The translations under genes were made by a program, and so were the position numbers. The notes beneath the pieces were generated by a model, which searched no databases, was not told where the DNA came from, and worked only from the letters and a program-made list of their open reading frames with translations. From Cyclobacteriaceae bacterium (lineage in GTDB: Bacteria; Bacteroidota; Bacteroidia; Cytophagales; Cyclobacteriaceae), in contig JAEUTZ010000004.1 in the NCBI GenBank assembly GCA_016787725.1, positions 310,001 through 374,000 on the forward strand: 64,000 bases of DNA, written 5' to 3'. Of this stretch, positions 1 through 64,000 are shown piece after piece (within the stretch, counting starts at the first letter, position 1; every line of letters begins with the position of its first letter).

Positions 1-280
1 CTTTAGTTATGAAAACTTTACCGTCTCTTCGTTTTCCGATCGCAACCAATTTCGGGTGCCGGACTACCACCGGCTGGATGTTGGTTTTGTGATCGAAGGC
101 AGTCACAGGCGTAAAAAACTCTGGGATGGCACCTGGACATTGTCCATCTATAATGTGTATGGGCGCAAGAATGCCTATTCCATCTTTTTCAAAGAAGTTC
201 GCCCAGGCATATTGAGGCCGTATCAACTCTCTATTATAGGAATTGCGTTGCCCTCCATCTCCTACAGTTTTAAGTTTTGA
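1..280 (+). CDS. TonB-dependent receptor, C-terminal end (5' truncated by window)
   Basis: The frame is open from the first bases to the TGA at 278-280, giving about 92 residues with no start in the window. The residues read as outer-membrane beta-strands: 'RLDVGFVIEG', then 'WTLSIYNVYGRKNAYSIFF', ending 'SISYSFKF' with a terminal Phe as expected of an outer-membrane barrel. The 'SIYNVYGRKNAYSIFF' strand is common near the C-terminus of Bacteroidota TonB-dependent receptors. The next gene, a DUF4249 lipoprotein, starts 5 nt downstream, which is the usual partner arrangement. The family call is an inference from the last strands and the neighbour; the ligand is unknown. Confidence 0.75.
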   Translation, partial: FSYENFTVSSFSDRNQFRVPDYHRLDVGFVIEGSHRRKKLWDGTWTLSIYNVYGRKNAYSIFFKEVRPGILRPYQLSIIGIALPSISYSFKF

Positions 281-285
281 CGAAT

Positions 286-1389
286 ATGAAATGCCGATTG
301 GGATATATATTAATTCTTTTATGCACGGCCTGTGTGGACCGGATCACATTTGATATCGAGGCTCCTGATAATTTTCCGATTGCAGTGGAAGGATTTATTA
401 GTGATGAACCAGGGCCATATACAGTCAAGATCTCCAAGGCATTCGATATTGAATCGAAACAGTCAATCAAAACTCCAATTTCCGTCAACCGGGTCACCCT
501 TTCCGATGATGCCGGCAATGCGGAGAATCTGGTACGTGTTGCCGATGGGGAATATCAAACCAATCCTTTAGGAATCCGGGGCACCATCGGGCGAGCCTAT
601 ACACTTGAAGTTGAAACATTGGATGGAAGAGTCTATCGCTCAACACCCGACCCTTTGTTACCTGCGGGAACGATCACCGAAGTATATTCACACTATAAAG
701 CCGAGACAAGTGCAGATGGAGCGACTGAATATGGCTTCGATGTATTATTCAATTCAACAGCCGGAGAGCAACAAAATTTTTACTTTTTGTGGAAGTTTGT
801 GGGCACCTTTCAGGTAGAAACCAATCCGGAGTTATATACCGTAAATTGTGGTGAATCCCGCTGTCCAGCCCCCTTGCCGTGTAGCGGCTATGTTTGGAAT
901 GGCGCGTTAACGTATGTCAGTCCGTGTGAATGTTGTACCTGCTGGTCTAAATTCTTCAATACCGAACCGGTAGTCAGTGATAATCAAGTGGTGAAAGATG
1001 GACTTTTCCGGGATGTTAAAATCGGTTACGTGCCCATCACCGAATGGACCTTTATGCACAAGGTGCACGCGGAAGTGCAACAGTTCAGCCTGTCTCCCCG
1101 GGCGTTTGCTTTCTGGAAGGCCATTAAGGATCAAAAGCGGGCTACCGGAAGTTTGTTCGAACCACAAGCTGGTAAAATTCCAACCAACTTTACCCAATTG
1201 AGTGGTAAGAGTGGCCCGATAGAAGGATTGTTTTATGCTACTGCCATTACACGAAATTCGATTTACATTACCCGCAACGATGTGCCGAATCAATCCGTAA
1301 TTCCGGAAGTTGAGTTGTTATTTACCGATCATTGTGAGAAACTGTACCCGAACACGACTACCGTGAAACCTGACTTCTGGGTCGATTAA
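286..1389 (+). CDS. DUF4249 family outer-membrane lipoprotein
   Basis: This 367-residue protein starts at ATG 286; a TTG nine bases upstream is in frame but less likely. The N-terminus is a lipoprotein signal, with hydrophobic 'GYILILL' followed by the lipobox 'LCTAC', so Cys16 would be lipidated. The mature part begins 'FDIEAPDNFPIAVEGFISDEPGPYTVKISKA', which fits DUF4249: a predicted beta-sandwich that is nearly always encoded beside a TonB-dependent receptor in Bacteroidota. Residues 185-225 hold an unusual cluster of cysteines (CGESRCPAPLPC and CECCTC), probably disulfide-bonded outside the cytoplasm. It lies 5 nt after the receptor and 2 nt before the next gene, so all three should be co-transcribed. 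It is likely a surface accessory of the receptor; the substrate cannot be read from sequence. Confidence 0.85.
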   Translation: MKCRLGYILILLCTACVDRITFDIEAPDNFPIAVEGFISDEPGPYTVKISKAFDIESKQSIKTPISVNRVTLSDDAGNAENLVRVADGEYQTNPLGIRGTIGRAYTLEVETLDGRVYRSTPDPLLPAGTITEVYSHYKAETSADGATEYGFDVLFNSTAGEQQNFYFLWKFVGTFQVETNPELYTVNCGESRCPAPLPCSGYVWNGALTYVSPCECCTCWSKFFNTEPVVSDNQVVKDGLFRDVKIGYVPITEWTFMHKVHAEVQQFSLSPRAFAFWKAIKDQKRATGSLFEPQAGKIPTNFTQLSGKSGPIEGLFYATAITRNSIYITRNDVPNQSVIPEVELLFTDHCEKLYPNTTTVKPDFWVD

Positions 1390-1391
1390 TA

Positions 1392-3740
1392 ATGGAACGA
1401 ATGCAACTGACTCAGAAATATCGAATACTGATTTCCGGATTGATCATCCTTGTAACCGCATCGTGGTATCCAGTAGATTTTTTATCGGAATTAGAGACTC
1501 GGTACCAGGACTATAGAAAGAAATATCCTTTTGTACGGGTACAACTAACAACCCACCAACCCAAATACATTCCGGGCGATACCGTTTTTTTCTCTGTTAC
1601 CTATGTTCTGGAAGATCGCCAGCCTATCAGCGGCATGCACTTGCTTCATCTGGATGTTGTTTCTGATGAGAATCAGATTGTGCAGCGGGTACGATTCAAA
1701 GTAAAGGATGGTATCGGATTTAATCAGTTTGTTTTGAAGGGCGACCTTAACCCGGGAGTTTATAAGTTCCTCGTTTACTCGGATTGGATGCGCAACTATG
1801 GACCGGACTCATTCTTTCAAATGGACATTCCAGTTGTAACCAAACAACAGGTTGCACTCACACCGAATCAATCCAGCCTGTTGAAGATAGGGGCTGAGGG
1901 TGGCCACTTTATTCAGGGTGTTGAAAACCGGGTATATGCGGTGGGTATGCCCCGTCAATCTATTCATCTTTTGGATGAAGCCGGGGCGGAACTTCAGACC
2001 GTGCAATTGGATGAAGCCGGAGTAGGTGATTTCAAAATAACACCCAGCAGAAACCAACGGTTTCAGGCAAAGACGGAGGGAACAATCGTTGACCTTCCTG
2101 CGGTGGAAGAAGATGGGATTATCCTACACGTTGATTCAACTCCAGTCTGGAGAGCAACCCTAATATTACCTGAAGAATCTCGCTGGAAAGACCAGGATGT
2201 TTACTTGCTTGTAATGGCACAGGGCAAATTTCTGTTAAAGCGAGAAATACGTCTTACTGAAACGAAGCTTTCGTTTGAACTGCCCACCTTGTCCCATACT
2301 TGGGAATTTCATCAGGTATATATTCTGGCTGGAGATGGAAAAGAATTGGCACAACGGATTTTTTTACCGGAGGCTCGAAAGGTCAAAGTTCAGTTTCGAC
2401 TGCAAGAGAACGTGAAACAACGTGATCGGTTTACGTTTGCAGTCGGAGTTACGGAGGAGTCCGGTAAGCTTCTCGATTCCGATGTATCGATCTCCATTCT
2501 TCAACAACCTTTATTTGATGATCGACCCTCGCAGCATCCGGTACTACAGGACTTACCGGTTGTAGGAAACTGGGCTCAACGAGTTAAGTCAATCGATGGG
2601 TATTCCCTGCATGGATATTTGGCTACCCAACGTTGGAATCGAATCCCTTGGGAGCAGGTTTATAATGGTCAGGCTCCTTCCTTTACCTATCCGTTTCTGG
2701 GCAAGATTTCAATAATGGGAAGAGTCATTCCAAAAGACGATGCCAAACCCATTCCGGATTCCACCCAGGTACTTGCCTATCTGCAAAAGAATGCAATGGG
2801 CTATGAAGCCTTTACTAAGCGGGGCTTTTTTGAGATGCCATTCACGTTTGATTTTTGGGATGACGATCAACTGTTTTTCACCCTTCGAAGGAATGGAAAA
2901 TCCCTGGATGACACCTACCAGATAAAACTTGTACCGGACACAATGAATCTTGGTCTGCGGTGGAAATCAAACACGCAGAGAGAGGAGGATCGCTATGCCA
3001 GCTACGCGTTGAAACGGAACCTTATTGATCAATCTTATTCTTATTTCTCAAAAGGGAATGCTGTCAGCAAATCGATTACTTCTCCCAATGCCATATTGGA
3101 GGAGGAATTTCAGGGTGCGGATTACACGATCAAACTCGCTGATTACATTGTATTTCCAACCATGGAGGAGTTGTTGCACGAAGTGGTCTCCTTCGTACAG
3201 ATTAAGCGCAAGGGGACTGAAGCCACGGTTCGTTTGTTCTATCGCTATGAACAGTCTGTTGTATTTTACAAGCAAGACCCCATTTACATTGTGGATGGGG
3301 TGATGACAGCCAACACGCAATTTTTTCTAAGCCTTAAACCAGAGGAGCTGATCTCCTTGAAAGTTATTAACAACCCCAACAAGCTGGCTCAGCTCGGTAG
3401 TCTTGGTCAGCATGGAATTATCTTTGTAGAATCGAAGAAAGGTTCTCTGAATGACGCACTCCAGGAAGCGCTGTTTCCTATCACGGGATTAAGTCAATCC
3501 GTCTCAATTTCAGAAACCCGCTGGTTGCAAGGTGTTCAGCCTAATCAACCGAGCGTGCGCTCCAGTCTGTATTGGAATCCAAGCATTAAAACCAATCAGT
3601 CAGGATATTTTGAAACCACACTTTCGGTAACCGATGATCTAGGCCCCATGGTTATCCGGGTCCAGGGACTCACCCACGATGGTCGGCATTTTTATGGAGA
3701 ACAGGAATTCAGGGTAGAACCCAATTCCAACCGCCATTGA
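1392..3740 (+). CDS. Exported MG2-like protein with degenerate TonB-plug-like segment
   Basis: This 782-residue protein begins 2 nt after the DUF4249 gene. It has an N-terminal hydrophobic segment ('ILISGLIILVTAS', residues 12-24) that acts as a signal peptide or anchor. A macroglobulin MG2-like beta domain follows ('YIPGDTVFFSVTYVLEDRQPISG' region, about 58-145). Near residues 630-685 it has a segment resembling the TonB-receptor plug: 'YIVDGV', then 'LISLKVI' and 'GIIFVESKKG'. No barrel follows. Proteins of this kind occur in Bacteroidota TonB/DUF4249 loci and are thought to act at the cell surface. Its TGA stop abuts the accD stop on the other strand with no intergenic base. The function is unknown; the domain reading is by pattern only. 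Confidence 0.7.
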   Translation: MERMQLTQKYRILISGLIILVTASWYPVDFLSELETRYQDYRKKYPFVRVQLTTHQPKYIPGDTVFFSVTYVLEDRQPISGMHLLHLDVVSDENQIVQRVRFKVKDGIGFNQFVLKGDLNPGVYKFLVYSDWMRNYGPDSFFQMDIPVVTKQQVALTPNQSSLLKIGAEGGHFIQGVENRVYAVGMPRQSIHLLDEAGAELQTVQLDEAGVGDFKITPSRNQRFQAKTEGTIVDLPAVEEDGIILHVDSTPVWRATLILPEESRWKDQDVYLLVMAQGKFLLKREIRLTETKLSFELPTLSHTWEFHQVYILAGDGKELAQRIFLPEARKVKVQFRLQENVKQRDRFTFAVGVTEESGKLLDSDVSISILQQPLFDDRPSQHPVLQDLPVVGNWAQRVKSIDGYSLHGYLATQRWNRIPWEQVYNGQAPSFTYPFLGKISIMGRVIPKDDAKPIPDSTQVLAYLQKNAMGYEAFTKRGFFEMPFTFDFWDDDQLFFTLRRNGKSLDDTYQIKLVPDTMNLGLRWKSNTQREEDRYASYALKRNLIDQSYSYFSKGNAVSKSITSPNAILEEEFQGADYTIKLADYIVFPTMEELLHEVVSFVQIKRKGTEATVRLFYRYEQSVVFYKQDPIYIVDGVMTANTQFFLSLKPEELISLKVINNPNKLAQLGSLGQHGIIFVESKKGSLNDALQEALFPITGLSQSVSISETRWLQGVQPNQPSVRSSLYWNPSIKTNQSGYFETTLSVTDDLGPMVIRVQGLTHDGRHFYGEQEFRVEPNSNRH

Positions 3741-4580
3741 TTACTGAATCATTTTCAAAAGTGTAGTCAACCGGTTCTTCAGGTTTCTGCGATCAACGAT
3801 GAAATCCAGGAAGCCGTGGTCAAGGACAAACTCAGCACTTTGGAATCCTTTGGGTAAGTCTTTTCCAATCGTTTCGCGAATAACGCGTGGTCCGGCAAAA
3901 CCAATCAACGCACCCGGCTCGGCAATATTAAAATCACCGAGCATGGCATACGAAGCTGTAACGCCCCCGGTGGTTGGGTCGGTGAGCAGGGAGATATACG
4001 GGATACCCGCTTCGTTGAGTAAGGCAATTTTAGCTGAGGTTTTGGCCATTTGCATGAGCGAAAGACCTGCTTCCATCATCCGCGCACCACCGGAGCGGGA
4101 GATCATCAAAAAAGGCGTTTTGGTTTTTAGACTGTGGTCCATGGCGCGGGCGATCTTTTCACCCACCACCGAACCCATGGAGCCACCAATAAAACTAAAG
4201 TCCATGCAGGCAATAGTGAGATTCAATCCATTCATCTTACCAAAAGCTGTGCGCACAGCATCTTTCAAATTGGATTTTGCCTGCGATTCTTTAATGCGCT
4301 TCGGATAGGGTTTTGTATCGGTAAATTTGAGTGGATCGGCCGATTCCATATTGGCATCAAGCTCGGTAAACTCGCTGTTATCAAATAGAATTTCAAAATA
4401 CTCCTGCGAACCGATCTTAACATGGAACTCTTCTTCGGGTACTACATAGGCATTATTCTTTAACTCCCGCGTATGCACAATCTTTCCGGCAGGCGATTTA
4501 AACCACAGCCCATCGGGAACTTCCCGTTTTGCTTCCGTGGGTGTTAAGATTCCTTTGTCAGTCCGTTTAAACCAAGGCAT
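3741..4580 (-). CDS. accD: Acetyl-CoA carboxylase carboxyltransferase subunit beta
   Basis: AccD pairs with AccA to move the carboxyl group from carboxybiotin to acetyl-CoA, making malonyl-CoA for fatty acid synthesis in the cytoplasm. The start chosen is ATG 4580 ('[10 protein letters not shown]'), giving 279 residues. A frame extension to 4637 would run into the upstream aldolase stop and lacks conservation. The crotonase-fold core is clear: '[19 protein letters not shown]', '[18 protein letters not shown]', and '[17 protein letters not shown]'. The N-terminal region (about 25-50), where E. coli AccD has its four-cysteine zinc ribbon, contains no cysteine. From memory this is usual in Bacteroidota. 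It lies 10 nt downstream of fbaB, probably in the same transcript, and its stop abuts the convergent MG2-like gene. Confidence 0.95.
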
Positions 4581-4590
4581 TGTTTGTGGG

Positions 4591-5664
4591 TTAGGCGATA
4601 TCGATGGAATTATCCAAATACACGTCCTGGATGGCATTCAAAATTTCAACACCCTCTTTCATAGGACGTTGAAACGCTTTACGACCGGAAATCAATCCCA
4701 TTCCCCCGGCACGCTTATTGATAACTGCGGTGCGTACAGCATCGGCCATGTCGCTCGAACCTTTTGAATCACCCCCGGAGTTGATCAACCCGGCACGGCC
4801 CATATAGCAATTGGCTACCTGATACCGGCACAGGTCAATCGGGTGATCGGAGGTTAGTTCAGTATAGATGCGCTCATCTAATTTTCCATAGCTGCTGCCC
4901 CCAGTGTTCAATGCTTTATAACCGCCATTGTTCTCCGCCAGTTTTTGCTTGATGATGTCGGCTTGAATGGTTACACCCAGGTGATTGGCCTGGCCTGTTA
5001 AGTCGGCTGAAACGTGATAATCAATACCGTCTTTTTTGAATGCGGCATTGCGTGTATAACACCACAGGATGGTGGCCATGCCCAACTCATGGGCACGTTC
5101 AAACGCTTTGGCAACTTCTTGAATTTGGCGGGTTGAATTGTCGGATCCGAAATAGATGGTGGCCCCTACAGCAACCGCACCGAGATTCCAGGCATCGTCT
5201 ACCGATCCGAACATGATCTGATCGGCCTTGTTCGGGTAGGTGAGCAATTCGTTGTGATTAATCTTCACAATGAAGGGAATTCTGTGTGCATACTTGCGTG
5301 ACATCAAGGCCAGCCCACCATATGTAGTGGCCACTGCATTACAACCGCCTTCGATGGCCAATTTTATAATATTTTCGGGATCAAAGTAAATCGGGTTTTT
5401 TGCAAACGAAGCTCCGGCACTGTGTTCAATTCCCTGATCGATGGGGAGAATGGAAAGGTATCCGGTGCCACCTAACCGTCCGGTATCAAAAAGCGTTTGC
5501 AGGCTCCGCAAGGTTTGCGTGTTTCTGCTGGACTGTGTAAAAATACGGTCTACAAAATCAGGCCCAGGTAAATGGATCTGACTCTTCGAAATGGTTTTGC
5601 TTTTGTGGGAAAGGAGGGAATCAGCATCCTTACCTAGTAGTGCGCTGATGTTGGATTTTGCCAT
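4591..5664 (-). CDS. fbaB: Class I fructose-bisphosphate aldolase (DhnA/FbaB type)
   Basis: This enzyme cleaves fructose 1,6-bisphosphate to dihydroxyacetone phosphate and glyceraldehyde 3-phosphate through a Schiff base, or runs the reverse reaction in gluconeogenesis. The 357-residue protein starts at ATG 5664 ('[11 protein letters not shown]'). It shows the DhnA-family signatures '[15 protein letters not shown]' (about 73-87), '[12 protein letters not shown]' (130-141), and '[11 protein letters not shown]' (233-243), where Lys239 is the likely Schiff-base lysine. '[10 protein letters not shown]' near the C-terminus is the phosphate-binding region. A TTG-N20-TATATTTG promoter lies 22 nt upstream. 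accD follows after 10 nt, linking glycolytic carbon flow and fatty acid synthesis in one transcript. Confidence 0.93.
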
Positions 5665-5685
5665 ATTTTCGGTTGAGATGAGGGG

Positions 5686-5716
5686 CAAATATAGGTTTCC
5701 GTGCCGGTATGTGCAA
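5686..5716 (-). promoter_or_regulatory. Bacteroidota-type promoter for fbaB-accD
   Basis: Read on the minus strand this is TTG, 20 nt, then TATATTTG, close to the Bacteroidota housekeeping consensus TTG-N19-TAnnTTTG. The -7 box ends 22 nt before the fbaB start codon. This is a consensus match only; no transcription start has been measured. Confidence 0.65.
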
Positions 5717-5743
5717 TCTGGAGTTGGTTATCCGGGCAGAATG

Positions 5744-5781
5744 AAAAAACCCATTCCAGTACGCTGAAATGGGCTTTTTTA
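5744..5781 (-). terminator. Intrinsic terminator after rplS
   Basis: The stem is CCCATTNCAG paired with CTGNAATGGG (one mismatch), loop TACG, flanked by A6 on one side and T7 on the other. It could work in both directions, but only the minus-strand rpsP-rplS operon ends here (rplS stop at 5796). Confidence 0.85.
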
Positions 5782-5795
5782 TAGGTATAAAACAA

Positions 5796-6167
5796 TTATC
5801 CTTCTTTGGTTCCGGCCAGTTTTTCTTTGATTCTGGCAGACTTGCCCTGGCGGCCTTTCAAATAGTACAATTTGGCTCTCCGTACCTTTCCTGACTTAAT
5901 GAATTCAATTTTATCGATGCTCGGGCTTAACAGCGGGAAGATTCTCTCAACGCCAACGCCATTGGATACTTTCCGGATGGAAAAACTCTCGCCATTCGTG
6001 CCTTTTCCCCGTCTGTATAAGACAACGCCTTGAAATTGCTGAATCCGTTCCTTATTTCCCTCGCTGATTTTTACGTGCACATTGAGCGTGTCACCAGGCT
6101 TAAAATCAGGGATATTCGTCCGTTTTGCGGCTAATTCTTTCTCAACTTCTTTAATTAAATCGGCCAT
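5796..6167 (-). CDS. rplS: 50S ribosomal protein L19
   Basis: L19 sits at the 30S-50S interface of the ribosome. The start is ATG 6167 ('[12 protein letters not shown]'), giving 123 residues, within the usual size range. Family motifs are '[20 protein letters not shown]', '[12 protein letters not shown]', '[19 protein letters not shown]' and '[20 protein letters not shown]'. It is the last gene of rpsP-rimM-trmD-rplS, the widely conserved order. The 83-nt gap from trmD carries a TATATTTG element that could give rplS its own promoter, so the two ribosomal proteins could exceed the two RNA-processing proteins between them. An intrinsic terminator follows. Confidence 0.97.
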
Positions 6168-6194
6168 GATGCTCGGTCTTTTTAAAATGGACTG

Positions 6195-6202
6195 CAAATA
6201 TA
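6195..6202 (-). promoter_or_regulatory. Possible internal -7 element for rplS
   Basis: TATATTTG on the minus strand, 27 nt before the rplS start, matches TAnnTTTG. No TTG is found at the expected -33 distance, so this is a partial match and only a candidate. Confidence 0.4.
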
Positions 6203-6250
6203 GGCGAATTGACTTGAATACGTAGGGGTGCCTGACTGATTTTTTGGAAA

Positions 6251-6922
6251 TTATAGGAGGTCTGGTCTTCGTTTTTGAGTCCTTTCAAGGGATTTTTCGT
6301 ATTTCCACTGTGCAATTTTGGCCTCATGCCCCGAAAGTAATACCTCGGGCACTTTCCAACCTTTGTATTCAGCGGGTCGCGTGTAAACGGGCGGGGCAAT
6401 CAGGCCATCCTGAAAGGAATCTGTAAGGGCAGAAGTTTCATCGGAGAGTACCCCGGGAATCAATCGGATTACGGCATCAGCTACAACAGCAGCAGCCAAT
6501 TCGCCACCGGAAAGAACATAATTACCAATACTGATTTCGCGGGTAATCAAATGTTCGCGAACCCGCTCATCCACGCCTTTGTAATGCCCGCATAGCAGAA
6601 TCAGATTTTCCTTGAGGCTGAGCGCATTGGCAACCGCTTGCGCGAACATGTCCCCATCCGGGCTCATATAAATAATCTCATCATAGGTGCGCTCTCCCTT
6701 TAATTGACTAATACAATTGTCAATCGGTTCAATCATCATGACCATGCCGGCACCACCGCCAAAAGCATAATCATCGGTGGTGCGATGTTTATTGGGGGCA
6801 TGATCGCGCAGGTCATGCACCACAACCGTTGCTAACCCCTTTTGCTGGGCTCGTTTCAGTATTGAGTCAGAGAAGGGACTTTCCAACAAACGCGGCAAGC
6901 AAGTGATGATGTCGATGCGCAT
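6251..6922 (-). CDS. trmD: tRNA (guanine-37-N1)-methyltransferase
   Basis: TrmD uses S-adenosylmethionine to methylate N1 of G37 in tRNAs reading CNN and related codons, preventing +1 frameshifts. The 223-residue protein carries the SPOUT trefoil-knot signature: '[13 protein letters not shown]' (substrate contact), '[20 protein letters not shown]' (AdoMet knot) and '[18 protein letters not shown]'. The N-terminus '[12 protein letters not shown]' fits the family 'MrIdvlTlFPe' pattern. It lies 12 nt downstream of rimM, in the conserved operon. Confidence 0.97.
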
Positions 6923-6934
6923 GATCGAAGGTAC

Positions 6935-7444
6935 TTAAATCTCAAGAAAGCCTTCCGGCAACTGTACGATGATCCGCTTCTTTGTTTTGTTGACGGAAGT
7001 AATGAAAGGCCCCTGTATCGGGATTAAAATTTCCCTACCGTGATAAAGTACATTCAGGAGCCGGTTGATTCCGGATTGCATGACGTTTGTTACCTTACCC
7101 AGGTCACCCTGAAGTTCATCTTCAACCATAAATCCGATTACTTCATCATCATAAAACTCACCCCGTTTTAATTTGGGGCGGGCAGATTTCTCCAGGTATA
7201 TGCTGGAGCCTTTGAGTAAAGCTGCCTTCTCGGCAGTATTCACGTCTTCGAATTTGATAAATACTTTATCCTGCCGATCCGAATAATGTTCGATGAAATA
7301 GGGCACCAGGTTATTCCTGATCTCAAGGAAAAAGGATTTAACCGTCTCAAAATCCAATGCTTCTGTAATGACTACGGTTACTTCGCCTTTTAAGCCGTGT
7401 ACTTTTGCCACATAACCAATCTTGAAGCATAATTCTTTATCCAT
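6935..7444 (-). CDS. rimM: 16S rRNA processing protein RimM
   Basis: RimM is an assembly factor for the 30S head; it binds S19 and promotes 16S rRNA maturation. The 169-residue protein starts 'MDKELCFKIGYVAKVHGLKGEVTV', matching the family 'G.i.kphGlkGev.v' opening, and has the C-terminal PRC-barrel-like part ('EFYDDEVIGFMVED', then 'LLNVLYHGREILIPI'). It lies between rpsP and trmD as in most bacteria. A strong hairpin-plus-T-tract lies in the 71-nt gap after rpsP, so rimM and trmD are probably made at lower levels than S16. Confidence 0.95.
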   Translation of the reverse strand: MDKELCFKIGYVAKVHGLKGEVTVVITEALDFETVKSFFLEIRNNLVPYFIEHYSDRQDKVFIKFEDVNTAEKAALLKGSSIYLEKSARPKLKRGEFYDDEVIGFMVEDELQGDLGKVTNVMQSGINRLLNVLYHGREILIPIQGPFITSVNKTKKRIIVQLPEGFLEI

Positions 7445-7464
7445 GAGTGAAATTCGGTAAGAAC

Positions 7465-7492
7465 AAAAAATGCCAACACAAAAGTATTGGCA
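7465..7492 (-). terminator. Intrinsic terminator or attenuator between rpsP and rimM
   Basis: On the minus strand the transcript reads UGCCAAUAC-UUUU-GUGUUGGCA, a 9-bp stem with one U-G pair and a UUUU loop, followed at once by UUUUUU. It has every mark of an intrinsic terminator but lies inside the rpsP-rimM-trmD-rplS operon. No consensus promoter is visible in the 20 nt between it and rimM, so partial readthrough is the likely way rimM and trmD are expressed. Confidence 0.8.
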
Positions 7493-7515
7493 CTTTGAAT
7501 ATCAACAGATTGAAA

Positions 7516-8049
7516 TTATGCCTGGGGCTCGGCAGCAGCCTCACCTTCAGCGGGGGTTGCTTCAGCAGGGGTCTCCACCGGAGCGGCCGCAACGATTTGT
7601 TTCTTACGGATGGCTTCCGCGCGGGCTTCCTTCACCTTTGCTTCTGCTTCCTTGCGGGCTTTCGCTGCCGATTGTTTCGCCTTGGCAACGCTGTCAATCT
7701 TAGATTGAATCTTGTTTTCTTTACTCGTTAGCCACTCCGCCAATTTAGCATCGGCTTGTTCCTGCGTAATGGCACCCTTGATAACTCCAATCTGGAGGTG
7801 TCTCCGCAGCATGACTCCCCGGTAAGAAAGCATGGCACGAACCGTATCAGACGGTTGAGCTCCTTTCATTAACCAATCAAATGCCTTGTTATCATCCAAA
7901 TTAATGGATGCCGGTACAGTTAAAGGGTTATAGGTACCAATTTTTTCAATGAATTTGCCATCGCGTGGCGACCGGGAATCGGCCACAATTACATCGTACA
8001 GAGAGAGTTTTTTGCGGCCTCTGCGGGCTAATCTGATTTTTACTGCCAT
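7516..8049 (-). CDS. rpsP: 30S ribosomal protein S16 with long C-terminal extension
   Basis: S16 is a 30S body assembly protein. Residues 1-80 are the canonical domain: '[42 protein letters not shown]' region and '[27 protein letters not shown]'. The rest of the 177 residues is a charged Lys/Ala/Glu-rich, probably helical extension ending in an Ala/Pro/Glu-rich tail ('[16 protein letters not shown]'). S16 in E. coli is 82 residues; long low-complexity tails are common in Bacteroidota. It is first in the operon, with a near-perfect promoter 48-78 nt upstream. Confidence 0.96.
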
Positions 8050-8097
8050 TTTTCTTCGTTTTTAAATGTTGGAACTCGTCCGATTTTTAAAGGACTG

Positions 8098-8127
8098 CAA
8101 AGGTAGCCTATTTTCTATTTTTGCCAA
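8098..8127 (-). promoter_or_regulatory. Bacteroidota-type promoter for rpsP operon
   Basis: Minus-strand TTG, exactly 19 nt, then TACCTTTG: a full match to the Bacteroidota consensus TTG-N19-TAnnTTTG. The -7 box ends 48 nt before the rpsP ATG. Confidence 0.8.
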
Positions 8128-8216
8128 TGCTTGATGCTAAAAATGAGTCGCGAACAGGTATAAAATGTATATTTGAATAAGCGATTATTAAGTTTTTTAA
8201 TCTAATCGTCCCTTTT

Positions 8217-8224
8217 TACATTTG
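8217..8224 (+). promoter_or_regulatory. Candidate -7 element for sucA-sucB-lpdA
   Basis: TACATTTG matches TAnnTTTG and ends 19 nt before the sucA ATG. A T-run rather than TTG lies at the expected -33 distance. A second match, TATATTTG, occurs at 8168-8175. Either could drive the operon. Confidence 0.45.
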
Positions 8225-8243
8225 GTTCCTTTTCAAAATCGCC

Positions 8244-10964
8244 ATGGACAAATACTCCTACATCTCGAATGCCGATGTTGGCTACCTCGACCAACTCTAT
8301 CAGGCTTATAATCAAAATCCCACCTCGGTGGATGCCACCTGGCAGAAGTTTTTTGAAGGCTATGAGTTTTCACAGCAACGTTATGGTGAAAACGGCCATG
8401 TTCCCGGTACCGGAGATAGTCTTAACATCAAGGAAACGCAGGTCCGTAACCTGATCTTCCAATACCGCACTTTCGGCCACCTGAAGTCAAATACCAACCC
8501 TGTACGGCAACGCAGAAACCACAACGTGAATCTGGACCATAAAAGTGTTGGTCTAACCGATGCCGATCTCGATACCGAATTTGATGTAGCCGCTGAAATA
8601 GGAATGGGACGTGCTACCCTGAGGAAAATTATAGAAAAGCTGAATGCGGTTTATCTTGGTCCGATTGGATTCGAATACAACTCCATTCGCAATGATGAGA
8701 TTCGGGAGTGGTTTTTTAATAAATGTGAGAAAGAATACTACAACAACAACCCCACCCAGGATGAAAAGAAGCGAATCCTGGCGAAACTGAACGAAGCCGT
8801 TGTGTTTGAAAATTTCCTTCACACGAAATTCCTAGGACAAAAGCGGTTTTCACTGGAAGGAGGCGAGAATACTATTCCGGCCCTTCAAACTATTATCAAC
8901 AAAGCTGCCGAGTTGGGTGTAAAAGAGACGGTCATTGGAATGGCCCATCGCGGCCGGTTAAATGTATTGACGAACATCCTGGGTAAAACCTACGAACAAA
9001 TCTTTACCGAATTTGAGGGGAATGTGAATCCCGACTTGACCATGGGCGATGGCGATGTCAAGTATCACCTTGGGTATGCCAGTTATATCGACACTCCTTC
9101 GAAACATAAAATCTATGTGAAGCTTACCCCCAACCCATCGCACCTGGAAGCAGTAGACCCCCTGGTGGTAGGGTATACCCGCGGTCAGATTGATGACGAA
9201 TTTGGTGGCGACCTGAAAAAGGGAATGGCCATTTTGATACACGGGGATGCAGCCGTTGCCGGCCAGGGAATTGTATATGAGGTCATCCAAATGTCAGGAC
9301 TGCCGGGATACACCACCGGAGGCACCATTCATTTTGTCATAAACAATCAGGTTGGGTTCACAACCGACTATGATGATGCCCGAACCAGTATATACTGTAC
9401 TGACATTGCTAAAATTGTCGATGCCCCTGTGTTGCACGTAAATGGCGATGATGCTGAGGCGGTGACTTTCTGCGCAAACCTGGCTGTTGAATACCGGCAA
9501 AAGTTTGGCAAGGATATTTTTATTGATCTGCTGTGTTATCGCAGGCATGGTCATAATGAAAGCGATGAACCAAAATTCACACAACCCAAGCTCTACAACC
9601 TGATTGCCAAGCATCCCAATCCACGGGAAGTGTATGTCAAGAAATTAATTGAACGGGGTGATGTTGACGCTACATTGGCCGAAGACATGGATAAAAACTT
9701 CAGAAACCAGTTGCAAGACCGGTTGAATGAAGTGAAACAGAAGCCGCTTCCCTACAAACCTCAAAAGATTGAGGAGGAATGGGAAAAACTCAGGAATGCC
9801 AAACCGGTAGACTTTGACCACTCTCCGGATACCAGCATTTCACAAAGTGTAATTGACAAAGTTGGAAAAGCGCTCACCACCATTCCGGATGGGTTTAAGC
9901 CCCTGAAACAGATTGAGAAGCTATTGAAAGATCGCAAGGATGCATTTTTCGAAACCAAAATCCTGGGTTGGGCGGAAGCTGAATTACTGGCATATGGATC
10001 TTTGTTGACAGAAGGAATTCCCGTGCGGATGTCCGGACAGGATGTGAAGCGGGGAACATTTTCGCATCGGCATGCTTACTTTTTCGATGCCAATAGCAAT
10101 GCTGCTTATTGCGGATTGGATCACATTGACAAAGGACAGCGTAAACTGCATATTTATAATTCATTGTTATCAGAGTTTGGTGTGCTGGGCTTCGAATACG
10201 GATATGCGATGTCCTCACCGCATGCCCTGGTGATATGGGAGGCACAGTTTGGAGACTTTGCCAACGGGGCCCAGGTAATCATTGATCAATTCATTAGCAG
10301 CGCAGAATCGAAGTGGCAGCGTCAAAATGGAATGGTGATGCTGTTGCCGCATGGATATGAAGGTCAGGGACCGGAACACTCCAATGCACGACCCGAGCGA
10401 TTTTTGCAATTGGCCGCTGAGTACAATATGATTGTGGCCAACCCAACAACAGCCGCTAACATTTTCCATCTCCTGCGTAGACAGGTGATGTGGGAATTCA
10501 GAAAGCCGTGTGTGGTCTTTTCGCCCAAATCCCTTTTACGGCATCCCCAGGTGGGTTCTCCGGTGAAGGAGTTCACGAAGGGAGCTTTTCAGGAAGTGAT
10601 TGATGATCCGAATGTAACTTCCAAAGAGGTAAAGAAGGTACTGCTTTGTACCGGCAAGGTATACTACGATTTACTGGAAGGAGTCCAAAAGCGGAAGACC
10701 AAAGACGTGGCCATCGTTCGATTGGAACAATTGCATCCATTTCCCGAAAAACAACTTGCCACCGTTTTGAAAAAGTATAAGGGGGCCAAACAGGCGTGGG
10801 TTCAGGAAGAACCTTCGAACATGGGTTATTGGTCATTCATTCAGCGGTACATGACCGGACTGGAGCTGGTATCGCGAAAAGCGAGCGCTTCGCCTGCAAC
10901 GGGATACAATAAAGTCCACAAGGCCGAGCAGGAGAAAATCGTTTCACAGGCATTAGAATCATAA
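8244..10964 (+). CDS. sucA: 2-oxoglutarate dehydrogenase E1 component
   Basis: E1 is thiamine-diphosphate dependent. It decarboxylates 2-oxoglutarate and passes the succinyl group to the lipoyl arm of E2 in the citric acid cycle. The protein has 906 residues (E. coli 933). The N-terminal segment '[22 protein letters not shown]' and '[14 protein letters not shown]' is the family E2-binding opening. Motifs include '[21 protein letters not shown]', the thiamine-diphosphate loop '[16 protein letters not shown]', 'INNQVGFTT', '[14 protein letters not shown]', and '[19 protein letters not shown]'. sucB starts 28 nt downstream and lpdA 32 nt after that, so all three enzymes of the complex come from one transcript. 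Confidence 0.98.
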
Positions 10965-10992
10965 TCTTCATTTACAAAAAACTATTATTGAA

Positions 10993-12489
10993 ATGGCTCA
11001 ACAAGTTAAAGTTCCTACCGTAGGCGAATCAATTACGGAAGTAACCATTGCCAACTGGCTCAAAAAGGATGGGGATGTGGTGAAGATGGATGAAGTAATA
11101 GCCGAGCTTGAATCGGACAAGGCAACTTTTGAATTAACTGCCCCACAGGCTGGTGTGTTGAAAATCACCAAGGCTAAAGGTGATGTAGTGCCAATTGGTA
11201 CCGTAATCTGTGAAATTGCGGATGGGGGCACAGCAACAACGACTCCTGTGGTTGAGGCAAAGACTCCCGCAGCCTCTACGCCCAAAGCAACAGGCGGTAT
11301 TAAGGAAATGAAAGTACCGGCTGTGGGAGAGTCCATTACCGAAGTAACCATCTCAACCTGGTTGAAAAAGGAGGGTGACTTTGTGAAATTGGATGAAGTG
11401 ATTGCCGAAGTAGAATCGGATAAGGCAACATTTGAATTGCCGGCAGAAGCAACCGGTATTTTACGAATTGTAGCCGCTGAAAAAACAACCTTGCCAATCG
11501 GTGGTTTGATTTGCCGGATTGAAATCATGGAAGGCGGAGCCCCCGCTTCAACTCCTTCCACACCAGCTGTTACAACTGCCCCCGCTGGGGATAAAACTTA
11601 CGCTGCGGGGCATCCGTCTCCGGCAGCAGCCAAAATACTGGAGGAGAAGGGAATCTCAACTTCACAAGTTTCTGGTACGGGTGTGGGGGGAAGAATAACG
11701 AAGGAAGATGCTACCAAAGCTCAAGCCACTTCGAAAGCCGAAACACCAAAGGTTGCCGCTACGGCTCCGGTGATGACGACCGGTGGAGGACGAAATAAGC
11801 GATCCGAGAAAATGACTTCGTTACGCAAGACCATCGCCAGGCGCCTGGTGGCGGTAAAGAATGAAACCGCCATGCTCACCACGTTCAACGAAGTGGACAT
11901 GAAACCGGTCATGGAGTTACGGTCGCGTTACAAAGATAAATTCAAAGAGAAGTATGGTGTAGGCCTTGGCTTCATGTCCTTCTTCACCAAAGCCGTTTGT
12001 ATTGCCTTGAAGGAATTCCCTGCCGTGAATGCGCAGATCAATGGCGATGAAATTATGTACCACGACTATTGTGATGTATCCATAGCCGTTTCAACCCCCC
12101 GCGGATTAGTGGTACCGGTAATCCGAAATGCAGAGTCCCTGTCTTTTGATCAGATTGAGGCGGAAGTAGTGCGTTTGGCAACCCGGGGTCGCGATGGCAA
12201 GCTTTCGATTGATGAAATGCAAGGAGGAACGTTCTCAATTACCAATGGAGGTGTGTTTGGTTCCATGCTATCCACACCGATACTCAATCCTCCTCAGTCT
12301 GCTATCTTGGGGATGCACAACATTGTTGAGCGCCCGGTTGTAAAGGATGGACAAGTGGTCATCCGACCGATAATGTACCTGGCCTTATCATACGATCATC
12401 GTATTGTGGATGGCCGCGAATCCGTTAGCTTCCTGGTGCGTGTGAAAGAATTGCTGGAAGATCCGGGGCGGTTGATTCTTGGCATTTAA
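10993..12489 (+). CDS. sucB: 2-oxoglutarate dehydrogenase E2 (dihydrolipoyl succinyltransferase), two lipoyl domains
   Basis: E2 takes the succinyl group from E1 on lipoamide and transfers it to CoA. The 498-residue protein has two lipoyl domains in tandem. The first (about 1-78) has its lipoyl lysine at 43 in '[10 protein letters not shown]'. The second (about 105-180) has Lys144 in '[10 protein letters not shown]'. Ala/Pro/Thr-rich linkers join them. The peripheral subunit-binding domain is near 205-245 ('[15 protein letters not shown]', '[13 protein letters not shown]'), and the acyltransferase domain (about 275-498) ends with the catalytic 'SYDHRIVDG'. E. coli SucB has one lipoyl domain (about 405 residues), so this form is longer. 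The two lipoyl repeats are very similar at protein level but differ in codons. Confidence 0.97.
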
Positions 12490-12521
12490 GAGTTTGAAAC
12501 CTTGAACTTGAAATAAAAGAT

Positions 12522-13922
12522 ATGCAATACAACGTCACGGTCATTGGTTCAGGTCCGGGTGGTTATGTGGCTGCCATTCGCTGTGCCCAGCTTGGATTCA
12601 AAACTGCCATCATTGAAAAGTACGACACCTTGGGCGGTACGTGCCTGAACGTAGGGTGTATTCCATCCAAGGCTTTGCTCGATTCATCCGAGCATTTTCA
12701 TAATGCCGCACACACCTTTAAAGAACATGGTGTTGAGATCAGTGAACCCAAGGCAAATATTTCGCAAATGATTAAGCGCAAAGCTGGCGTGGTAAAAGCG
12801 AATGTAGATGGCATTGCTTTCCTGATGAAAAAGAATAAAATTGAGGTTCACACAGGCACAGGTTCATTTGTTGATAAGAATACAATTAAGGTGACTGCCA
12901 AGGACGGCAAAGAGACGCTCGTTACAACTGAAAAAGTAATTATTGCCACCGGTTCAAAACCTACCCCCTTACCATTTGCACCGTTTGATAAGAAACGGAT
13001 CATATCCAGCACGGAAGCGTTGGAATTAAAGGAAATTCCGAAACACCTGATTGTTATTGGAGGGGGTGTGATTGGAATGGAACTCGGGTCGGTATACGCG
13101 CGGATCGGCTCGAAAGTAACCGTAGTTGAATTTCTGGATAATCTGATTCCCACCATGGATGGTACGATGGGGAAGGAACTTGCGAAGGTGGCTAAAAAGT
13201 TGGGGATGGATTTATTTCTGGGCCACAAGGTTACCGCAGTGGATAATAAAGGCAAAGAAGTTTTGGTAAAAGCGGAGCCGAAAAGTGGCGGAGCTGCTGT
13301 TGAGCTGAAAGGCGATTATTGTCTGGTAAGTATTGGCCGCAGGCCCTATACCGAAGGCCTGGGGTTGGATAAAATTGGGATTGATCTGGACAAAGGGAAG
13401 ATTCCGGTAGATGACCATCTCAGAACCAAGCTGGATAACATTTACGCGATTGGGGATGTGGTGCGTGGAGCGATGCTGGCCCACAAGGCGGAAGAAGAAG
13501 GTGTGATGGTAGCGGAACAACTGGCAGGACAAAAACCACACATCAATTATCTATTAATTCCGGGAGTGGTGTACACCTGGCCGGAAGTAGCCAGCGTAGG
13601 GTACACGGAAGAACAACTAAAGGAGCTTGGGCGCGCCTATAAGGTTGGGAATTTCCCATACAAAGCCTTAGGAAGAGCACGCGCCTCCATGGACCTCGAT
13701 GGCTTGGTGAAAGTATTAGCTGACAAGAGCACCGATGAAATTTTGGGCATGCACATCATAGGTGCCCGTGCTGCCGATATGATTGCAGCCGGTGTTACGG
13801 CCATGGAATATCGTGCCTCTGCAGAAGACGTTTCGCGAATGAGCCATGCACACCCAACCTATATGGAAGCTGTTAAAGAGGCTTGTTTAGCAGCCACCGC
13901 CAACCGGCCCATTCATATGTAA
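12522..13922 (+). CDS. lpdA: Dihydrolipoyl dehydrogenase (E3)
   Basis: E3 reoxidises dihydrolipoamide on E2 with FAD and passes electrons to NAD+. The 466-residue protein has the FAD-binding start 'VTVIGSGPGGYVAAIRCAQLG', the redox disulfide Cys41/Cys46 in 'GGTCLNVGCIPSKALL', the NAD-binding 'LIVIGGGVIGMELGSVYARIG', the second FAD motif 'IYAIGDVVRGAMLAHKAEEEG', and the active-site 'SHAHPTYMEAVKEA' at the C-terminus. It is the third gene of the operon. It may also serve other 2-oxoacid dehydrogenase complexes, because no other E3 is in view. Its stop lies 7 nt from the convergent DUF4105 gene. Confidence 0.97.
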   Translation: MQYNVTVIGSGPGGYVAAIRCAQLGFKTAIIEKYDTLGGTCLNVGCIPSKALLDSSEHFHNAAHTFKEHGVEISEPKANISQMIKRKAGVVKANVDGIAFLMKKNKIEVHTGTGSFVDKNTIKVTAKDGKETLVTTEKVIIATGSKPTPLPFAPFDKKRIISSTEALELKEIPKHLIVIGGGVIGMELGSVYARIGSKVTVVEFLDNLIPTMDGTMGKELAKVAKKLGMDLFLGHKVTAVDNKGKEVLVKAEPKSGGAAVELKGDYCLVSIGRRPYTEGLGLDKIGIDLDKGKIPVDDHLRTKLDNIYAIGDVVRGAMLAHKAEEEGVMVAEQLAGQKPHINYLLIPGVVYTWPEVASVGYTEEQLKELGRAYKVGNFPYKALGRARASMDLDGLVKVLADKSTDEILGMHIIGARAADMIAAGVTAMEYRASAEDVSRMSHAHPTYMEAVKEACLAATANRPIHM

Positions 13923-13929
13923 TATCGTA

Positions 13930-15108
13930 TCAGGATTGTGTCATGGTGGAGACCTTCCAGTTAAGGAGGCATCGCACCCACAATCCTGCCACTACAGGAA
14001 TCAGAAATACGTTTAGTTCTTGAGGCAGCGCCCACCAAAACAAGAGCGTTAATCCAAGGAGGGTAGAACAGACAAGAAAATAGGTAGGAAGTATTCTATT
14101 GCCTCTTCCAGTTATCAGGAAACCCACCGCCACCAGGTGTAACGGGAATGCCCATAGTAAATTAAAATTACGGGCCGCATCATGATGATCGGTGAAAAGC
14201 CACAAAGCCAGAAGAAGCAAGCCAATCAGGCCAACGATACTGAATAGAATTCCATCAAACCAACGACTGGGTTTCTTTCTTCTCCAATCGTGTATACTAA
14301 TACCGGTAATTATTATGAGAAGAAGCATGAATGCTACCCAAGGGTGTACAAGCGAGTACCAGGCCGTAACCGAGGCTTCATTTTTAATTCGCAGTTCCTT
14401 GACAAGTGGAACGAAAGTACTGTCAGTTTTTACAGACATGTTACCCACAAACGACTCGATGTAATCGGGCAGAAACATGTATTCGTTGGCATACATCGTT
14501 CGATCGATAGGAAGTCCCAGGCAAATGTCAATCCCTAAATCCCCCCAAGGGAGTGTGTGGAGGTATTCATCCGTCTTTTGACGAAACGAGTGTTCAGCCT
14601 GCAGGAATGAGCTATCCATGCTCAAATCCGATCCCAACTGTTCGACCAGCACATCCCGAATTTTGGTTGCACAATTATTGTGGTAGTAGTCGTAACGATA
14701 GGTTCTGTTTTCCGGTTGGGCGTTCCACATCAGAAAGCTGAAGATTTTTTCTTTTTGAGATGAAGTAAGCTGTAGCACCTGCTCATGTACATACCGCTGG
14801 TCGCGGATATATGGCCATTCAAAGTCTTCATAATGATAAACTGCCAGCATATAGTAATTCCGGCCCCGGGCAAAATTGAGGTAGAAGTTAGGCTGATCGA
14901 AATTAAACACGCCATAATTGAAGGCATAGTCAATACCCTGCGCAGGGTCGCGTACACGAAACGCACTGTGGCCAAAAGCACTATATACTTCGTTAGGATC
15001 GGGTCCGCAGGTGATGACCGAAATTTCGGCCTCTTCAGAAAGTGGAGTTTGTGTGAATCCAAAGGAAAAATGGGAAAGGAGAATGATCAGAATGAAGTAT
15101 CGCTGCAT
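13930..15108 (-). CDS. DUF4105 (Lnb N-terminal periplasmic domain) membrane protein
   Basis: The start chosen is ATG 15108 ('MQRYFILIILLSHFSFGFTQ'), a clear signal peptide, giving 392 residues. An alternative ATG lies 30 nt upstream. Residues 20-240 match the DUF4105/Lnb N-terminal periplasmic domain: 'ISVITCGPDPNEVYSAFGHSAFRV', 'FNYGVFNF', 'FARGRNYYMLAVYHYEDF' and 'RYDYYHNNCATKIRDVL'. The conserved HS, Y and NCA residues resemble a papain-like NlpC/P60 core, but no reaction is established to my knowledge. Five hydrophobic segments follow (about 260-385). It is divergent from the radical SAM gene and convergent with lpdA. Confidence 0.85.
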   Translation of the reverse strand: MQRYFILIILLSHFSFGFTQTPLSEEAEISVITCGPDPNEVYSAFGHSAFRVRDPAQGIDYAFNYGVFNFDQPNFYLNFARGRNYYMLAVYHYEDFEWPYIRDQRYVHEQVLQLTSSQKEKIFSFLMWNAQPENRTYRYDYYHNNCATKIRDVLVEQLGSDLSMDSSFLQAEHSFRQKTDEYLHTLPWGDLGIDICLGLPIDRTMYANEYMFLPDYIESFVGNMSVKTDSTFVPLVKELRIKNEASVTAWYSLVHPWVAFMLLLIIITGISIHDWRRKKPSRWFDGILFSIVGLIGLLLLALWLFTDHHDAARNFNLLWAFPLHLVAVGFLITGRGNRILPTYFLVCSTLLGLTLLFWWALPQELNVFLIPVVAGLWVRCLLNWKVSTMTQS

Positions 15109-15175
15109 GGGAAATAAATAGACCGAAAGATAAAACAATCAACAGCAAAAAGTAATTTTGAAATCCACACTACAC

Positions 15176-16204
15176 ATGCCCAGCAGCGTCAACGATACTT
15201 TTAACCTGATTAGAAAAGTGACTCCCGCCAGGGCTTTCAATGCTGCACAGGTCTTATCCAGTTATTATTATTCACAATGGACCAGGAAGCCAGCCCATCA
15301 TGCACTTCCCATCAGCATTGCCATTGAACCCACCACCTCCTGTAACCTGCGCTGTCCGGAATGTCCATCCGGGCTTCGATCCTTTACCCGACCCACGGGA
15401 ATGTTGCGGGGTGACTTGTTTCGAAAAGTGATGGATGAGCTTGCCAAAACACTTAGTTACCTTACCTTTTATTTTCAGGGCGAACCGTATCTGCATCCAC
15501 AATTTCTTGAGCTGGTTTCGTATGCTGCATCGCGGAATATTTATACAACAACCTCTACCAACGCCCATTACCTGGATGACAGCATGGCGAAGAGAACCAT
15601 TCAGTCTGGATTGGATCGCCTGATTATTTCCATTGACGGAACCACCCAGGACACCTATGAGGCTTATCGCATTGGTGGCAAACTGGAGAAGGTGATTGAA
15701 GGAACGAAGAATATTATTCGTTGGAAGAAAGAGTTGAAGTCAGCGACTCCTTTTGTTGTATTTCAGTTTCTGGTAGTCAAGCCCAATGAACATCAGATAA
15801 ACGAGGTCTATCACCTCGCCAATCAACTTGGCGTGGATCATGTAGCCCTGAAGACGGCCCAGATTTATGATTATGAAAATGGTTCGGCCTTAATTCCCAC
15901 CCTCGACAAATATTCCCGCTATCAGAGGCAAGATAACGGCACGTATAAAATAAAAAATGAGTTATTGAATCATTGCTGGAAGATGTGGCAGAGTTGTGTA
16001 ATTACCTGGGATGGCAAAGTGGTTCCCTGTTGTTTTGATAAGGATGCACACTATGTGATGGGTGATTTGAATGAGAAGTCGTTCAAGGAAATCTGGCAAA
16101 GTGATAAATACTATGCCTTCCGGTCTTCTCTGTTGAAATCGCGGAGCGAAATTGAAATGTGTCGAAATTGTACGGAAGGAACGAAGGTTTGGGCAGAGGC
16201 TTAA
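15176..16204 (+). CDS. Radical SAM/SPASM domain protein
   Basis: The protein has 342 residues from ATG 15176; an in-frame TTG at 15158 would add six. The radical SAM cluster motif CX3CX2C is 'CNLRCPEC' near residue 52, in the context 'IAIEPTTSCNLRCPECPSG'. A TIM-barrel core follows ('TFYFQGEPYLHPQF', 'LIISIDGTTQDTYEAYRIGG'). The SPASM auxiliary cluster domain is at the C-terminus ('CWKMWQSCVITWDGKVVPCC', then 'MGDLNEKSFKEIWQS', then 'EMCRNC'). SPASM enzymes modify peptides, proteins or small molecules; no precursor peptide is visible nearby, so the substrate is unknown. A TAATTTTG -7-like element lies at 15153-15160. The stop overlaps that of the small convergent gene by 4 nt. Confidence 0.88.
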   Translation: MPSSVNDTFNLIRKVTPARAFNAAQVLSSYYYSQWTRKPAHHALPISIAIEPTTSCNLRCPECPSGLRSFTRPTGMLRGDLFRKVMDELAKTLSYLTFYFQGEPYLHPQFLELVSYAASRNIYTTTSTNAHYLDDSMAKRTIQSGLDRLIISIDGTTQDTYEAYRIGGKLEKVIEGTKNIIRWKKELKSATPFVVFQFLVVKPNEHQINEVYHLANQLGVDHVALKTAQIYDYENGSALIPTLDKYSRYQRQDNGTYKIKNELLNHCWKMWQSCVITWDGKVVPCCFDKDAHYVMGDLNEKSFKEIWQSDKYYAFRSSLLKSRSEIEMCRNCTEGTKVWAEA

Positions 16205-16371
16205 AATCCCTTTGATTTCAAATCATTTTCAACTTTTTGCAAGTCAAGGGAGCCACATTTTCCACATCCTGTTTTACAGGCATTCTTAGCCTGAAAGGAA
16301 CGATATAACACGCTACCTAAGTAAATGGCCGCTGCCACAAAAAGTCCAAGGATGATGAATTGCTGAACCAT
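16201..16371 (-). CDS. FeoB-associated Cys-rich membrane protein-like small protein
   Basis: This 56-residue protein opens with a single transmembrane helix ('FIILGLFVAAAIYLGSVLY', residues 5-23). A short cysteine motif follows, C-X3-C-X2-C in 'NACKTGCGKCGSLDL', then a charged tail ending 'LKSKGF'. This matches the FeoB-associated Cys-rich membrane protein family, which usually accompanies ferrous-iron transporter genes. No feoA or feoB is in the window, so here it is an orphan. Cysteine spacing suggests metal or Fe-S binding, which is an inference. The stop codon overlaps the convergent radical SAM stop. Confidence 0.75.
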   Translation of the reverse strand: MVQQFIILGLFVAAAIYLGSVLYRSFQAKNACKTGCGKCGSLDLQKVENDLKSKGF

Positions 16372-16425
16372 GCTGTAAAGTTACGGAACTACTTTGAAAA
16401 CAGCCATTTTGCACAAATGATTCAC

Positions 16426-16443
16426 TCGTCCGGAATCGGACGA
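16426..16443. promoter_or_regulatory. 18-bp palindrome, candidate enhancer-binding site upstream of FtsX permease
   Basis: TCGTCCG-GAAT-CGGACGA is a 7-4-7 perfect inverted repeat in the non-coding region, 112 nt before the permease ATG. It is centred about 80-85 nt upstream of the sigma-54-like -24 element, the usual distance for a bacterial enhancer-binding protein. Function is inferred. Confidence 0.55.
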
Positions 16444-16512
16444 AACTTCCCAACAGTGAACAACTTAAACCTCCCAAATCTTTAATATTCATCAAATTTC
16501 AAAATTTTTATT

Positions 16513-16530
16513 AGTGGCATTGATCTTGGC
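16513..16530 (+). promoter_or_regulatory. Sigma-54-like -24/-12 promoter for FtsX permease
   Basis: AGTGGCA-TTGATC-TTGGC fits the TGGCA-N6-TTG layout of RpoN promoters. It ends 24 nt before the ATG at 16555. The -12 GC is shifted by one base from the ideal TTGC, so the match is imperfect. Confidence 0.5.
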
Positions 16531-16554
16531 AGGACATGGGTTTCCGTTTTTACT

Positions 16555-18969
16555 ATGATTAAGAATTACTTCAAAACTGCACTCCGGAATTTAGTGCGTC
16601 AACGGGGCACCACGATAATCAATATCAGCGGACTTATGTTGGGGCTCAGCACCAGCCTGATACTATTCTTGCTGGTGCGCCATCACTCCAGTTTCGACAC
16701 GTATCATTCCAATTATCAACGCATCTATCGTGTCAATGTACAATCGGATGGCAACCATGGAAAGAATTATACTCCGGGAGTTTATCCGGTGTTTCCGGAA
16801 ACATTTACCAGCGAGTTCCCGGAGGCTGAGGCGGTAACGTACATCTCTTACCGGGCAGGTAGTTTTATTGTTATCCCTCAGGAATCCGGAGAAGATAAAA
16901 GATATACAGAAGAGCACGGTGTGGCATATGGTCAGCCTAATTTCTTCAAGGTCTTTGATCGAAAAATTCTGATCGGCAGTGCAGCGAAGGGATTGGACGA
17001 ACCCAATGAAGTAATTCTGTCACAACGGTTTGCCTTAAAGTACTTTGGAAAAGAAGATGCGATCGGCCAGGTACTCCGATATGATGGTCAGGAATTTCGT
17101 GTGACGGCAATTATGGAAGACTACCCGGACCATACGGATTTACCGATTGACATGTTTGCATCCTACATAACCATAAAGAAAGAAAGAGACGAAAATGGAT
17201 GGAATGGGATCTGGAGTGATGATCAGTGTTATTTTACGGTGAAAGCCGGAAGTTCAATTAACGATATTGAGGCCCGTATGCCCGCATTCGTAACCAAGTA
17301 TCTTGGCGATGCCAGCCGCAACCGGGACAATGTGGAGTTTGTTTTACAGCCTTTGAGTGAAATCCATTTCGATGAACGCTTCGGAAACTACAATTACAAT
17401 ACGGTAGGTAATTCCATGTTATTGGCACTCAGCATCATTGGCATTTTCCTCCTGATTACCGCCTGCATTAACTTTATCAATTTGACCACTGCGGAAGCCG
17501 TGAAACGATCCAAGGAAGTGGGCATTCGAAAATCACTGGGAAGTTCGCGGTCGCAATTGATTTTGCAGTTTTTGGGTGAGACGTTCTTAATCACTTCAGC
17601 TTCCATTATGGGCGCCCTTGTATTGGCAGAGCTTGGACTGAATTTCTTAAATCCCTTTCTGGAACTAAGCCTGCGTATAAACCTTGCTTCTGATGTTTTC
17701 CTGTGGATATTCTTATTCTCCATACTGGTGGTTGTTACGTTGCTATCTGGATTTTATCCGGCTTTGGTAGTCAGTGCATTTAATCCGGTTACCGCACTTA
17801 AAAATCAGATACGGGCAAATCATTCTTCAGGTTTTAACTTACGAAGAGGCTTGGTGGTTCTGCAGTTTGTTATTTCCCAGCTTTTGATTATTGCTACCGT
17901 GGTTTTGATTAGTCAGATGAACTACCTGCAGAATAAGGAATTGGGCTTCCAAAAAGATGCCATCATTACGGTACCGATTCCCGAGCAAGAAAGCCCCGTT
18001 TTGGGTGGTGATGGAGTAAGTAAGATGCGAACCTTGCGTGATGAACTCTTGAACCTTACCGGGGTAGAAGCAGTTAGCCTGAGCAATACGCCCCCTTCTT
18101 CGGGCAGTGTTTCGACTACTGATTTTTTCGTGGAGGGTGATGAGGAAAGCTACGCAACCCAGGTAAAGCAAATCGATGGCAATTATCTGAAACTTTACGG
18201 CCTGGAACTCCTGGCTGGAGAGGGTGTTCAAGATGCTGACACCGCACAAACTTTTGTGGTAAATGAACGCTTTGCACAAGTCGCAGGATTTTCAAACCCC
18301 GCAGATATTCTGGGAAAGAAGATTCGCATGTGGGGAAAGAGCCTCCCGGTGAGTGGCGTGGTGAGAAACTTTCACACGGTGTCACTTCAAAATCCAATTG
18401 AGGCCACCATCATGTTGAATCGCATTCGCGGATATGAAACACTGTCGGTTAAGCTCAATCCGCAGTCCATGCAACAGGGGTTACGTGAAATTCAGGCTAA
18501 GTGGGAGCGGGCATATCCGGAATACATCTATTCCTATCGGTTTATTGATGACCAAATCCGGGAGTTTTATGAAAGTGAGCAAAGAATGTCGATTATGCTT
18601 ACTGGATTTACAGCTCTTGCTATTCTAATCGGTTGTCTTGGTTTGTTTGGTCTAACGGTGTTCATGACCAATCAAAAAACCAAAGAGATTGGTGTTCGCA
18701 AAGTATTAGGGGCTTCTGTTGAAAGCATACTATTTCTCTTTTCAAAAGAGTTTATCAAACTGATCCTTCTGGGCTTTTGCCTGGCGGCACCAATAGCCTA
18801 CTACTTTTCAAATCAATACCTTAATCAATTTGCATATAAGATTAAGGTGGGTCCTTCTGTATTTTTAATGGCGTTGGCTACCACCGTGGCAATTGCATTA
18901 CTAACAGTAGGGTATCGATCCATCAAGGCAGCCATGGCAAACCCAACCAACTCCCTGCGTTCAGAGTAA
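16555..18969 (+). CDS. FtsX-like ABC transporter permease (MacB-PCD)
   Basis: This is an 804-residue inner-membrane permease of the type expanded in Cytophagales. Its N-terminus 'MIKNYFKTALRNLVRQRGTTIINISGLMLGLSTSLILFLLV' region gives the first helix. A periplasmic MacB-type domain follows (about 45-270), then the first FtsX domain (about 280-420, with 'EVGIRKSLGSSRSQLILQFLGE'). A second periplasmic part (about 440-665) leads to the second FtsX domain (about 670-795, with 'TKEIGVRKVLGASVESILFLFSKEF'). The repeated 'E.G(I/V)RK.LG(S/A)S' is the coupling-helix region. No ATPase gene adjoins it, so its LolD/MacB-like partner must be encoded elsewhere. It is preceded by a sigma-54-like promoter and palindrome, and its stop abuts that of suhB. 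Confidence 0.92.
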   Translation: MIKNYFKTALRNLVRQRGTTIINISGLMLGLSTSLILFLLVRHHSSFDTYHSNYQRIYRVNVQSDGNHGKNYTPGVYPVFPETFTSEFPEAEAVTYISYRAGSFIVIPQESGEDKRYTEEHGVAYGQPNFFKVFDRKILIGSAAKGLDEPNEVILSQRFALKYFGKEDAIGQVLRYDGQEFRVTAIMEDYPDHTDLPIDMFASYITIKKERDENGWNGIWSDDQCYFTVKAGSSINDIEARMPAFVTKYLGDASRNRDNVEFVLQPLSEIHFDERFGNYNYNTVGNSMLLALSIIGIFLLITACINFINLTTAEAVKRSKEVGIRKSLGSSRSQLILQFLGETFLITSASIMGALVLAELGLNFLNPFLELSLRINLASDVFLWIFLFSILVVVTLLSGFYPALVVSAFNPVTALKNQIRANHSSGFNLRRGLVVLQFVISQLLIIATVVLISQMNYLQNKELGFQKDAIITVPIPEQESPVLGGDGVSKMRTLRDELLNLTGVEAVSLSNTPPSSGSVSTTDFFVEGDEESYATQVKQIDGNYLKLYGLELLAGEGVQDADTAQTFVVNERFAQVAGFSNPADILGKKIRMWGKSLPVSGVVRNFHTVSLQNPIEATIMLNRIRGYETLSVKLNPQSMQQGLREIQAKWERAYPEYIYSYRFIDDQIREFYESEQRMSIMLTGFTALAILIGCLGLFGLTVFMTNQKTKEIGVRKVLGASVESILFLFSKEFIKLILLGFCLAAPIAYYFSNQYLNQFAYKIKVGPSVFLMALATTVAIALLTVGYRSIKAAMANPTNSLRSE

Positions 18970-19761
18970 CTACTTATACCAAAGTTTTTTGATGGCGGCC
19001 AACATTTCATGATGGACTTTACCAGCGGCACACAGTTCTCCACCGTACAAATAGTTGGTGCCGCCAGAAAAGTCGGTGACCTTGCCTCCGGCTTGTTGTA
19101 CTAAAAAGGCACCTCCGGCAACATCCCAGGGTTTAAGATTATATTCAAAAAAGCCTTCCAACTTACCGCTCGCTACATAAGCAAGGTCCATGGCCGCACT
19201 CCCCAACCTGCGTATGCCGTGCGTCTTTTCCAGGAACAGTTTTATAATTTCCAGATAGTCGTCTTTTTTTTCGGAATGGTAATACGGAAATCCGGTGGCC
19301 AACAGGCTTTCTTCCAAGGAAGTAATGCCGGAAATGTGAATGACTTTATTGTTGCAATAGGCTGATCCATTTTCGATTGCATGGTAACAGTCGCGGTTGC
19401 TGATATCATAAACGATTCCCAAAATCGTCTTTTCTTTTCGTTGCAGGCCGATGCTAATAGCAAACAAAGGCAATCCATGTAAGTAATTGGTGGTGCCATC
19501 CAACGGATCAATGATCCAGGTATATTCGTTTCCGATCACTTCTGTTCCCTCTTCGGCCAAAAAACCAGAGCCCGGCAACAACTGACCTAACCGGTTCACC
19601 AGCCTTTTTTCCGATTCTTTATCTACATAGGAAACCAGGTTGCTGGAACTCCCCTTTTGTTCAATCCGCGATAAATCAAACCCCTCCAATTCCTTGCGCA
19701 TAAAGGCCCCCACTTCCTCGCATAACTCAATCGTATCCTTTTCGAGCAGGGGTAAGTTCAT
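18970..19761 (-). CDS. suhB: Inositol monophosphatase family protein
   Basis: This is a lithium-sensitive, Mg-dependent phosphatase of 263 residues. Metal-binding motifs are 'FLAEEGTE' (about 67-74), 'WIIDPLDGTTNYLHGLPLFA' (about 81-100) and 'KPWDVAGGAFLVQQAGG' (about 208-224). The substrate may be inositol or another sugar phosphate; family members also include 3'-phosphoadenosine phosphatases (CysQ). The symbol suhB is by family only. Its ATG overlaps the stop of the upstream membrane-protein gene (ATGA), indicating translational coupling. Confidence 0.85.
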   Translation of the reverse strand: MNLPLLEKDTIELCEEVGAFMRKELEGFDLSRIEQKGSSSNLVSYVDKESEKRLVNRLGQLLPGSGFLAEEGTEVIGNEYTWIIDPLDGTTNYLHGLPLFAISIGLQRKEKTILGIVYDISNRDCYHAIENGSAYCNNKVIHISGITSLEESLLATGFPYYHSEKKDDYLEIIKLFLEKTHGIRRLGSAAMDLAYVASGKLEGFFEYNLKPWDVAGGAFLVQQAGGKVTDFSGGTNYLYGGELCAAGKVHHEMLAAIKKLWYK

Positions 19762-20534
19762 TTTTTACGGGTTTGATTTTTCACAAAAGCTAACAAAATT
19801 ATTAACACGGAAATCCAGGCGGCTGTTCGGGCAGCAAGTTCACTTTGCTTAAGGTACTTTTCGGAAACCTGCGGGGAGGTGTTGGAGTAAACGGAAAGCA
19901 TGTCAAGCCGGGTGATGGTGCTTTCATCAGTTTGATACGAATACAATATGGGGGCAGCGATCAAAACCAAGGCCACAATAAATATTAAAGTGCTAAATCC
20001 GCCCTCCCGAAATACGGAAAGGTAGAACAACAAGTTAACAACCAAAATCCAAACAGAACCCCCGAGATAACCGGTATAAACATTCCAGGTACACCAAGTG
20101 GGGAGTATCAACAAGGCATCGGAGAGAAATACAAAATCATTTCGCCAGGGCAATTTGAGAAAGGCATACTCCAGTCCAAGCCAAAAAAAGATAATGGTGA
20201 ACTTGCCAAGCCTGCTCCCCAGATTTTGATAGGAAAACGCATAGCCTACGAATGCTAGGGTTAGTGCAATTGCCTGAACACATACGAAAATGATGTAACT
20301 GAAATCAAAAACGTGGGCTGTTACAAATGTTACCACCAGCGCTAAGAGGATCAATTCAAACCGATTCCAGGGGGATGCGTGATCTTTCGCCTGATCGGCA
20401 ATTGCAAACAGGGGCGCAAGACCAACAAACATCAGGACAGGAAATGATTTCATCAACCATCCGGCAGTCATCAGGGTGATGGAAATGCCCATCAGGAGCC
20501 AGGGATTGAACTTGGTTTTACTCCTTCTTGCCAT
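19758..20534 (-). CDS. Lnt-like polytopic membrane protein lacking the nitrilase domain
   Basis: This 258-residue integral membrane protein starts at ATG 20534 ('MARRSKTKFNPWLLMGIS'), overlapping the rsmI stop by 17 nt. It has about seven hydrophobic helices. Several segments resemble the membrane half of Bacteroidota apolipoprotein N-acyltransferase: 'PVLMFVGLAPLFAIAD', 'FFWLGLEYAFLKLPW', and 'WNVYTGYLGGSVWILVVNLL'. The protein then ends with one last helix instead of the carbon-nitrogen hydrolase domain that holds the catalytic Glu-Lys-Cys. It therefore cannot carry out acyl transfer itself. It could be a diverged partner or an unrelated family of similar topology. It is co-transcribed with rsmI and suhB. 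Confidence 0.65.
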   Translation of the reverse strand: MARRSKTKFNPWLLMGISITLMTAGWLMKSFPVLMFVGLAPLFAIADQAKDHASPWNRFELILLALVVTFVTAHVFDFSYIIFVCVQAIALTLAFVGYAFSYQNLGSRLGKFTIIFFWLGLEYAFLKLPWRNDFVFLSDALLILPTWCTWNVYTGYLGGSVWILVVNLLFYLSVFREGGFSTLIFIVALVLIAAPILYSYQTDESTITRLDMLSVYSNTSPQVSEKYLKQSELAARTAAWISVLIILLAFVKNQTRKK

Positions 20535-21204
20535 GGATAACCAGTACAATCTCGCCCTTGACCTCTTTACTACTGAAATGTGCATGTACCTCCTTCACTG
20601 ATCCGGCAAAAGTTTCTTCATGAAGTTTGGTTAACTCACGGGATACGGACACAGGCCTATCTTCTCCAAAGAATTCTGTCACTTGTTCCAAGGTTTTGAC
20701 TAACCGGTGGGGGGATTCATACAGGATAATGGTTCTTTCTTCTTCGGCCAGTTTTTTAAGTAACGTTTGGCGGCCTTTTTTGTGTGGGAGGAATCCTTCA
20801 AACACAAATCGGTCGGTGGGGAACCCCGATTTAACCAGTGCTGGGATGAGTGCCGTTGCGCCTGGTAAGGAATCAATGTGCAACCCGGCCTTTAATACTT
20901 CCCGTACCAATAAAAAGCCCGGGTCCGATATTCCAGGTGTTCCAGCATCGCTGATAAGTGCCATCGTTTCACCTTGCTGCAGGCGATTGACTAAACTCCC
21001 TAATGTCTTGTGCTCGTTAAATATGTGAAAGCTCTGAAGCGGCTTTGAAATCTGGTAATGCTTTAAGAGGAAGCCGGAGGTGCGTGTATCTTCTGCGAGA
21101 ATTGTATCAACCGATTTCAACACATCCAGTGCCCGTAGTGTGATGTCCGACAGGTTGCCAATGGGTGTTGGAACGAGGTATAAAGAAATTTTTCCTGACT
21201 TCAA
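20518..21204 (-). CDS. rsmI: 16S rRNA 2'-O-ribose C1402 methyltransferase
   Basis: RsmI methylates the 2'-OH of C1402 in the 16S decoding centre with S-adenosylmethionine. Tetrapyrrole-methylase motifs are 'LYLVPTPIGNLSDITLRALDVL' region, 'DTRTSGFLLKHY', 'LISDAGTPGISDPGFLLV', 'LPGATALIPALVKSGFP' and 'LYESPHRLVKTL'. The 228-residue form is shorter than E. coli's (286), lacking part of the C-terminal extension, as is common. The only start before the conserved N-terminus is TTG 21204, directly after the stop of the pterin dehydratase gene; no ATG is available. Confidence 0.94.
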   Translation of the reverse strand: MKSGKISLYLVPTPIGNLSDITLRALDVLKSVDTILAEDTRTSGFLLKHYQISKPLQSFHIFNEHKTLGSLVNRLQQGETMALISDAGTPGISDPGFLLVREVLKAGLHIDSLPGATALIPALVKSGFPTDRFVFEGFLPHKKGRQTLLKKLAEEERTIILYESPHRLVKTLEQVTEFFGEDRPVSVSRELTKLHEETFAGSVKEVHAHFSSKEVKGEIVLVIHGKKE

Positions 21205-21206
21205 GA

Positions 21207-21437
21207 CTACAGAAGTTGATCAATTGCCTTGGCTAATTTGTGGTCCTTATCGGTAACTACATCGCCTGCATCATGCGTGGAAAGTTCAATGATGACGGTA
21301 TTATATACATTCGTCCAGTATGGATGATGATCCATCTTTTCCGCAATCAATGCTACACGGGTCATGAACCCAAATGCTTCGTTAAAGTTTTTGAATTGGA
21401 AGGTCCTTTTCAGTCGGTTATTTTCCTCTTTCCACAT
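21207..21437 (-). CDS. 4a-hydroxytetrahydrobiopterin dehydratase (pterin carbinolamine dehydratase)
   Basis: This enzyme dehydrates 4a-hydroxytetrahydropterin formed by aromatic amino acid hydroxylases; in bacteria it may also have a role in molybdopterin handling. The 76-residue protein starts at ATG 21437 ('[18 protein letters not shown]'). The active-site signature '[16 protein letters not shown]' and '[22 protein letters not shown]' are complete. No phenylalanine hydroxylase gene lies nearby. rsmI starts immediately downstream. Confidence 0.92.
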
Positions 21438-21500
21438 AGTCAAATGGATTTGTTGGTTAAAGGTAGAACAAACCTGCTAAACCCAGAATAGCAGCAAAAG

Positions 21501-21764
21501 CTATAATGCAATTATGCCCTCAATTTTTGAAGCAGCCTGATATATTTCAATGACGGCATTGCTCGAAGGCATCATCATTTGAAGGGTAATGCTCGTGTAA
21601 TTCCCGTTTTTTGAGACTTTTTCAGAGGGTGTATGCATCGGGAAAAGCGCCTTTAAGGCATCTTCCTTGCCGCGCGGTACAATGAACTTGAAAATATACA
21701 GCGATGGCCAGGCATGGTGCTGGTCCAACTGTATTCGAAATCGATCAATCCACTGCGCGTTCAT
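21501..21764 (-). CDS. DUF493 (YbeD-like) family protein
   Basis: This 87-residue protein belongs to the YbeD/DUF493 family, small ferredoxin-like ACT-fold proteins with no established reaction. Family features are 'HHAWPSLYIFKFIVPRGKEDALKALF' and 'SKNGNYTSITLQMMMPSSNAVIEIYQAASKIEGIIAL'. In E. coli the homologue lies near lipoate genes; here it lies between ppiD and the pterin dehydratase. Its ATG is only 1 nt after the T-tract of the ppiD terminator, leaving no room for a ribosome-binding site outside the hairpin, so expression probably relies on readthrough. Confidence 0.82.
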   Translation of the reverse strand: MNAQWIDRFRIQLDQHHAWPSLYIFKFIVPRGKEDALKALFPMHTPSEKVSKNGNYTSITLQMMMPSSNAVIEIYQAASKIEGIIAL

Positions 21765-21765
21765 C

Positions 21766-21801
21766 AGAAAAGAAAAGCGTCCTGGTTAACACCAGGACGC
21801 T
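21766..21801 (-). terminator. Intrinsic terminator after ppiD
   Basis: AGCGTCCTGGT paired with ACCAGGACGCT makes an 11-bp perfect stem, followed on the minus strand by TTTTCTTTTC. It ends the ppiD transcript (stop at 21822) and directly abuts the DUF493 start codon. Confidence 0.88.
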
Positions 21802-21821
21802 ACTAAGTGCTTAAATCGAAT

Positions 21822-23954
21822 TTAAAAGAACCGGTACCGTTTATCCTGGATGTTGGCTCCTTCTTTAATGGCCTCTGAAATTCCATAACTGGCACGTCCG
21901 CTCAGTCCTTGCAATAACTGATTCTTAAATACGGCATAGTCGCCCATGGCGGGGGCAATGGTTTTATTTTGCAACTCTATTATCAGCACTCCATTTTCAC
22001 CTGCAAACGGCTCAGAGCGTTTTCCGTTTTCAAGAGAAAATACTTTTCCAACGGCTATCGGATCCAATCCAACACTGGGCAACGTATTCGAATTCAATTT
22101 TAAGTCGCTAGATGAATTGATGATGGCATCCGTACCAAAGAGCTTGGCCAAGTCTTCAAATGAGTCCGTTTTTCCTTGTAATTTTTCAATGATCTTCTTT
22201 CCACGCAGTTCATTTAATACGGCAGGACCCACTTCCTGTTTCACATCTTCAAAGGGGCGAAATCCTTCATCCGTTTCATCGGTCATCACCGCAACCACAT
22301 ACTCCGATTCGAGCGAAAATACATCCGAAACTTCGCCCACACTGGCATCGCGAAACAACCAGGTTACCATTTGCCGTGCATTGCCCAGGTTGCTAACACG
22401 TTGATCGGCTGTCTTCAGGTCATTGGCATCCGTTACGGTGAGGCCTTCGCCTTTGGCTTTCTCTTTAAACTCATCCACTCCAGACAAATCGCTCGCAAAT
22501 GTTTGAGCTTTTAAGAACGCTTCATTTTGAGTTTCGTCACTGGGTGTAATTCTGATTTCAATAGTTGCCACCGAATACGCAGTATAATCGGCAAGGCCGG
22601 TTACGTTAATAATGTGGTAGCCAAACTGTGTTTCAACCACATCGTTTACTAACCCCGTCTTTTTTGCATTAAATACCGCGTCATTAAATGGCTTAACCAT
22701 CTGGCCCGAAGTGAACCAACCAAGATCGCCACCTTGGGAGGCCGTTCCATCGGTACCATGTTCACGGGCTTTGGCAGCAAAGTCTGCACCGCCTTTGATT
22801 TCAGCTAAAATTTTCCGTGCCTTCTCCTTCGCGGTTTTCTTGGCCGCATCAGATTCATCCTCCCAACGGATCAGAATGTGGCTGGCTTTGGCATTACCCA
22901 CGGTATCCTTTCCGATAGTTACAATCTTTGACACCTTGTAGTAATCACCGTCCAGAAAGGGACCGATGATAGTACCTGCGGTTAGTTCATCTTTTTTATC
23001 GGCCAGGTACGTTGGCAGCGTGGATGCATAATACTTGGTGTATGGGAGGGAACCTTCGGTATTGCTGGCAGCATACACGGAATCATCCACTACCGTTTTG
23101 AATTCTACAGCTACCTTTTCAAGCTCTTCCCGAACCTGTGCGGAGTCGGCAGCCGAAGCGCGAATAGGAAAAGTTACATAGCTTAAACTGCGCGTCTGCT
23201 CGGCTTTGTATTTGTTTTTATTGCGGTTGTAGTAATCGCGCAAATCGTTGTCGGTAGCAGCAATGGAGTCAGTAATGGCATAATAAGGCACATAGAGATA
23301 CTTCACCTCGGCTACATCATTCTGATTGTGGTAGTCCTTTTCTGCTTCGGCTTCAGTTACATAGCTGGTTTTAAGCAACAGGTTTTCGTACTTCAGGCGT
23401 TCGCGCGAAAGCGCCAGATCGCGTTGGAAGGTTGACCAGCGATATTTGGCTTCCTGCCAACCGGCCAATGCCTGAGGTTCGAGCGGAGCAGGCTGATTGA
23501 ACTGATTGATGTAAGACAAGAGCCTGCTACGATCAAAGTTTCCAGCGGAATCCAGGAATGAAGACTTAATGTTTTCATCAATATTTCTGCCCTGAATCAT
23601 ATCCCACACTTCATCGTCAGTCACCTTAATCCCGACTTTCTCAAATTCAGGTTTGATGGCTTTTTCCAGAATCAATAAGTCCCAGGCTTGTTGCTGCAAA
23701 AGCGGCCGCTCCCGATCACCCGGCTGACGGCCAAAATTCATGATGTAATTATTTTCGCGCTCCTGAATGGCAGCCTGGTATTCTTCCAGGGTTACTGTCA
23801 TGCCACCGATTTTACCAACCGAATTTTCATTTCCGAATACGGAGGTGGGTCCGTTGCCGAATAAATCATTCAATACAAAAGCGGAGATGGCCACGGCCAC
23901 AAATCCAACCACCCACTTGGTCATCTTATTCCTTAACGTTCCAATCAATGCCAT
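21822..23954 (-). CDS. ppiD: Membrane-anchored peptidylprolyl isomerase, PpiD/SurA type
   Basis: This is a periplasmic folding factor of 710 residues. An N-terminal cytoplasmic stub and one transmembrane helix ('MTKWVVGFVAVAISAFVLNDLF', about 11-32) anchor it. A SurA-type chaperone region follows (about 40-210). A parvulin domain is at about 345-440, with 'KASHILIRWEDE', 'GADFAAKAREHG', 'QGGDLGWFTSGQMVKPFNDAVF' and 'TQFGYHIINVTG'. A second, weaker SurA/parvulin-like region covers about 455-640. It likely chaperones proteins leaving the Sec translocon and outer-membrane proteins. A perfect-consensus promoter lies 72-102 nt upstream and a terminator follows. Confidence 0.92.
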   Translation of the reverse strand: MALIGTLRNKMTKWVVGFVAVAISAFVLNDLFGNGPTSVFGNENSVGKIGGMTVTLEEYQAAIQERENNYIMNFGRQPGDRERPLLQQQAWDLLILEKAIKPEFEKVGIKVTDDEVWDMIQGRNIDENIKSSFLDSAGNFDRSRLLSYINQFNQPAPLEPQALAGWQEAKYRWSTFQRDLALSRERLKYENLLLKTSYVTEAEAEKDYHNQNDVAEVKYLYVPYYAITDSIAATDNDLRDYYNRNKNKYKAEQTRSLSYVTFPIRASAADSAQVREELEKVAVEFKTVVDDSVYAASNTEGSLPYTKYYASTLPTYLADKKDELTAGTIIGPFLDGDYYKVSKIVTIGKDTVGNAKASHILIRWEDESDAAKKTAKEKARKILAEIKGGADFAAKAREHGTDGTASQGGDLGWFTSGQMVKPFNDAVFNAKKTGLVNDVVETQFGYHIINVTGLADYTAYSVATIEIRITPSDETQNEAFLKAQTFASDLSGVDEFKEKAKGEGLTVTDANDLKTADQRVSNLGNARQMVTWLFRDASVGEVSDVFSLESEYVVAVMTDETDEGFRPFEDVKQEVGPAVLNELRGKKIIEKLQGKTDSFEDLAKLFGTDAIINSSSDLKLNSNTLPSVGLDPIAVGKVFSLENGKRSEPFAGENGVLIIELQNKTIAPAMGDYAVFKNQLLQGLSGRASYGISEAIKEGANIQDKRYRFF

Positions 23955-24026
23955 AAGAAAATCTTAAAATTTTGAACTAGATCAGGGTTTATGACCCATA
24001 CCGGGCCTGTTTCATTTAAAGAACCG

Positions 24027-24056
24027 CAAATTTAACCCGTTATCTCAATTCGGCAA
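24027..24056 (-). promoter_or_regulatory. Bacteroidota-type promoter for ppiD
   Basis: Minus-strand TTG, exactly 19 nt, TAAATTTG: full match to TTG-N19-TAnnTTTG. The -7 box ends 72 nt before the ppiD ATG. It separates ppiD from the upstream coaX-lptC gene string. Confidence 0.75.
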
Positions 24057-24135
24057 AGGATGGAAAAAGAATAGCGCGAATATTATACAAACTGAAAATC
24101 AGCTGGTTACAGGCCTCAAATTTGCCTAGTAAACC

Positions 24136-24294
24136 CTACCTTTTTTTGCGGAATGTGTAGATAAAAAAGAGGAGTACGGCCATCATGATCAGCCAGTAGG
24201 CGTGACCAATCCCCAGGGTCATGGTTTCATAAATTCCGATGATTACAAAAAAAGCAGCCAGCGAGAGCAGGAGTATGTCGAGCAGTTTCATCAT
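24136..24294 (-). CDS. Small membrane protein, 52 residues, downstream of lptC
   Basis: This short gene starts at an ATG whose A is the last base of the lptC stop (TAATG), with a second ATG directly after. The protein has two hydrophobic helices: 'LLDILLLSLAAFFVIIGIYE' (about 4-23) and 'AYWLIMMAVLLFFIYTF' (about 32-48). It ends in the basic tail 'RKKR'. The stop-start overlap and membrane-like composition support it as a real gene. I do not recognise a family. By position it may belong to the LPS-export/outer-membrane cluster. Confidence 0.7.
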   Translation of the reverse strand: MMKLLDILLLSLAAFFVIIGIYETMTLGIGHAYWLIMMAVLLFFIYTFRKKR

Positions 24295-24848
24295 TAGTCT
24301 TCGACCGTGAATTCGCCTTCCGGATTCTTTATCTCATAGTTCGATAAATCCTGGTTGGCATCCAGGCCGGTACCGTAGATGATTTCGTTTTGTAATTTGA
24401 TCGTCACAAATTTATCCGTGAAGATCTTTTTTGTGCCCATGTTCCAGAATAATTCTTCCGTATTGAGTTGCTCCTGTTTTTCAATATTGATTACCTCTAC
24501 CTTCCCTCTTCCGCGCCATTGGTTTTCATTCTTGAAGTAGTAGGCGCTGTTGGCTTGCAGGGTAGAAGAGATTTTACCGAACTCATCATAAAACTCAAGA
24601 TAGATGCCCTCGGGAAATTCACGATCCCCATTTTGAAACTCGAGCACCCGCTTGGCTTTTAACATTACCTTGAGGATGTCCTTTTCAGTGTAATGCATAG
24701 TAACGTCTTCCGCTTCACTCAACGCCCCCTCATATAGAATTGGCTTGACGGCCTCTTGTTGTTGGCAACTGGCAAATGATAGAAACATCATAATGACGGC
24801 AATGAGCTCCGCATTTCTGAAAATAAGGATAGGTAAATTCAATGGCAT
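24294..24848 (-). CDS. lptC: LPS export ABC transporter periplasmic protein LptC
   Basis: LptC takes lipopolysaccharide from the inner-membrane LptBFG complex and passes it to LptA. The protein has 184 residues from ATG 24848 ('MPLNLPILIFRNAELIAVIMM'), with an N-terminal hydrophobic segment. A 'LSFASC' lipobox near residue 28 marks a lipoprotein rather than the single-helix anchor of E. coli LptC. The beta-jellyroll region includes 'YLEFYDEFGKISSTLQANSAYYF', 'GRGKVEVINIEKQEQLNTEELFWN' and 'IFTDKFVTIKLQNEIIYGTGLDANQDLSNYEI', which is the LptC/YrbK pattern. An ATG further upstream is in frame but less likely. Confidence 0.9.
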   Translation of the reverse strand: MPLNLPILIFRNAELIAVIMMFLSFASCQQQEAVKPILYEGALSEAEDVTMHYTEKDILKVMLKAKRVLEFQNGDREFPEGIYLEFYDEFGKISSTLQANSAYYFKNENQWRGRGKVEVINIEKQEQLNTEELFWNMGTKKIFTDKFVTIKLQNEIIYGTGLDANQDLSNYEIKNPEGEFTVED

Positions 24849-24903
24849 CGGAAAAAAGAAGGCTGACACATCGGCCAGCCTTCCGCAATAATTTCAGTGT
24901 ACA

Positions 24904-26241
24904 CTATTCTTTGCCGCGTGTTTTCAAAACCACTGTTTCACCAACCCAGCAAGAGATCGTTTTAGAGTCGCCCTCCTTCCAGTTTAGTTCAAACAACTCG
25001 GTTACAGAAGGAAATTGAGCACGTGCCTGATTGATCTTTTGTTGATTTCCAGATTTAACATACATCTCGTAGGCTGCGATGTACACCAGGCGATCCTCCG
25101 CAAGGCTCGAACCTTTTGCGCAATCTTTAAAGGAACCTAAATACAGGTCACCGATTTTTTCATACCCTTCTTTGCTGCTGCCGTCTGCGGCAATGGCTTT
25201 GCGATACGACTCTCTCGCTGCGGATTTATTGCCCTTCTGAGCAAGCAAATCGCCCTGGATCAGGTAGGCTTCTGCTTTGTCCTGTGGAGAAGTTGCAAGC
25301 GTAACAGCTTCATCAATTAACTCCTCCGCCTTACTCATATTGCCATTTTTGGCATACACTTTACCCATATTTTTAGCCAATCCATAGTCCGGACTGTCTT
25401 TGTGAATTACTTCTGCAGACTCCACCCAAAGCGGATCATCCACACACCCTCCGGTGGTCATGAATTGGAAAATCTTCTTAGCCAACACAAGATCACTGGG
25501 GTTTTGTCTGAACTTAGGTTCCAGGTTCTTCTTAACAAAGGGACAATCTACTTTAACGAGTTTGATCAGAATATCGTCAACGGAGCTTTTTGTTTTCTTT
25601 AAGCGATCCACATCGGCCTGCTTATTTTCTGCTTGCGCTTTTTTGATCTTTACATCAATCACCCCGGACAGTTTATCGTAGCGCTGAAGAATTTGGTCTT
25701 CGCTAAGATTTTTCAGTAAGGCTACATTCAGCTGAACAACCTGCATGTAGGTAAGAAGGTTGTTATCCAATACATTGTTGCCACTGATTTCATACACTTT
25801 GTCATAAAGCGCTAATACTTCAGCAGTTTTATCTTTATTCTGGCCATTGTAAACTGCTGCGTAAATAGCTTTGCGGTTCAATACATTCACTTCATCTCCG
25901 CAGTTGGCAATGCGCAGATCGTACATCATCATGAGCGAATCAACCAATACCTGCTTTTTAGCAGGATCTTTTTCAGCTGAGGCGAGGCCATTATAGATTT
26001 CGGAACCATCTATATAAAGTTTGGTATTCCACTGCGGGGCATTTTTCATCATCCACTGAAGGCCAGCCGTGGCACCCCGGTAATTTTTCTGTTTCAAGGC
26101 ATCGCCATAGATAGCTACTTGTTCTTCCGCTTTCGCCTTGTCTTCCGGCCATTTGAATTCTTTGCACTGAGAAAAGGCGGTTAGCGAAGTGAGGACCATC
26201 ACGGTTAACCCAAGCAGCAAGGATCTCATTTTCATTTTCAT
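24904..26241 (-). CDS. Exported tetratricopeptide-repeat protein
   Basis: This 445-residue protein has a signal peptide ('MRSLLLGLTVMVLTSLTAFSQ', cleavage after about residue 25). The mature part is largely alpha-helical. TPR-like repeats are clearest in the C-terminal half: 'YGLAKNMGKVYAKNGNMSKAEELIDEAVTLA', then 'AEAYLIQGDLLAQKGNKSAARESYRKAIAAD' and 'GYEKIGDLYLGSF'. It lies between an outer-membrane protein and lptC, 14 nt after the former, so a role in envelope assembly is plausible but unproven. Confidence 0.8.
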   Translation of the reverse strand: MKMKMRSLLLGLTVMVLTSLTAFSQCKEFKWPEDKAKAEEQVAIYGDALKQKNYRGATAGLQWMMKNAPQWNTKLYIDGSEIYNGLASAEKDPAKKQVLVDSLMMMYDLRIANCGDEVNVLNRKAIYAAVYNGQNKDKTAEVLALYDKVYEISGNNVLDNNLLTYMQVVQLNVALLKNLSEDQILQRYDKLSGVIDVKIKKAQAENKQADVDRLKKTKSSVDDILIKLVKVDCPFVKKNLEPKFRQNPSDLVLAKKIFQFMTTGGCVDDPLWVESAEVIHKDSPDYGLAKNMGKVYAKNGNMSKAEELIDEAVTLATSPQDKAEAYLIQGDLLAQKGNKSAARESYRKAIAADGSSKEGYEKIGDLYLGSFKDCAKGSSLAEDRLVYIAAYEMYVKSGNQQKINQARAQFPSVTELFELNWKEGDSKTISCWVGETVVLKTRGKE

Positions 26242-26255
26242 TTAGGCTTTAGTTA

Positions 26256-27539
26256 TTATTCAAATCTTCTCCTGATAAACCATTGGTCGTTAAAAGTCAC
26301 ACCAAAATATAATTTAAAATAGGTTTCATCAATTCCATTATCCTGCAGATTTCCCCGTCTACCGGCTTTTAGGGCCAAATCGATGCTCGAAATTCTGCTG
26401 ACTGGGAGAGAAAACCCAAAATTAATGCCAAAATCTCGTAATGGCTTGCCATTGATCAAATAAGGGTAGTTATCGAAACTTACACCTGTTCGGTATGTCA
26501 TTCGCTTCAGGTAGCTACCCAATGCCGTAGGATCGGGGGTAAATTCAAACCCTAATCCTGATTTCCAACCCTGTGTCGCTTCCTGACCTAAATTCTGGTT
26601 TTCATTTTCAAATTGGGTATAATCCAGATAAACGAAGTCAAATCCCACCATCCACTTGTCGGCCCTGCCAAAAGAGATTCCTGCGGCCAGGGCTTGCGGC
26701 AAGGTAATGGACCCCGGCTCATTGTTAACCAACGTAACCGAATCAATTATTCCCCCAACATTGCGCTGCTCTACCCGGGAATAAAACTCGGTATTCACTT
26801 CCGATTTAAAATCGTAAACAAGACCCAAATTGAATTTATAATTTCTGTTAAAGAGCGAATCTTTATGAAAAGATAAACCCACATTAAAGTCAATGTCTTT
26901 GAAATAGGTTCGTTCGTACACGGTAGGGGTGTACACGATTGGCTGTGAGGATTGGGTAAGCGTATTGGAGTAATTGTTAATAATCGAGCTAAATAAGTAG
27001 GTGGCTTTAATCCCCACTGACAAATCTTGTGTAATGCTGACCCCATTCGACCAGGAGAATTGATTGATTCCGCCTTCTCCGCTTTCGGTTACATCTACGG
27101 TATTGGTCGAAGTTCCATCGATGGCTTCGGTGTAGTTGAGGCGATAATTTACAGTCGAGTACGGGGCCAATACTAACGAAGTTGACCACTTGCCATATTT
27201 TACGGGAAAGCCCAACGCCAGATAATTCAAATTTGCATTGCCATTGCTTTCGGTAAGTCCGTTGCCCCGAACCGTTCTTCGTTCCCCAATAAACCCACCT
27301 TCAAAAACCGTAAACCGGTTAAACACAAGCAGGGCCGGGTTTTGATTATTTAGGAAATAATATTGTGGATTGCTGATGCCAACGCCCGCCATACCTTGAT
27401 TATGAGCCAAAGCATTTCCGTAATATTCTCCAATGCCCAAATACGAAAAAGGGGTCATGGCTGCCTGCCCATAACTTAGGGTTGGAAGAAAGTGGACAAG
27501 AGCAATAAAAAGGATGGAAATCCTAACCAATTTCAGCAT
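26256..27539 (-). CDS. Outer-membrane beta-barrel protein
   Basis: The protein has 427 residues with a signal peptide ('ISILFIALVHFLPTLSYG', ending near residue 24). It has a FadL-like or OmpP1-like start ('MTPFSYLGIGEYYGNALAHNQGMAGVGIS'), in which unprocessed 'NNQNPALL' resembles the conserved NPA segment of FadL-type barrels. Alternating amphipathic strands continue to the end ('YFKLYFGVTFNDQWFIRRRFE'). The cargo is unknown. Its start overlaps the coaX stop by 17 nt. From general knowledge the order coaX, outer-membrane protein, TPR, lptC is recurrent in this phylum. Confidence 0.8.
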   Translation of the reverse strand: MLKLVRISILFIALVHFLPTLSYGQAAMTPFSYLGIGEYYGNALAHNQGMAGVGISNPQYYFLNNQNPALLVFNRFTVFEGGFIGERRTVRGNGLTESNGNANLNYLALGFPVKYGKWSTSLVLAPYSTVNYRLNYTEAIDGTSTNTVDVTESGEGGINQFSWSNGVSITQDLSVGIKATYLFSSIINNYSNTLTQSSQPIVYTPTVYERTYFKDIDFNVGLSFHKDSLFNRNYKFNLGLVYDFKSEVNTEFYSRVEQRNVGGIIDSVTLVNNEPGSITLPQALAAGISFGRADKWMVGFDFVYLDYTQFENENQNLGQEATQGWKSGLGFEFTPDPTALGSYLKRMTYRTGVSFDNYPYLINGKPLRDFGINFGFSLPVSRISSIDLALKAGRRGNLQDNGIDETYFKLYFGVTFNDQWFIRRRFE

Positions 27540-28245
27540 GATAACGCAAAATCCTGTTCAAACCGCTCAAAACGAGATCAGGGGCCACAAATATGGGGTG
27601 TTTAAGCTTGTTTTCAAAAAATTGATAATCTCCCCCACACAAAATCACCCGTAGCTCGGGGTATTTTGCACGGTATGATTCAATGATTCCATTCACCTCA
27701 GCCACTACACCATTGATAACCCCGCTTTGCATGCACGATTCTGTCGTATCGCCAATTAATGCAGGATTGTGTATGGGTTTTAATAACGGTAACCGCGAGG
27801 TGAACGTATGCATACTTTCAAATCGGATGCGAATACCGGGTGAGATAGCACCCCCCAGGTAAGATTTACGTTGATCAAGAAATTCATAATTAATGCATGT
27901 GCCGGCATCAATGACCAGGCAGTTTTTATCCGGGAACATTTCGTAGGCGCCACAGGCGGCTGCAATTCGATCCACACCCAGGGTAGTTGGGCTGGCATAT
28001 TTAATCTGAATGGGCAAGGCCAGGCTTGCGTCCAATTGTATTTTCTTTCCAACCACGGAACACCAGGAAAGAATTTGTGCCGAGTCATGATTGACCGAAC
28101 TAACCAGGGCATGATCAAAGACTTTATTTTTCAACCAGGATTGCAGTTGGGTGGCCTCTGTAAAGAATTCCTTTTGCCTGGGCTCTGGGCCTTCAAACAG
28201 TCCTACCTTAAAACGAGTATTTCCGGAATCAATAACGAGGTTCAT
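27523..28245 (-). CDS. coaX: Type III pantothenate kinase
   Basis: CoaX phosphorylates pantothenate, the first step of CoA synthesis; it is not inhibited by CoA. The 240-residue protein has the ASKHA-fold motifs 'LVIDSGNTRFKVGLF' (phosphate 1), 'SPTTLGVDRIAAACGAYE' (pantothenate binding), 'CLVIDAGTCINYEFLD' (phosphate 2) and 'LGGAISPGIRIR'. It heads a minus-strand string of envelope genes that runs to the small gene after lptC. The region shared with the divergent dehydrogenase gene is only 80 nt. Confidence 0.94.
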   Translation of the reverse strand: MNLVIDSGNTRFKVGLFEGPEPRQKEFFTEATQLQSWLKNKVFDHALVSSVNHDSAQILSWCSVVGKKIQLDASLALPIQIKYASPTTLGVDRIAAACGAYEMFPDKNCLVIDAGTCINYEFLDQRKSYLGGAISPGIRIRFESMHTFTSRLPLLKPIHNPALIGDTTESCMQSGVINGVVAEVNGIIESYRAKYPELRVILCGGDYQFFENKLKHPIFVAPDLVLSGLNRILRYHAEIG

Positions 28246-28297
28246 CGTGCGCCTTGTGGCTGCAAAGTAACCAAAGAAGTTCCATACCTGTTTTTAA

Positions 28298-28305
28298 TAT
28301 CTTTG
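28298..28305 (+). promoter_or_regulatory. Candidate -7 element for the amino acid dehydrogenase
   Basis: TATCTTTG matches TAnnTTTG and ends 20 nt before the ATG at 28326. No TTG is seen at the expected -33 position. Confidence 0.4.
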
Positions 28306-28325
28306 GGCACTTTAATTTGATTAGG

Positions 28326-29552
28326 ATGAAAGCCCTGCTTGAAAAGTTTGAAAAGAAGAGACCCGAAATAGTATTTGAATGGAAGGACAGTGAAACACCT
28401 GCGGAAGGATGGGTGGTCATCAATTCGCTGCGGGGTGGTGCAGCCGGAGGCGGAACCCGAATGCGTGCAGGACTCGATCGTCATGAAGTGGAGTCCCTTG
28501 CAAAGACGATGGAAATTAAATTTACAGTATCGGGACCTCCGATTGGCGGAGCCAAGTCGGGGATAAACTTCGATCCCAACGATCCTCGTAAGGAAGGGGT
28601 GTTACATCGGTGGTATGCAGCCGTTATGCCCCTTTTAAAATATTATTATGGCACCGGTGGCGATCTTAATGTAGATGAAATCAATGAAGTAATTCCGCAT
28701 ACCGAAGACGTGGGCATCTGGCACCCGCAAGAGGGGGTCTTTACGGGCCATTACCGGCCCACGGAGCCACAGAAAGTAAACCGCATTGGACAACTGCGGC
28801 AAGGCGTGGTTAAGCTCATTGAAAATAAAATTTATACACCCTCCCTACAGAAAAAATATACGGTGGCTGATATGTGCACGGGATATGGGGTGGCAGAGGC
28901 CGTCAGGCATTACTACGCTCTGTGGGGCGGATCGATTTCGGGAAAGCGTGCCGTAGTGCAGGGCTGGGGGAATGTGGGTGCGGCAGCTGGATTTTATCTT
29001 TCTCAAATGGGCGTAAAGATTGTAGGCATCCTGACCCGCGAAGGCGGGTTGATCAATCAACGGGGGTTTACGCAGGATGAGATTTGCGACCTTGTGGTTA
29101 CCCGTGATGGGAACAAATTAATCACCGATGACTTACTTCCTTTCGAAGTGGTGAATCAGAAAATCTGGGATCTGGAATTTGAGATTTTTATTCCGGCTGC
29201 TGCCTCCCGGTTGGTAACCAAAGATCAGGTTGATCGCATGATCCTCTCTGGCGTGGAGGTATTTTCGTGTGGTGCCAATGTGCCGTTTGCCGATCCGGAA
29301 ATTTTCTTCGGATCAACCGGACTCTATGCGGATGAAAAAATCTCTGTCATTCCGGATTTCATCGCGAACTGTGGTATGGCCCGGGTGTTTGCCTATTTTA
29401 TGGAGAAAGAAGTGGAGATGACCGAGGAAGCAATCTTCTCAGATATTTCAACCACTATCAAAAAGGCATTGGAGAAGACCCTCCAAATTAGCCAATCGAA
29501 GACAAAAGTGGCTCAAACCTCGTTTGAAATCGCGTTGAAGCAATTGATATAG
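28326..29552 (+). CDS. Glu/Leu/Phe/Val family dehydrogenase
   Basis: The family catalyses NAD(P)-linked oxidative deamination of an amino acid to its 2-oxoacid. The protein has 408 residues from ATG 28326 ('MKALLEKFEKKRPEIVFEW'). The substrate domain carries 'GGGTRMR' and the catalytic-lysine loop 'GPPIGGAKSGINFDP'. The nucleotide domain has 'AVVQGWGNVGAAAGFYLSQMG' (GXGNXG). 'YYYGTGGDLNVDE' and 'FIPAAASRLVT' are also family-like, the latter replacing the common 'PCA' form. It differs enough from classical GdhA that the substrate cannot be assigned. It stands alone and divergent from coaX. Confidence 0.88.
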   Translation: MKALLEKFEKKRPEIVFEWKDSETPAEGWVVINSLRGGAAGGGTRMRAGLDRHEVESLAKTMEIKFTVSGPPIGGAKSGINFDPNDPRKEGVLHRWYAAVMPLLKYYYGTGGDLNVDEINEVIPHTEDVGIWHPQEGVFTGHYRPTEPQKVNRIGQLRQGVVKLIENKIYTPSLQKKYTVADMCTGYGVAEAVRHYYALWGGSISGKRAVVQGWGNVGAAAGFYLSQMGVKIVGILTREGGLINQRGFTQDEICDLVVTRDGNKLITDDLLPFEVVNQKIWDLEFEIFIPAAASRLVTKDQVDRMILSGVEVFSCGANVPFADPEIFFGSTGLYADEKISVIPDFIANCGMARVFAYFMEKEVEMTEEAIFSDISTTIKKALEKTLQISQSKTKVAQTSFEIALKQLI

Positions 29553-29587
29553 ATTGACCAGAAGGGTTTCTAAATAGGAAATATTGG

Positions 29588-29595
29588 TATTTTTG
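29588..29595 (+). promoter_or_regulatory. Candidate -7 element for first CaCA antiporter
   Basis: TATTTTTG matches TAnnTTTG, 48 nt before the ATG at 29644. A small inverted repeat (GAGCG-N6-CGCTC) follows in the presumed leader at about 29606-29621. The -33 TTG is missing. Confidence 0.35.
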
Positions 29596-29643
29596 GTTGG
29601 GAGGGAGCGTAGTCTCGCTCTGACTTTAATCTGACCTAACACC

Positions 29644-30606
29644 ATGTTTCTCGCCTTCTTGCTATTAGTAGTGGGGTTCGTAATTCTTATTAAAGGTGCC
29701 GATTTTCTGGTTGCCGGCTCTGCTTCGATTGCAAAAAAGTCAAATATCTCGAATCTTACCATTGGCCTTACCGTAGTGGCCTTCGGAACTTCCTCGCCCG
29801 AGCTGCTCGTGAATGTACTGTCATCTGTGAAGGGGTATAATGATGCTGCGTTTGGAAATGTAATCGGCAGCAACATCTTCAATTTACTTTTAATTCTGGG
29901 TGTTGCGGGGCTCATCTATCCGTTGGTAGTACATCGTAATACAGTTTCGTACGAGGTTCCGTTATCGCTATTGGCGGCTATCATTCTTTTCATTTTGGTG
30001 AATGATAATTTGCTATTTGGGAATCCGGATAATTCACTGAGTCGTGTAGATGCTCTGATCTTACTGGCGTTTTTCGGACTTTTTATGTTCTACATCACAC
30101 GAACCATGAAGGATGGTCCAGGGGGTGATGAAGGTGAACCGATTAAATTATACCGCACCGGGGTTTCCGTTTTTTATGTAATCCTGGGTCTTGCTATGTT
30201 GGTAGGAGGTGGCAGTTTGGCAGTAGAAAATGCAGTGGCCATTGCCCGACAGTATGGACTTAGCGAAAAGCTGATTGGGCTTACCATTTTAGCTGCTGGA
30301 ACCTCGCTACCCGAATTAGCAACTTCTGCCGTAGCCGCTTATCGTAAGAATACGGACATTGCCATTGGGAATGTGGTGGGGTCTTGCATCTTCAACATTT
30401 TTTTAATCCTGGGGATCACCGCGGCAATAAAGCCTTTACCATATAATACAGCATTGAATTTTGATATTTATATACTGGGCGGCTCAACTGTTTTGCTTAT
30501 GATCTTTATGTTTACACTTAACCAGCGAAAGTTAGATCGTTGGGAAGCGCTTATTATGTTTTTATCTTATATCGCATACACAATTGTTTTAATGGGTATG
30601 GAATAG
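29644..30606 (+). CDS. Calcium/sodium antiporter (CaCA family), paralogue 1
   Basis: This 320-residue inner-membrane protein of the YrbG/CaCA type exchanges cations across the membrane. It has about ten helices in two inverted halves. The alpha-repeats are 'GLTVVAFGTSSPELLVN' with 'GNVIGSNIFN', and 'GLTILAAGTSLPELATS' with 'GNVVGSCIFN'. The Cys in the second 'GSCIFN' replaces the usual Asn, which the downstream paralogue keeps. The acidic residues of the 'GTSxPE' motifs are intact. A very similar copy lies 475 nt downstream on the same strand, so this is a tandem duplication. Confidence 0.93.
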   Translation: MFLAFLLLVVGFVILIKGADFLVAGSASIAKKSNISNLTIGLTVVAFGTSSPELLVNVLSSVKGYNDAAFGNVIGSNIFNLLLILGVAGLIYPLVVHRNTVSYEVPLSLLAAIILFILVNDNLLFGNPDNSLSRVDALILLAFFGLFMFYITRTMKDGPGGDEGEPIKLYRTGVSVFYVILGLAMLVGGGSLAVENAVAIARQYGLSEKLIGLTILAAGTSLPELATSAVAAYRKNTDIAIGNVVGSCIFNIFLILGITAAIKPLPYNTALNFDIYILGGSTVLLMIFMFTLNQRKLDRWEALIMFLSYIAYTIVLMGME

Positions 30607-30639
30607 CCGTGATAGGCGCTTTTCTATTAGCCGTTAACA

Positions 30640-31032
30640 ATGGTTGAGATCGAACAAATCAGTCTAATTTCGGTAAGGTTTATTTCGTTATTTTTGATTA
30701 TGTCTTATTGGCGCGATTCTCCGGGTTTTTCCGTTTTGTTGTTGGTAAGCTTAATGGTTGTTCAAGCGAACACTTTCCAGTCGGGCAGGAGAATTGACTT
30801 ATCTGATAAACCTTGCTTTAGCTCAAACCATGTTAAGTTTTCTCCTGCCACGTTGAAGCAGGTTGTTTCAGTTGACAACCTGGTAGTTCGGACTCCTGTT
30901 TTTTTACTTGAAGTGGAGACTAAATCCTTGAATCGGGTGCCGATACCCTTTTCAACTTCTACGAATCATGTGCCTAAGTGGCGGATTGTTTATACCGGCT
31001 TGATTTTATTGATTAGGGTGTTAAGGATATAG
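30640..31032 (+). CDS. Hypothetical protein between the two CaCA antiporters
   Basis: This is an open frame of 130 codons from ATG 30640, with a possible second start at Met21 ('MSYWRDSPGFSV'). The latter would give a signal-like N-terminus ('FSVLLLVSLMVVQA'). A C-terminal hydrophobic stretch ('IVYTGLILLIRVL') could be a membrane segment. I recognise no family. It fills most of the gap between the tandem antiporters, and codon choice looks like that of its neighbours by eye. It could be a small exported protein or a chance frame. Confidence 0.4.
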   Translation: MVEIEQISLISVRFISLFLIMSYWRDSPGFSVLLLVSLMVVQANTFQSGRRIDLSDKPCFSSNHVKFSPATLKQVVSVDNLVVRTPVFLLEVETKSLNRVPIPFSTSTNHVPKWRIVYTGLILLIRVLRI

Positions 31033-31081
31033 AGTGGTTTATTATCAAATAATCATTCATTTACCTTAACCCTAATTAACC

Positions 31082-32044
31082 ATGTTACTCGCATTTACTT
31101 TATTAATAGTAGGATTTTCAATCCTCATCAAAGGCGCAGACTTTTTGGTCAATGGCTCTTCCTCAATAGCAAAACGATTCAATATTTCGAATCTCGCCAT
31201 AGGACTTACCGTAGTCGCGTTCGGTACGTCTACTCCCGAATTACTGGTAAATATCATGTCTTCAGTGAAAGGCTATAATGATGCAGCATTTGGCAATATT
31301 ATTGGCAGCAATGTTTTTAACCTGCTCTTTATCCTGGGCATTTCAGGATTAATCTACCCGTTGGTCGTACACCGTAATACAGTTTCGTTTGAAGTTCCCT
31401 TGTCGCTGCTCGCTGCGGTGGTCTTATTCGTGCTGGTCAATGACCAGCTTATTTGGGGCGCACCTGAAAATATCCTAACCCTGGTGGATGCTTTAATTCT
31501 ATTGGTGTTTTTCGGGCTTTTTATGTATTACATCGTACGAACCATGAAAAGTACAACGAGTGCAGATGAAGGTGGACCTATCAAGATTTATCGCACTGGC
31601 CGTTCGGTACTTTTTGTTGTACTGGGATTGGCCATGTTGGTTGGAGGGGGAAGCCTAGTGGTGGACAATGCGGTTGCCATTGCTCATCACTATGGACTTA
31701 GCGAGAAATTGATTGGGTTAACCATTCTTGCCGCGGGAACTTCCCTTCCGGAACTGGCTACATCAGCGGTAGCTGCCTACCGAAGGAACACAGACATTGC
31801 CATTGGAAATGTAGTGGGGTCAAATATTTTTAACATCTTTTTCATTTTGGGAGTAACCGGAATCATCCGTCCAACACCTTATAACACGGCTATGAATTTT
31901 GATATTTATGTACTGGGAGCGTCTACGGTACTCCTGATGATTTTTATGTTTACATTAAATCAACGCAAGCTGGATCGGTGGGAAGCGTTACTGATGTTGT
32001 TGGCTTATTTTGCGTATACAGGAGTTCTCATCGGGCTTGAGTAA
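31082..32044 (+). CDS. Calcium/sodium antiporter (CaCA family), paralogue 2
   Basis: This 320-residue protein has the same length and topology as the upstream copy and is very similar throughout, for example 'SSVKGYNDAAFGN' and 'TLNQRKLDRWEAL' in both. Its alpha-repeats are 'GLTVVAFGTSTPELLVN' with 'GNIIGSNVFN', and 'GLTILAAGTSLPELATS' with 'GNVVGSNIFN', the second being the canonical form. It differs mainly in the loop near residues 160-166 ('STTSADEGGPIKI' against 'GPGGDEGEPIKL'). A strong bidirectional terminator follows. Confidence 0.93.
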   Translation: MLLAFTLLIVGFSILIKGADFLVNGSSSIAKRFNISNLAIGLTVVAFGTSTPELLVNIMSSVKGYNDAAFGNIIGSNVFNLLFILGISGLIYPLVVHRNTVSFEVPLSLLAAVVLFVLVNDQLIWGAPENILTLVDALILLVFFGLFMYYIVRTMKSTTSADEGGPIKIYRTGRSVLFVVLGLAMLVGGGSLVVDNAVAIAHHYGLSEKLIGLTILAAGTSLPELATSAVAAYRRNTDIAIGNVVGSNIFNIFFILGVTGIIRPTPYNTAMNFDIYVLGASTVLLMIFMFTLNQRKLDRWEALLMLLAYFAYTGVLIGLE

Positions 32045-32062
32045 CTCTACCAGATTTTGGTT

Positions 32063-32094
32063 AAAAAAGAGGGGAGTTACTCCCCTCTTTTTTT
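32063..32094. terminator. Bidirectional intrinsic terminator between CaCA and NhaD genes
   Basis: AAAAAAGAGGGGAG-TTA-CTCCCCTCTTTTTT is a perfect 14-bp stem with A and T tracts on its two arms. It sits between the convergent antiporter genes, 19 nt after one stop and 12 nt before the other, and can serve both. Confidence 0.9.
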
Positions 32095-32106
32095 AGTAAG
32101 CTCCCT

Positions 32107-33498
32107 TTAAGCAGGTGGGTGTACCGCTAAATAGGGTTGAATAATCAGATAAATAATAGCCCCTGCGAAATAACCCAGCATCGCGAGTAAGGAGATTCGT
32201 TTGAGATACCAGATGAAATCGATTTTTTCAATTCCCATGGCTGCGACCCCAGCTGCTGAACCGATGATTAAAATACTTCCACCTGTTCCAGCACAATAGG
32301 CCAAATATTCCCAAAGCATGTGGTCCATGTAATAAATGTCCATGCTGTACATACCCATGCTGGCAGCTACTAGAGGTACGTTATCGACAATGGCGGAAAG
32401 TAATCCTATTAGTGTAACAATTATCCGCTGATCTCCTATGGATTCATCCAACCAGGATGCCAGATGATGAAGAATTTGCATGGACTCCAGAGCCCCAACA
32501 GCCAATAAAATTCCGAGAAAGAATAATACACTCGGTACATCAATTCGCGAGAGAGCACCAGCCACAGTATAGTTTTTCTTTACAGCTTCGTCCAATTCAG
32601 GGTTAATGAGTTCAGAGACAACCCAAAGTACCCCTAAGCCCAACAAAATTCCTGTATAAGGGGGCATGTGTGTTATGGTTTTAAAGATTGGCACGAATAT
32701 GAGGGCACCAACACCCAGAAATAGCATGAGGTTCCCTGACCGTACAGTTGTGTCATGACCATGCGCTTTTTGCTCTTGAGCTTCACCCAAGGTTCCCTTC
32801 AATGTAAAATTCAAATAGATTAAAGGTATTAACATACAGGCCACACTGGGCAAAAACAGAGTGATCATGATATTACCCGTTGATATCTGACCTCCGATCC
32901 ATAACATTGTGGTAGTTACATCCCCAATGGGCGTCCACGCACCTCCTGCATTGGCCGCTATAACAATCATTCCGGCAAAGAACAAACGCATTTCTTTATC
33001 CGAAATCAATTTTCGGATCAAGGATAACATAACAATTGTGGTAGTAAGATTATCCAGCACGGCCGATAGAAAGAACGTTACCCAACAAATTATCCAAAGC
33101 AACACTTTTGGATTTTTCGTTTTAATTCTATCGGTAATAAACTTAAAACCATGATGTGCGTCTACCAATTCAACTATGGTCATAGCACCCATCAGGAAGA
33201 ATAAGATCTGAGCAATGCCACTCAAATGTTCCGATAGCTCAAAGGTCACAAACTCGCGGTAAAGCTCACCGGAGGTCAATGCCGAAAACTTATCGCCCAA
33301 TTCGACTTTTAAAACTTGTAAAAAGGAATTATAAGATTCGCTTTCAGTAACTGCAGGAGAAGGATCCGATAATACAAAAAGGGTCCAGCAAATTACTCCG
33401 GCTAGCAAGGCGGAGGCAGTTTTATTTATCTTAATTGGATGTTCAAGGGCAATGGCTAAATAGCCAATAACAAATACGATGATAACGAGCGCCTCCAT
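32107..33498 (-). CDS. nhaD: NhaD-type sodium:proton antiporter, paralogue 1
   Basis: NhaD exports Na+ (or Li+) in exchange for protons at the inner membrane. The 463-residue protein belongs to the ArsB/NhaD ion transporter superfamily, with about 12 helices. Typical parts are 'GYLAIALEHPIKINKTASAL', 'ILFFLMGAMTIVELVDAHHGF', 'VLDNLTTTIVMLSLIRKL', 'VIAANAGGAWTPIGDVTTTMLWIGGQIS', and 'YLAYCAGTGGSILIIGSAAGVAAMG'. Compared with the neighbouring copy it has about 30 extra residues near 45-85 ('PSPAVTESESYNSFLQVLKV' and onward). It lies 78 nt downstream of paralogue 2. Confidence 0.92.
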   Translation of the reverse strand: MEALVIIVFVIGYLAIALEHPIKINKTASALLAGVICWTLFVLSDPSPAVTESESYNSFLQVLKVELGDKFSALTSGELYREFVTFELSEHLSGIAQILFFLMGAMTIVELVDAHHGFKFITDRIKTKNPKVLLWIICWVTFFLSAVLDNLTTTIVMLSLIRKLISDKEMRLFFAGMIVIAANAGGAWTPIGDVTTTMLWIGGQISTGNIMITLFLPSVACMLIPLIYLNFTLKGTLGEAQEQKAHGHDTTVRSGNLMLFLGVGALIFVPIFKTITHMPPYTGILLGLGVLWVVSELINPELDEAVKKNYTVAGALSRIDVPSVLFFLGILLAVGALESMQILHHLASWLDESIGDQRIIVTLIGLLSAIVDNVPLVAASMGMYSMDIYYMDHMLWEYLAYCAGTGGSILIIGSAAGVAAMGIEKIDFIWYLKRISLLAMLGYFAGAIIYLIIQPYLAVHPPA

Positions 33499-33576
33499 GA
33501 GTTTAAGGTTAGTTCCTCCTAGTTTAGGAAAATTTTGGAAAAACTCGTAATTCTAACCCAAATCAACCCTATAAAT

Positions 33577-34887
33577 TTAATGGACGGCTAAAAACGGATA
33601 AATAATCAGGTAAACGATGGCTCCGGCAAAGTACCCCAGGGCAGCCAGCCAGGCAATCTTTTTCAAGTACCAGATAAAATCTACTTTCTCCATACCCATC
33701 ACCGCAACGCCTGCCGCTGAACCGATAATAAGAATACTACCCCCTGTTCCGGCACAATATGCTAGGTATTCCCAAATCATGTGATCCGTTGGATAAGTTT
33801 CCATGCTGTACATTCCCATACTGGCAGCAACCAGGGGCACATTATCTACAATTGCAGATAACACTCCAATGAGCGTAATAATGATCCGGTTATCCTTTAG
33901 CGTGGTGTCCAGCCAGGCTGCAAAGTGATGGAGAATTTCCATTGATTCGAGGGCAGCCACCGCCAAAAGTATTCCCAGAAAAAATAAGACACTGGGCACA
34001 TCAATGCGTGTCAGGGCACCGGCTGCTGTATAAGGCCTCTTCTCGGCCTCATCCATATCCGGATTGATAAGCTCCGATGCAACCCATAGCACTCCTAGTG
34101 CAAATAACATACCTAAATAAGGCGGAAGTTGGGTGACGGTTTTAAATACAGGAACCGATATTAATCCTCCTACCCCTAAAGTCAACATAGTCAGAGAACC
34201 TTTAACTGGGGCATTGCCATTGCTATGACCATGGTCGACAGCGTTGTTCGACTCCTGATTATCATAACTTCCTAGATCACCCTTTAAGGTGAATTGCAGG
34301 TAGATCAGAGGGACGGCTATACAAACCACACTCGGCAAGAACAAGGTGAGCATGATGTTACCGGATGAGATTTGTCCACCTATCCAAAGCATGGTGGTTG
34401 TAACATCTCCAATGGGGGACCACGCCCCGCCCGCATTGGCGGCAATCACGATCATCCCTACAAAGAATAGGCGCATTTCCCGATTTGGAACTAGCTTTCT
34501 GATAAGTGATACCATCACAATGGAGGTGGTCAGATTATCCAGGATGGCCGATAGTATGAATGTTACACTACAAATAATCCAAAGTAATTTCTTGGGGTTT
34601 TTTGTATTAATGCGATCGGTAATGATCTTAAATCCCTGGTAGGCATCCACTAACTCAACAATAGTCATGGCACCCATCAAAAAAAACAAGATTCCCGAAA
34701 TAGATCCGAGGTGCTCGCCCAGTTGTTCGGTGATATGCGCTATGGAAGTCTGTGATAAAAGCGCATAAAGTGTCCAGCAAATTACACCGGTAAGAAGAGC
34801 CGATGCAGTTTTGTTTATTTTAATTGGATGTTCAAGGGCAATGGCAAGATAGCCAACAACGAAGATGATAATTACAATTGCTTCCAT
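33577..34887 (-). CDS. nhaD: NhaD-type sodium:proton antiporter, paralogue 2
   Basis: This 436-residue protein starts at ATG 34887 ('MEAIVIIIFVVGYLAIALEHP'). It is very similar to the downstream copy: 'ILDNLTTSIVMVSLIRKL', 'VIAANAGGAWSPIGDVTTTMLWIGGQIS', and 'YLAYCAGTGGSILIIGSAAGVAVMG'. The loop around residues 205-225 carries a His/Asn-rich insert ('NQESNNAVDHGHSNGNAP'), where paralogue 1 has 'QEQKAHGHDTTVRS'; both histidine-rich stretches could bind metal or sense pH. The pair faces the tandem CaCA pair, so four cation antiporters stand together. Confidence 0.92.
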   Translation of the reverse strand: MEAIVIIIFVVGYLAIALEHPIKINKTASALLTGVICWTLYALLSQTSIAHITEQLGEHLGSISGILFFLMGAMTIVELVDAYQGFKIITDRINTKNPKKLLWIICSVTFILSAILDNLTTSIVMVSLIRKLVPNREMRLFFVGMIVIAANAGGAWSPIGDVTTTMLWIGGQISSGNIMLTLFLPSVVCIAVPLIYLQFTLKGDLGSYDNQESNNAVDHGHSNGNAPVKGSLTMLTLGVGGLISVPVFKTVTQLPPYLGMLFALGVLWVASELINPDMDEAEKRPYTAAGALTRIDVPSVLFFLGILLAVAALESMEILHHFAAWLDTTLKDNRIIITLIGVLSAIVDNVPLVAASMGMYSMETYPTDHMIWEYLAYCAGTGGSILIIGSAAGVAVMGMEKVDFIWYLKKIAWLAALGYFAGAIVYLIIYPFLAVH

Positions 34888-35571
34888 GGACAATCTGGTG
34901 GGTTTTCAAAGTAAAACATACCTATTTGCGAAGTGAGCAAGATAATTATTACCGGTCAGCCCAGTTATTAATTGTTGGTTAGAAAACGGATAGTCGACTA
35001 GCACTCGATCCCGTAACATCTTTAAATTTTACTTAACATTAAGAAATCCGGATTACAGGACAGAATAGTTTTTAGTAGCCGGTAAGCACAGCACGCAATA
35101 CTGAACAGTTAATCTGAAAAATATAATTGGCTGCCGGTTCTATCAGCTGCACGATCAAGGCTAGCACTTCAGGTTATAAAATGAAGCAAGAGCAAACCAA
35201 ACCGTTGAAACCGGAAAGGAAATATTGTTGTGGCTAATCCGCTCCTTCCAACACGCTGTAACTGGTGTATATACTTTTAGGGCGGGCCTTGAGGGATTGG
35301 AAATCCATTTGACGTTGTATTTCATTAGATCCACATTGTGATTCTGTTTGAATACATACGCATAAACTGGAGGTGTTCCCGAGCAAGTCCGGGAGCAAAA
35401 AAAGCATCACTCAACCTTACTAACTTAGCTATGGATGCAGTAGGCCAGATGAATGGAATAGGATAACCCAATAAATAGATCCTTGGGAATTTTTATCAAA
35501 AAACAAGAAAAAGAGGCTGTAACCTATTTTTTTGTTACAGCCTCCTATAAATCAATTTTTAATCATTTTTA
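34888..35571. other. 684-bp intergenic region, no supported gene
   Basis: This is the longest non-coding stretch of the window. The right end holds the TonB-receptor terminator (35513-35544). I found no frame with a start, no tRNA and no consensus promoter. On the minus strand a 54-codon open stretch without a start runs from about 35490 to 35325 ('IYLLGYPIPFIWPTASIAKL' region); it could be a gene remnant or chance. The left part should hold the control region of the NhaD gene starting at 34887. Confidence 0.6.
35513..35544 (-). terminator. Intrinsic terminator after TonB-dependent receptor
   Basis: GAGGCTGTAAC paired with GTTACAGCCTC, an 11-bp perfect stem with a 10-nt loop, followed on the minus strand by TTTTTCTTGTTTTTT. 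It lies 28 nt beyond the receptor stop. Confidence 0.88.
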
Positions 35572-38340
35572 TCAGAACTTATAAGTAAACTGAAACAGGA
35601 AAGTCGTTCCCATTTGGCTAAAGTGTGCACCATCGTACGTTAGCACGGGATATCGTCCATTAAAGGTGATGTAGCTTACTTGTTCTTGTTTCTGAGCTTC
35701 ATCAGCGAGAATGGCAGCGCCTGTCGGATTATGAGCCTTCATCACATATTCAGGCATTACATTTAAGATATTCTGCGCTGTTAGTGAAAAGGAAGCCTTC
35801 GGACTAGCGTTATAAGTAAATCCAAGATCGGTAAGCACTTTTGTTTTGAATTCGATAAAGAGATTATCATCGAGGTCTGCATTATTAAAGGTTGTAGGTC
35901 CGAATATAGTGTTATTCAAGTTGAAGTAGAACTTGCCGGCAGTCAAATCGGCACCCACAATAACTTTATACTTGGGTCTGCTTGTTGTCATCAGGGATTC
36001 CTGCGTCTGATTGAACAGATCCTGGTTGTTTGCTTCAAGAATTGGAGTGCTCTTCACGCCTTCCCAACCCCCAATTAATTCGTTGCTGATAGTATAGTTA
36101 CCGGCAAGATTGAAACCAAGTTTATTTGAGCCTACGGTAAGATTTCTTACACTGGCTACTACATCAACACCGGATGTTTTGGTTTCGGCTGCGTTTATGA
36201 AAAAACTAATATTACTAACATCTACCCCAGCTACAGTAGCGGAAACTTCGTTGCTGTAAATCACTCTATCTTTAATGCGAATGGAATAATAGTCAGCGGT
36301 CAGTGAAAAATTAGAGTTTGGATTATAGCCCACTCCAAACGTAAAATTATTGGATTTTTCGGCCTTAAGTTTTGGCACTTGGAGTAACTGTGCTTCGCGG
36401 CTGAAGTTGTTTGCAAGACCGGTGATGACAATATCACCGCCTGAGAATGAAGCCTGACTTAACGAAAGGTATTGTTGGTGCAGGGTGGGGGCTCTAAAAC
36501 CACTTGACACGGAGGTCCGCAACGTTACCATATCTCCTATTTTATACCGCGATGTAAGTTTGTACACATTGGCGGCTCCAAAATCAGAGTAGTTTTCGGT
36601 TCGTACGGTACCACCGATGAGGAACCTTTCAGTGATATCCCAGTTTAAATCGAGATAGGCACCGATATTAAATCTATTGGCTTTAATGGCATTGCGCTCC
36701 TGAAATCCCGGAAACGAATTAGCTCCTTCACTTGAGTAGGAGGCAGTGTCTCCTGCAATTATCTCATAATTTTCTGACCTGAATTCAGAACCTATGGCGA
36801 TAAAAAATTTATCACTAATGGGTCTTGAGAAGTCGATATTGCCAACTAGGTGATTGAATGCGAAGCCACCAGGTTTAAATGAAACCGGACTATTCTTTAC
36901 CAAGGCCCTGTTCACCGTATTGTTTACGGTAAATAACATCTTGTTTCCCCCTACGGTAAGGCTCATATCTTGTTTCCAGCCACCTAAATTTTGGGAACGC
37001 AAGCCAATGGTGCCATTGTAATCGCTCAAATCGCCATCAAACGAAGGTTGGTAACCAAGATACCCTTCATACAAGCCCGCTGCTTTATCAGCTGCAAAAG
37101 CAGCTTGAACCGCGGCTCCATTGGGTCCACCTGTGTAGTCGTCACCGGTATAATCTGGTGCACCTGGGATTCGGGTATGCAATAAACCCTGGTCTATTCT
37201 CCAATAAGGTTGCCGATAGTTTGCATTGCTAAGAGTCTTTCTATACACGTAGGCCGCGTTCGCATAGATTTCAGAATTCTCGCCTACCGGTAGTGCACCG
37301 TTAAGTAAGAACTTTGCGGATGTATTTTCAGGTGTACCGTTTTTATTTAATCCATCAGGAAAACGAGCGAGGAAATTATTAACACCGTTAATTGCATTAG
37401 CGGATCCATCTGTTAAATCCCTTATATCACTGGCAGCATCGATCTTGTCTTCCCGAATGGCGGCATCTTGATGCGAAAACGAAATATGACTATTTATAAA
37501 TCCATTGTTAGGAAGGCTGGCTCCGCTATTGTAGTTTAATGAGTAAGCTTGGCCTCCGTAATTCAGGGTAGATCCGGTATTCAGCGTAACGGTGGTCCCG
37601 TCATAATTATCCTTTAATATGATATTCATGACTCCGGCTATTGCATCAGAGCCATATTGCGCAGACGCTCCATCTCTTAAGATTTCAACTCGCTTAATCG
37701 CATCGGTAGGAATTGCAGTAAGGTCGGCTCCGGTTTCACCACGACCGGGGCTTGTTTGGGTGTATACCAGGGAAGTAAGATTTTTTCGTTTTCCATTGAT
37801 AAGGATTAACGTGCGGCTCGGTCCAAGATTTCTGAGCTCATAAGGATCGAACAAGGAAGTAGCATCATTTACAGGTGTATTTACGGTATTAAAAGAAGGT
37901 ACCCGGTACTGCAAGGCTTTATCAAACGTAATTTGCCCAGTTGTCCTCAGGTCAGTAGCGGTGAAATTGTCAATTGGCAATGGGGTGTCGGTGATAGTCC
38001 GCTGTGAACCGCGGCCAACAGAGACCACCACTTCTTCCAATTCGCTTGCACTGGCTTCGAGCGTTATCGTAATATTGGTCATCGAAGTTATATCAACTTC
38101 TTGCGTAAGGAAGCCCACAAACGACACAATCAGTCTGTTGGAATTAACTGGCACCGATAGGGTAAACCTTCCATTTGCATCCGTTGTAGTTCCCGAGGTA
38201 GAACCTTTTACGATAATGTTTGCACCCGCAATTGGCGATCCATCCGATTTATCAGAAACTGTACCCGACACATCTCGGGTTTGGGCGAGGGCTATTGTTC
38301 CCGAAAAGAGGAGAACAAATAGCAATAAAGTAATTTTCAT
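35572..38340 (-). CDS. TonB-dependent receptor with carboxypeptidase-regulatory-like domain
   Basis: This 922-residue outer-membrane transporter is energised by TonB. It has a signal peptide ('MKITLLLFVLLFSGTIALAQ'). A CarboxypepD_reg-like domain follows (about 22-105, 'VSGTVSDKSDGSPIAGANIIV', 'GRFTLSVP'). The plug (about 110-240) includes 'RTLILINGKRKN' and 'AIKRVEILRDGASAQYGSDAIAGVMNIILK'. The 22-strand barrel ends 'FLFQFTYKF' with terminal Phe. It is a classical siderophore/cobalamin-type receptor rather than SusC-like: there is no partner SusD, DUF4249 or other lipoprotein beside it. The ligand is unknown. Confidence 0.92.
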   Translation of the reverse strand: MKITLLLFVLLFSGTIALAQTRDVSGTVSDKSDGSPIAGANIIVKGSTSGTTTDANGRFTLSVPVNSNRLIVSFVGFLTQEVDITSMTNITITLEASASELEEVVVSVGRGSQRTITDTPLPIDNFTATDLRTTGQITFDKALQYRVPSFNTVNTPVNDATSLFDPYELRNLGPSRTLILINGKRKNLTSLVYTQTSPGRGETGADLTAIPTDAIKRVEILRDGASAQYGSDAIAGVMNIILKDNYDGTTVTLNTGSTLNYGGQAYSLNYNSGASLPNNGFINSHISFSHQDAAIREDKIDAASDIRDLTDGSANAINGVNNFLARFPDGLNKNGTPENTSAKFLLNGALPVGENSEIYANAAYVYRKTLSNANYRQPYWRIDQGLLHTRIPGAPDYTGDDYTGGPNGAAVQAAFAADKAAGLYEGYLGYQPSFDGDLSDYNGTIGLRSQNLGGWKQDMSLTVGGNKMLFTVNNTVNRALVKNSPVSFKPGGFAFNHLVGNIDFSRPISDKFFIAIGSEFRSENYEIIAGDTASYSSEGANSFPGFQERNAIKANRFNIGAYLDLNWDITERFLIGGTVRTENYSDFGAANVYKLTSRYKIGDMVTLRTSVSSGFRAPTLHQQYLSLSQASFSGGDIVITGLANNFSREAQLLQVPKLKAEKSNNFTFGVGYNPNSNFSLTADYYSIRIKDRVIYSNEVSATVAGVDVSNISFFINAAETKTSGVDVVASVRNLTVGSNKLGFNLAGNYTISNELIGGWEGVKSTPILEANNQDLFNQTQESLMTTSRPKYKVIVGADLTAGKFYFNLNNTIFGPTTFNNADLDDNLFIEFKTKVLTDLGFTYNASPKASFSLTAQNILNVMPEYVMKAHNPTGAAILADEAQKQEQVSYITFNGRYPVLTYDGAHFSQMGTTFLFQFTYKF

Positions 38341-38407
38341 AGGTTTGAGGGGTTAGATTTAAGGAAATGAAATCTATCACTTAATATCCACTTTCGGAAT
38401 GGGGTAT

Positions 38408-38439
38408 AAAAAATGTCAGGCAGGAGGCACCGACATTTT
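38408..38439 (-). terminator. Probable intrinsic terminator after lysC
   Basis: AAAATGTC and GACATTTT form an 8-bp stem around a GC-rich 14-nt centre, followed on the minus strand by TTTTTTA. It lies 25 nt past the lysC stop and before the receptor gene, which must have its own promoter. Confidence 0.65.
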
Positions 38440-38463
38440 GTTAAAAAGTGGTAGAAACCCTAC

Positions 38464-39783
38464 TTAAAGATTGAACAAACCTTCATTTAAAAGAAAAAGG
38501 GCCTTTTCTTTTTGAACGGTATTTACCAAAATTGAAATATTATTCGGACTGCCGCCATAAGAAACCATCCGGATGGGCACGGTGGCCAGCGATTGAAATA
38601 CTTCTTTCAAAACCCCCTCTTTTTCTGACAGCATGTTGCCGACAATGCAAATAATGGACTGATCGGTATCTACTTCAATGGAACCGAAGTCTTTTAATTC
38701 TTCGAGAATGGAATTTAGATTTCTATTGTCATCAATCGTAACAGAAACGGCCACCTCGGAGGTGGAAATCATATCAATGGGAGTCTTGTATCGTTCAAAT
38801 ACTTCAAACACCTTGCGCAGGAATCCATACGCCAGCAACATGCGCGAGGATTTGATCTTGATGGCTGTTATTCCATCTTTAGCCGCAACGGCTTTGAATT
38901 GACCCCGGCTGCCTTTATCACTGATGAGTGTACCAGCTGCCTTTTCATCCATGGTGTTTTTTAACCGCACGGGAACATGGTATTTCTGTGCGGGAACAAT
39001 GGTAGAAGGATGTAAAATTTTGGCACCGAAATAGGCTAACTCGGAAGCTTCATCAAAGGTAAGTTCAGCGATCGGAGTTGTTTTCTTCACCACCCGTGGG
39101 TCATTATTATGCATACCATCGATATCCGTCCAGATCTGTACTTCTTCGGCCCGGATGGAGGCGCCAATCAGGGAGGCGGTATAATCACTGCCGCCACGCT
39201 TGAGGTTATCGATTTCATTTCTGTGGTTACGACATATGTATCCCTGGGTAACTAAGATGTCCACATTGCTCATGGTCTCCAAGATAGGTTTCAGCCGTTC
39301 ACTTATTTTTTCAAGTTCTGGTTCCTGATTTTCGTCAATGGACATGAAGTGAAGCGCTGGAAGGAGCCGCGCAGGAACCTTTCTTTCCTGAAGGTGATGA
39401 TAAAAAAGTTCGGTCGAAATCAATTCTCCTTGCGCCAGCAATTCCCGGTAACTGCGATCGTCAAACCGGCCGGCTGCCAGCAACCGGAATAAGCTGAAGT
39501 AACGGCTCACAATCTCCTGACCGATGGCCTGATAAGCATCACTTTCAAATAATTCCCCGATAAACTGCTGGTAATGTTTCTCCAGTTCTGCAATTTCCTG
39601 TTCAGCATGAGTTTGCTGGTGAGCCAACAAACTATCGCCAATGCGTACGAGCGTATTAGTCGTGCCGCTCAATGCGGAAAGAACGACAATCTTTTTTTCC
39701 GGCATGCTCAATACCAGGTTGGCGATCTTTTTCATTCGTTCAGGCTTACCTACGGAAGTACCACCAAATTTCACTACCAGCAT
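38464..39783 (-). CDS. lysC: Aspartate kinase (monofunctional)
   Basis: It phosphorylates aspartate, the first step toward lysine, methionine, threonine and diaminopimelate. The start chosen is ATG 39783 ('MLVVKFGGTSVGKPERMKKIA'), giving 439 residues; another ATG lies three codons upstream. Motifs are 'KFGGTSVG' at the N-terminus, 'NLKRGGSDYTASLIGASI' (aspartate/ATP binding), 'WTDIDGMHNNDPRVV' and 'FGAKILHPSTIVPA'. Two ACT repeats in the last third ('ITAIKIKSSRMLLAYGFLRKV', 'IICIVGNMLSEKEGVLKEVF') imply allosteric control by an end product. It is not fused to homoserine dehydrogenase. Confidence 0.94.
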   Translation of the reverse strand: MLVVKFGGTSVGKPERMKKIANLVLSMPEKKIVVLSALSGTTNTLVRIGDSLLAHQQTHAEQEIAELEKHYQQFIGELFESDAYQAIGQEIVSRYFSLFRLLAAGRFDDRSYRELLAQGELISTELFYHHLQERKVPARLLPALHFMSIDENQEPELEKISERLKPILETMSNVDILVTQGYICRNHRNEIDNLKRGGSDYTASLIGASIRAEEVQIWTDIDGMHNNDPRVVKKTTPIAELTFDEASELAYFGAKILHPSTIVPAQKYHVPVRLKNTMDEKAAGTLISDKGSRGQFKAVAAKDGITAIKIKSSRMLLAYGFLRKVFEVFERYKTPIDMISTSEVAVSVTIDDNRNLNSILEELKDFGSIEVDTDQSIICIVGNMLSEKEGVLKEVFQSLATVPIRMVSYGGSPNNISILVNTVQKEKALFLLNEGLFNL

Positions 39784-39850
39784 AACGTACATTTTATCGG
39801 GCCGTAAAGATAGGTTTGAATTGAAGAATTAAGAATCAAAGGAGCCAAAG

Positions 39851-39886
39851 AAAAAAAGACCCTTTGAGAAAAGCTCCCAAAGGGTC
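39851..39886 (-). terminator. Intrinsic terminator after dnaK
   Basis: GACCCTTTG pairs with CAAAGGGTC across an 11-nt loop and is followed on the minus strand by TTTTTTTC. It lies 27 nt after the dnaK stop. Confidence 0.88.
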
Positions 39887-39912
39887 GTTAGTTTAGATTG
39901 TCTGAAGAACAA

Positions 39913-41826
39913 TTACTTCACCTCTTCGTATTCTACATCGGTTGCATTACCACCCGTACTTCCGGTCTGTCCTCCGGCCTCGCCATTGGATTGAGCCCCG
40001 GCATTGGCACCTGGCTGTGATCCACCGGCATACATTTCCTGCGATGCCGCCTGCCAGGCAGCATTAAGTGCATTGATTGCATTTTCAATGGCGGTCAGAT
40101 CCTGACTCTTATGTGCTTCTTTCAATTTATCCAGCGCCTGGTTGATGGCTGTCTTATTACCTTCTGAAAGTTTTTCACCAAACTCTTTCAATTGTTTTTC
40201 GGTCTGGAAAATTAACGAGTCAGCTTGATTGATTTTATCAATGCGCTCTTTCTCTTTGCGATCCTGTTCTGCATTCGCTTCGGCTTCCTGCTTCATCTTC
40301 TTGATCTCGGCATCCGTTAACCCACTGGAAGCTTCGATCCGGATCTTCTGTTCTTTGCCGGTGCCTTTGTCTTTGGCGGACACATGCAGGATACCATTGG
40401 CATCGATATCGAAAGTAACTTCAATCTGGGGTACTCCGCGCGGTGCCGGTGGAATTCCGTCCAAGTGGAACCGGCCAATGGTGCGGTTGTCGCGGGCCAT
40501 CGGACGCTCCCCTTGTAACACGTGAATTTCGACAGACGGTTGGTTATCCGAAGCGGTAGAGAATACCTCCGATTTTTTAGATGGAATCGTGGTGTTTGAC
40601 TCTATCAGTTTGGTAAACACACCACCCATGGTTTCAATTCCCAACGAAAGTGGCGTGACATCCAACAACAACACATCTTTCACCTCACCCGTAAGTACAC
40701 CGCCTTGAATGGCAGCGCCTACCGCTACTACTTCGTCAGGATTCACACCTTTCGAAGGTTTCTTTCCAAAGAATTTCTCAACTTCTTCCTGAATTCGGGG
40801 GATACGGGTGGAGCCACCCACCAGGATAACCTCATCAATCTGATTCACGCTATAACCGGAATCTGCCAATGCTTTGCGGCAAGGCTCCAGCGTTCTGCGA
40901 ATCAGGTCATCGCACAATTGTTCAAACTTGGCGCGTGAAAGCTTCCTTACCAAGTGTTCAGGCACACCATCCACGGAAGTGATATACGGTAGATTGATTT
41001 CGGTTTCGTTTGAGCTGGAAAGTTCGATTTTTGCTTTTTCAGCGGCTTCTTTCAAACGCTGTAAGGCCATGGGGTCTTTGCGCAAGTCGATATTCTTATC
41101 GGCTTTGAATTCATCGGCCAGCCAGTTCATAATGCGCATGTCAAAGTCATCACCGCCCAGGTGTACATCCCCATTGGTGGATTTCACTTCAAATACGCCA
41201 TCTCCTAATTCCAGGATCGAGATATCGAATGTACCACCGCCCAGGTCGTACACAGCGATTTTCATGTCTTTGTTCTTCTTATCGAGACCATAAGCTAATG
41301 CAGCGGCAGTAGGCTCGTTGATAATGCGCTTTACATCCAAGCCGGCAATTTGACCAGCCTCTTTGGTAGCCTGCCGCTCGGCATCATTAAAGTAGGCCGG
41401 AACGGTAATAACCGCTTCGGTGATGGTAGTGCCCAGGTAATCTTCGGCTGTAGTCTTCATTTTTTGAAGGATTATGGCAGAGATTTCCTGTGGGGTGTAG
41501 AGCCGGTCGCCAATGCGCACCCGCACGGTATCATTGTTACCACTTTCAACCTGGTAGCTAACGATCTTTTTTTCTTCACCCACATCGGCAAATTTTTTGC
41601 CCATGAAGCGTTTAATGGAAGAAACGGTATTTTTTGGATTGGTAATCGACTGACGTTTAGCAGGGTCACCTACTTTACGCTCGCCTTTACCGTTATCCAG
41701 GAAGCCCACAATAGAAGGCGTTGTTCTGCGGCCTTCGCTGTTGGCTATCACCACGGGTTCGTTGCCTTCCATTACAGCTACGCACGAGTTGGTGGTTCCT
41801 AAGTCGATTCCAATAATTTTTCCCAT
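39913..41826 (-). CDS. dnaK: Molecular chaperone DnaK (Hsp70)
   Basis: DnaK is an ATP-driven chaperone working with DnaJ and GrpE, both encoded at 53.9-55.6 kb. The protein has 637 residues from ATG 41826 ('[21 protein letters not shown]'). Hsp70 signatures are '[14 protein letters not shown]', '[16 protein letters not shown]' and '[17 protein letters not shown]'. The substrate-binding domain has '[18 protein letters not shown]'. The C-terminal lid ends in a Gly/Gln/Ser-rich linker and 'DVEYEEVK', the usual acidic EEVK-type tail. It is monocistronic, and no CIRCE element is seen upstream. Instead, a TTGGCA-N6-TTG element and a TGACA-N3-TGGCA repeat precede it, an arrangement shared with grpE. 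Confidence 0.98.
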
Positions 41827-41875
41827 GATATGCTCAGTTTTTTGATTACAGATTAATTCAGCAAAACCCATTGAA

Positions 41876-41890
41876 CAAGGCTTGTGCCAA
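41876..41890 (-). promoter_or_regulatory. Sigma-54-like element upstream of dnaK
   Basis: Minus strand TTGGCA-CAAGCC-TTG: the -24 GG and a TTG at -12 spacing fit the TGGCAC-N5-TTGC form, except that T replaces the final C. The element ends 49 nt before the dnaK ATG. The same TTGGCA-N6-TTG pattern precedes grpE. Confidence 0.5.
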
Positions 41891-41911
41891 GGGGCTTTTT
41901 ATCAGAAAATG

Positions 41912-41924
41912 TGACAGAGTGGCA
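41912..41924. promoter_or_regulatory. TGACA-N3-TGGCA repeat upstream of dnaK
   Basis: TGACA-GAG-TGGCA (minus strand TGCCA-CTC-TGTCA) is an imperfect TGNCA-N3-TGNCA element 21 nt upstream of the TTGGCA-N6-TTG motif. A matching TGACA-N3-TGTCC element lies 12 nt upstream of the corresponding grpE motif. It is probably a regulator-binding site; the regulator is unknown. Confidence 0.5.
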
Positions 41925-42011
41925 GGAATTATTTGGGGATTTGCCTACCTAGACCGTGATTTGATAACGTCCATTTATTTGTAGTGATTTAAAGGGAAAG
42001 CGCAGCCTGAT

Positions 42012-42983
42012 CTATTGCGACCACTCAGTTGGTGTTCTGTCCCAGCGATGTTGTTTTAGTTTCTTGAGGAGTGTACTTTCCAATCGTTGGCCATCACTCA
42101 CTCTTGTGTTCGCAATTACATTTTTTACAGATCGCATACCAGGGATAATGGTATGGACTTCGTCATTGCATAAAATGAACCGCAGCGCCATTTCGGCCAT
42201 CGACATCCCCGCTGGAAGTAGGGGTCGTAACGCTTCGGCATGGTCAACACTCGCATTCAGGTTTTCAGGCACGAAATAGGTGGCTCGCCAATCCCCAGCT
42301 GGAAATACGGTGCTTTTAGTTAAGGTACCGGTTAACGTTCCTTCATCGAAAGGAACGCGTGCGATTACTCCTATGTTTAACTCACGGCAAACCGGAAACA
42401 AGTTATCTTCAGGGTTTTGATCAAAGATATTGTAGATTACTTGCACCGTATCGATAAAGCCGGTTCGCAACGTTGTTAACACATTGTCGGGTTCCCATCG
42501 GTTAACACTTATTCCAAAATGTTTTACTTTTCCTTCTGATTTTAGTTTCTCAATGGCTTTTTTCCACTCATCGTGGTGTGCCCAACTGTCTTCCCACACA
42601 TGAAATTGCTGCAGATCGATACAATCGACATTCAAATTGGTAAGACTTTTTTCGGTGTACTCAATAATATGGGCGGCAGGAAAGCATTCTTCCAAGGTAT
42701 AATGTGCTTTGGAAGGCCACTTGAAGTTTTTGGGTGGAATTTTGGTTGCACAATAGAGCCGTTTATCGGCATGTTGTTTCATGAGTCGGCCTAAAATCTG
42801 TTCGCTGGCACCTGCCCCGTACCCCCAGGCAGTGTCATAAAAATTGCAGCCTAACTCTACAGACATGTCCAATGCTTTCAACACTTCCGTTTGATCGGTT
42901 CCTTTCCAGCCAGCCAAGCCCCACATGCCATATCCAATTTCGCTGATGGACCAGCCTGTTCTACCAAATTTTCTGTGTTGCAT
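42012..42983 (-). CDS. Aldo/keto reductase
   Basis: This 323-residue NADPH-dependent oxidoreductase of the AKR superfamily starts 'MQHRKFGRTGWSISEIGYGMWGL'. The catalytic tetrad is visible: Asp and Tyr in 'NFYDTAWGYGAGASEQILGR', Lys in 'LYCATKIPP', and His in 'IDLQQFHVWEDSW'. 'GKVKHFGISV' and 'ARVPFDEGTLTG' are typical of the class, and 'IIPGMRSVKNVIANT' is the cofactor-binding end. The physiological substrate is unknown. It is divergent from prfC with 46 nt between starts. Confidence 0.9.
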   Translation of the reverse strand: MQHRKFGRTGWSISEIGYGMWGLAGWKGTDQTEVLKALDMSVELGCNFYDTAWGYGAGASEQILGRLMKQHADKRLYCATKIPPKNFKWPSKAHYTLEECFPAAHIIEYTEKSLTNLNVDCIDLQQFHVWEDSWAHHDEWKKAIEKLKSEGKVKHFGISVNRWEPDNVLTTLRTGFIDTVQVIYNIFDQNPEDNLFPVCRELNIGVIARVPFDEGTLTGTLTKSTVFPAGDWRATYFVPENLNASVDHAEALRPLLPAGMSMAEMALRFILCNDEVHTIIPGMRSVKNVIANTRVSDGQRLESTLLKKLKQHRWDRTPTEWSQ

Positions 42984-43011
42984 ATTTTAAAAATTTCAAT
43001 CTCTAAAATAG

Positions 43012-43019
43012 TACTTTTG
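43012..43019 (+). promoter_or_regulatory. Candidate -7 element for prfC
   Basis: TACTTTTG matches TAnnTTTG but ends only 10 nt before the prfC ATG. If used, the mRNA leader would be very short. The -33 TTG is absent. Confidence 0.45.
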
Positions 43020-43029
43020 CGCCCACTTT

Positions 43030-44613
43030 ATGACACTGGAACAAGAAATAGCCAAACGGAGAACATTTGGAATCATCAGTCACCCCGATGCAGGAAAGAC
43101 CACCCTCACCGAGAAACTACTGCTTTTTGGAGGTGCTATTCAAAAGGCAGGCGCAGTAAAGAGCTCAAAGATTAAAGATCATGCCCGCAGTGATTGGATG
43201 GAGATTGAAAAGCAGCGCGGTATCTCCGTAGCTACTTCGGTGATGGGATTTAATTACAAAGATATAAAGATCAACTTATTGGATACACCGGGTCACCAAG
43301 ACTTTGCAGAAGATACGTATCGCACGCTCACTGCCGTAGACAGCGTGATCATGGTGATCGACTGTGTAAAAGGTGTTGAAACACAAACAGAAAAACTCAT
43401 GGAAGTATGCCGGATGCGCAGCACTCCGGTATTGTGCTTTATAAATAAACTCGATCGTGAGGGTCGAGACCCCTTTGAGCTGCTGGATGAGATTGAAGAT
43501 AAATTGAATATAAAAGTGCGGCCGCTGAGTTGGCCGATCAGCATGGGTAAAACATTTAAGGGCGTGTATAACCTGTACGAAAAAACCCTGCAGTTATTTA
43601 CTCCCAGTAAAACAACCCTTGAGGAGGGCATTGAGATCTCGGATATTCAACATGAGCAATTGGATAAACTCGTGGGTGAAAACTATGCCCGGCAGTTGCG
43701 GGCGGATGTCGAATTGATTGAAGGTGTTTACCCTGAATTTGATGCGGATGATTATTTATCCGGACAGGTAGCTCCGGTGTTTTTTGGAAGTGCAGTCAAC
43801 AACTTCGGGGTAAAGGAATTGCTGGATACCTTTATCAGGATTGCTCCACCTCCCATTCCGCGCGAAACTAACGTGCGGATAATACGACCTGAAGAGAGCA
43901 AGTTCTCAGGGTTTGTGTTTAAGATACACGCTAATATGGACCCCAAGCATCGGAATCGGATTGCGTTTTTGCGAGTTTGCTCTGGCAAGTTTGAACGCGG
44001 CAGTAACTATTTGCACGTGCGGCAGGAAAAGGGAATCCGGTTTTCAAACGCGACAGCCTTTATGGCGCAAGACCGGGAAACGGTGGATGAGGCCTGGCCG
44101 GGTGATATCGTAGGATTATATGATACCGGAAACCTGAAAATCGGGGATACCCTGACCGATGGAGAAAAAGTGATCTATACCGGCATCCCCAGTTTTTCGC
44201 CCGAGATTTTTAAGGAGGTGATTAACAAGGATGCGATGAAGACGAAACAACTGGAAAAGGGCTTACTTCAGTTGATGGAGGAAGGGGTTGCGCAACTGTT
44301 TACGTATGAGTTAGGCAAGCGAAAAGTGGTTGGAGTTGTAGGGGCCCTGCAGTTTGAAGTTATTCAATTCAGATTAAAGAATGAATACAGTGCCTCGGTT
44401 GAGTTTGCCGGACAAAGTATTTACAAGGCTTGCTGGATCAGCAGTAAAGACTCGAAAAAACTTCAGGAGTTTATCGATTCGAAGCAACGCCATATTGCCC
44501 GAGATAAGGATAATAAGTTGGTATTCATGGCCGAGTCGCGTGCATGGCTGCAAATGGTGCAGGATAATTTTCCGGAAATTAACTTCCACTTCACCTCCGA
44601 GTTCAAGGAGTAG
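43030..44613 (+). CDS. prfC: Peptide chain release factor 3
   Basis: RF3 is a GTPase that ejects RF1/RF2 from the ribosome after peptide release. It has 527 residues (E. coli 529). G motifs are '[21 protein letters not shown]', '[14 protein letters not shown]', '[18 protein letters not shown]', '[13 protein letters not shown]'. The RF3-specific '[15 protein letters not shown]' end and '[21 protein letters not shown]' are present. Its stop lies 2 nt from the convergent serine hydrolase stop, without an intervening terminator. Confidence 0.96.
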
Positions 44614-44615
44614 CG

Positions 44616-45509
44616 TTACTTTTTTGCACGCGTATAATGGTACAGTAGTTCTGAAACGGTGGCCATGGCCTCCGTGCTGGCTTCCGGATCCTCCAGTTCT
44701 TTCGACAACAATACAAGCACATATTTTTTACCATCCGGAAGGAAGATGATTCCTGAGTCATGACGTACACCAGTGATTAACCCGGTTTTGTGAGCCACCT
44801 TTACGTCCTTTGGTAGTTTGGCAGGAATGATATCATTGAACTGCTGATCCAAAAGGATATCCATCATGGCCATGCTTGACTCAGAGTTTACAATTTCCTC
44901 GGAATCAATTTTTTCAAAAAGCAACATCAGGTCAAAGGCCGTTACTTGATTGTTTAATCCTGCTTCGAATGCTTTTGTGTCTTCCACACCCCGCAATATC
45001 ATGATTTTATTCGCGCCTATCGAACGCATGGTTTGTGTTACATTTTTTGCATCCACCAGGTCGACAATCAGATTGGTGGCCAGGTTGCTGCTGATGATAA
45101 TCATGTCGTACATCAACGCATAGATGGTACGCTTCTCGCCAATATGGTTGTAAATGAGAGTATCACTATCAGACTCCGGACTCAATGAGTACACACTGCC
45201 ATCAACGATGCTTTTGAATTCATTTCGAGTTATCAGGGAATCCTTTAAAGAGAACTTCCCCTCCATGGCTTGCCGGTATACCTCTGCCATAACAGGAGTT
45301 TTCATGGTGCTGGCTGCGTGAAATAGCTCATGTTCATTAATGAGGATTTCCTCATCGGTGATTAAATTTTTATAGGCAACAGCAAATGTTCCTTTTTGTT
45401 GATTCAGGAGTTGAGCGATTTGTGCGGTTATTTCTTCATGAGAAGGGTTGCTCGTACAACCGGAAAGGATGTATATCAAAACCATAATGAGACATACGCG
45501 CTGAACCAT
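44616..45509 (-). CDS. Class A beta-lactamase-like serine hydrolase, lipoprotein
   Basis: The 297-residue protein has a lipoprotein signal ('MVQRVCLIMVLIYILSGC', Cys18 in 'LSGC'). The penicilloyl-serine transferase motifs of class A beta-lactamases are all visible: 'STMK' (SxxK) in 'FHAASTMKTPVMAEVY', 'SSN' in 'IIISSNLATNLIVD', 'EAGLN' (ExxLN of the omega loop) and 'HKTGL' (KTG). The overall sequence is diverged from known lactamases, and PF13354-type proteins include enzymes of unknown substrate, so antibiotic hydrolysis cannot be claimed. No AmpR-like regulator is nearby. It is divergent from the pseudouridine synthase gene. Confidence 0.87.
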   Translation of the reverse strand: MVQRVCLIMVLIYILSGCTSNPSHEEITAQIAQLLNQQKGTFAVAYKNLITDEEILINEHELFHAASTMKTPVMAEVYRQAMEGKFSLKDSLITRNEFKSIVDGSVYSLSPESDSDTLIYNHIGEKRTIYALMYDMIIISSNLATNLIVDLVDAKNVTQTMRSIGANKIMILRGVEDTKAFEAGLNNQVTAFDLMLLFEKIDSEEIVNSESSMAMMDILLDQQFNDIIPAKLPKDVKVAHKTGLITGVRHDSGIIFLPDGKKYVLVLLSKELEDPEASTEAMATVSELLYHYTRAKK

Positions 45510-45554
45510 AACTCCTTTGAATGTTTAATTAGCGGGTCTAAATTACAGGGTTTT

Positions 45555-46232
45555 ATGATCAATCCCTTATCGGTATTATACGAAGACAACCATTTGCTGG
45601 TTCTTAACAAACCTGCAGGAATACTAGTACAGGGGGATGAAACCGGTGACAAACCTTTGGTTGAAATAGCAAAAGATTACATTAAAAATAAGTATGGGAA
45701 GCATGGAGAAGTGTTCTTGGGGGTTGTTCATCGGCTGGACAGGCCTGTAAGTGGTGTGGTCGTTTTAGCACGAACGTCAAAGGCATTGGCGAGAATGAAT
45801 GAATTGTTTCGGGAAAAGGAAATGAAGAAGACCTATTGGGCATTGGTTAATTCAAAACCACCTGCGGATTCCGGAACTCTGGTTCATTGGTTAGTGAAGG
45901 ATCCCATAAAAAATAAAACAACGGCCTATCCACGCGAGTATCCGGGTGGGTTGCGTTCAGAATTAACGTATCAACTCCTTAGCCAACGCGAGGGTTTCCA
46001 TTTGGTAGAGGTGAAGCCAGTTACAGGGAGGTCGCATCAAATCCGGGTGCAATTAGCCAGCATGCATTGTGTAATTGTGGGCGATGTGAAGTATGGATAT
46101 CAACAACCTTTGGAAGATGGAAGCATAGCGCTGCATGCCCGTCAGTTAGAGTTCATCCATCCTGTAAAAAAAACATCGATAGCCATCTCTGCGGACCTGC
46201 CAAAAAATGACGTCTGGCGGCATTTTTCGTAA
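45555..46232 (+). CDS. RluA-family RNA pseudouridine synthase
   Basis: It converts uridine to pseudouridine in rRNA or tRNA. The start chosen is ATG 45555 ('MINPLSVLYEDNHLLVLNKPAG'), giving 225 residues; the frame is open further upstream but lacks family similarity and overlaps the divergent gene. The catalytic Asp lies in 'GVVHRLDRPVSGVVVLART', the RluA signature with Pro in place of Thr. Other motifs are 'KTYWALV' and 'VEVKPVTGRSHQIRVQLASMHCVIVGDVKYG'. There is no S4 domain. The target site cannot be read from the sequence. The next gene starts 36 nt downstream. Confidence 0.92.
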   Translation: MINPLSVLYEDNHLLVLNKPAGILVQGDETGDKPLVEIAKDYIKNKYGKHGEVFLGVVHRLDRPVSGVVVLARTSKALARMNELFREKEMKKTYWALVNSKPPADSGTLVHWLVKDPIKNKTTAYPREYPGGLRSELTYQLLSQREGFHLVEVKPVTGRSHQIRVQLASMHCVIVGDVKYGYQQPLEDGSIALHARQLEFIHPVKKTSIAISADLPKNDVWRHFS

Positions 46233-46267
46233 TGTTGCTTTGTTATCTTCACGCCCAATTAGTATGC

Positions 46268-46567
46268 ATGAGTTGGTTAAATAAGCTGCAGTCGCGGTGG
46301 CAGGTTAAGAGCTTGCGGCAGGTAATTGTAATTCTGGTTGTATTTGCCTGCACCGGATTTACTGTATTACTGATTAAAAGACCCTTGTTTGAGTATTGGT
46401 TTCCCACCGGAGACAAGCCCGTGTGGGCAAGTATACTGTATTGGATTTTGATTTTCCCGATATATAATGTGTTCCTTTTATTCTATGGGTTTATTTTTGG
46501 TCAGTTTCGTTTTTTTTGGGATTTTGAGAAGAAGTTCTTTAATCGAATGACTAACTTTAAAAAGTAA
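46268..46567 (+). CDS. Small membrane protein ending in FGQFRFFWDFEKK motif
   Basis: This 99-residue protein starts at ATG 46268 ('MSWLNKLQSRWQVKSLRQVIV'). Two predicted transmembrane helices cover about residues 18-38 ('QVIVILVVFACTGFTVLLI') and 56-75 ('ILYWILIFPIYNVFLLFYG'). 'FGQFRFFWDFEKKFFNRM' at the C-terminus is the most distinctive part. I associate this with a small Bacteroidota family (possibly DUF6787), but that assignment is from memory. It lies between the pseudouridine synthase and a lipoprotein gene on the same strand. Confidence 0.7.
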   Translation: MSWLNKLQSRWQVKSLRQVIVILVVFACTGFTVLLIKRPLFEYWFPTGDKPVWASILYWILIFPIYNVFLLFYGFIFGQFRFFWDFEKKFFNRMTNFKK

Positions 46568-46585
46568 ACAAAAACCAACTACACT

Positions 46586-47095
46586 ATGAAGAAGATTTTT
46601 TACGTTTTGTCGGCACTTATGGTGGTAGCGTGTTCAAGCCCGAAATACACGGCCAGCTTTAATCAGTATGATCCGCAAGTCAATTATCATCCGTTGAAAA
46701 AGGTAACTTTGGAGAACCAGTCGCAATCGGTTAGTCCTGAAGAAGTTCAGGTGCCGGTATTAGCTAGTACCTCCAATACGCCAGCAGAGATCAAATCTGA
46801 AAAGCCGGTTGAAGTACGAAAGACGTATGTTCAAATGAATAAAGTGGAGCGCAAGGCACTTAGAAATCAATTGCGTTCTGATATTAGAACCTACGTGAAA
46901 GCGCAGAAAGCCAACTTGGGTCTTGAATCGGTAAGCGCTACAAAGGCTCTTGATAATGACCTTAAGCTGGCGGCAATCTTTGGTGCAGTGGGTATAGTTG
47001 CATTGATTATCGGTGGAGATGTATTTTGGATTATTGGCGGTGTAGCAATGATCATTGGAGTGGTCTTTTTTGTCAAATGGCTGGTCAGACAATAA
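46586..47095 (+). CDS. Hypothetical lipoprotein with C-terminal membrane segments
   Basis: The 169-residue protein has a lipobox 'MVVAC' (Cys16) after a short signal ('MKKIFYVLSALMVVACSSP'). A polar region (about 20-85) follows, then a basic helix ('NKVERKALRNQLRSDIRTYVKAQKA'). The C-terminus has two hydrophobic helices ('LAAIFGAVGIVALIIGG' and 'VFWIIGGVAMIIGVVFFVKWLV'). The combination of N-terminal lipidation with two closing helices occurs in small Bacteroidota envelope proteins, but I recognise no defined function. It starts 18 nt after the previous gene and ends in a bidirectional terminator. Confidence 0.72.
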   Translation: MKKIFYVLSALMVVACSSPKYTASFNQYDPQVNYHPLKKVTLENQSQSVSPEEVQVPVLASTSNTPAEIKSEKPVEVRKTYVQMNKVERKALRNQLRSDIRTYVKAQKANLGLESVSATKALDNDLKLAAIFGAVGIVALIIGGDVFWIIGGVAMIIGVVFFVKWLVRQ

Positions 47096-47113
47096 CAAAT
47101 GAGGTGGAGTAAT

Positions 47114-47151
47114 AAAAAAAGACCTGGTTCATTGAACCAGGCCTTTTTTTT
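47114..47151. terminator. Bidirectional intrinsic terminator
   Basis: A7 then GACCTGGTT-CATTG-AACCAGGCC then T8. It lies between the convergent lipoprotein gene and atpC and can end both transcripts. Confidence 0.87.
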
Positions 47152-47165
47152 GGCTTGAGTTGGTT

Positions 47166-47411
47166 TTAGTCTTTCAATCCATCAGCCAAGAGAATAACCT
47201 TGTTTTTGAGAACTTCAACTACACCCCCTGTGATTTGAATTCGTTCGGACAGTTCTTTGGATTTGTATTCCACAACGCCCTCTTTCAATAAACTTACCAG
47301 CGGGGCGTGGTCATTCAGTATCTGAAACGACCCATCTTCCCCCGGAAATGTAGCGATTGCTACTTCCCCTTCGAAGATCTTTTTTTCCGGAGTAATTATT
47401 TCAAGTTGCAT
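47166..47411 (-). CDS. atpC: F0F1 ATP synthase subunit epsilon (short form)
   Basis: Epsilon couples the gamma shaft to the c-ring. The 81 residues cover only the N-terminal beta-sandwich: 'MQLEIITPEKKIFEGEVAIATFPGEDGSFQILNDHAPLVSLLKEG', then 'ITGGVVEVLKNKVILLAD'. The C-terminal helical hairpin of E. coli epsilon (about 139 residues in all), which inhibits ATP hydrolysis, is absent. The short form is common in Bacteroidota. It starts 5 nt after atpD. Confidence 0.95.
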   Translation of the reverse strand: MQLEIITPEKKIFEGEVAIATFPGEDGSFQILNDHAPLVSLLKEGVVEYKSKELSERIQITGGVVEVLKNKVILLADGLKD

Positions 47412-47416
47412 ACAGC

Positions 47417-48928
<1,512 letters not shown>

Positions 48929-48993
48929 CTATTAGAATTTTGTGATGGTTATGAGTTGAGGATAAAGCCGCTTGGGGCCTAAAAATCCGGACG

Positions 48994-49023
48994 CAAAAGT
49001 AGTTTTTTGCGGGGTTAATACAA
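48994..49023 (-). promoter_or_regulatory. Bacteroidota-type promoter for atpD-atpC
   Basis: Minus-strand TTG, exactly 19 nt, TACTTTTG: full match to TTG-N19-TAnnTTTG. The -7 box ends 68 nt before the atpD ATG. Confidence 0.8.
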
Positions 49024-49125
49024 ACTAGGAACTGTGTTTTATTAACACGTGGGAAGGTCTTTCATACCTCTTTCATACTATTGATATTCAGTTAGTTAGT
49101 GGTGATCGTTTACTCACCACGGTTC

Positions 49126-50340
49126 TTAACTGCTTTTTAATTCAATTCGAAACGTTGTGCCTTGATTTTCCTCTGAAGATTTTACAAAAATTTTCCCTTC
49201 GTGATACATTTCAATGATTCGTTTGGCCAGGGCCAAACCCAGGCCCCAACCCCTTTTTTTGGTAGTAAACCCGGGTTTAAACACATTGGGAAACATGGTT
49301 TTTGGAATACCTTTTCCGGTATCTGAGATATCGACAAAAACCTTTCGGTCGCTGCCCCGCAATATTTTAATGGCAATGGTGCCCGTGCTCCCCATTGCAT
49401 CCACAGAATTTTTGCACAGATTTTCAATCACCCATTCGAATAAAGGGGCGTGAACCTTCGCGTGGATTTTTTCAGAGAGGGTGTAGACTTCGAAATTAAT
49501 TTTCGAAGAAACACGGGGTTGAAGATAACCTACCACATTGTTTACCAGGTGAAACACATTTTCGTCTTTCAATACCGGAGTTGAACCGATGCTGGAGAAT
49601 CGCTCCGTTACGACCCGTAACTTGCGGATATCTTTATCCAGTTCATCAACAATGCCTTTGTTTTTGATATCGGGATCATCGCGCAACACCTCCACCCAGG
49701 CCATGAGTGAGGAGAGGGGGGTGCCCAATTGATGGGCTGTTTCTTTTGCAAGCCCCACCCAAACCTGGTTTTGTTCGGCTGTTCGCGAGTAGTTAAATGC
49801 CAGATAGGAGATAAAACCAAAGATGGCTAATACGGAGAGCTGAATGTAGGGGAAGGCGATTAACTGTGTTAACAAGAATGAGTTTTCGTAATAAACATAT
49901 TGCTTCCCAAACACTTCACCGGTGCTGTCATCGCGCAGAACGATCTCTATGGGATCATAAGATTCTTTCATTCGGTTAATCTCCTTTCGAAGAAATTCAT
50001 TTTTTCTTTCCTGCGGCCAACCTGGATTGATATCAATGTTGGCATATTGATATTCGTTGTCTTTGGTGAGCCAGATTACTGGAACTGATTTATTCTTAAA
50101 CAGAATTTCATCGGTAATAAAAACGATGTTTCCATCATCATTCATCAGCGTATACTCAAGGGCTTTGGCAAACAACTCCACTTGTTGTTTTTCCCGTTCC
50201 TTCAGCTGGTTTACTAAAATGCTAGTGTAGTAGATTGATCCAGCACTGATTAAAACCGAAACGGCCAGGATGATCCACTTCAACTTGGTGTTGTCGCGGT
50301 AGAAGTCCATGGAAGCCGGGAGCTGATTCTTTTTAGCCAT
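49126..50340 (-). CDS. Membrane sensor histidine kinase (orphan)
   Basis: This 404-residue protein has two transmembrane helices ('WIILAVSVLISAGSIYYTSIL', about 22-42, and 'IQLSVLAIFGFISYLAF', about 166-182). They flank a roughly 120-residue periplasmic sensor domain. The H box is 'GLAKETAHQLGTPLSSLMAWVE', His203. The ATPase domain has the N box 'NLCKNSVDAM', G1 'DTGKGIP' and G2 'GWGLGLALAKRIIEMYHEGKIFV'. No response regulator gene is adjacent, so the partner is elsewhere. The signal is unknown. A terminator separates it from the ABC operon upstream. Confidence 0.92.
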   Translation of the reverse strand: MAKKNQLPASMDFYRDNTKLKWIILAVSVLISAGSIYYTSILVNQLKEREKQQVELFAKALEYTLMNDDGNIVFITDEILFKNKSVPVIWLTKDNEYQYANIDINPGWPQERKNEFLRKEINRMKESYDPIEIVLRDDSTGEVFGKQYVYYENSFLLTQLIAFPYIQLSVLAIFGFISYLAFNYSRTAEQNQVWVGLAKETAHQLGTPLSSLMAWVEVLRDDPDIKNKGIVDELDKDIRKLRVVTERFSSIGSTPVLKDENVFHLVNNVVGYLQPRVSSKINFEVYTLSEKIHAKVHAPLFEWVIENLCKNSVDAMGSTGTIAIKILRGSDRKVFVDISDTGKGIPKTMFPNVFKPGFTTKKRGWGLGLALAKRIIEMYHEGKIFVKSSEENQGTTFRIELKSS

Positions 50341-50358
50341 TGCTGCTTGGAAATTAAA

Positions 50359-50385
50359 TAAAAAAAACCGGACTGCTGGATCCGG
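50359..50385 (-). terminator. Intrinsic terminator after ABC permease gene
   Basis: CCGGA pairs with TCCGG over an 8-nt loop, extended by A-T pairs, followed on the minus strand by TTTTTTTTATTT. It lies between the permease stop (50413) and the histidine kinase start (50340). Confidence 0.75.
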
Positions 50386-50412
50386 CTTTTAATGTCTGAA
50401 GGATCTATGAAT

Positions 50413-51744
50413 TTATCCTTTTAACATGAACCATTTGGCTAGAACCTTATAACTTACTTTCGTTCCCGTCATCAATATTCCAACGCGGTAAATCCTTCCC
50501 GCGATCCAGGTGGTTAGCAAAAACCCGCCAATCAACAGAACAATAGAAAGTGCTAATTGCCAGTCAGGCACGCCAAAGGCGATGCGCCCTACCATGGCTA
50601 CGGGCGAGGTAAAAGGAATGATGGAAAGCCAGAAACTTACAGGCCCATGAGGATCCCGTAAGATGAACATGAATAACCCCAGGTACCCGATCAATAAAGG
50701 TAACGTGACTGGAAATTGAAATTGTTGGGCTTCCTGCTGCGAGTCGACTGCGGAGCCTACGGCCGCAAACAAAGCACCGTATAACAGATATCCGCCCAGG
50801 AAGTAGAAAACAAATACCACCGCAATTTTTCCAAAAGGCACCTCGCCTAGGTTGGCTAAAAATTCTGCTGCCTTGTTGTTCTGTGTATTCATTGCATCTT
50901 TAACTTCAGGGTCACTGGCAAATGATTTTGATACTTGCTCCATCGCTTGCTTTTGTGGCATCTTCAATCCAAGAAAGGCAAGGGCGCCTGAGGAAAGAAC
51001 GGAGATCAAAATAATCCAGATCGTAAATTGCAGTAAGCCAACTGCAGCAATTCCGATAATTTTGCCGAGCATGAGCTGAAATGGCTTTACGGAGGAAACG
51101 ATGACTTCTACAATTTTCGAAGTTTTCTCATCAATTACACCCTGCATGATTTGAATTCCATAAATCAACACAAACATGTAGATGAGAATACCCAACCCAA
51201 AGCCGAGACCATATAAAAGACCTGAGCTGCTGGATTTTTCTTCACCTGACTCGGTTAGATTAAATTGCTTTAAACTCACCTGGGGCCGTAAGCTTTTTAG
51301 AATGGATTCGTCAATGTTGTACTCTTTCAATTTCAGGTCGTGGATCTGCGTCTCAATTAACGACTCCAGGTCGCCAACCTTTTCAATACTTGGATTCTCT
51401 TTGGTATAGATGGCAACCCCTTCCGGCTTGTTGATGTCGAAAGCCGGGATATACAACAAAGCAAAATCATCTGTCTCGTTGTATGCTTTTTTAGCTTGCT
51501 CCAACGACATATCGAGCAGGATAAAGTTGAATCGCTTCGTGTTTTCAAATTTGAAAAGCTTACTTTCATCAATCACCTGAACGTTTTCGGGTTTCGCTGA
51601 CTCTGCTTCTTTATAAGCGATATACCCTAACCCACCAATAATAACCGGAAAAATAAGTGGTACTAGTATTGTGGCGATGAGAAATGATTTTTTTTGAACC
51701 CGATTCAAAAACTCACGCTGTATGATTAACCAAATTTTATTCAT
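50413..51744 (-). CDS. ABC-2 type transporter permease (NatB-like)
   Basis: This 443-residue permease has an N-terminal helix ('SFLIATILVPLIFPVIIGGLGYIAY', about 20-45), a large extracytoplasmic domain (about 46-175), then about six helices ('LLYGLGFGLGILIYMFVLIYGI', 'IIGIAAVGLLQFTIWIILISVL', 'IAVVFVFYFLGGYLLYGALF', and so on). Two features are typical of NatB/YhaP-type exporters: 'IMQGVIDEKTSKIVEVIVSSVKPFQLMLGKI' and 'PLLIGYLGLFMFILRDPHGPVSFWLSIIPFTSPVAM'. It starts 17 nt after the ATPase gene. The pair is probably an exporter of Na+ or another solute; the substrate is uncertain. Confidence 0.9.
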   Translation of the reverse strand: MNKIWLIIQREFLNRVQKKSFLIATILVPLIFPVIIGGLGYIAYKEAESAKPENVQVIDESKLFKFENTKRFNFILLDMSLEQAKKAYNETDDFALLYIPAFDINKPEGVAIYTKENPSIEKVGDLESLIETQIHDLKLKEYNIDESILKSLRPQVSLKQFNLTESGEEKSSSSGLLYGLGFGLGILIYMFVLIYGIQIMQGVIDEKTSKIVEVIVSSVKPFQLMLGKIIGIAAVGLLQFTIWIILISVLSSGALAFLGLKMPQKQAMEQVSKSFASDPEVKDAMNTQNNKAAEFLANLGEVPFGKIAVVFVFYFLGGYLLYGALFAAVGSAVDSQQEAQQFQFPVTLPLLIGYLGLFMFILRDPHGPVSFWLSIIPFTSPVAMVGRIAFGVPDWQLALSIVLLIGGFLLTTWIAGRIYRVGILMTGTKVSYKVLAKWFMLKG

Positions 51745-51761
51745 AAGACTGTCGATAATGA

Positions 51762-52706
51762 TTAAGCTTCCTGTAAATGTTTCTTAAGCGATTCATCACC
51801 TTCCCCTTTCACAAGACTGATGAAGATATCAGCCATGCTGGGTACCACCTCCTGAAAGCTGTGTACCTCAGCAATGTCAATCAGATCCCGAATTACCTGG
51901 TTCCCCTGAATTCCAGTTTGAGCTTTTAGTGTGGTGGAGAATAATCCTTCTTCCAACGGCACTTGCCGTACCAGTTCATAACGATCCATTGGGAGCGTAA
52001 AATGATTACCCCGGTGTTCAACTACGAAGGTATTTGATTTGTATTGGGCTTTTACTTGTTTTTTAGGTCCCTCCAGAATTTTTTTGGATTTGTTAATTAA
52101 GGCAATGTGATCGCACAGGGATTCAACGGTTTCCATCCGGTGCGTTGAGAAAATAATTGTACTGCCGTTCTCCTTCAGCTCCAGAATTTTTTCGGTAATC
52201 AATTGCGCATTGACTGGATCAAAACCAGAGAACGGCTCATCCAGAATGATCAATTTTGGTTCATGCATTACCGTACTGATAAACTGCACCTTTTGCGCCA
52301 TCCCTTTCGAAAGATCCTCCACCTTTTTGTGCCACCAGTCGCGAATCTCGAATTTATCCAACCAGATTTTGATGCGGTCTAGGGCTTCTTTTCTGCTGAG
52401 CCCTTTAAGTTGAGCCAGGTAAAGAAGTTGCTCGCCCACTTTCATTTTCTTATAAAGGCCCCGCTCTTCAGGCAGATATCCAATGATCTCGATATGCTTT
52501 TCCTGCAAAGGCTCTCCAAAAATTTCAATCTCGCCTTCATCGCGATTAATGATTTGATTGATGATGCGGATAAGGGTTGTCTTACCGGCACCATTGGGTC
52601 CTAACAACCCATAGATGGTGCGTTCGGGGATCGTTATACTGATTTGATCCAAGGCAGTGTGATTGGCGTACCGTTTTGTTACACCACGAGTGATTAAAGC
52701 GTTCAC
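51762..52706 (-). CDS. ABC transporter ATP-binding protein (NatA-like)
   Basis: This 314-residue cytoplasmic ATPase pairs with the permease 17 nt downstream. It has Walker A 'GLLGPNGAGKTTLIRIINQ', signature 'VEDLSKGMAQKVQFISTV', Walker B 'LIILDEPFSGFDPVNAQ', switch His in 'IIFSTHRMETVESLCDHIALI' and a C-terminal DUF4162 region ('FTLPMDRYELVRQVPLEEGLF'). The start codon is GTG at 52706; no ATG precedes the conserved N-terminus. A TATTTTTG -7-like element is on the minus strand at 52738-52745, without a clear TTG. Confidence 0.92.
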   Translation of the reverse strand: MNALITRGVTKRYANHTALDQISITIPERTIYGLLGPNGAGKTTLIRIINQIINRDEGEIEIFGEPLQEKHIEIIGYLPEERGLYKKMKVGEQLLYLAQLKGLSRKEALDRIKIWLDKFEIRDWWHKKVEDLSKGMAQKVQFISTVMHEPKLIILDEPFSGFDPVNAQLITEKILELKENGSTIIFSTHRMETVESLCDHIALINKSKKILEGPKKQVKAQYKSNTFVVEHRGNHFTLPMDRYELVRQVPLEEGLFSTTLKAQTGIQGNQVIRDLIDIAEVHSFQEVVPSMADIFISLVKGEGDESLKKHLQEA

Positions 52707-52811
52707 AGAGGTATTCTGGTTAGTTAATGTTTAGTAACAAAAATAACAATAGAATTACAGTACCCCAGTATTAATTCGGGTACATCCATTCACAAAATCA
52801 AAAAAGTGAGA

Positions 52812-53702
52812 TTATTTTTCGCGGAAAACAATTTTGCCCATAGAAACATCGAGGTCGAAAACGAGGGCGTTCTTACTGTCTTTTGAATACGCAGCATTGG
52901 CGAAGCGATTTTGACCAATTTTCTTTAAACTGTTTGACAATTGCAGGCTGCACAACCATGAATCGTTAATCGTAACGAGCACGGGAACTTCGGCATCCGG
53001 AAGTTGGATGATCAAATTGCCGGCACCAACACTGCCAATAATGTGATTGCTGATGGTGGGCCGGTTGCTAAAATCAAGCATCATGTTGCCAAAACCAACA
53101 TCGGCCACCACTACTTTCGAGCGAGCCAAATTCAGTTGACGGGCATGCAACGACCCCATATCGACTTTTACCAGGAAGGTATCCATGTTGATCTTGTTCT
53201 CTAACCCAGATCCGTAACCGATATTCACATCAGCACTGCCTGTGTTGATTTTGAGTTTTTGTATGGTGAGACCGGATAAATCGATGTTGGCATTCCCTAA
53301 TCCGTAATCTAAGTCCAACGAATACGGGGTGGATTCCGTAAGGTATACTTTCCAGAATTTATCAGTAGGTCGTTCTTCGGCTCCAAACACCTGAATGGAA
53401 ATTTTTTGACTTACCCCCCGCTGGCTTTCTTGTTCCAGGGCCAGGTTAACCGTACACGTCTCACCCTTCCTTTCGTTGCTGAAAGAGTGTGTATATTCTT
53501 CAATATTCTGATTGCTGTAAATGGTGAGGATGTCTTCGTTTTGGGAAGGTCGGATAAAGCAATTACCGGTTTTTGCTTTGAGTTTGAGTTCTACCTGCTT
53601 GCAATCAGGAGATTTGTCAACAGAAAACTGCTTTTTGACTTGCCCCTGTACTCCCGCGGCAACTCCACTTATCAATACGACCGAAACAATCAATCTCCGC
53701 AT
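52812..53702 (-). CDS. Exported beta-rich protein (LiaF/DUF4097-like repeats)
   Basis: This 296-residue protein has a signal peptide ('MRRLIVSVVLISGVAAGVQG'). The C-terminal half consists of short repeating beta-strands: 'YGLGNANIDLSGLTIQKLKINTGSADVNIGYG', then 'VKVDMGSLHARQLNLARSKVVVADVGFGNMMLDFS', then 'IGSVGAGNLIIQLPDAEVPV'. This pattern is like LiaF/DUF4097 'toast-rack' domains of envelope stress and adhesin-like proteins. I recognise no exact family. It is a single gene between the ABC operon and dnaJ. Confidence 0.65.
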   Translation of the reverse strand: MRRLIVSVVLISGVAAGVQGQVKKQFSVDKSPDCKQVELKLKAKTGNCFIRPSQNEDILTIYSNQNIEEYTHSFSNERKGETCTVNLALEQESQRGVSQKISIQVFGAEERPTDKFWKVYLTESTPYSLDLDYGLGNANIDLSGLTIQKLKINTGSADVNIGYGSGLENKINMDTFLVKVDMGSLHARQLNLARSKVVVADVGFGNMMLDFSNRPTISNHIIGSVGAGNLIIQLPDAEVPVLVTINDSWLCSLQLSNSLKKIGQNRFANAAYSKDSKNALVFDLDVSMGKIVFREK

Positions 53703-53790
53703 GTCAGTTCTTACGCGTTAGTTCAGGTTAATGTTACTTCAATGTAAGAAAGGCCACCTTTTAGCAACTTAATCGTAATGGATTGGTCAC

Positions 53791-53825
53791 AAAAAAATAA
53801 CCCGTAATAGAACTTATACGGGTTA
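53791..53825 (-). terminator. Intrinsic terminator after dnaJ
   Basis: TAACCCGTA pairs with TACGGGTTA, a 9-bp stem with a 10-nt loop, followed on the minus strand by TTTTTTTG. It lies 40 nt past the dnaJ stop. Confidence 0.85.
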
Positions 53826-53865
53826 ACGCAATTTGGGTTATATAAACCGGCAAAAAAATTTCGAT

Positions 53866-54984
53866 TTAGCCAAAATACTCTTTCATACGCTCAAAAAAGC
53901 CCTTTTCGCTGGCATCGGGGTGTGGTTGAAAGTTCGGGGATTGCTTCAAACTTTCCAGTTTAGCTTTTTCCTCTGCCGTAAGCTTTTTGGGTGTCCACAC
54001 ATTAATATAGATAAGCTGATCGCCAGCTCCATATCCATTCACATCCTTCAGGCCCTTTCCGCGCAAGCGTAGGATTTTTCCACTCTGCGTTCCCGGGTCG
54101 ATTTTAATGCGCACTTTTCCTCCCACCGAGGGCACTTCTACGGAAGTTCCAAGAGCAGCGTCAATAAAACTGATGTGGAGGTCATAGATGAGATTGTTCC
54201 CATCCCGCTTCAGTTCTTTGTCTTCAACTTCTTCAATCAAAATCAACAGATCACCCGGAATACCACCGCCCGGAGCCTCATTCCCCTTGCCCGACATAGA
54301 GAGTTGCATTCCATCACCTACGCCAGGTGGAATTTTAACCGTAATCATATCTTCCTTTGAAACCAGACCTGAGCTATCAACACCGGAAGGACGTTTGTCA
54401 ATCAGTTGCCCGGCCCCGTTGCACGAAGGACACGTAGAGGTGGAGACCATCTGCCCCAACATGGTATTCACCACCTTGCGTACCTGGCCGCTGCCTCCGC
54501 AGGTTGTACAATTCTTGAAGGTAACGCCTTCGGCCCGCACCAGCCGGTTCACTTTTATTTTCTTTTCAACCCCGTTGGCAATCTCTTCCAATGAAAGCTT
54601 TAGCTTGATGCGCAGATTAGAGCCTTTGCGCTGCCGGGTTCTTCCGCCACCACCTCCAAAAAAACTGTCGAAAGGACTTCCCCCGCCCCCAAAGATGTCT
54701 CCGAATTGGCTGAAGATATCTTCCATGTTCATGTCATGACCCTGGAAACCACCCTGCCCTGGTCGGGAATGACCAAAACGATCGTATTGTGCACGCTTCT
54801 CGGAATTACTCAATACTTCATACGCTTCAGCAGCTTCTTTGAATTTTTCTTCCGCTTCCTTATTGCCTGGATTTTTGTCGGGATGAAATTGAATGGCCAC
54901 CTTCCGGTAAGCCTTTTTAATCTCTTCCGGAGAGGCGCTTTTGCTTATGCCTAAGATTTCGTAATAATCGCGTTTTGTTGACAT
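53866..54984 (-). CDS. dnaJ: Chaperone DnaJ with reduced zinc-binding domain
   Basis: DnaJ delivers substrates to DnaK and stimulates its ATPase. The 372-residue protein has a J domain (1-70, with HPD at 34-36 in '[10 protein letters not shown]'). A Gly/Phe-rich linker follows (about 71-118, containing 'FGDIFGGGG' and poly-Gly). The C-terminal beta-domains start at about 122. The zinc domain has only two CXXCXGXG repeats, 'CTTCGGSG' (159-166) and 'CPSCNGAG' (185-192), instead of four. The first and fourth are replaced by '[11 protein letters not shown]' and '[12 protein letters not shown]'. It is 21 nt downstream of grpE. The dnaK gene is 12 kb away on the same strand. Confidence 0.96.
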
Positions 54985-55005
54985 GATGAGCAGGTAATGA
55001 ACTGA

Positions 55006-55569
55006 TTAACTTCCGACTACTACTTTGGCAAAGCGGATCACTTTGTCATTGAGTAAGTATCCCTTCTCAACAACATCTATGATTTTTCCTTTTAGCTTTT
55101 CATCGGGTGCGGGTACTTGCGTGATCGCTTCGTGCAAATCAGGATTGAAGTCAGAACCCGAATTGGTATCCATTGCTTTAACACTGTATTGCTCCAGCGT
55201 TTTTTTAAATTTATTCTGAATGAGCAGAAAACCTTCGGCTTCTTTGTCGTCTCTTCCCTTGTATGATTTTTCGGCCCGTTCAAAATCATCAATCACCGGT
55301 AAGAGCGCTTTCAAAAGTTGCTCGTTGGCCGATTGAATCATCTCTAACTTTTCTTTAGACGACCTGCGTCTGAAATTGTCAAACTCAGCATACAGCCGAA
55401 GGTATTTGTCTTTGGCTTCTGCCAATTCGTCCTGTAGTTTTTTAAGGGGATCGGTGCTTTCCTCCTTTGGTTTAGCGATAACAGGTTCTTCAGATTGACC
55501 TTCTGGGGTCTCGGTACCCAAATCATCGTGTTTTTCCAATTCTTGCTCCGGTTGTATCGTGTTTTCCAT
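55006..55569 (-). CDS. grpE: Nucleotide exchange factor GrpE
   Basis: GrpE releases ADP from DnaK. The protein has 187 residues from ATG 55569 ('MENTIQPEQELEKHDDLG'); an in-frame GTG lies three codons upstream. An acidic N-terminal tail (about 1-45) is followed by a long coiled coil ('LKKLQDELAEAKDKYLRLYAEFDNFRRRSSKEK'). The beta-wing domain ends the protein ('SGSDFNPDLHEAITQVPAPDEKLKGKIIDVVEKGYLLNDKVIRFAKVVV'), as in all GrpE. It forms an operon with dnaJ and carries a TTGGCA-N6-TTG element 30-44 nt upstream. Confidence 0.97.
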   Translation of the reverse strand: MENTIQPEQELEKHDDLGTETPEGQSEEPVIAKPKEESTDPLKKLQDELAEAKDKYLRLYAEFDNFRRRSSKEKLEMIQSANEQLLKALLPVIDDFERAEKSYKGRDDKEAEGFLLIQNKFKKTLEQYSVKAMDTNSGSDFNPDLHEAITQVPAPDEKLKGKIIDVVEKGYLLNDKVIRFAKVVVGS

Positions 55570-55598
55570 GGTGTTCACTAAGTGCGCTGCAAAAATGA

Positions 55599-55613
55599 CA
55601 AGAATTTTGCCAA
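55599..55613 (-). promoter_or_regulatory. Sigma-54-like element upstream of grpE-dnaJ
   Basis: Minus strand TTGGCA-AAATTC-TTG, the same arrangement as upstream of dnaK. It ends 29 nt before the grpE ATG. The final base is T instead of the C expected at -12 for RpoN. Confidence 0.5.
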
Positions 55614-55625
55614 TACGCTGAATCT

Positions 55626-55638
55626 TGACAAGATGTCC
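55626..55638. promoter_or_regulatory. TGACA-N3-TGTCC palindromic element upstream of grpE
   Basis: TGACA-AGA-TGTCC has the perfect inverted core GACA-N3-TGTC. It sits 12 nt upstream of the TTGGCA element and 1 nt beyond the obgE stop. It parallels the TGACA-N3-TGGCA element upstream of dnaK. Confidence 0.5.
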
Positions 55639-55639
55639 G

Positions 55640-56629
55640 TTACTGTAAGGTTTGCCAGATCAGATCTTTTAATTCGGTAATACCCTGGTTGGTGATGGAA
55701 GAAATAAAAACAGAAGGCAAATCGTTCGGAATTTCCTTCGCCAGTTCATCCTTCAATTCATCATCCAGCAAGTCGCATTTTGAGATGGCCAACATTCTTT
55801 TTTTATCCAGCAATTCCGGATTGTATTTCCGCAGTTCATTTAAAAGAATCTCATACTCTTGCTGAATGCTTTTTGCATCGGCCGGGATGAGGAATAAGAG
55901 CAACGAATTGCGCTCAATGTGCTTTAAAAAGCGGATACCCAATCCTTTACCTTCGGCCGCACCCTCAATGATGCCTGGAATATCGGCCATAACGAACGAA
56001 CGATCATCACGATACCGCACAACACCCAGGTTGGGAGTTAACGTGGTAAAGGCATAATCAGCAATCTTGGGTTTCGCAGCAGAGACCACCGAAAGCAATG
56101 TCGACTTACCTGCATTCGGAAATCCTACCAGCCCCACATCGGCCAGCAGTTTTAATTCCAGAACGACCCATTCTTCACGGCCGGGTTCTCCGGGTTGCGC
56201 ATGTTGTGGAGCCTGGTTGGTGGAGGTTGCAAAAAAGGAATTTCCTTTTCCACCGCGGCCACCGGGCGTAAGAATTACCTCCTGTCCATCCTCATTAATC
56301 TCACAAATAATTTCGTTTGTGTCAGCTCTCCGGGCTATGGTGCCAATCGGCACATCCAGAATTTCATCTTTGCCAAAGGCACCAGTTCGATTTTGACCCT
56401 CGCCCGGCTTGCCATGATCGGCAATAATATGTTTGCGGTATTTCAAATGGAGCAAGGTCCAGAGCTGGGCATTGCCGCGCAAGATTACATGCCCCCCGCG
56501 ACCGCCATCACCCCCATCGGGGCCCCCTTTTTCAATAAACTTTTCACGATGAAAATGTAAACACCCCGCCCCGCCATGGCCCGAGCGTGAATTGAATTTT
56601 ACATAGTCAATGAAATTAGGGGAAGACAT
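55640..56629 (-). CDS. obgE: GTPase ObgE/CgtA
   Basis: Obg is an essential GTPase linked to 50S assembly and stress response. The 329-residue protein has the glycine-rich Obg fold (1-158; '[32 protein letters not shown]' region), then the G domain: G1 '[12 protein letters not shown]', G3 '[23 protein letters not shown]', G4 'ISKCDLL'. It lacks the C-terminal Obg-specific extension of E. coli (390 residues). It lies between adk and grpE, and a weak terminator-like hairpin separates it from adk. Confidence 0.96.
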
Positions 56630-56661
56630 CTATTCTTGTTTTAATTCAAGATCCACAATTC

Positions 56662-56698
56662 AAAAAAGCAACGGAGTCAATGACTGACTTTTTTGCTT
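56662..56698 (-). terminator. Probable terminator between adk and obgE
   Basis: On the minus strand AAGCAA and TTGCTT enclose an inner AGTCA/TGACT stem, followed by TTTTTTG. The hairpin is interrupted, so strength is uncertain. It lies 28 nt past the adk stop. Confidence 0.55.
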
Positions 56699-56726
56699 AG
56701 TGAATTATGAATGTTGAAGGGGAAAT

Positions 56727-57296
56727 TTACTTTTTATCGAGTAGGGTGCAGATGTTAATAAATATATCGTCTATGTTACCAATGCCATGCACGGAATTGA
56801 GTCGGCCTAAATTTTTATAGTAAGGTAATACGTGAATGGTTTTGGTGAAGTATTCAGTAATCCGCTTGTTCAGTTTCTCTTCCTCATCATCAGCGCGGTT
56901 TTCGATGGTTCTGCGTTTGGCAATACGGGTCCGCAATTCCTCCTCCGTTACCTCCAGCGCAATCACGTGATGAATGGCTGTTCCATTGGCTTTCATGAAT
57001 GCATCGAGTGCTTCCGCCTGGGGCACGGTACGTGGAAATCCATCAAATAGAAATCCTTTCGCCTGCGGGTTTTTATCCAATTCTTCTTTTAGCATGGCGA
57101 TGGTAATTTCATCAGGCACCAGGGCTCCGCTATTCATAATCTCTTTCACTCGCTTGCCCAATGGAGTATCATTTTTGGTATGCCACCGAAACAAGTCACC
57201 AGTACTAATGTGCACAAAACCATATTTCTGAATAAGCTTTTCACTTTGCGTGCCTTTGCCTGCCCCGGGCGGGCCAAAGAGAACAAGGTTGATCAT
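56727..57296 (-). CDS. adk: Adenylate kinase
   Basis: It interconverts ATP + AMP and 2 ADP. The 189-residue short form has the P-loop 'LFGPPGAGKGTQSEKL', 'HISTGDLFRWH', 'FLFDGFPRTVPQAEAL' (AMP-binding signature) and 'RIAKRRTIENRADDEEEKLNKRI' at the short LID. No zinc-binding Cys4 LID is present. It ends with 'YYKNLGRLNSVHGIGNIDDIFINI'. It lies between hpt and obgE, as is frequent in Bacteroidota. Confidence 0.97.
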   Translation of the reverse strand: MINLVLFGPPGAGKGTQSEKLIQKYGFVHISTGDLFRWHTKNDTPLGKRVKEIMNSGALVPDEITIAMLKEELDKNPQAKGFLFDGFPRTVPQAEALDAFMKANGTAIHHVIALEVTEEELRTRIAKRRTIENRADDEEEKLNKRITEYFTKTIHVLPYYKNLGRLNSVHGIGNIDDIFINICTLLDKK

Positions 57297-57375
57297 GATT
57301 AATTCTGGGTTTAGGTAAAACGGGCTGCAAGATAAGGATCAAAAGTGCAATCACCAATGACGGAGATCGACTGCT

Positions 57376-57921
57376 CTATTTGGCCTCTTCGGTGGAACGG
57401 GTTGCTTTGTAGATGTCTTTATAATTGCGACCCAGACCGTCATAATCCAGTCCGTACCCCAAAACAAATTCATCTTCAAGATCAAAGCCCACGTATTTCA
57501 CATCAATTTTTTTCTCGCGTGCTGACTTTTTGCGCAGCAAGGAAATCGCTTCCACCGATTTGGCACCCAGGCCCCGGAGTTCTTCGATAATCTTTTCCAA
57601 TGTTAGCCCTGAATCCACGATGTCTTCTACAATCAGGATGTTCTGGTTAAAAAGACTTTCGTCATGACCAATCAGGGTTTTCAGTTGACCGGTGCTCATA
57701 GTGCCTGAATAGGACGAGGTTTTTACAAACGAAACCCTGCAAGGAATTTTTACTTCTTTCAAAAGATCGGCTGCAAACATGAACGAGCCGTTTAACACAG
57801 GCAGAAAAACAGGGGTTTTATCCTTGTAATCATGATTGATTTGAGCGGCCAACTCGGCAACCTTATCGTCAATCTTCGTTGCGGGAATAAATTTTTTGAA
57901 CTCGAGATCTTTTATTTTCAT
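57376..57921 (-). CDS. hpt: Hypoxanthine phosphoribosyltransferase
   Basis: It salvages hypoxanthine (and guanine) to IMP/GMP with phosphoribosyl pyrophosphate. The 181-residue protein has the PRPP-binding motif 'ILIVEDIVDSGLTLEKII' (about 107-124), 'VFLPVLNGSFMFAADLLKEV' and 'YVGFDLEDEFVLGYGLDYDGLGRN'. A TATCTTTG -7-like element lies 17 nt upstream of the ATG. adk follows on the same strand, 79 nt downstream. Confidence 0.95.
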   Translation of the reverse strand: MKIKDLEFKKFIPATKIDDKVAELAAQINHDYKDKTPVFLPVLNGSFMFAADLLKEVKIPCRVSFVKTSSYSGTMSTGQLKTLIGHDESLFNQNILIVEDIVDSGLTLEKIIEELRGLGAKSVEAISLLRKKSAREKKIDVKYVGFDLEDEFVLGYGLDYDGLGRNYKDIYKATRSTEEAK

Positions 57922-57938
57922 ACGCCAATTCAGACGGT

Positions 57939-57946
57939 CAAAGATA
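57939..57946 (-). promoter_or_regulatory. Candidate -7 element for hpt
   Basis: Minus-strand TATCTTTG matches TAnnTTTG, 17 nt before the hpt ATG. No TTG is present at 19 nt, so it is a partial match. Confidence 0.4.
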
Positions 57947-57985
57947 GTTTTTTAAAAGCAATGTTCGCTGGCGTAGGTATAATCA

Positions 57986-60900
57986 CTAACTGGCAATGGC
58001 CAGCGCCTGATCACCTCGTTTGTTAATCATCGGCACTTTAGTCATCCAAAAAACATCCAGTGCATATACGCCAAAGTCTTCGATTACTTTGCCTTTTATT
58101 TCATAAAACCCCCGACCCCGGAAAGGAAACTTACGGGCTGAATCGGGGAAGTGTACGGTGTCAAATACTTCTCCGTGTACATCATAGAATGTACCAAAAC
58201 ACATGTGTTCTTTGGTTTTCATGGTGGCAGCATCTTTGGTGGTAACCAAATACCCCACCAAACGAACTGACTTTCCTTTTTTATGACGGAGCTCAAGAGC
58301 CCGGGTGTCACCGAAGTCACGCGTTTCCAGCAAGTCAAATGGATTGCAGAGCGGGAACCCCAATAGTTCGATTTCGTCAAAGGCGTCCTCCAGCGGATTG
58401 CGTTTCAATTCAGGAAGGGCATAGTTTTTTGGTTCGGTGTCAAACAGATCAACGGTGGTGAGCGGCCGGGTGCGGTTGCTACTAAAGAAGAGCATTCCTT
58501 CCCACAGCAGATGTTGTTTGGTTTTTCCCGTAAAGCGAAAGGACCCCAGCCGGATGAGGATACGCAGTTGCTCCAACCCGATGCCCGGGGTGCGTCTCAA
58601 AAAATTATCCAGACTCTTGTAGCTTCCTCTTTTCTTTCGTTCTTCTGCAATCTGTTGTCCGATTTTTGTCTCCAGACTTTTTAAATGAATGAATCCAATA
58701 TAAATCGTATCCCCGGCAATGGTAGTCAGGTATTCGCTGTGGTTTACGCAAGGGGCCTCAATTTTTGCACCGTTCATGCGGGCCTCGTGAAAGTAAAATT
58801 CAGTGCGATAAAATCCGCCAAAGTTATTGATGACACCCACCATGAACTCCAGCGGAAAATGAGCCTTGAGGTATAAGCTCTGATAACTCTCCACGGCATA
58901 ACTGGCCGAGTGGCCTTTGGCAAACGAGTATCCTGCAAAGCTCTCAATTTCAAACCACACCCGGTCAATGATGGGTTGTGCATATCCGATTTTTTTGCAG
59001 TTCTCAAAAAACGTATCGCGCACCCGCTGAAATTCTTCGCGCGAGCGATACTTCCCCGACATGCCCCTGCGCAATACATCGGCTTCGGTAAGCGTTAACC
59101 CTGCAAAGTGATGGGCCACTTTAATCACATCTTCCTGATACACCATAACGCCATAGGTATCGTGCATAATTTCATCCATCTTGGGGTGAATGGATTCATA
59201 CGGAATGCCGTTACGGTGCATATGAAAACGTTCGATATACGCTTTCATCATGCCGGAACTGGCCACCCCGGGGCGAATGATGGAGCTGGCCGCCACCAGC
59301 GTGAGGTAATCGTCACATTGCAGTTTGCCCAATAACATGCGCATGGCAGGCGACTCCACATAAAAGCAGCCCATGGCTTTGCTGTTGCGCATGAGGGTTT
59401 TTATTTTTTCATCCTCCTTAAATTTCTTGAATTGATAGATGTTCACATCAATTCCTTTATTTCGCTTCACGTGCTTTACGGTTTCTTTAATATGCCCCAG
59501 CCCGCGCTGACTCAGGATGTCGAACTTATAAATGCCAAAGTCTTCGGCTGCATGCATTTCAAATTGTGCAACGGGCAAACTTTTGGGTGGAAACTCCGTG
59601 GCGGTATAGGTGTAGATGGGCTTCTCGGTGATGAGCACTCCGCCTGCATGAATGGAGATATAGGCCGGGAGTTCCTTTTGCACGATGTAGGAAGCGTACG
59701 TCATTACGCGCTGGGCGATGTGATCGCGTTCCACAACTTGCTTCCGGTTTTCAACCAGGGCATCAATTTCTTCTTTGGGTAAACCAAATACTTTGCCCAA
59801 TTCACGAATGATGGATTTTGCCTGATAGGTTACATGCGTACCCAGTAAGCACACATGATCATAGCCATACTTGTCAAAGATGTATTCATAAATCGCATCG
59901 CGGTTGTCCCACGAGAAATCAATATCAAAATCGGGTGGAGATACCCGTTCTTCGTTCAGGAAGCGTTCAAAGAATAAATCGAGCTCAATAGGATCTACGT
60001 TCGTGATGCCCAGGCAATAGGCCACCGTGCTGTTGGCGCCACTGCCGCGCCCCACAAAATCGTACCCTTTCTTTTTAGCAAACCGGATCAAATCGTAAGC
60101 AATAAGATAATAGGCGGTGAATCCTTTTGTCTTAATGATGGTTAGCTCCTTTTCAATCCGGTCTTTCCAAATGGTTTTATCCTGCCCGTACCGGGTGGCG
60201 TATCCTTTCAGGGTTTGTTCACGCAGGTGTTTCAGGTCTTCTTTGGCGCTGTGGGTAAATACTTTTTTGTTTTTGTCTTCACCCAACCTGCAGGAGATCG
60301 TGCATTGGTCAAGCAACGATTGAGCGTTTTGAATCAACTCAGGAAACGCATCAAATTGTTTTTCCAACGCTTCCGGAGGCACCATGTATTCATCCTTGCC
60401 GGCCAGTAAATGATCGGGTAGTTTACTTAACAATGTGTTGTGGGCAATGCAACGCAGCAACCGGTGAATATTAAAATCCCGGTAAACGGGTTTTCCTTTT
60501 TTTCTTGTTTCAGGCGGCCGCAAAGTAACCGGGTGGTGTACTACAAACTTGTATTCGTAGTCTTCGCGCTGCGGATGATTGGCATAGTTAATCAGGTCTT
60601 GCCTGCGCACTCCAATGTATTCGTTTTCACGAAGCAGGTCGGGGTCCATTTTTCCAAACGGGTAGATCACAAAAGCTTCGTTGAATTCCGGTGCGCGGTC
60701 GGGTAGCGGTTTTCCTTCGCGATTGTGATAGGATAAAAAGCGATTGATGGACTCCAGCCCCTGATTATTTTTAGCGATGGCGATGTACAGCAACCCCGGA
60801 TCAGCTTTCACAGAGAGTTTTTCGGCCGGGTCGGTCGTAAAAAACGTTACATCTTTTCTAAATTCAATTCCTACGGCCAGGGTAAGATCGTACGCAGGGT

Positions 60901-61096
60901 TTCCATACTTCGTCAATCCGTTCGCGCAAGGTTTATTTTCCTCGCAAAGCCTGAGCATTTCGAGGTACGATGCCACGTTGTTGATTTCTGTGAGTGCAAG
61001 TTTATGGATGCCGCACCGCCTGGCTTCCTCAAAAAGGTCTTTGATCGGCAGCGTGCCGTATTTGAAACTGAAGCCGGTGTGGCAGTTGAGATACAT
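57986..61096 (-). CDS. DNA polymerase III alpha subunit, second type (DnaE2/ImuC-like)
   Basis: This is a C-family DNA polymerase of 1036 residues (E. coli DnaE 1160). The PHP domain opens 'YLNCHTGFSFKYGTLPIKDL' and 'LALTEINNV', so the usual HxH and TDH metal ligands are N-x-H and TEI: proofreading-type PHP activity is probably lost. The polymerase core keeps the catalytic pair in 'PPDFDIDFSW' and the third Asp in 'YKFDILSQRGLGHI'. 'GRGSGANSTVAYCLGITNVDP' is the palm signature. 'GYSFAKGHSASYAVESYQSLYLKAHFP' belongs to the fingers. It lies 32 nt after recQ and one gene from dinB, as expected of the translesion polymerase rather than the replicative one. A separate dnaE is probably elsewhere. 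Confidence 0.9.
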   Translation of the reverse strand: MYLNCHTGFSFKYGTLPIKDLFEEARRCGIHKLALTEINNVASYLEMLRLCEENKPCANGLTKYGNPAYDLTLAVGIEFRKDVTFFTTDPAEKLSVKADPGLLYIAIAKNNQGLESINRFLSYHNREGKPLPDRAPEFNEAFVIYPFGKMDPDLLRENEYIGVRRQDLINYANHPQREDYEYKFVVHHPVTLRPPETRKKGKPVYRDFNIHRLLRCIAHNTLLSKLPDHLLAGKDEYMVPPEALEKQFDAFPELIQNAQSLLDQCTISCRLGEDKNKKVFTHSAKEDLKHLREQTLKGYATRYGQDKTIWKDRIEKELTIIKTKGFTAYYLIAYDLIRFAKKKGYDFVGRGSGANSTVAYCLGITNVDPIELDLFFERFLNEERVSPPDFDIDFSWDNRDAIYEYIFDKYGYDHVCLLGTHVTYQAKSIIRELGKVFGLPKEEIDALVENRKQVVERDHIAQRVMTYASYIVQKELPAYISIHAGGVLITEKPIYTYTATEFPPKSLPVAQFEMHAAEDFGIYKFDILSQRGLGHIKETVKHVKRNKGIDVNIYQFKKFKEDEKIKTLMRNSKAMGCFYVESPAMRMLLGKLQCDDYLTLVAASSIIRPGVASSGMMKAYIERFHMHRNGIPYESIHPKMDEIMHDTYGVMVYQEDVIKVAHHFAGLTLTEADVLRRGMSGKYRSREEFQRVRDTFFENCKKIGYAQPIIDRVWFEIESFAGYSFAKGHSASYAVESYQSLYLKAHFPLEFMVGVINNFGGFYRTEFYFHEARMNGAKIEAPCVNHSEYLTTIAGDTIYIGFIHLKSLETKIGQQIAEERKKRGSYKSLDNFLRRTPGIGLEQLRILIRLGSFRFTGKTKQHLLWEGMLFFSSNRTRPLTTVDLFDTEPKNYALPELKRNPLEDAFDEIELLGFPLCNPFDLLETRDFGDTRALELRHKKGKSVRLVGYLVTTKDAATMKTKEHMCFGTFYDVHGEVFDTVHFPDSARKFPFRGRGFYEIKGKVIEDFGVYALDVFWMTKVPMINKRGDQALAIAS

Positions 61097-61128
61097 GAAT
61101 CGGTGCGGAAATCAAGTTTTATAAGGAA

Positions 61129-63279
61129 TTAAGATTCGTTTTGCAACCGTGTTTTGTGCGCCAGCACCATCCGGATTTCTCCGTAGCTGTAATCCTCACC
61201 CAACAATTCTTTGATGGGGGTTAGTGCCTGGGCTCCGGCTTGTGCAATGGCATCGCGAATGGCAGAAATCCTTTTGTCGTCCATAAATTCGGTTATGGAC
61301 AATGTACCCTGCCCGATGTAAAACGCCAGGTGGCCTTCGATGGTGGAGATGCTCAGATTTCTTTGCTCCGCAATTTCTGCCAATGTTTTGCCTGACTGAA
61401 AGAGCTCGAGGCTTTGTTGTTTTGTATCGGTATCGTGCTCCCGCTTTTCCCTGCGCAGCCGTTTGGGAGTTTTCTTGTGGATGCGCGATGGCAGCTGATG
61501 CTCGCGGCAATACGCAGCTACGATCTCTAAAAACTGTTTTCCGTAGCGTTCGATTTTGATTTCACCAAACCCCGAGATTTTCAGAAGCTCTTCTTTGTTT
61601 TGCGGCAGGAAGGTAGCCAGTTCGAGCAAGGAAGCATCTGACAACACAATGTAAGCCGGTACATTTTCCTCACCGGCAATTTGCCTGCGCACGTCTTTCA
61701 ACTGTTGGAAAAGTGATTTTTCGTAGGGCAACTCTTGTTCGGCAACCTCCACCGTTGATTTCGATTTCGTGACCATCACTTTTTCGAGTCCTTTCAAAAC
61801 CAGAGCACTTTTTGGAGTGAGCGACAGAACCGGGTACATCCCGTCCGACTTGGTGAGGTATTCCTGGGCAAGCAAATCGCGGATAACGCTGCCCCACTCT
61901 TCCTTACTGACTTCGGCTCCAATACCAAATGTTTTAAGTTGTTTGTGTTCTTCGCGGATTTTGGCGGCCTGAGAGCCGCGTAAAAAATCAATCACATAGC
62001 CGGCCCCAAACTGCTCTTGCAGACGGGCTATGGCCGAAAGAACTTTTTGAGCCAGTACGGTGCCGTCTACCTGATCCACGCGGGTAAGGCATACATCGCA
62101 ATTGTTGCAAGTGGGCGGGGCCGATTCGTCAAAATAGTTGAGCAGGTATTTTCTACGACACGTAACCAGATCGCCATATTCGGCCATCTGATTCAACTTC
62201 TTCAGGTAGATTTCAGTTTGTTCGGGATTGTTCTCCACCTCTACAAACCTTTTCATTTTGGTTACATCGGCATAGGAATAAAACAACAACGCTTCGCTGC
62301 TCAGCCCATCGCGCCCGGCCCGGCCGGTTTCCTGGTAATAGCTTTCAATGTTTTTGGGTAAATCCATGTGCACCACATACCGCACATTTGATTTGTCGAT
62401 GCCCATGCCAAAGGCGATGGTGGCTACCATGATTTTCACATCATCGCGCAAAAATAATTCCTGGTGGTGGGCGCGCACGTCTTTGTCGAGCCCCGCATGA
62501 TAGGGCAGAGCCTGATACCCTTCTGCCTTTAAATCATCGGCCAGCCGTTCGGTAGAAGCCCGCGACAGGCAATAGATGATGCCGGCATCTTCACGGTGTT
62601 GTTGCAGGAACTGCAGCAACTTATCAACGCTGTTGCGTTTTGCTTCCACCGTATACCGAATGTTGGCACGATTGAAACTGGAAATGAAAACGGCCGGGTT
62701 CCTTAATTCCAACTTCTCAAGAATATCTTTTCGCGTGAGGTTGTCGGCCGTGGCGGTAAGGGCGATGATGGGTACTTGCGGAAACGAGCGCTTGAGATGG
62801 GCAAGGGTTAGATACTCGGGCCGGAAGTCGTGACCCCAATGCGAGATGCAGTGCGCTTCATCTATGGCAATCAAACTTACTTCAAAGGAGTTCAACTGCC
62901 GGATGAAGTTGCTTTCGGGGGCGAGGTACAGCAGCTTCAGTTCTTTTGCTTTTATTCGTTGGAGGATGTCCTGCTGTTCCTGAGGCTGCTGGGTTGAATT
63001 TAAAAAAGCAGCGGGGATGCCGTTTATACGCAAAGCATCCACCTGGTCCTTCATCAGGGCGATGAGGGGCGAGATCACTACGGTGAGCCCGTCAAAAAGT
63101 AAAGCTGGAATTTGGTAGCACAACGATTTGCCTCCGCCTGTAGGCATGAGCACAAACGTGTCGGTCTTTTTCAATAGCGATTGAATAATAGCCTCCTGCT
63201 CCAGCCGGAAAGCGCTGTATCCAAATTTTTGTTGGAGTAATTGGAGGGGTGTCATGGTCATCAGGGTATCGAACTCCAT
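61129..63279 (-). CDS. recQ: ATP-dependent DNA helicase RecQ
   Basis: This 716-residue 3'-5' helicase has roles in recombination and fork repair. It has Walker A 'LMPTGGGKSLCYQIPAL', the DEAH box 'IAIDEAHCISHWGHDFRPEY', motif III 'IALTATAD', motif VI 'YYQETGRAGRDGLSSEALLFY', and the zinc ligands of the RQC domain ('CRRKYLLNYFDESAPPTCNNCDVC'). A winged helix follows, then an HRDC domain (about 520-600; 'YIVLSDASLLELATFLPQNKEELLKISGFGEIKIERYG'). A C-terminal helix-turn-helix-like extension (about 625-700; 'SGKTLAEIAEQRNLSISTIEGHL') is typical of Bacteroidota RecQ. It sits between dinB and the dnaE2-like gene, 50 nt and 32 nt away. Confidence 0.95.
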   Translation of the reverse strand: MEFDTLMTMTPLQLLQQKFGYSAFRLEQEAIIQSLLKKTDTFVLMPTGGGKSLCYQIPALLFDGLTVVISPLIALMKDQVDALRINGIPAAFLNSTQQPQEQQDILQRIKAKELKLLYLAPESNFIRQLNSFEVSLIAIDEAHCISHWGHDFRPEYLTLAHLKRSFPQVPIIALTATADNLTRKDILEKLELRNPAVFISSFNRANIRYTVEAKRNSVDKLLQFLQQHREDAGIIYCLSRASTERLADDLKAEGYQALPYHAGLDKDVRAHHQELFLRDDVKIMVATIAFGMGIDKSNVRYVVHMDLPKNIESYYQETGRAGRDGLSSEALLFYSYADVTKMKRFVEVENNPEQTEIYLKKLNQMAEYGDLVTCRRKYLLNYFDESAPPTCNNCDVCLTRVDQVDGTVLAQKVLSAIARLQEQFGAGYVIDFLRGSQAAKIREEHKQLKTFGIGAEVSKEEWGSVIRDLLAQEYLTKSDGMYPVLSLTPKSALVLKGLEKVMVTKSKSTVEVAEQELPYEKSLFQQLKDVRRQIAGEENVPAYIVLSDASLLELATFLPQNKEELLKISGFGEIKIERYGKQFLEIVAAYCREHQLPSRIHKKTPKRLRREKREHDTDTKQQSLELFQSGKTLAEIAEQRNLSISTIEGHLAFYIGQGTLSITEFMDDKRISAIRDAIAQAGAQALTPIKELLGEDYSYGEIRMVLAHKTRLQNES

Positions 63280-63329
63280 TGATCAGGTATAATAAGGGTA
63301 CTTTTTCTAATAACGGTAAAGGCTGCGGA

Positions 63330-64000
63330 TTAATTGATTAAATTTTTTGTGATTTTCCCTTTAAACAGATTCATCTCCATGCGCACACGCTTGCTCACAT
63401 CAATGGTGGTGGCACGCACCAGTTTTTCCACGCCATGTTTGTGTTTGATAAAATCCATGGCTTCATAAAGGTTAATGTCCTGCTCGGTTTCGTCAAACAA
63501 ACTGATCTGGTGGTTGCCCTGCACCAGGTTGCTCAACCGTACCCCCACCAGCCGGATCAGCATCCTGCGGTTGTACAGTTTGTCGAACAACTCCTGCACC
63601 ACGCGCAAAATCACGTGATCAGAAGACGTGTAGGGGATATGAATCTGTTTTGTTTCAGTATCGAAATTGGAGTAGCGGATTTTTACGGTAACACAGGCGG
63701 TTAGCTTTTTCTGTTCGCGCAACTGAAATGCCACCTTCTCCACCATCGCGATCAGGATGGACTTCAGGCGCTTTACATCAATGGTGTCCTGGTCAAAAGT
63801 AGATTCTGTGGAAATGGATTTTTGTTCGCTGTACGATACCACGGGCGAGTCGTCCAACCCGTTGGCCTTGTTCCACAAGCTGATGCCATTTTTGCCAAAA
63901 GCACTGACTAAAAAGGGCAAGGGCATTTCGCGCAACGTGGCCACCGTGCGCACACCCATGTCGTACAGAAAAGTGGCGGTCTGTTTACCGATCATGGGTA
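63330..64000 (-). CDS. dinB: Y-family DNA polymerase (DinB/Pol IV), C-terminal part, truncated by window
   Basis: The frame is open to the window edge, so the gene continues beyond 64000; 222 C-terminal residues are visible. The visible part begins in the helix-hairpin-helix thumb ('MIGKQTATFLYDMGVRTVATLREMPLPFL'). It continues with 'GLDDSPVVSYSEQKSISTESTFDQDT' and the little-finger domain ('VAFQLREQKKLTACVTVKIRYSNFDTETKQIHI'), then 'RRMLIRLVGVRLSNLV'. The segment 'NHQISLFDETEQD' resembles the QxxLF-type beta-clamp binding motif (QISLF), but is followed by about 45 further residues. It heads the dinB-recQ-dnaE2-like string. Confidence 0.88.
   Translation of the reverse strand, partial: PMIGKQTATFLYDMGVRTVATLREMPLPFLVSAFGKNGISLWNKANGLDDSPVVSYSEQKSISTESTFDQDTIDVKRLKSILIAMVEKVAFQLREQKKLTACVTVKIRYSNFDTETKQIHIPYTSSDHVILRVVQELFDKLYNRRMLIRLVGVRLSNLVQGNHQISLFDETEQDINLYEAMDFIKHKHGVEKLVRATTIDVSKRVRMEMNLFKGKITKNLIN

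Follow-up and report, generated by a model that had tools for sequence, protein, structure and literature searches.

The window, i.e., the whole 64,000-nt stretch of DNA analysed here, harbors on its minus strand the gene dnaK (Hsp70; 39913–41826), coding for a protein of 637 residues, which begins with MGKIIGID and matches the Pfam family HSP70 with an E-value of 2.6e-265. Its start codon is the ATG at 41826–41824. The minus strand 5' of the gene reads TTGGCACAAGCCTTG at 41890–41876, i.e., TTGGCA-N6-TTG, the core of a sigma-54-type promoter (41875–41890) with TTGGCAC as the -24 and TTGT as the -12 element. If the GG of this element (41888–41887) is taken as positions -25/-24, the base following TTG (41875, 49 nt from the ATG) corresponds to the sigma-54 position -12 and is a T; were the site a -24/-12 promoter, transcription would be predicted to start at about 41863, 37 nt 5' of the ATG. 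The in-frame ATG at 41871, given as the dnaK start in the ORF list, was rejected, as it would be located upstream of this predicted transcription start. Further upstream, the minus strand at 41924–41912 reads TGCCACTCTGTCA, i.e., the repeat TGCCA-CTC-TGTCA, which spans approximately -61 to -49, is separated from the TGGCA of the promoter by 22 nt, and is proposed as an activator site (below, the operator). The same strand of the window encodes, at 32107–33498 and 33577–34893, two adjoining, clearly similar membrane proteins, which by their look we take to be NhaD-type sodium/proton antiporters.

Another chaperone locus on the minus strand of the window comprises grpE (55006–55569, start ATG at 55569; Pfam GrpE, E-value 1.9e-44 for 55006–55572) and dnaJ (53866–54984, 372 residues; Pfam DnaJ, DnaJ_C, and DnaJ_CXXCXGXG). 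It is preceded by a putative sigma-54-type promoter, TTGGCAAAATTCTTGT, at 55598–55613, with TTGGCAN6TTG at 55613–55599. According to the initial annotation, the same pair of elements as before dnaK recurs here. This holds for the -24/-12 part, but the repeat is imperfect (GGACA-TCT-TGTCA, 55626–55638) and ends 13 nt, not 22 nt, upstream of TGGCA, a phase close to that of the short-gap class of dnaK regions (see below).

In the window, TTGGCAN6TTG is encountered six times against 1.29 expected, a count reached in 0 of 100 shuffles; four of the copies reside inside ORFs, and the remaining two precede dnaK and grpE. The TGNCA-N3-TGNCA repeat alone is found twice in the window against 1.39 expected, which is not beyond chance; hence, the window sequence by itself could not decide on the dnaK elements, and it is conservation that decides. 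The canonical TGGCAY-N5-TTGC, tried as a scan pattern and abandoned, stayed at the chance level in the window (12 matches against 10.5 at one mismatch), since C at -12 is the wrong requirement here. In the genome from which the window originates (G000), TTGGCA-N6-TTG alone is not specific either, with 93 matches against 35 for the reversed-pattern control. The combination TGTCA-N8-38-TGGCAN6TTG gave nine matches (control: one), two of which belong to dnaK and grpE; a mere glance at the ORFs of the remaining seven revealed no chaperone gene. A lax profile search of the same genome retrieved dnaK (E-value 4.4e-11) and three weak matches, one of which is groES (E-value 1.5), with no chaperone gene seen downstream of the remaining two.

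The conservation of the elements was assessed in a set of dnaK loci obtained by a DnaK search (80 loci, whose titles place them in Cytophagales except for a few that are vague or unusual; 81 with the window). L020, L045, and L087, with less than 150 nt 5' of the gene, were dropped, and 78 regions were kept, including those from Pontibacter, Rufibacter, Algoriphagus, Marivirga, Fulvivirga, Marinoscillum, and Flexithrix. TGGCAN6TTG is present in 76 of these regions (0.38 in shuffles), TGNCAN3TGNCA in 74 (0.42 in shuffles), and both elements in this order in 73, against a mean of 0.01 over 200 shuffles; L086 and L095, devoid of TGGCAN6TTG, display by eye the variants TGGTA and AGGCA instead. The consensus of these promoters is TTGGCAYAAccaTTGWTaa. 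The arrangement first noticed before a single dnaK is thereby confirmed, and the check by conservation in relatives, set beforehand, turned out positive for dnaK as well as for the hsp20–dnaK loci of distant families described below. An ordinary sigma-A promoter whose sigma-54 look is a mere coincidence could be advocated from the window alone, where the repeat does not exceed chance; the figure of 73 out of 78 regions against 0.01 in shuffles has already refuted this explanation, and the sigma-A box TAnnTTTG, detected in 6 of the 78 regions against 7.7 in shuffles, is not above chance. The initial annotation was equally right in reporting neither a CIRCE element nor a good TAnnTTTG before dnaK: CIRCE was found in none of the 78 regions.

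The upstream half of the conserved promoter conforms to the -24 element TGGCAY with its GG, the base after TGGCA being C in 43 and T in 33 of the 76 sites, and the N6 spacer (76 of 78 regions) retains the ten bases between the GG and GC positions of sigma-54 promoters. The GC doublet itself (TTGC) is seen in a single site: the -12 base is A in 42, T in 33, and C in one of the 76 sites, while G at -13 is imposed by the search pattern itself. The T at -12, raised originally as a reason for doubt, is therefore order-wide, not a local defect, and we call the dnaK promoter a putative sigma-54-type variant with A or T instead of C at this position. Two other sigma-54-like sites of G000, TTGGCACGCTTGTTGGC and TGGCACATTTCTTGGC (L141, minus strand, approximately 6017 and 3670), located upstream of ABC-transporter-like genes beside an enhancer-binding protein (EBP) with a receiver domain, read TTGG, i.e., possess G at -12, so a C may not be usual in them either.

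The gap between the repeat and TGGCA, counted in the 76 regions with TGGCAN6TTG (73 with the repeat, three without), equals 12 nt in 11 rows, 22 nt in 29, 23 nt in 31, and 34 nt in two, with no other value; 12, 22–23, and 34 differ by steps of a helical turn. On a DnaK tree built by a quick method, the short-gap class takes five changes, at least two of which are forced by supported branches, and the long-gap class needs one. The TGNCA words outside the core repeat (88 sites) are best described by a period of 10.5 bp, with R of 0.53 compared with 0.46 at 10, 0.37 at 11, and 0.17–0.21 at 9.5 and 11.5 bp, the rows being related, so that p values are not probabilities in this case. The control word ACNGT is represented by 15 sites in the dnaK regions vs. 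222 for TGNCA. In 21 of 73 regions, the core repeat is a full dyad, TGACA-N3-TGTCA. An activator obliged to face the polymerase would be expected to have its sites at whole turns from the promoter. The TGNCA repeat is quite probably an activator site.

The groES upstream regions were collected from 29 loci: 16 of the same genus (the own genome included), nine from other families of the order, and four belonging to a divergent GroES-like protein, the latter four lacking a -24/-12-like site. The motif [TC]GGCAY-N5-TNG precedes groES in all 16 genus members, and, of the nine loci from the order's other families, all eight that were usable (i.e., without L148) have TGG[CT]A-N6-NTG. Thus, the conservation proposed for groES holds in the genus for the -24/-12-like site but is partial for the operator: TGNCA half sites within 60 nt are positioned at 11–13, 21–23, or 53–54 in 13 of the 16 members, and no TGNCA was found within this distance in the other three. 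At the position of the TTG of dnaK, the genus sites read TCG in 12 cases, TGG in two, and TAG in two, with no TTG. A CATCTTTGC-like word, resembling the sigma-A -7 box, is common to many groES regions of the genus (e.g., L159), where it is located 5' of the TGGCA site. Two promoters may thus be present before groESL, against only one before dnaK. Besides the normal GroES, many relatives encode a second, divergent GroES-like (Cpn10) protein of approximately 125–175 residues (E-values of about 1e-13 to 1e-9), whose gene in the own genome is at G000:C24:186530-186844.

Beyond the order, a sequence-only profile built from 60 dnaK promoters, all with the gap of 22–23 and hence yielding hits that lean to that class, was run over 395 genomes of the phylum and matched in 91 of them at an E-value of 0.05 or lower, many near the limit. 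Among 30 loci fetched for these matches, 21 matches lie before dnaK, six before an hsp20-like gene, and three (L126, L133, and L138) have neither gene downstream, the genes being judged by sequence. For a survey of dnaK sites, 30 genomes were chosen, not randomly, at about one or two per family. [TC]GG[CT]AY-N5-TTG was found in 25 of them, vs. 0.30 in shuffles (largest value, 3): in 17 it precedes dnaK, and in eight it precedes an hsp20 that is located upstream of dnaK and was identified by its motif. The other five have it in neither place. Five of the 30 were earlier profile matches, four of them positive; of the other 25, 21 were positive. The -12 base among the 25 sites is A in 11, T in nine, C in four, and G in one. 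In L235, L239, L241, L242, L248, and L252 (families f24, f18, and f21), the sigma-54-type site belongs to an hsp20 gene a short distance upstream of dnaK, whereas in Cytophagales it is dnaK itself that carries it. The hsp20–dnaK locus of G114 (TGACATTATGTCA, a gap of 23 nt, then TTGGCACGCATATTGC) combines the same operator and spacing as dnaK with the canonical sigma-54 -12 element, and in this way ties the odd Cytophagales element to sigma-54.

These data bear on the question of which sigma factor is involved. TTGGCA-N6-TTG might be read by an ECF factor or another member of the sigma-70 family and only resemble a sigma-54 promoter, as could be argued from A or T at -12 in 75 of 76 sites and from the groES sites of the genus (12 of 16 with TCG, none with TTG). 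This is very improbable in view of the four hsp20 promoters of distant families with canonical TTGC at equal spacing, and of the two TTGG sites beside the receiver EBP in G000, which also do without C. Dependence of the dnaK promoter on RpoN is highly likely. In addition, the promoter class of the same genes in Flavobacterium psychrophilum was called sigma-54 on the basis of its motif and mapped starts, according to the available part of PMC9723704.

The own genome possesses one RpoN, with all three RpoN domains and the RpoN box ARRTVAKYRE. The RpoN of the phylum has D-[IV]-S-T where that of E. coli has HEST; the helix starting at D-[IV] (H-E in E. coli) is presumably the one binding -12, and the arginine kept in the phylum is, as we assume, R383. 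Co-variation of RpoN residues with the -12 base was considered and rejected: D-[IV]-S-T is common to all 19 RpoN pieces compared, those of the TTGC families included, and hence does not explain the -12 difference between families. RpoN was detected in 388 of the 395 phylum genomes. A match to P0001 (the candidate activator, see below) at an E-value of 1e-60 occurs in 395 of 395, although other EBPs reach this score (G000 alone has four such matches), so the figure is not an orthologue count. Because both are near universal here, presence or absence of RpoN or the EBP provides no test. The absence of RpoN failed as a natural experiment for the same reason, and also because G317 (family f24, rated 98% complete), for which no match to the RpoN DNA-binding domain was obtained and whose assembly may be incomplete, keeps a sigma-54-like site before hsp20–dnaK.

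Ten PF00158 matches in G000 include five strong EBPs, four of which bear receiver domains. The fifth, P0001 (G000:C13; 418 residues), has no receiver; its AAA+ domain with the GSFTGA loop is followed by a conserved stretch, a variable linker, and a Fis-type HTH. Its EBP nature follows from PF00158 (E-value 8.8e-67), PF02954 (E-value 3.9e-11), and the loop. The conserved SEREILYKVLFDMKKDVNDLKK-like stretch between AAA+ and HTH (residues 285–312; gene at L143:6004-7260, minus strand) is about 28 residues long, shows a mean column identity over 21 sequences of 0.63, compared with 0.30 in the linker that follows, and is a helix by its look. The gene of P0001 directly follows miaB; next come a gene with weak similarity to TPR and secG. 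In 20 miaB–EBP stretches from other genomes of the phylum (again chosen, about one or two per family, not randomly), the row miaB–EBP–...–secG–groES–groEL was recorded in eight (G146, G049, G076, G387, G002, G041, G088, and G162), three of which have secG and groES separated by one or two genes; groES was not seen in the other 12, and in the own genome groESL does not adjoin the miaB-linked EBP. G115, which has RpoN, is the only one of ten genomes checked with a single EBP, the miaB-linked one, which makes it the only possible activator of sigma-54 promoters there. The dnaK site of this genome, CGGCACGGTGATTGA (CGGCAC...TTGA), is recognisable but degenerate, with only half an operator by eye. 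Overall, the activator-dependent regulon of the RpoN type surmised initially is supported by the conservation and by the presence of one RpoN and five strong EBPs, from which we infer RpoN dependence.

The miaB-linked EBP is fairly likely to be the activator acting at the TGNCA repeat, as suggested by its domain make-up and gene neighborhood. Another possibility, which appears rather unlikely, is that RpoN drives dnaK while the repeat serves a different regulator (an RprY-type response regulator as a repressor, or a receiver-bearing EBP), the miaB-linked EBP controlling something else. The four other strong EBPs of the own genome, all with receiver domains, and the extra phased TGNCA copies upstream would fit this possibility. 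OmpR-type regulators recognize mostly direct repeats approximately 11 bp apart; the centers of the repeat described here are spaced by 8 bp, with a full dyad in 21 of 73 regions, unlike OmpR-type sites. A different regulator is also disfavored by G115, with its sole EBP, and by the 8 of 20 stretches where the EBP gene closely precedes groESL. On the other hand, gel shifts with RprY of Porphyromonas gingivalis showed binding to the promoters of groES, clpB, and dnaK, and RprY was interpreted as a repressor (PMC3646045, as far as its available part goes); the TGNCA sites could therefore be used by another protein.

The explanation preferred overall, with reasonable though not high confidence, is the control of dnaK, grpE–dnaJ, and groESL by RpoN together with a dedicated EBP at the TGNCA repeat. 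RpoN–RNA polymerase would sit at TTGGCA-N6-TTG as a closed complex; the EBP would bind TGNCA-N3-TGNCA at about -55 (in relatives, shifted by a helical turn in either direction) and on the same side of the double helix, and would use its AAA+ domain to open the complex under protein-folding stress, with heat as the presumed signal. The most likely activator would be the receiver-less P0001 of 418 residues, whose gene row runs towards secG and, in many relatives, groES–groEL; grpE–dnaJ and groESL would share the control of dnaK. The stretch between AAA+ and HTH is, at a guess, a candidate place for control by chaperones. What counts against this explanation is that EBP sites are usually located farther upstream than the dnaK repeat.

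A bolder proposal for Bacteroidota in the wide sense joins four parts and, taken as a whole, is put forward tentatively, its chances being somewhat below even. Firstly, the general heat-shock response would be run by sigma-54 and one receiver-less EBP of the miaB–secG–groESL neighborhood from a phased TGNCA-N3-TGNCA beside the promoter. Secondly, RpoN and this EBP would be essential in Cytophagales, unlike in most bacteria, because dnaK there lacks another recognisable promoter; a literature search on rpoN essentiality in Bacteroides found nothing by title or abstract start. Thirdly, the RpoN of the phylum would read a -12 element without C, and, fourthly, chaperones or misfolded protein would set the EBP activity at the conserved AAA+/HTH stretch.

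The usual account of bacterial heat-shock control is given in terms of RpoH or HrcA. If true, a circuit of sigma-54 and a dedicated activator across much of a phylum would represent a third general solution and would explain the retention of RpoN in 388 of the 395 sampled genomes. The rule implied, i.e., activator sites at whole helical turns, is testable by spacing mutants, and the question of who switches on the chaperones in Bacteroidota becomes a test of one gene.

HrcA/CIRCE and RpoH likewise govern dnaK and groESL under heat. Unlike systems of the HrcA/CIRCE type, the dnaK regions studied here contain no CIRCE (0 of 78), and no match to HrcA was obtained in G000 or in any of the 98 genomes of its class (one own, one from the genus, seven from the family, six from the order, and 83 from the class). 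HrcA is present in 228 of the 395 phylum genomes, all positives sharing with the own genome the phylum only and falling outside its class; the conserved switch may be the chaperone control of the class where HrcA was not found. The PspF-like receiver-less activators have in common with P0001 the AAA+ domain (that of PspF is among the solved relatives of P0001), the GSFTGA loop, the Fis-type HTH, and the near absence of an N-terminal domain; P0001 differs in the conserved stretch of about 28 residues and in its place beside miaB and secG and, in some genomes, groESL.

The control of chaperones in Bacteroidota, initially thought to be open, is not wholly so. In F. psychrophilum, as the available part of PMC9723704 reports, starts were mapped at a sigma-54-type motif (SM4) before groESL, lon, dnaK, grpE–dnaJ, htpG, skp, and clpB; the bacterium is listed there with one sigma-A, one sigma-54, seven ECF factors, and three EBPs, and the activator was left open by the authors. 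SM4 resembles the promoters described here in phylum, target genes, and -24/-12 type; it differs in that the starts were mapped there, whereas the evidence here is comparative, and in that the available part of the paper contains no phased TGNCA-N3-TGNCA operator or named activator. For Bacteroidota, Cytophagia among them, a matrix-based promoter count predicted a sigma-54-enriched cluster of the chaperone genes for GroEL, GroES, GrpE, DnaJ, DnaK, and IbpA, with no operator, activator, or remark on -12 in the available part of the source (PMC12316311). A literature search, with most subscription journals outside its scope, found no paper with the phased operator or an assigned activator by title or abstract start. 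Thus, the link of sigma-54 to the chaperone genes of Bacteroidota was in part known already; added here are the operator with its phasing, the base usage at -12, and a candidate activator.
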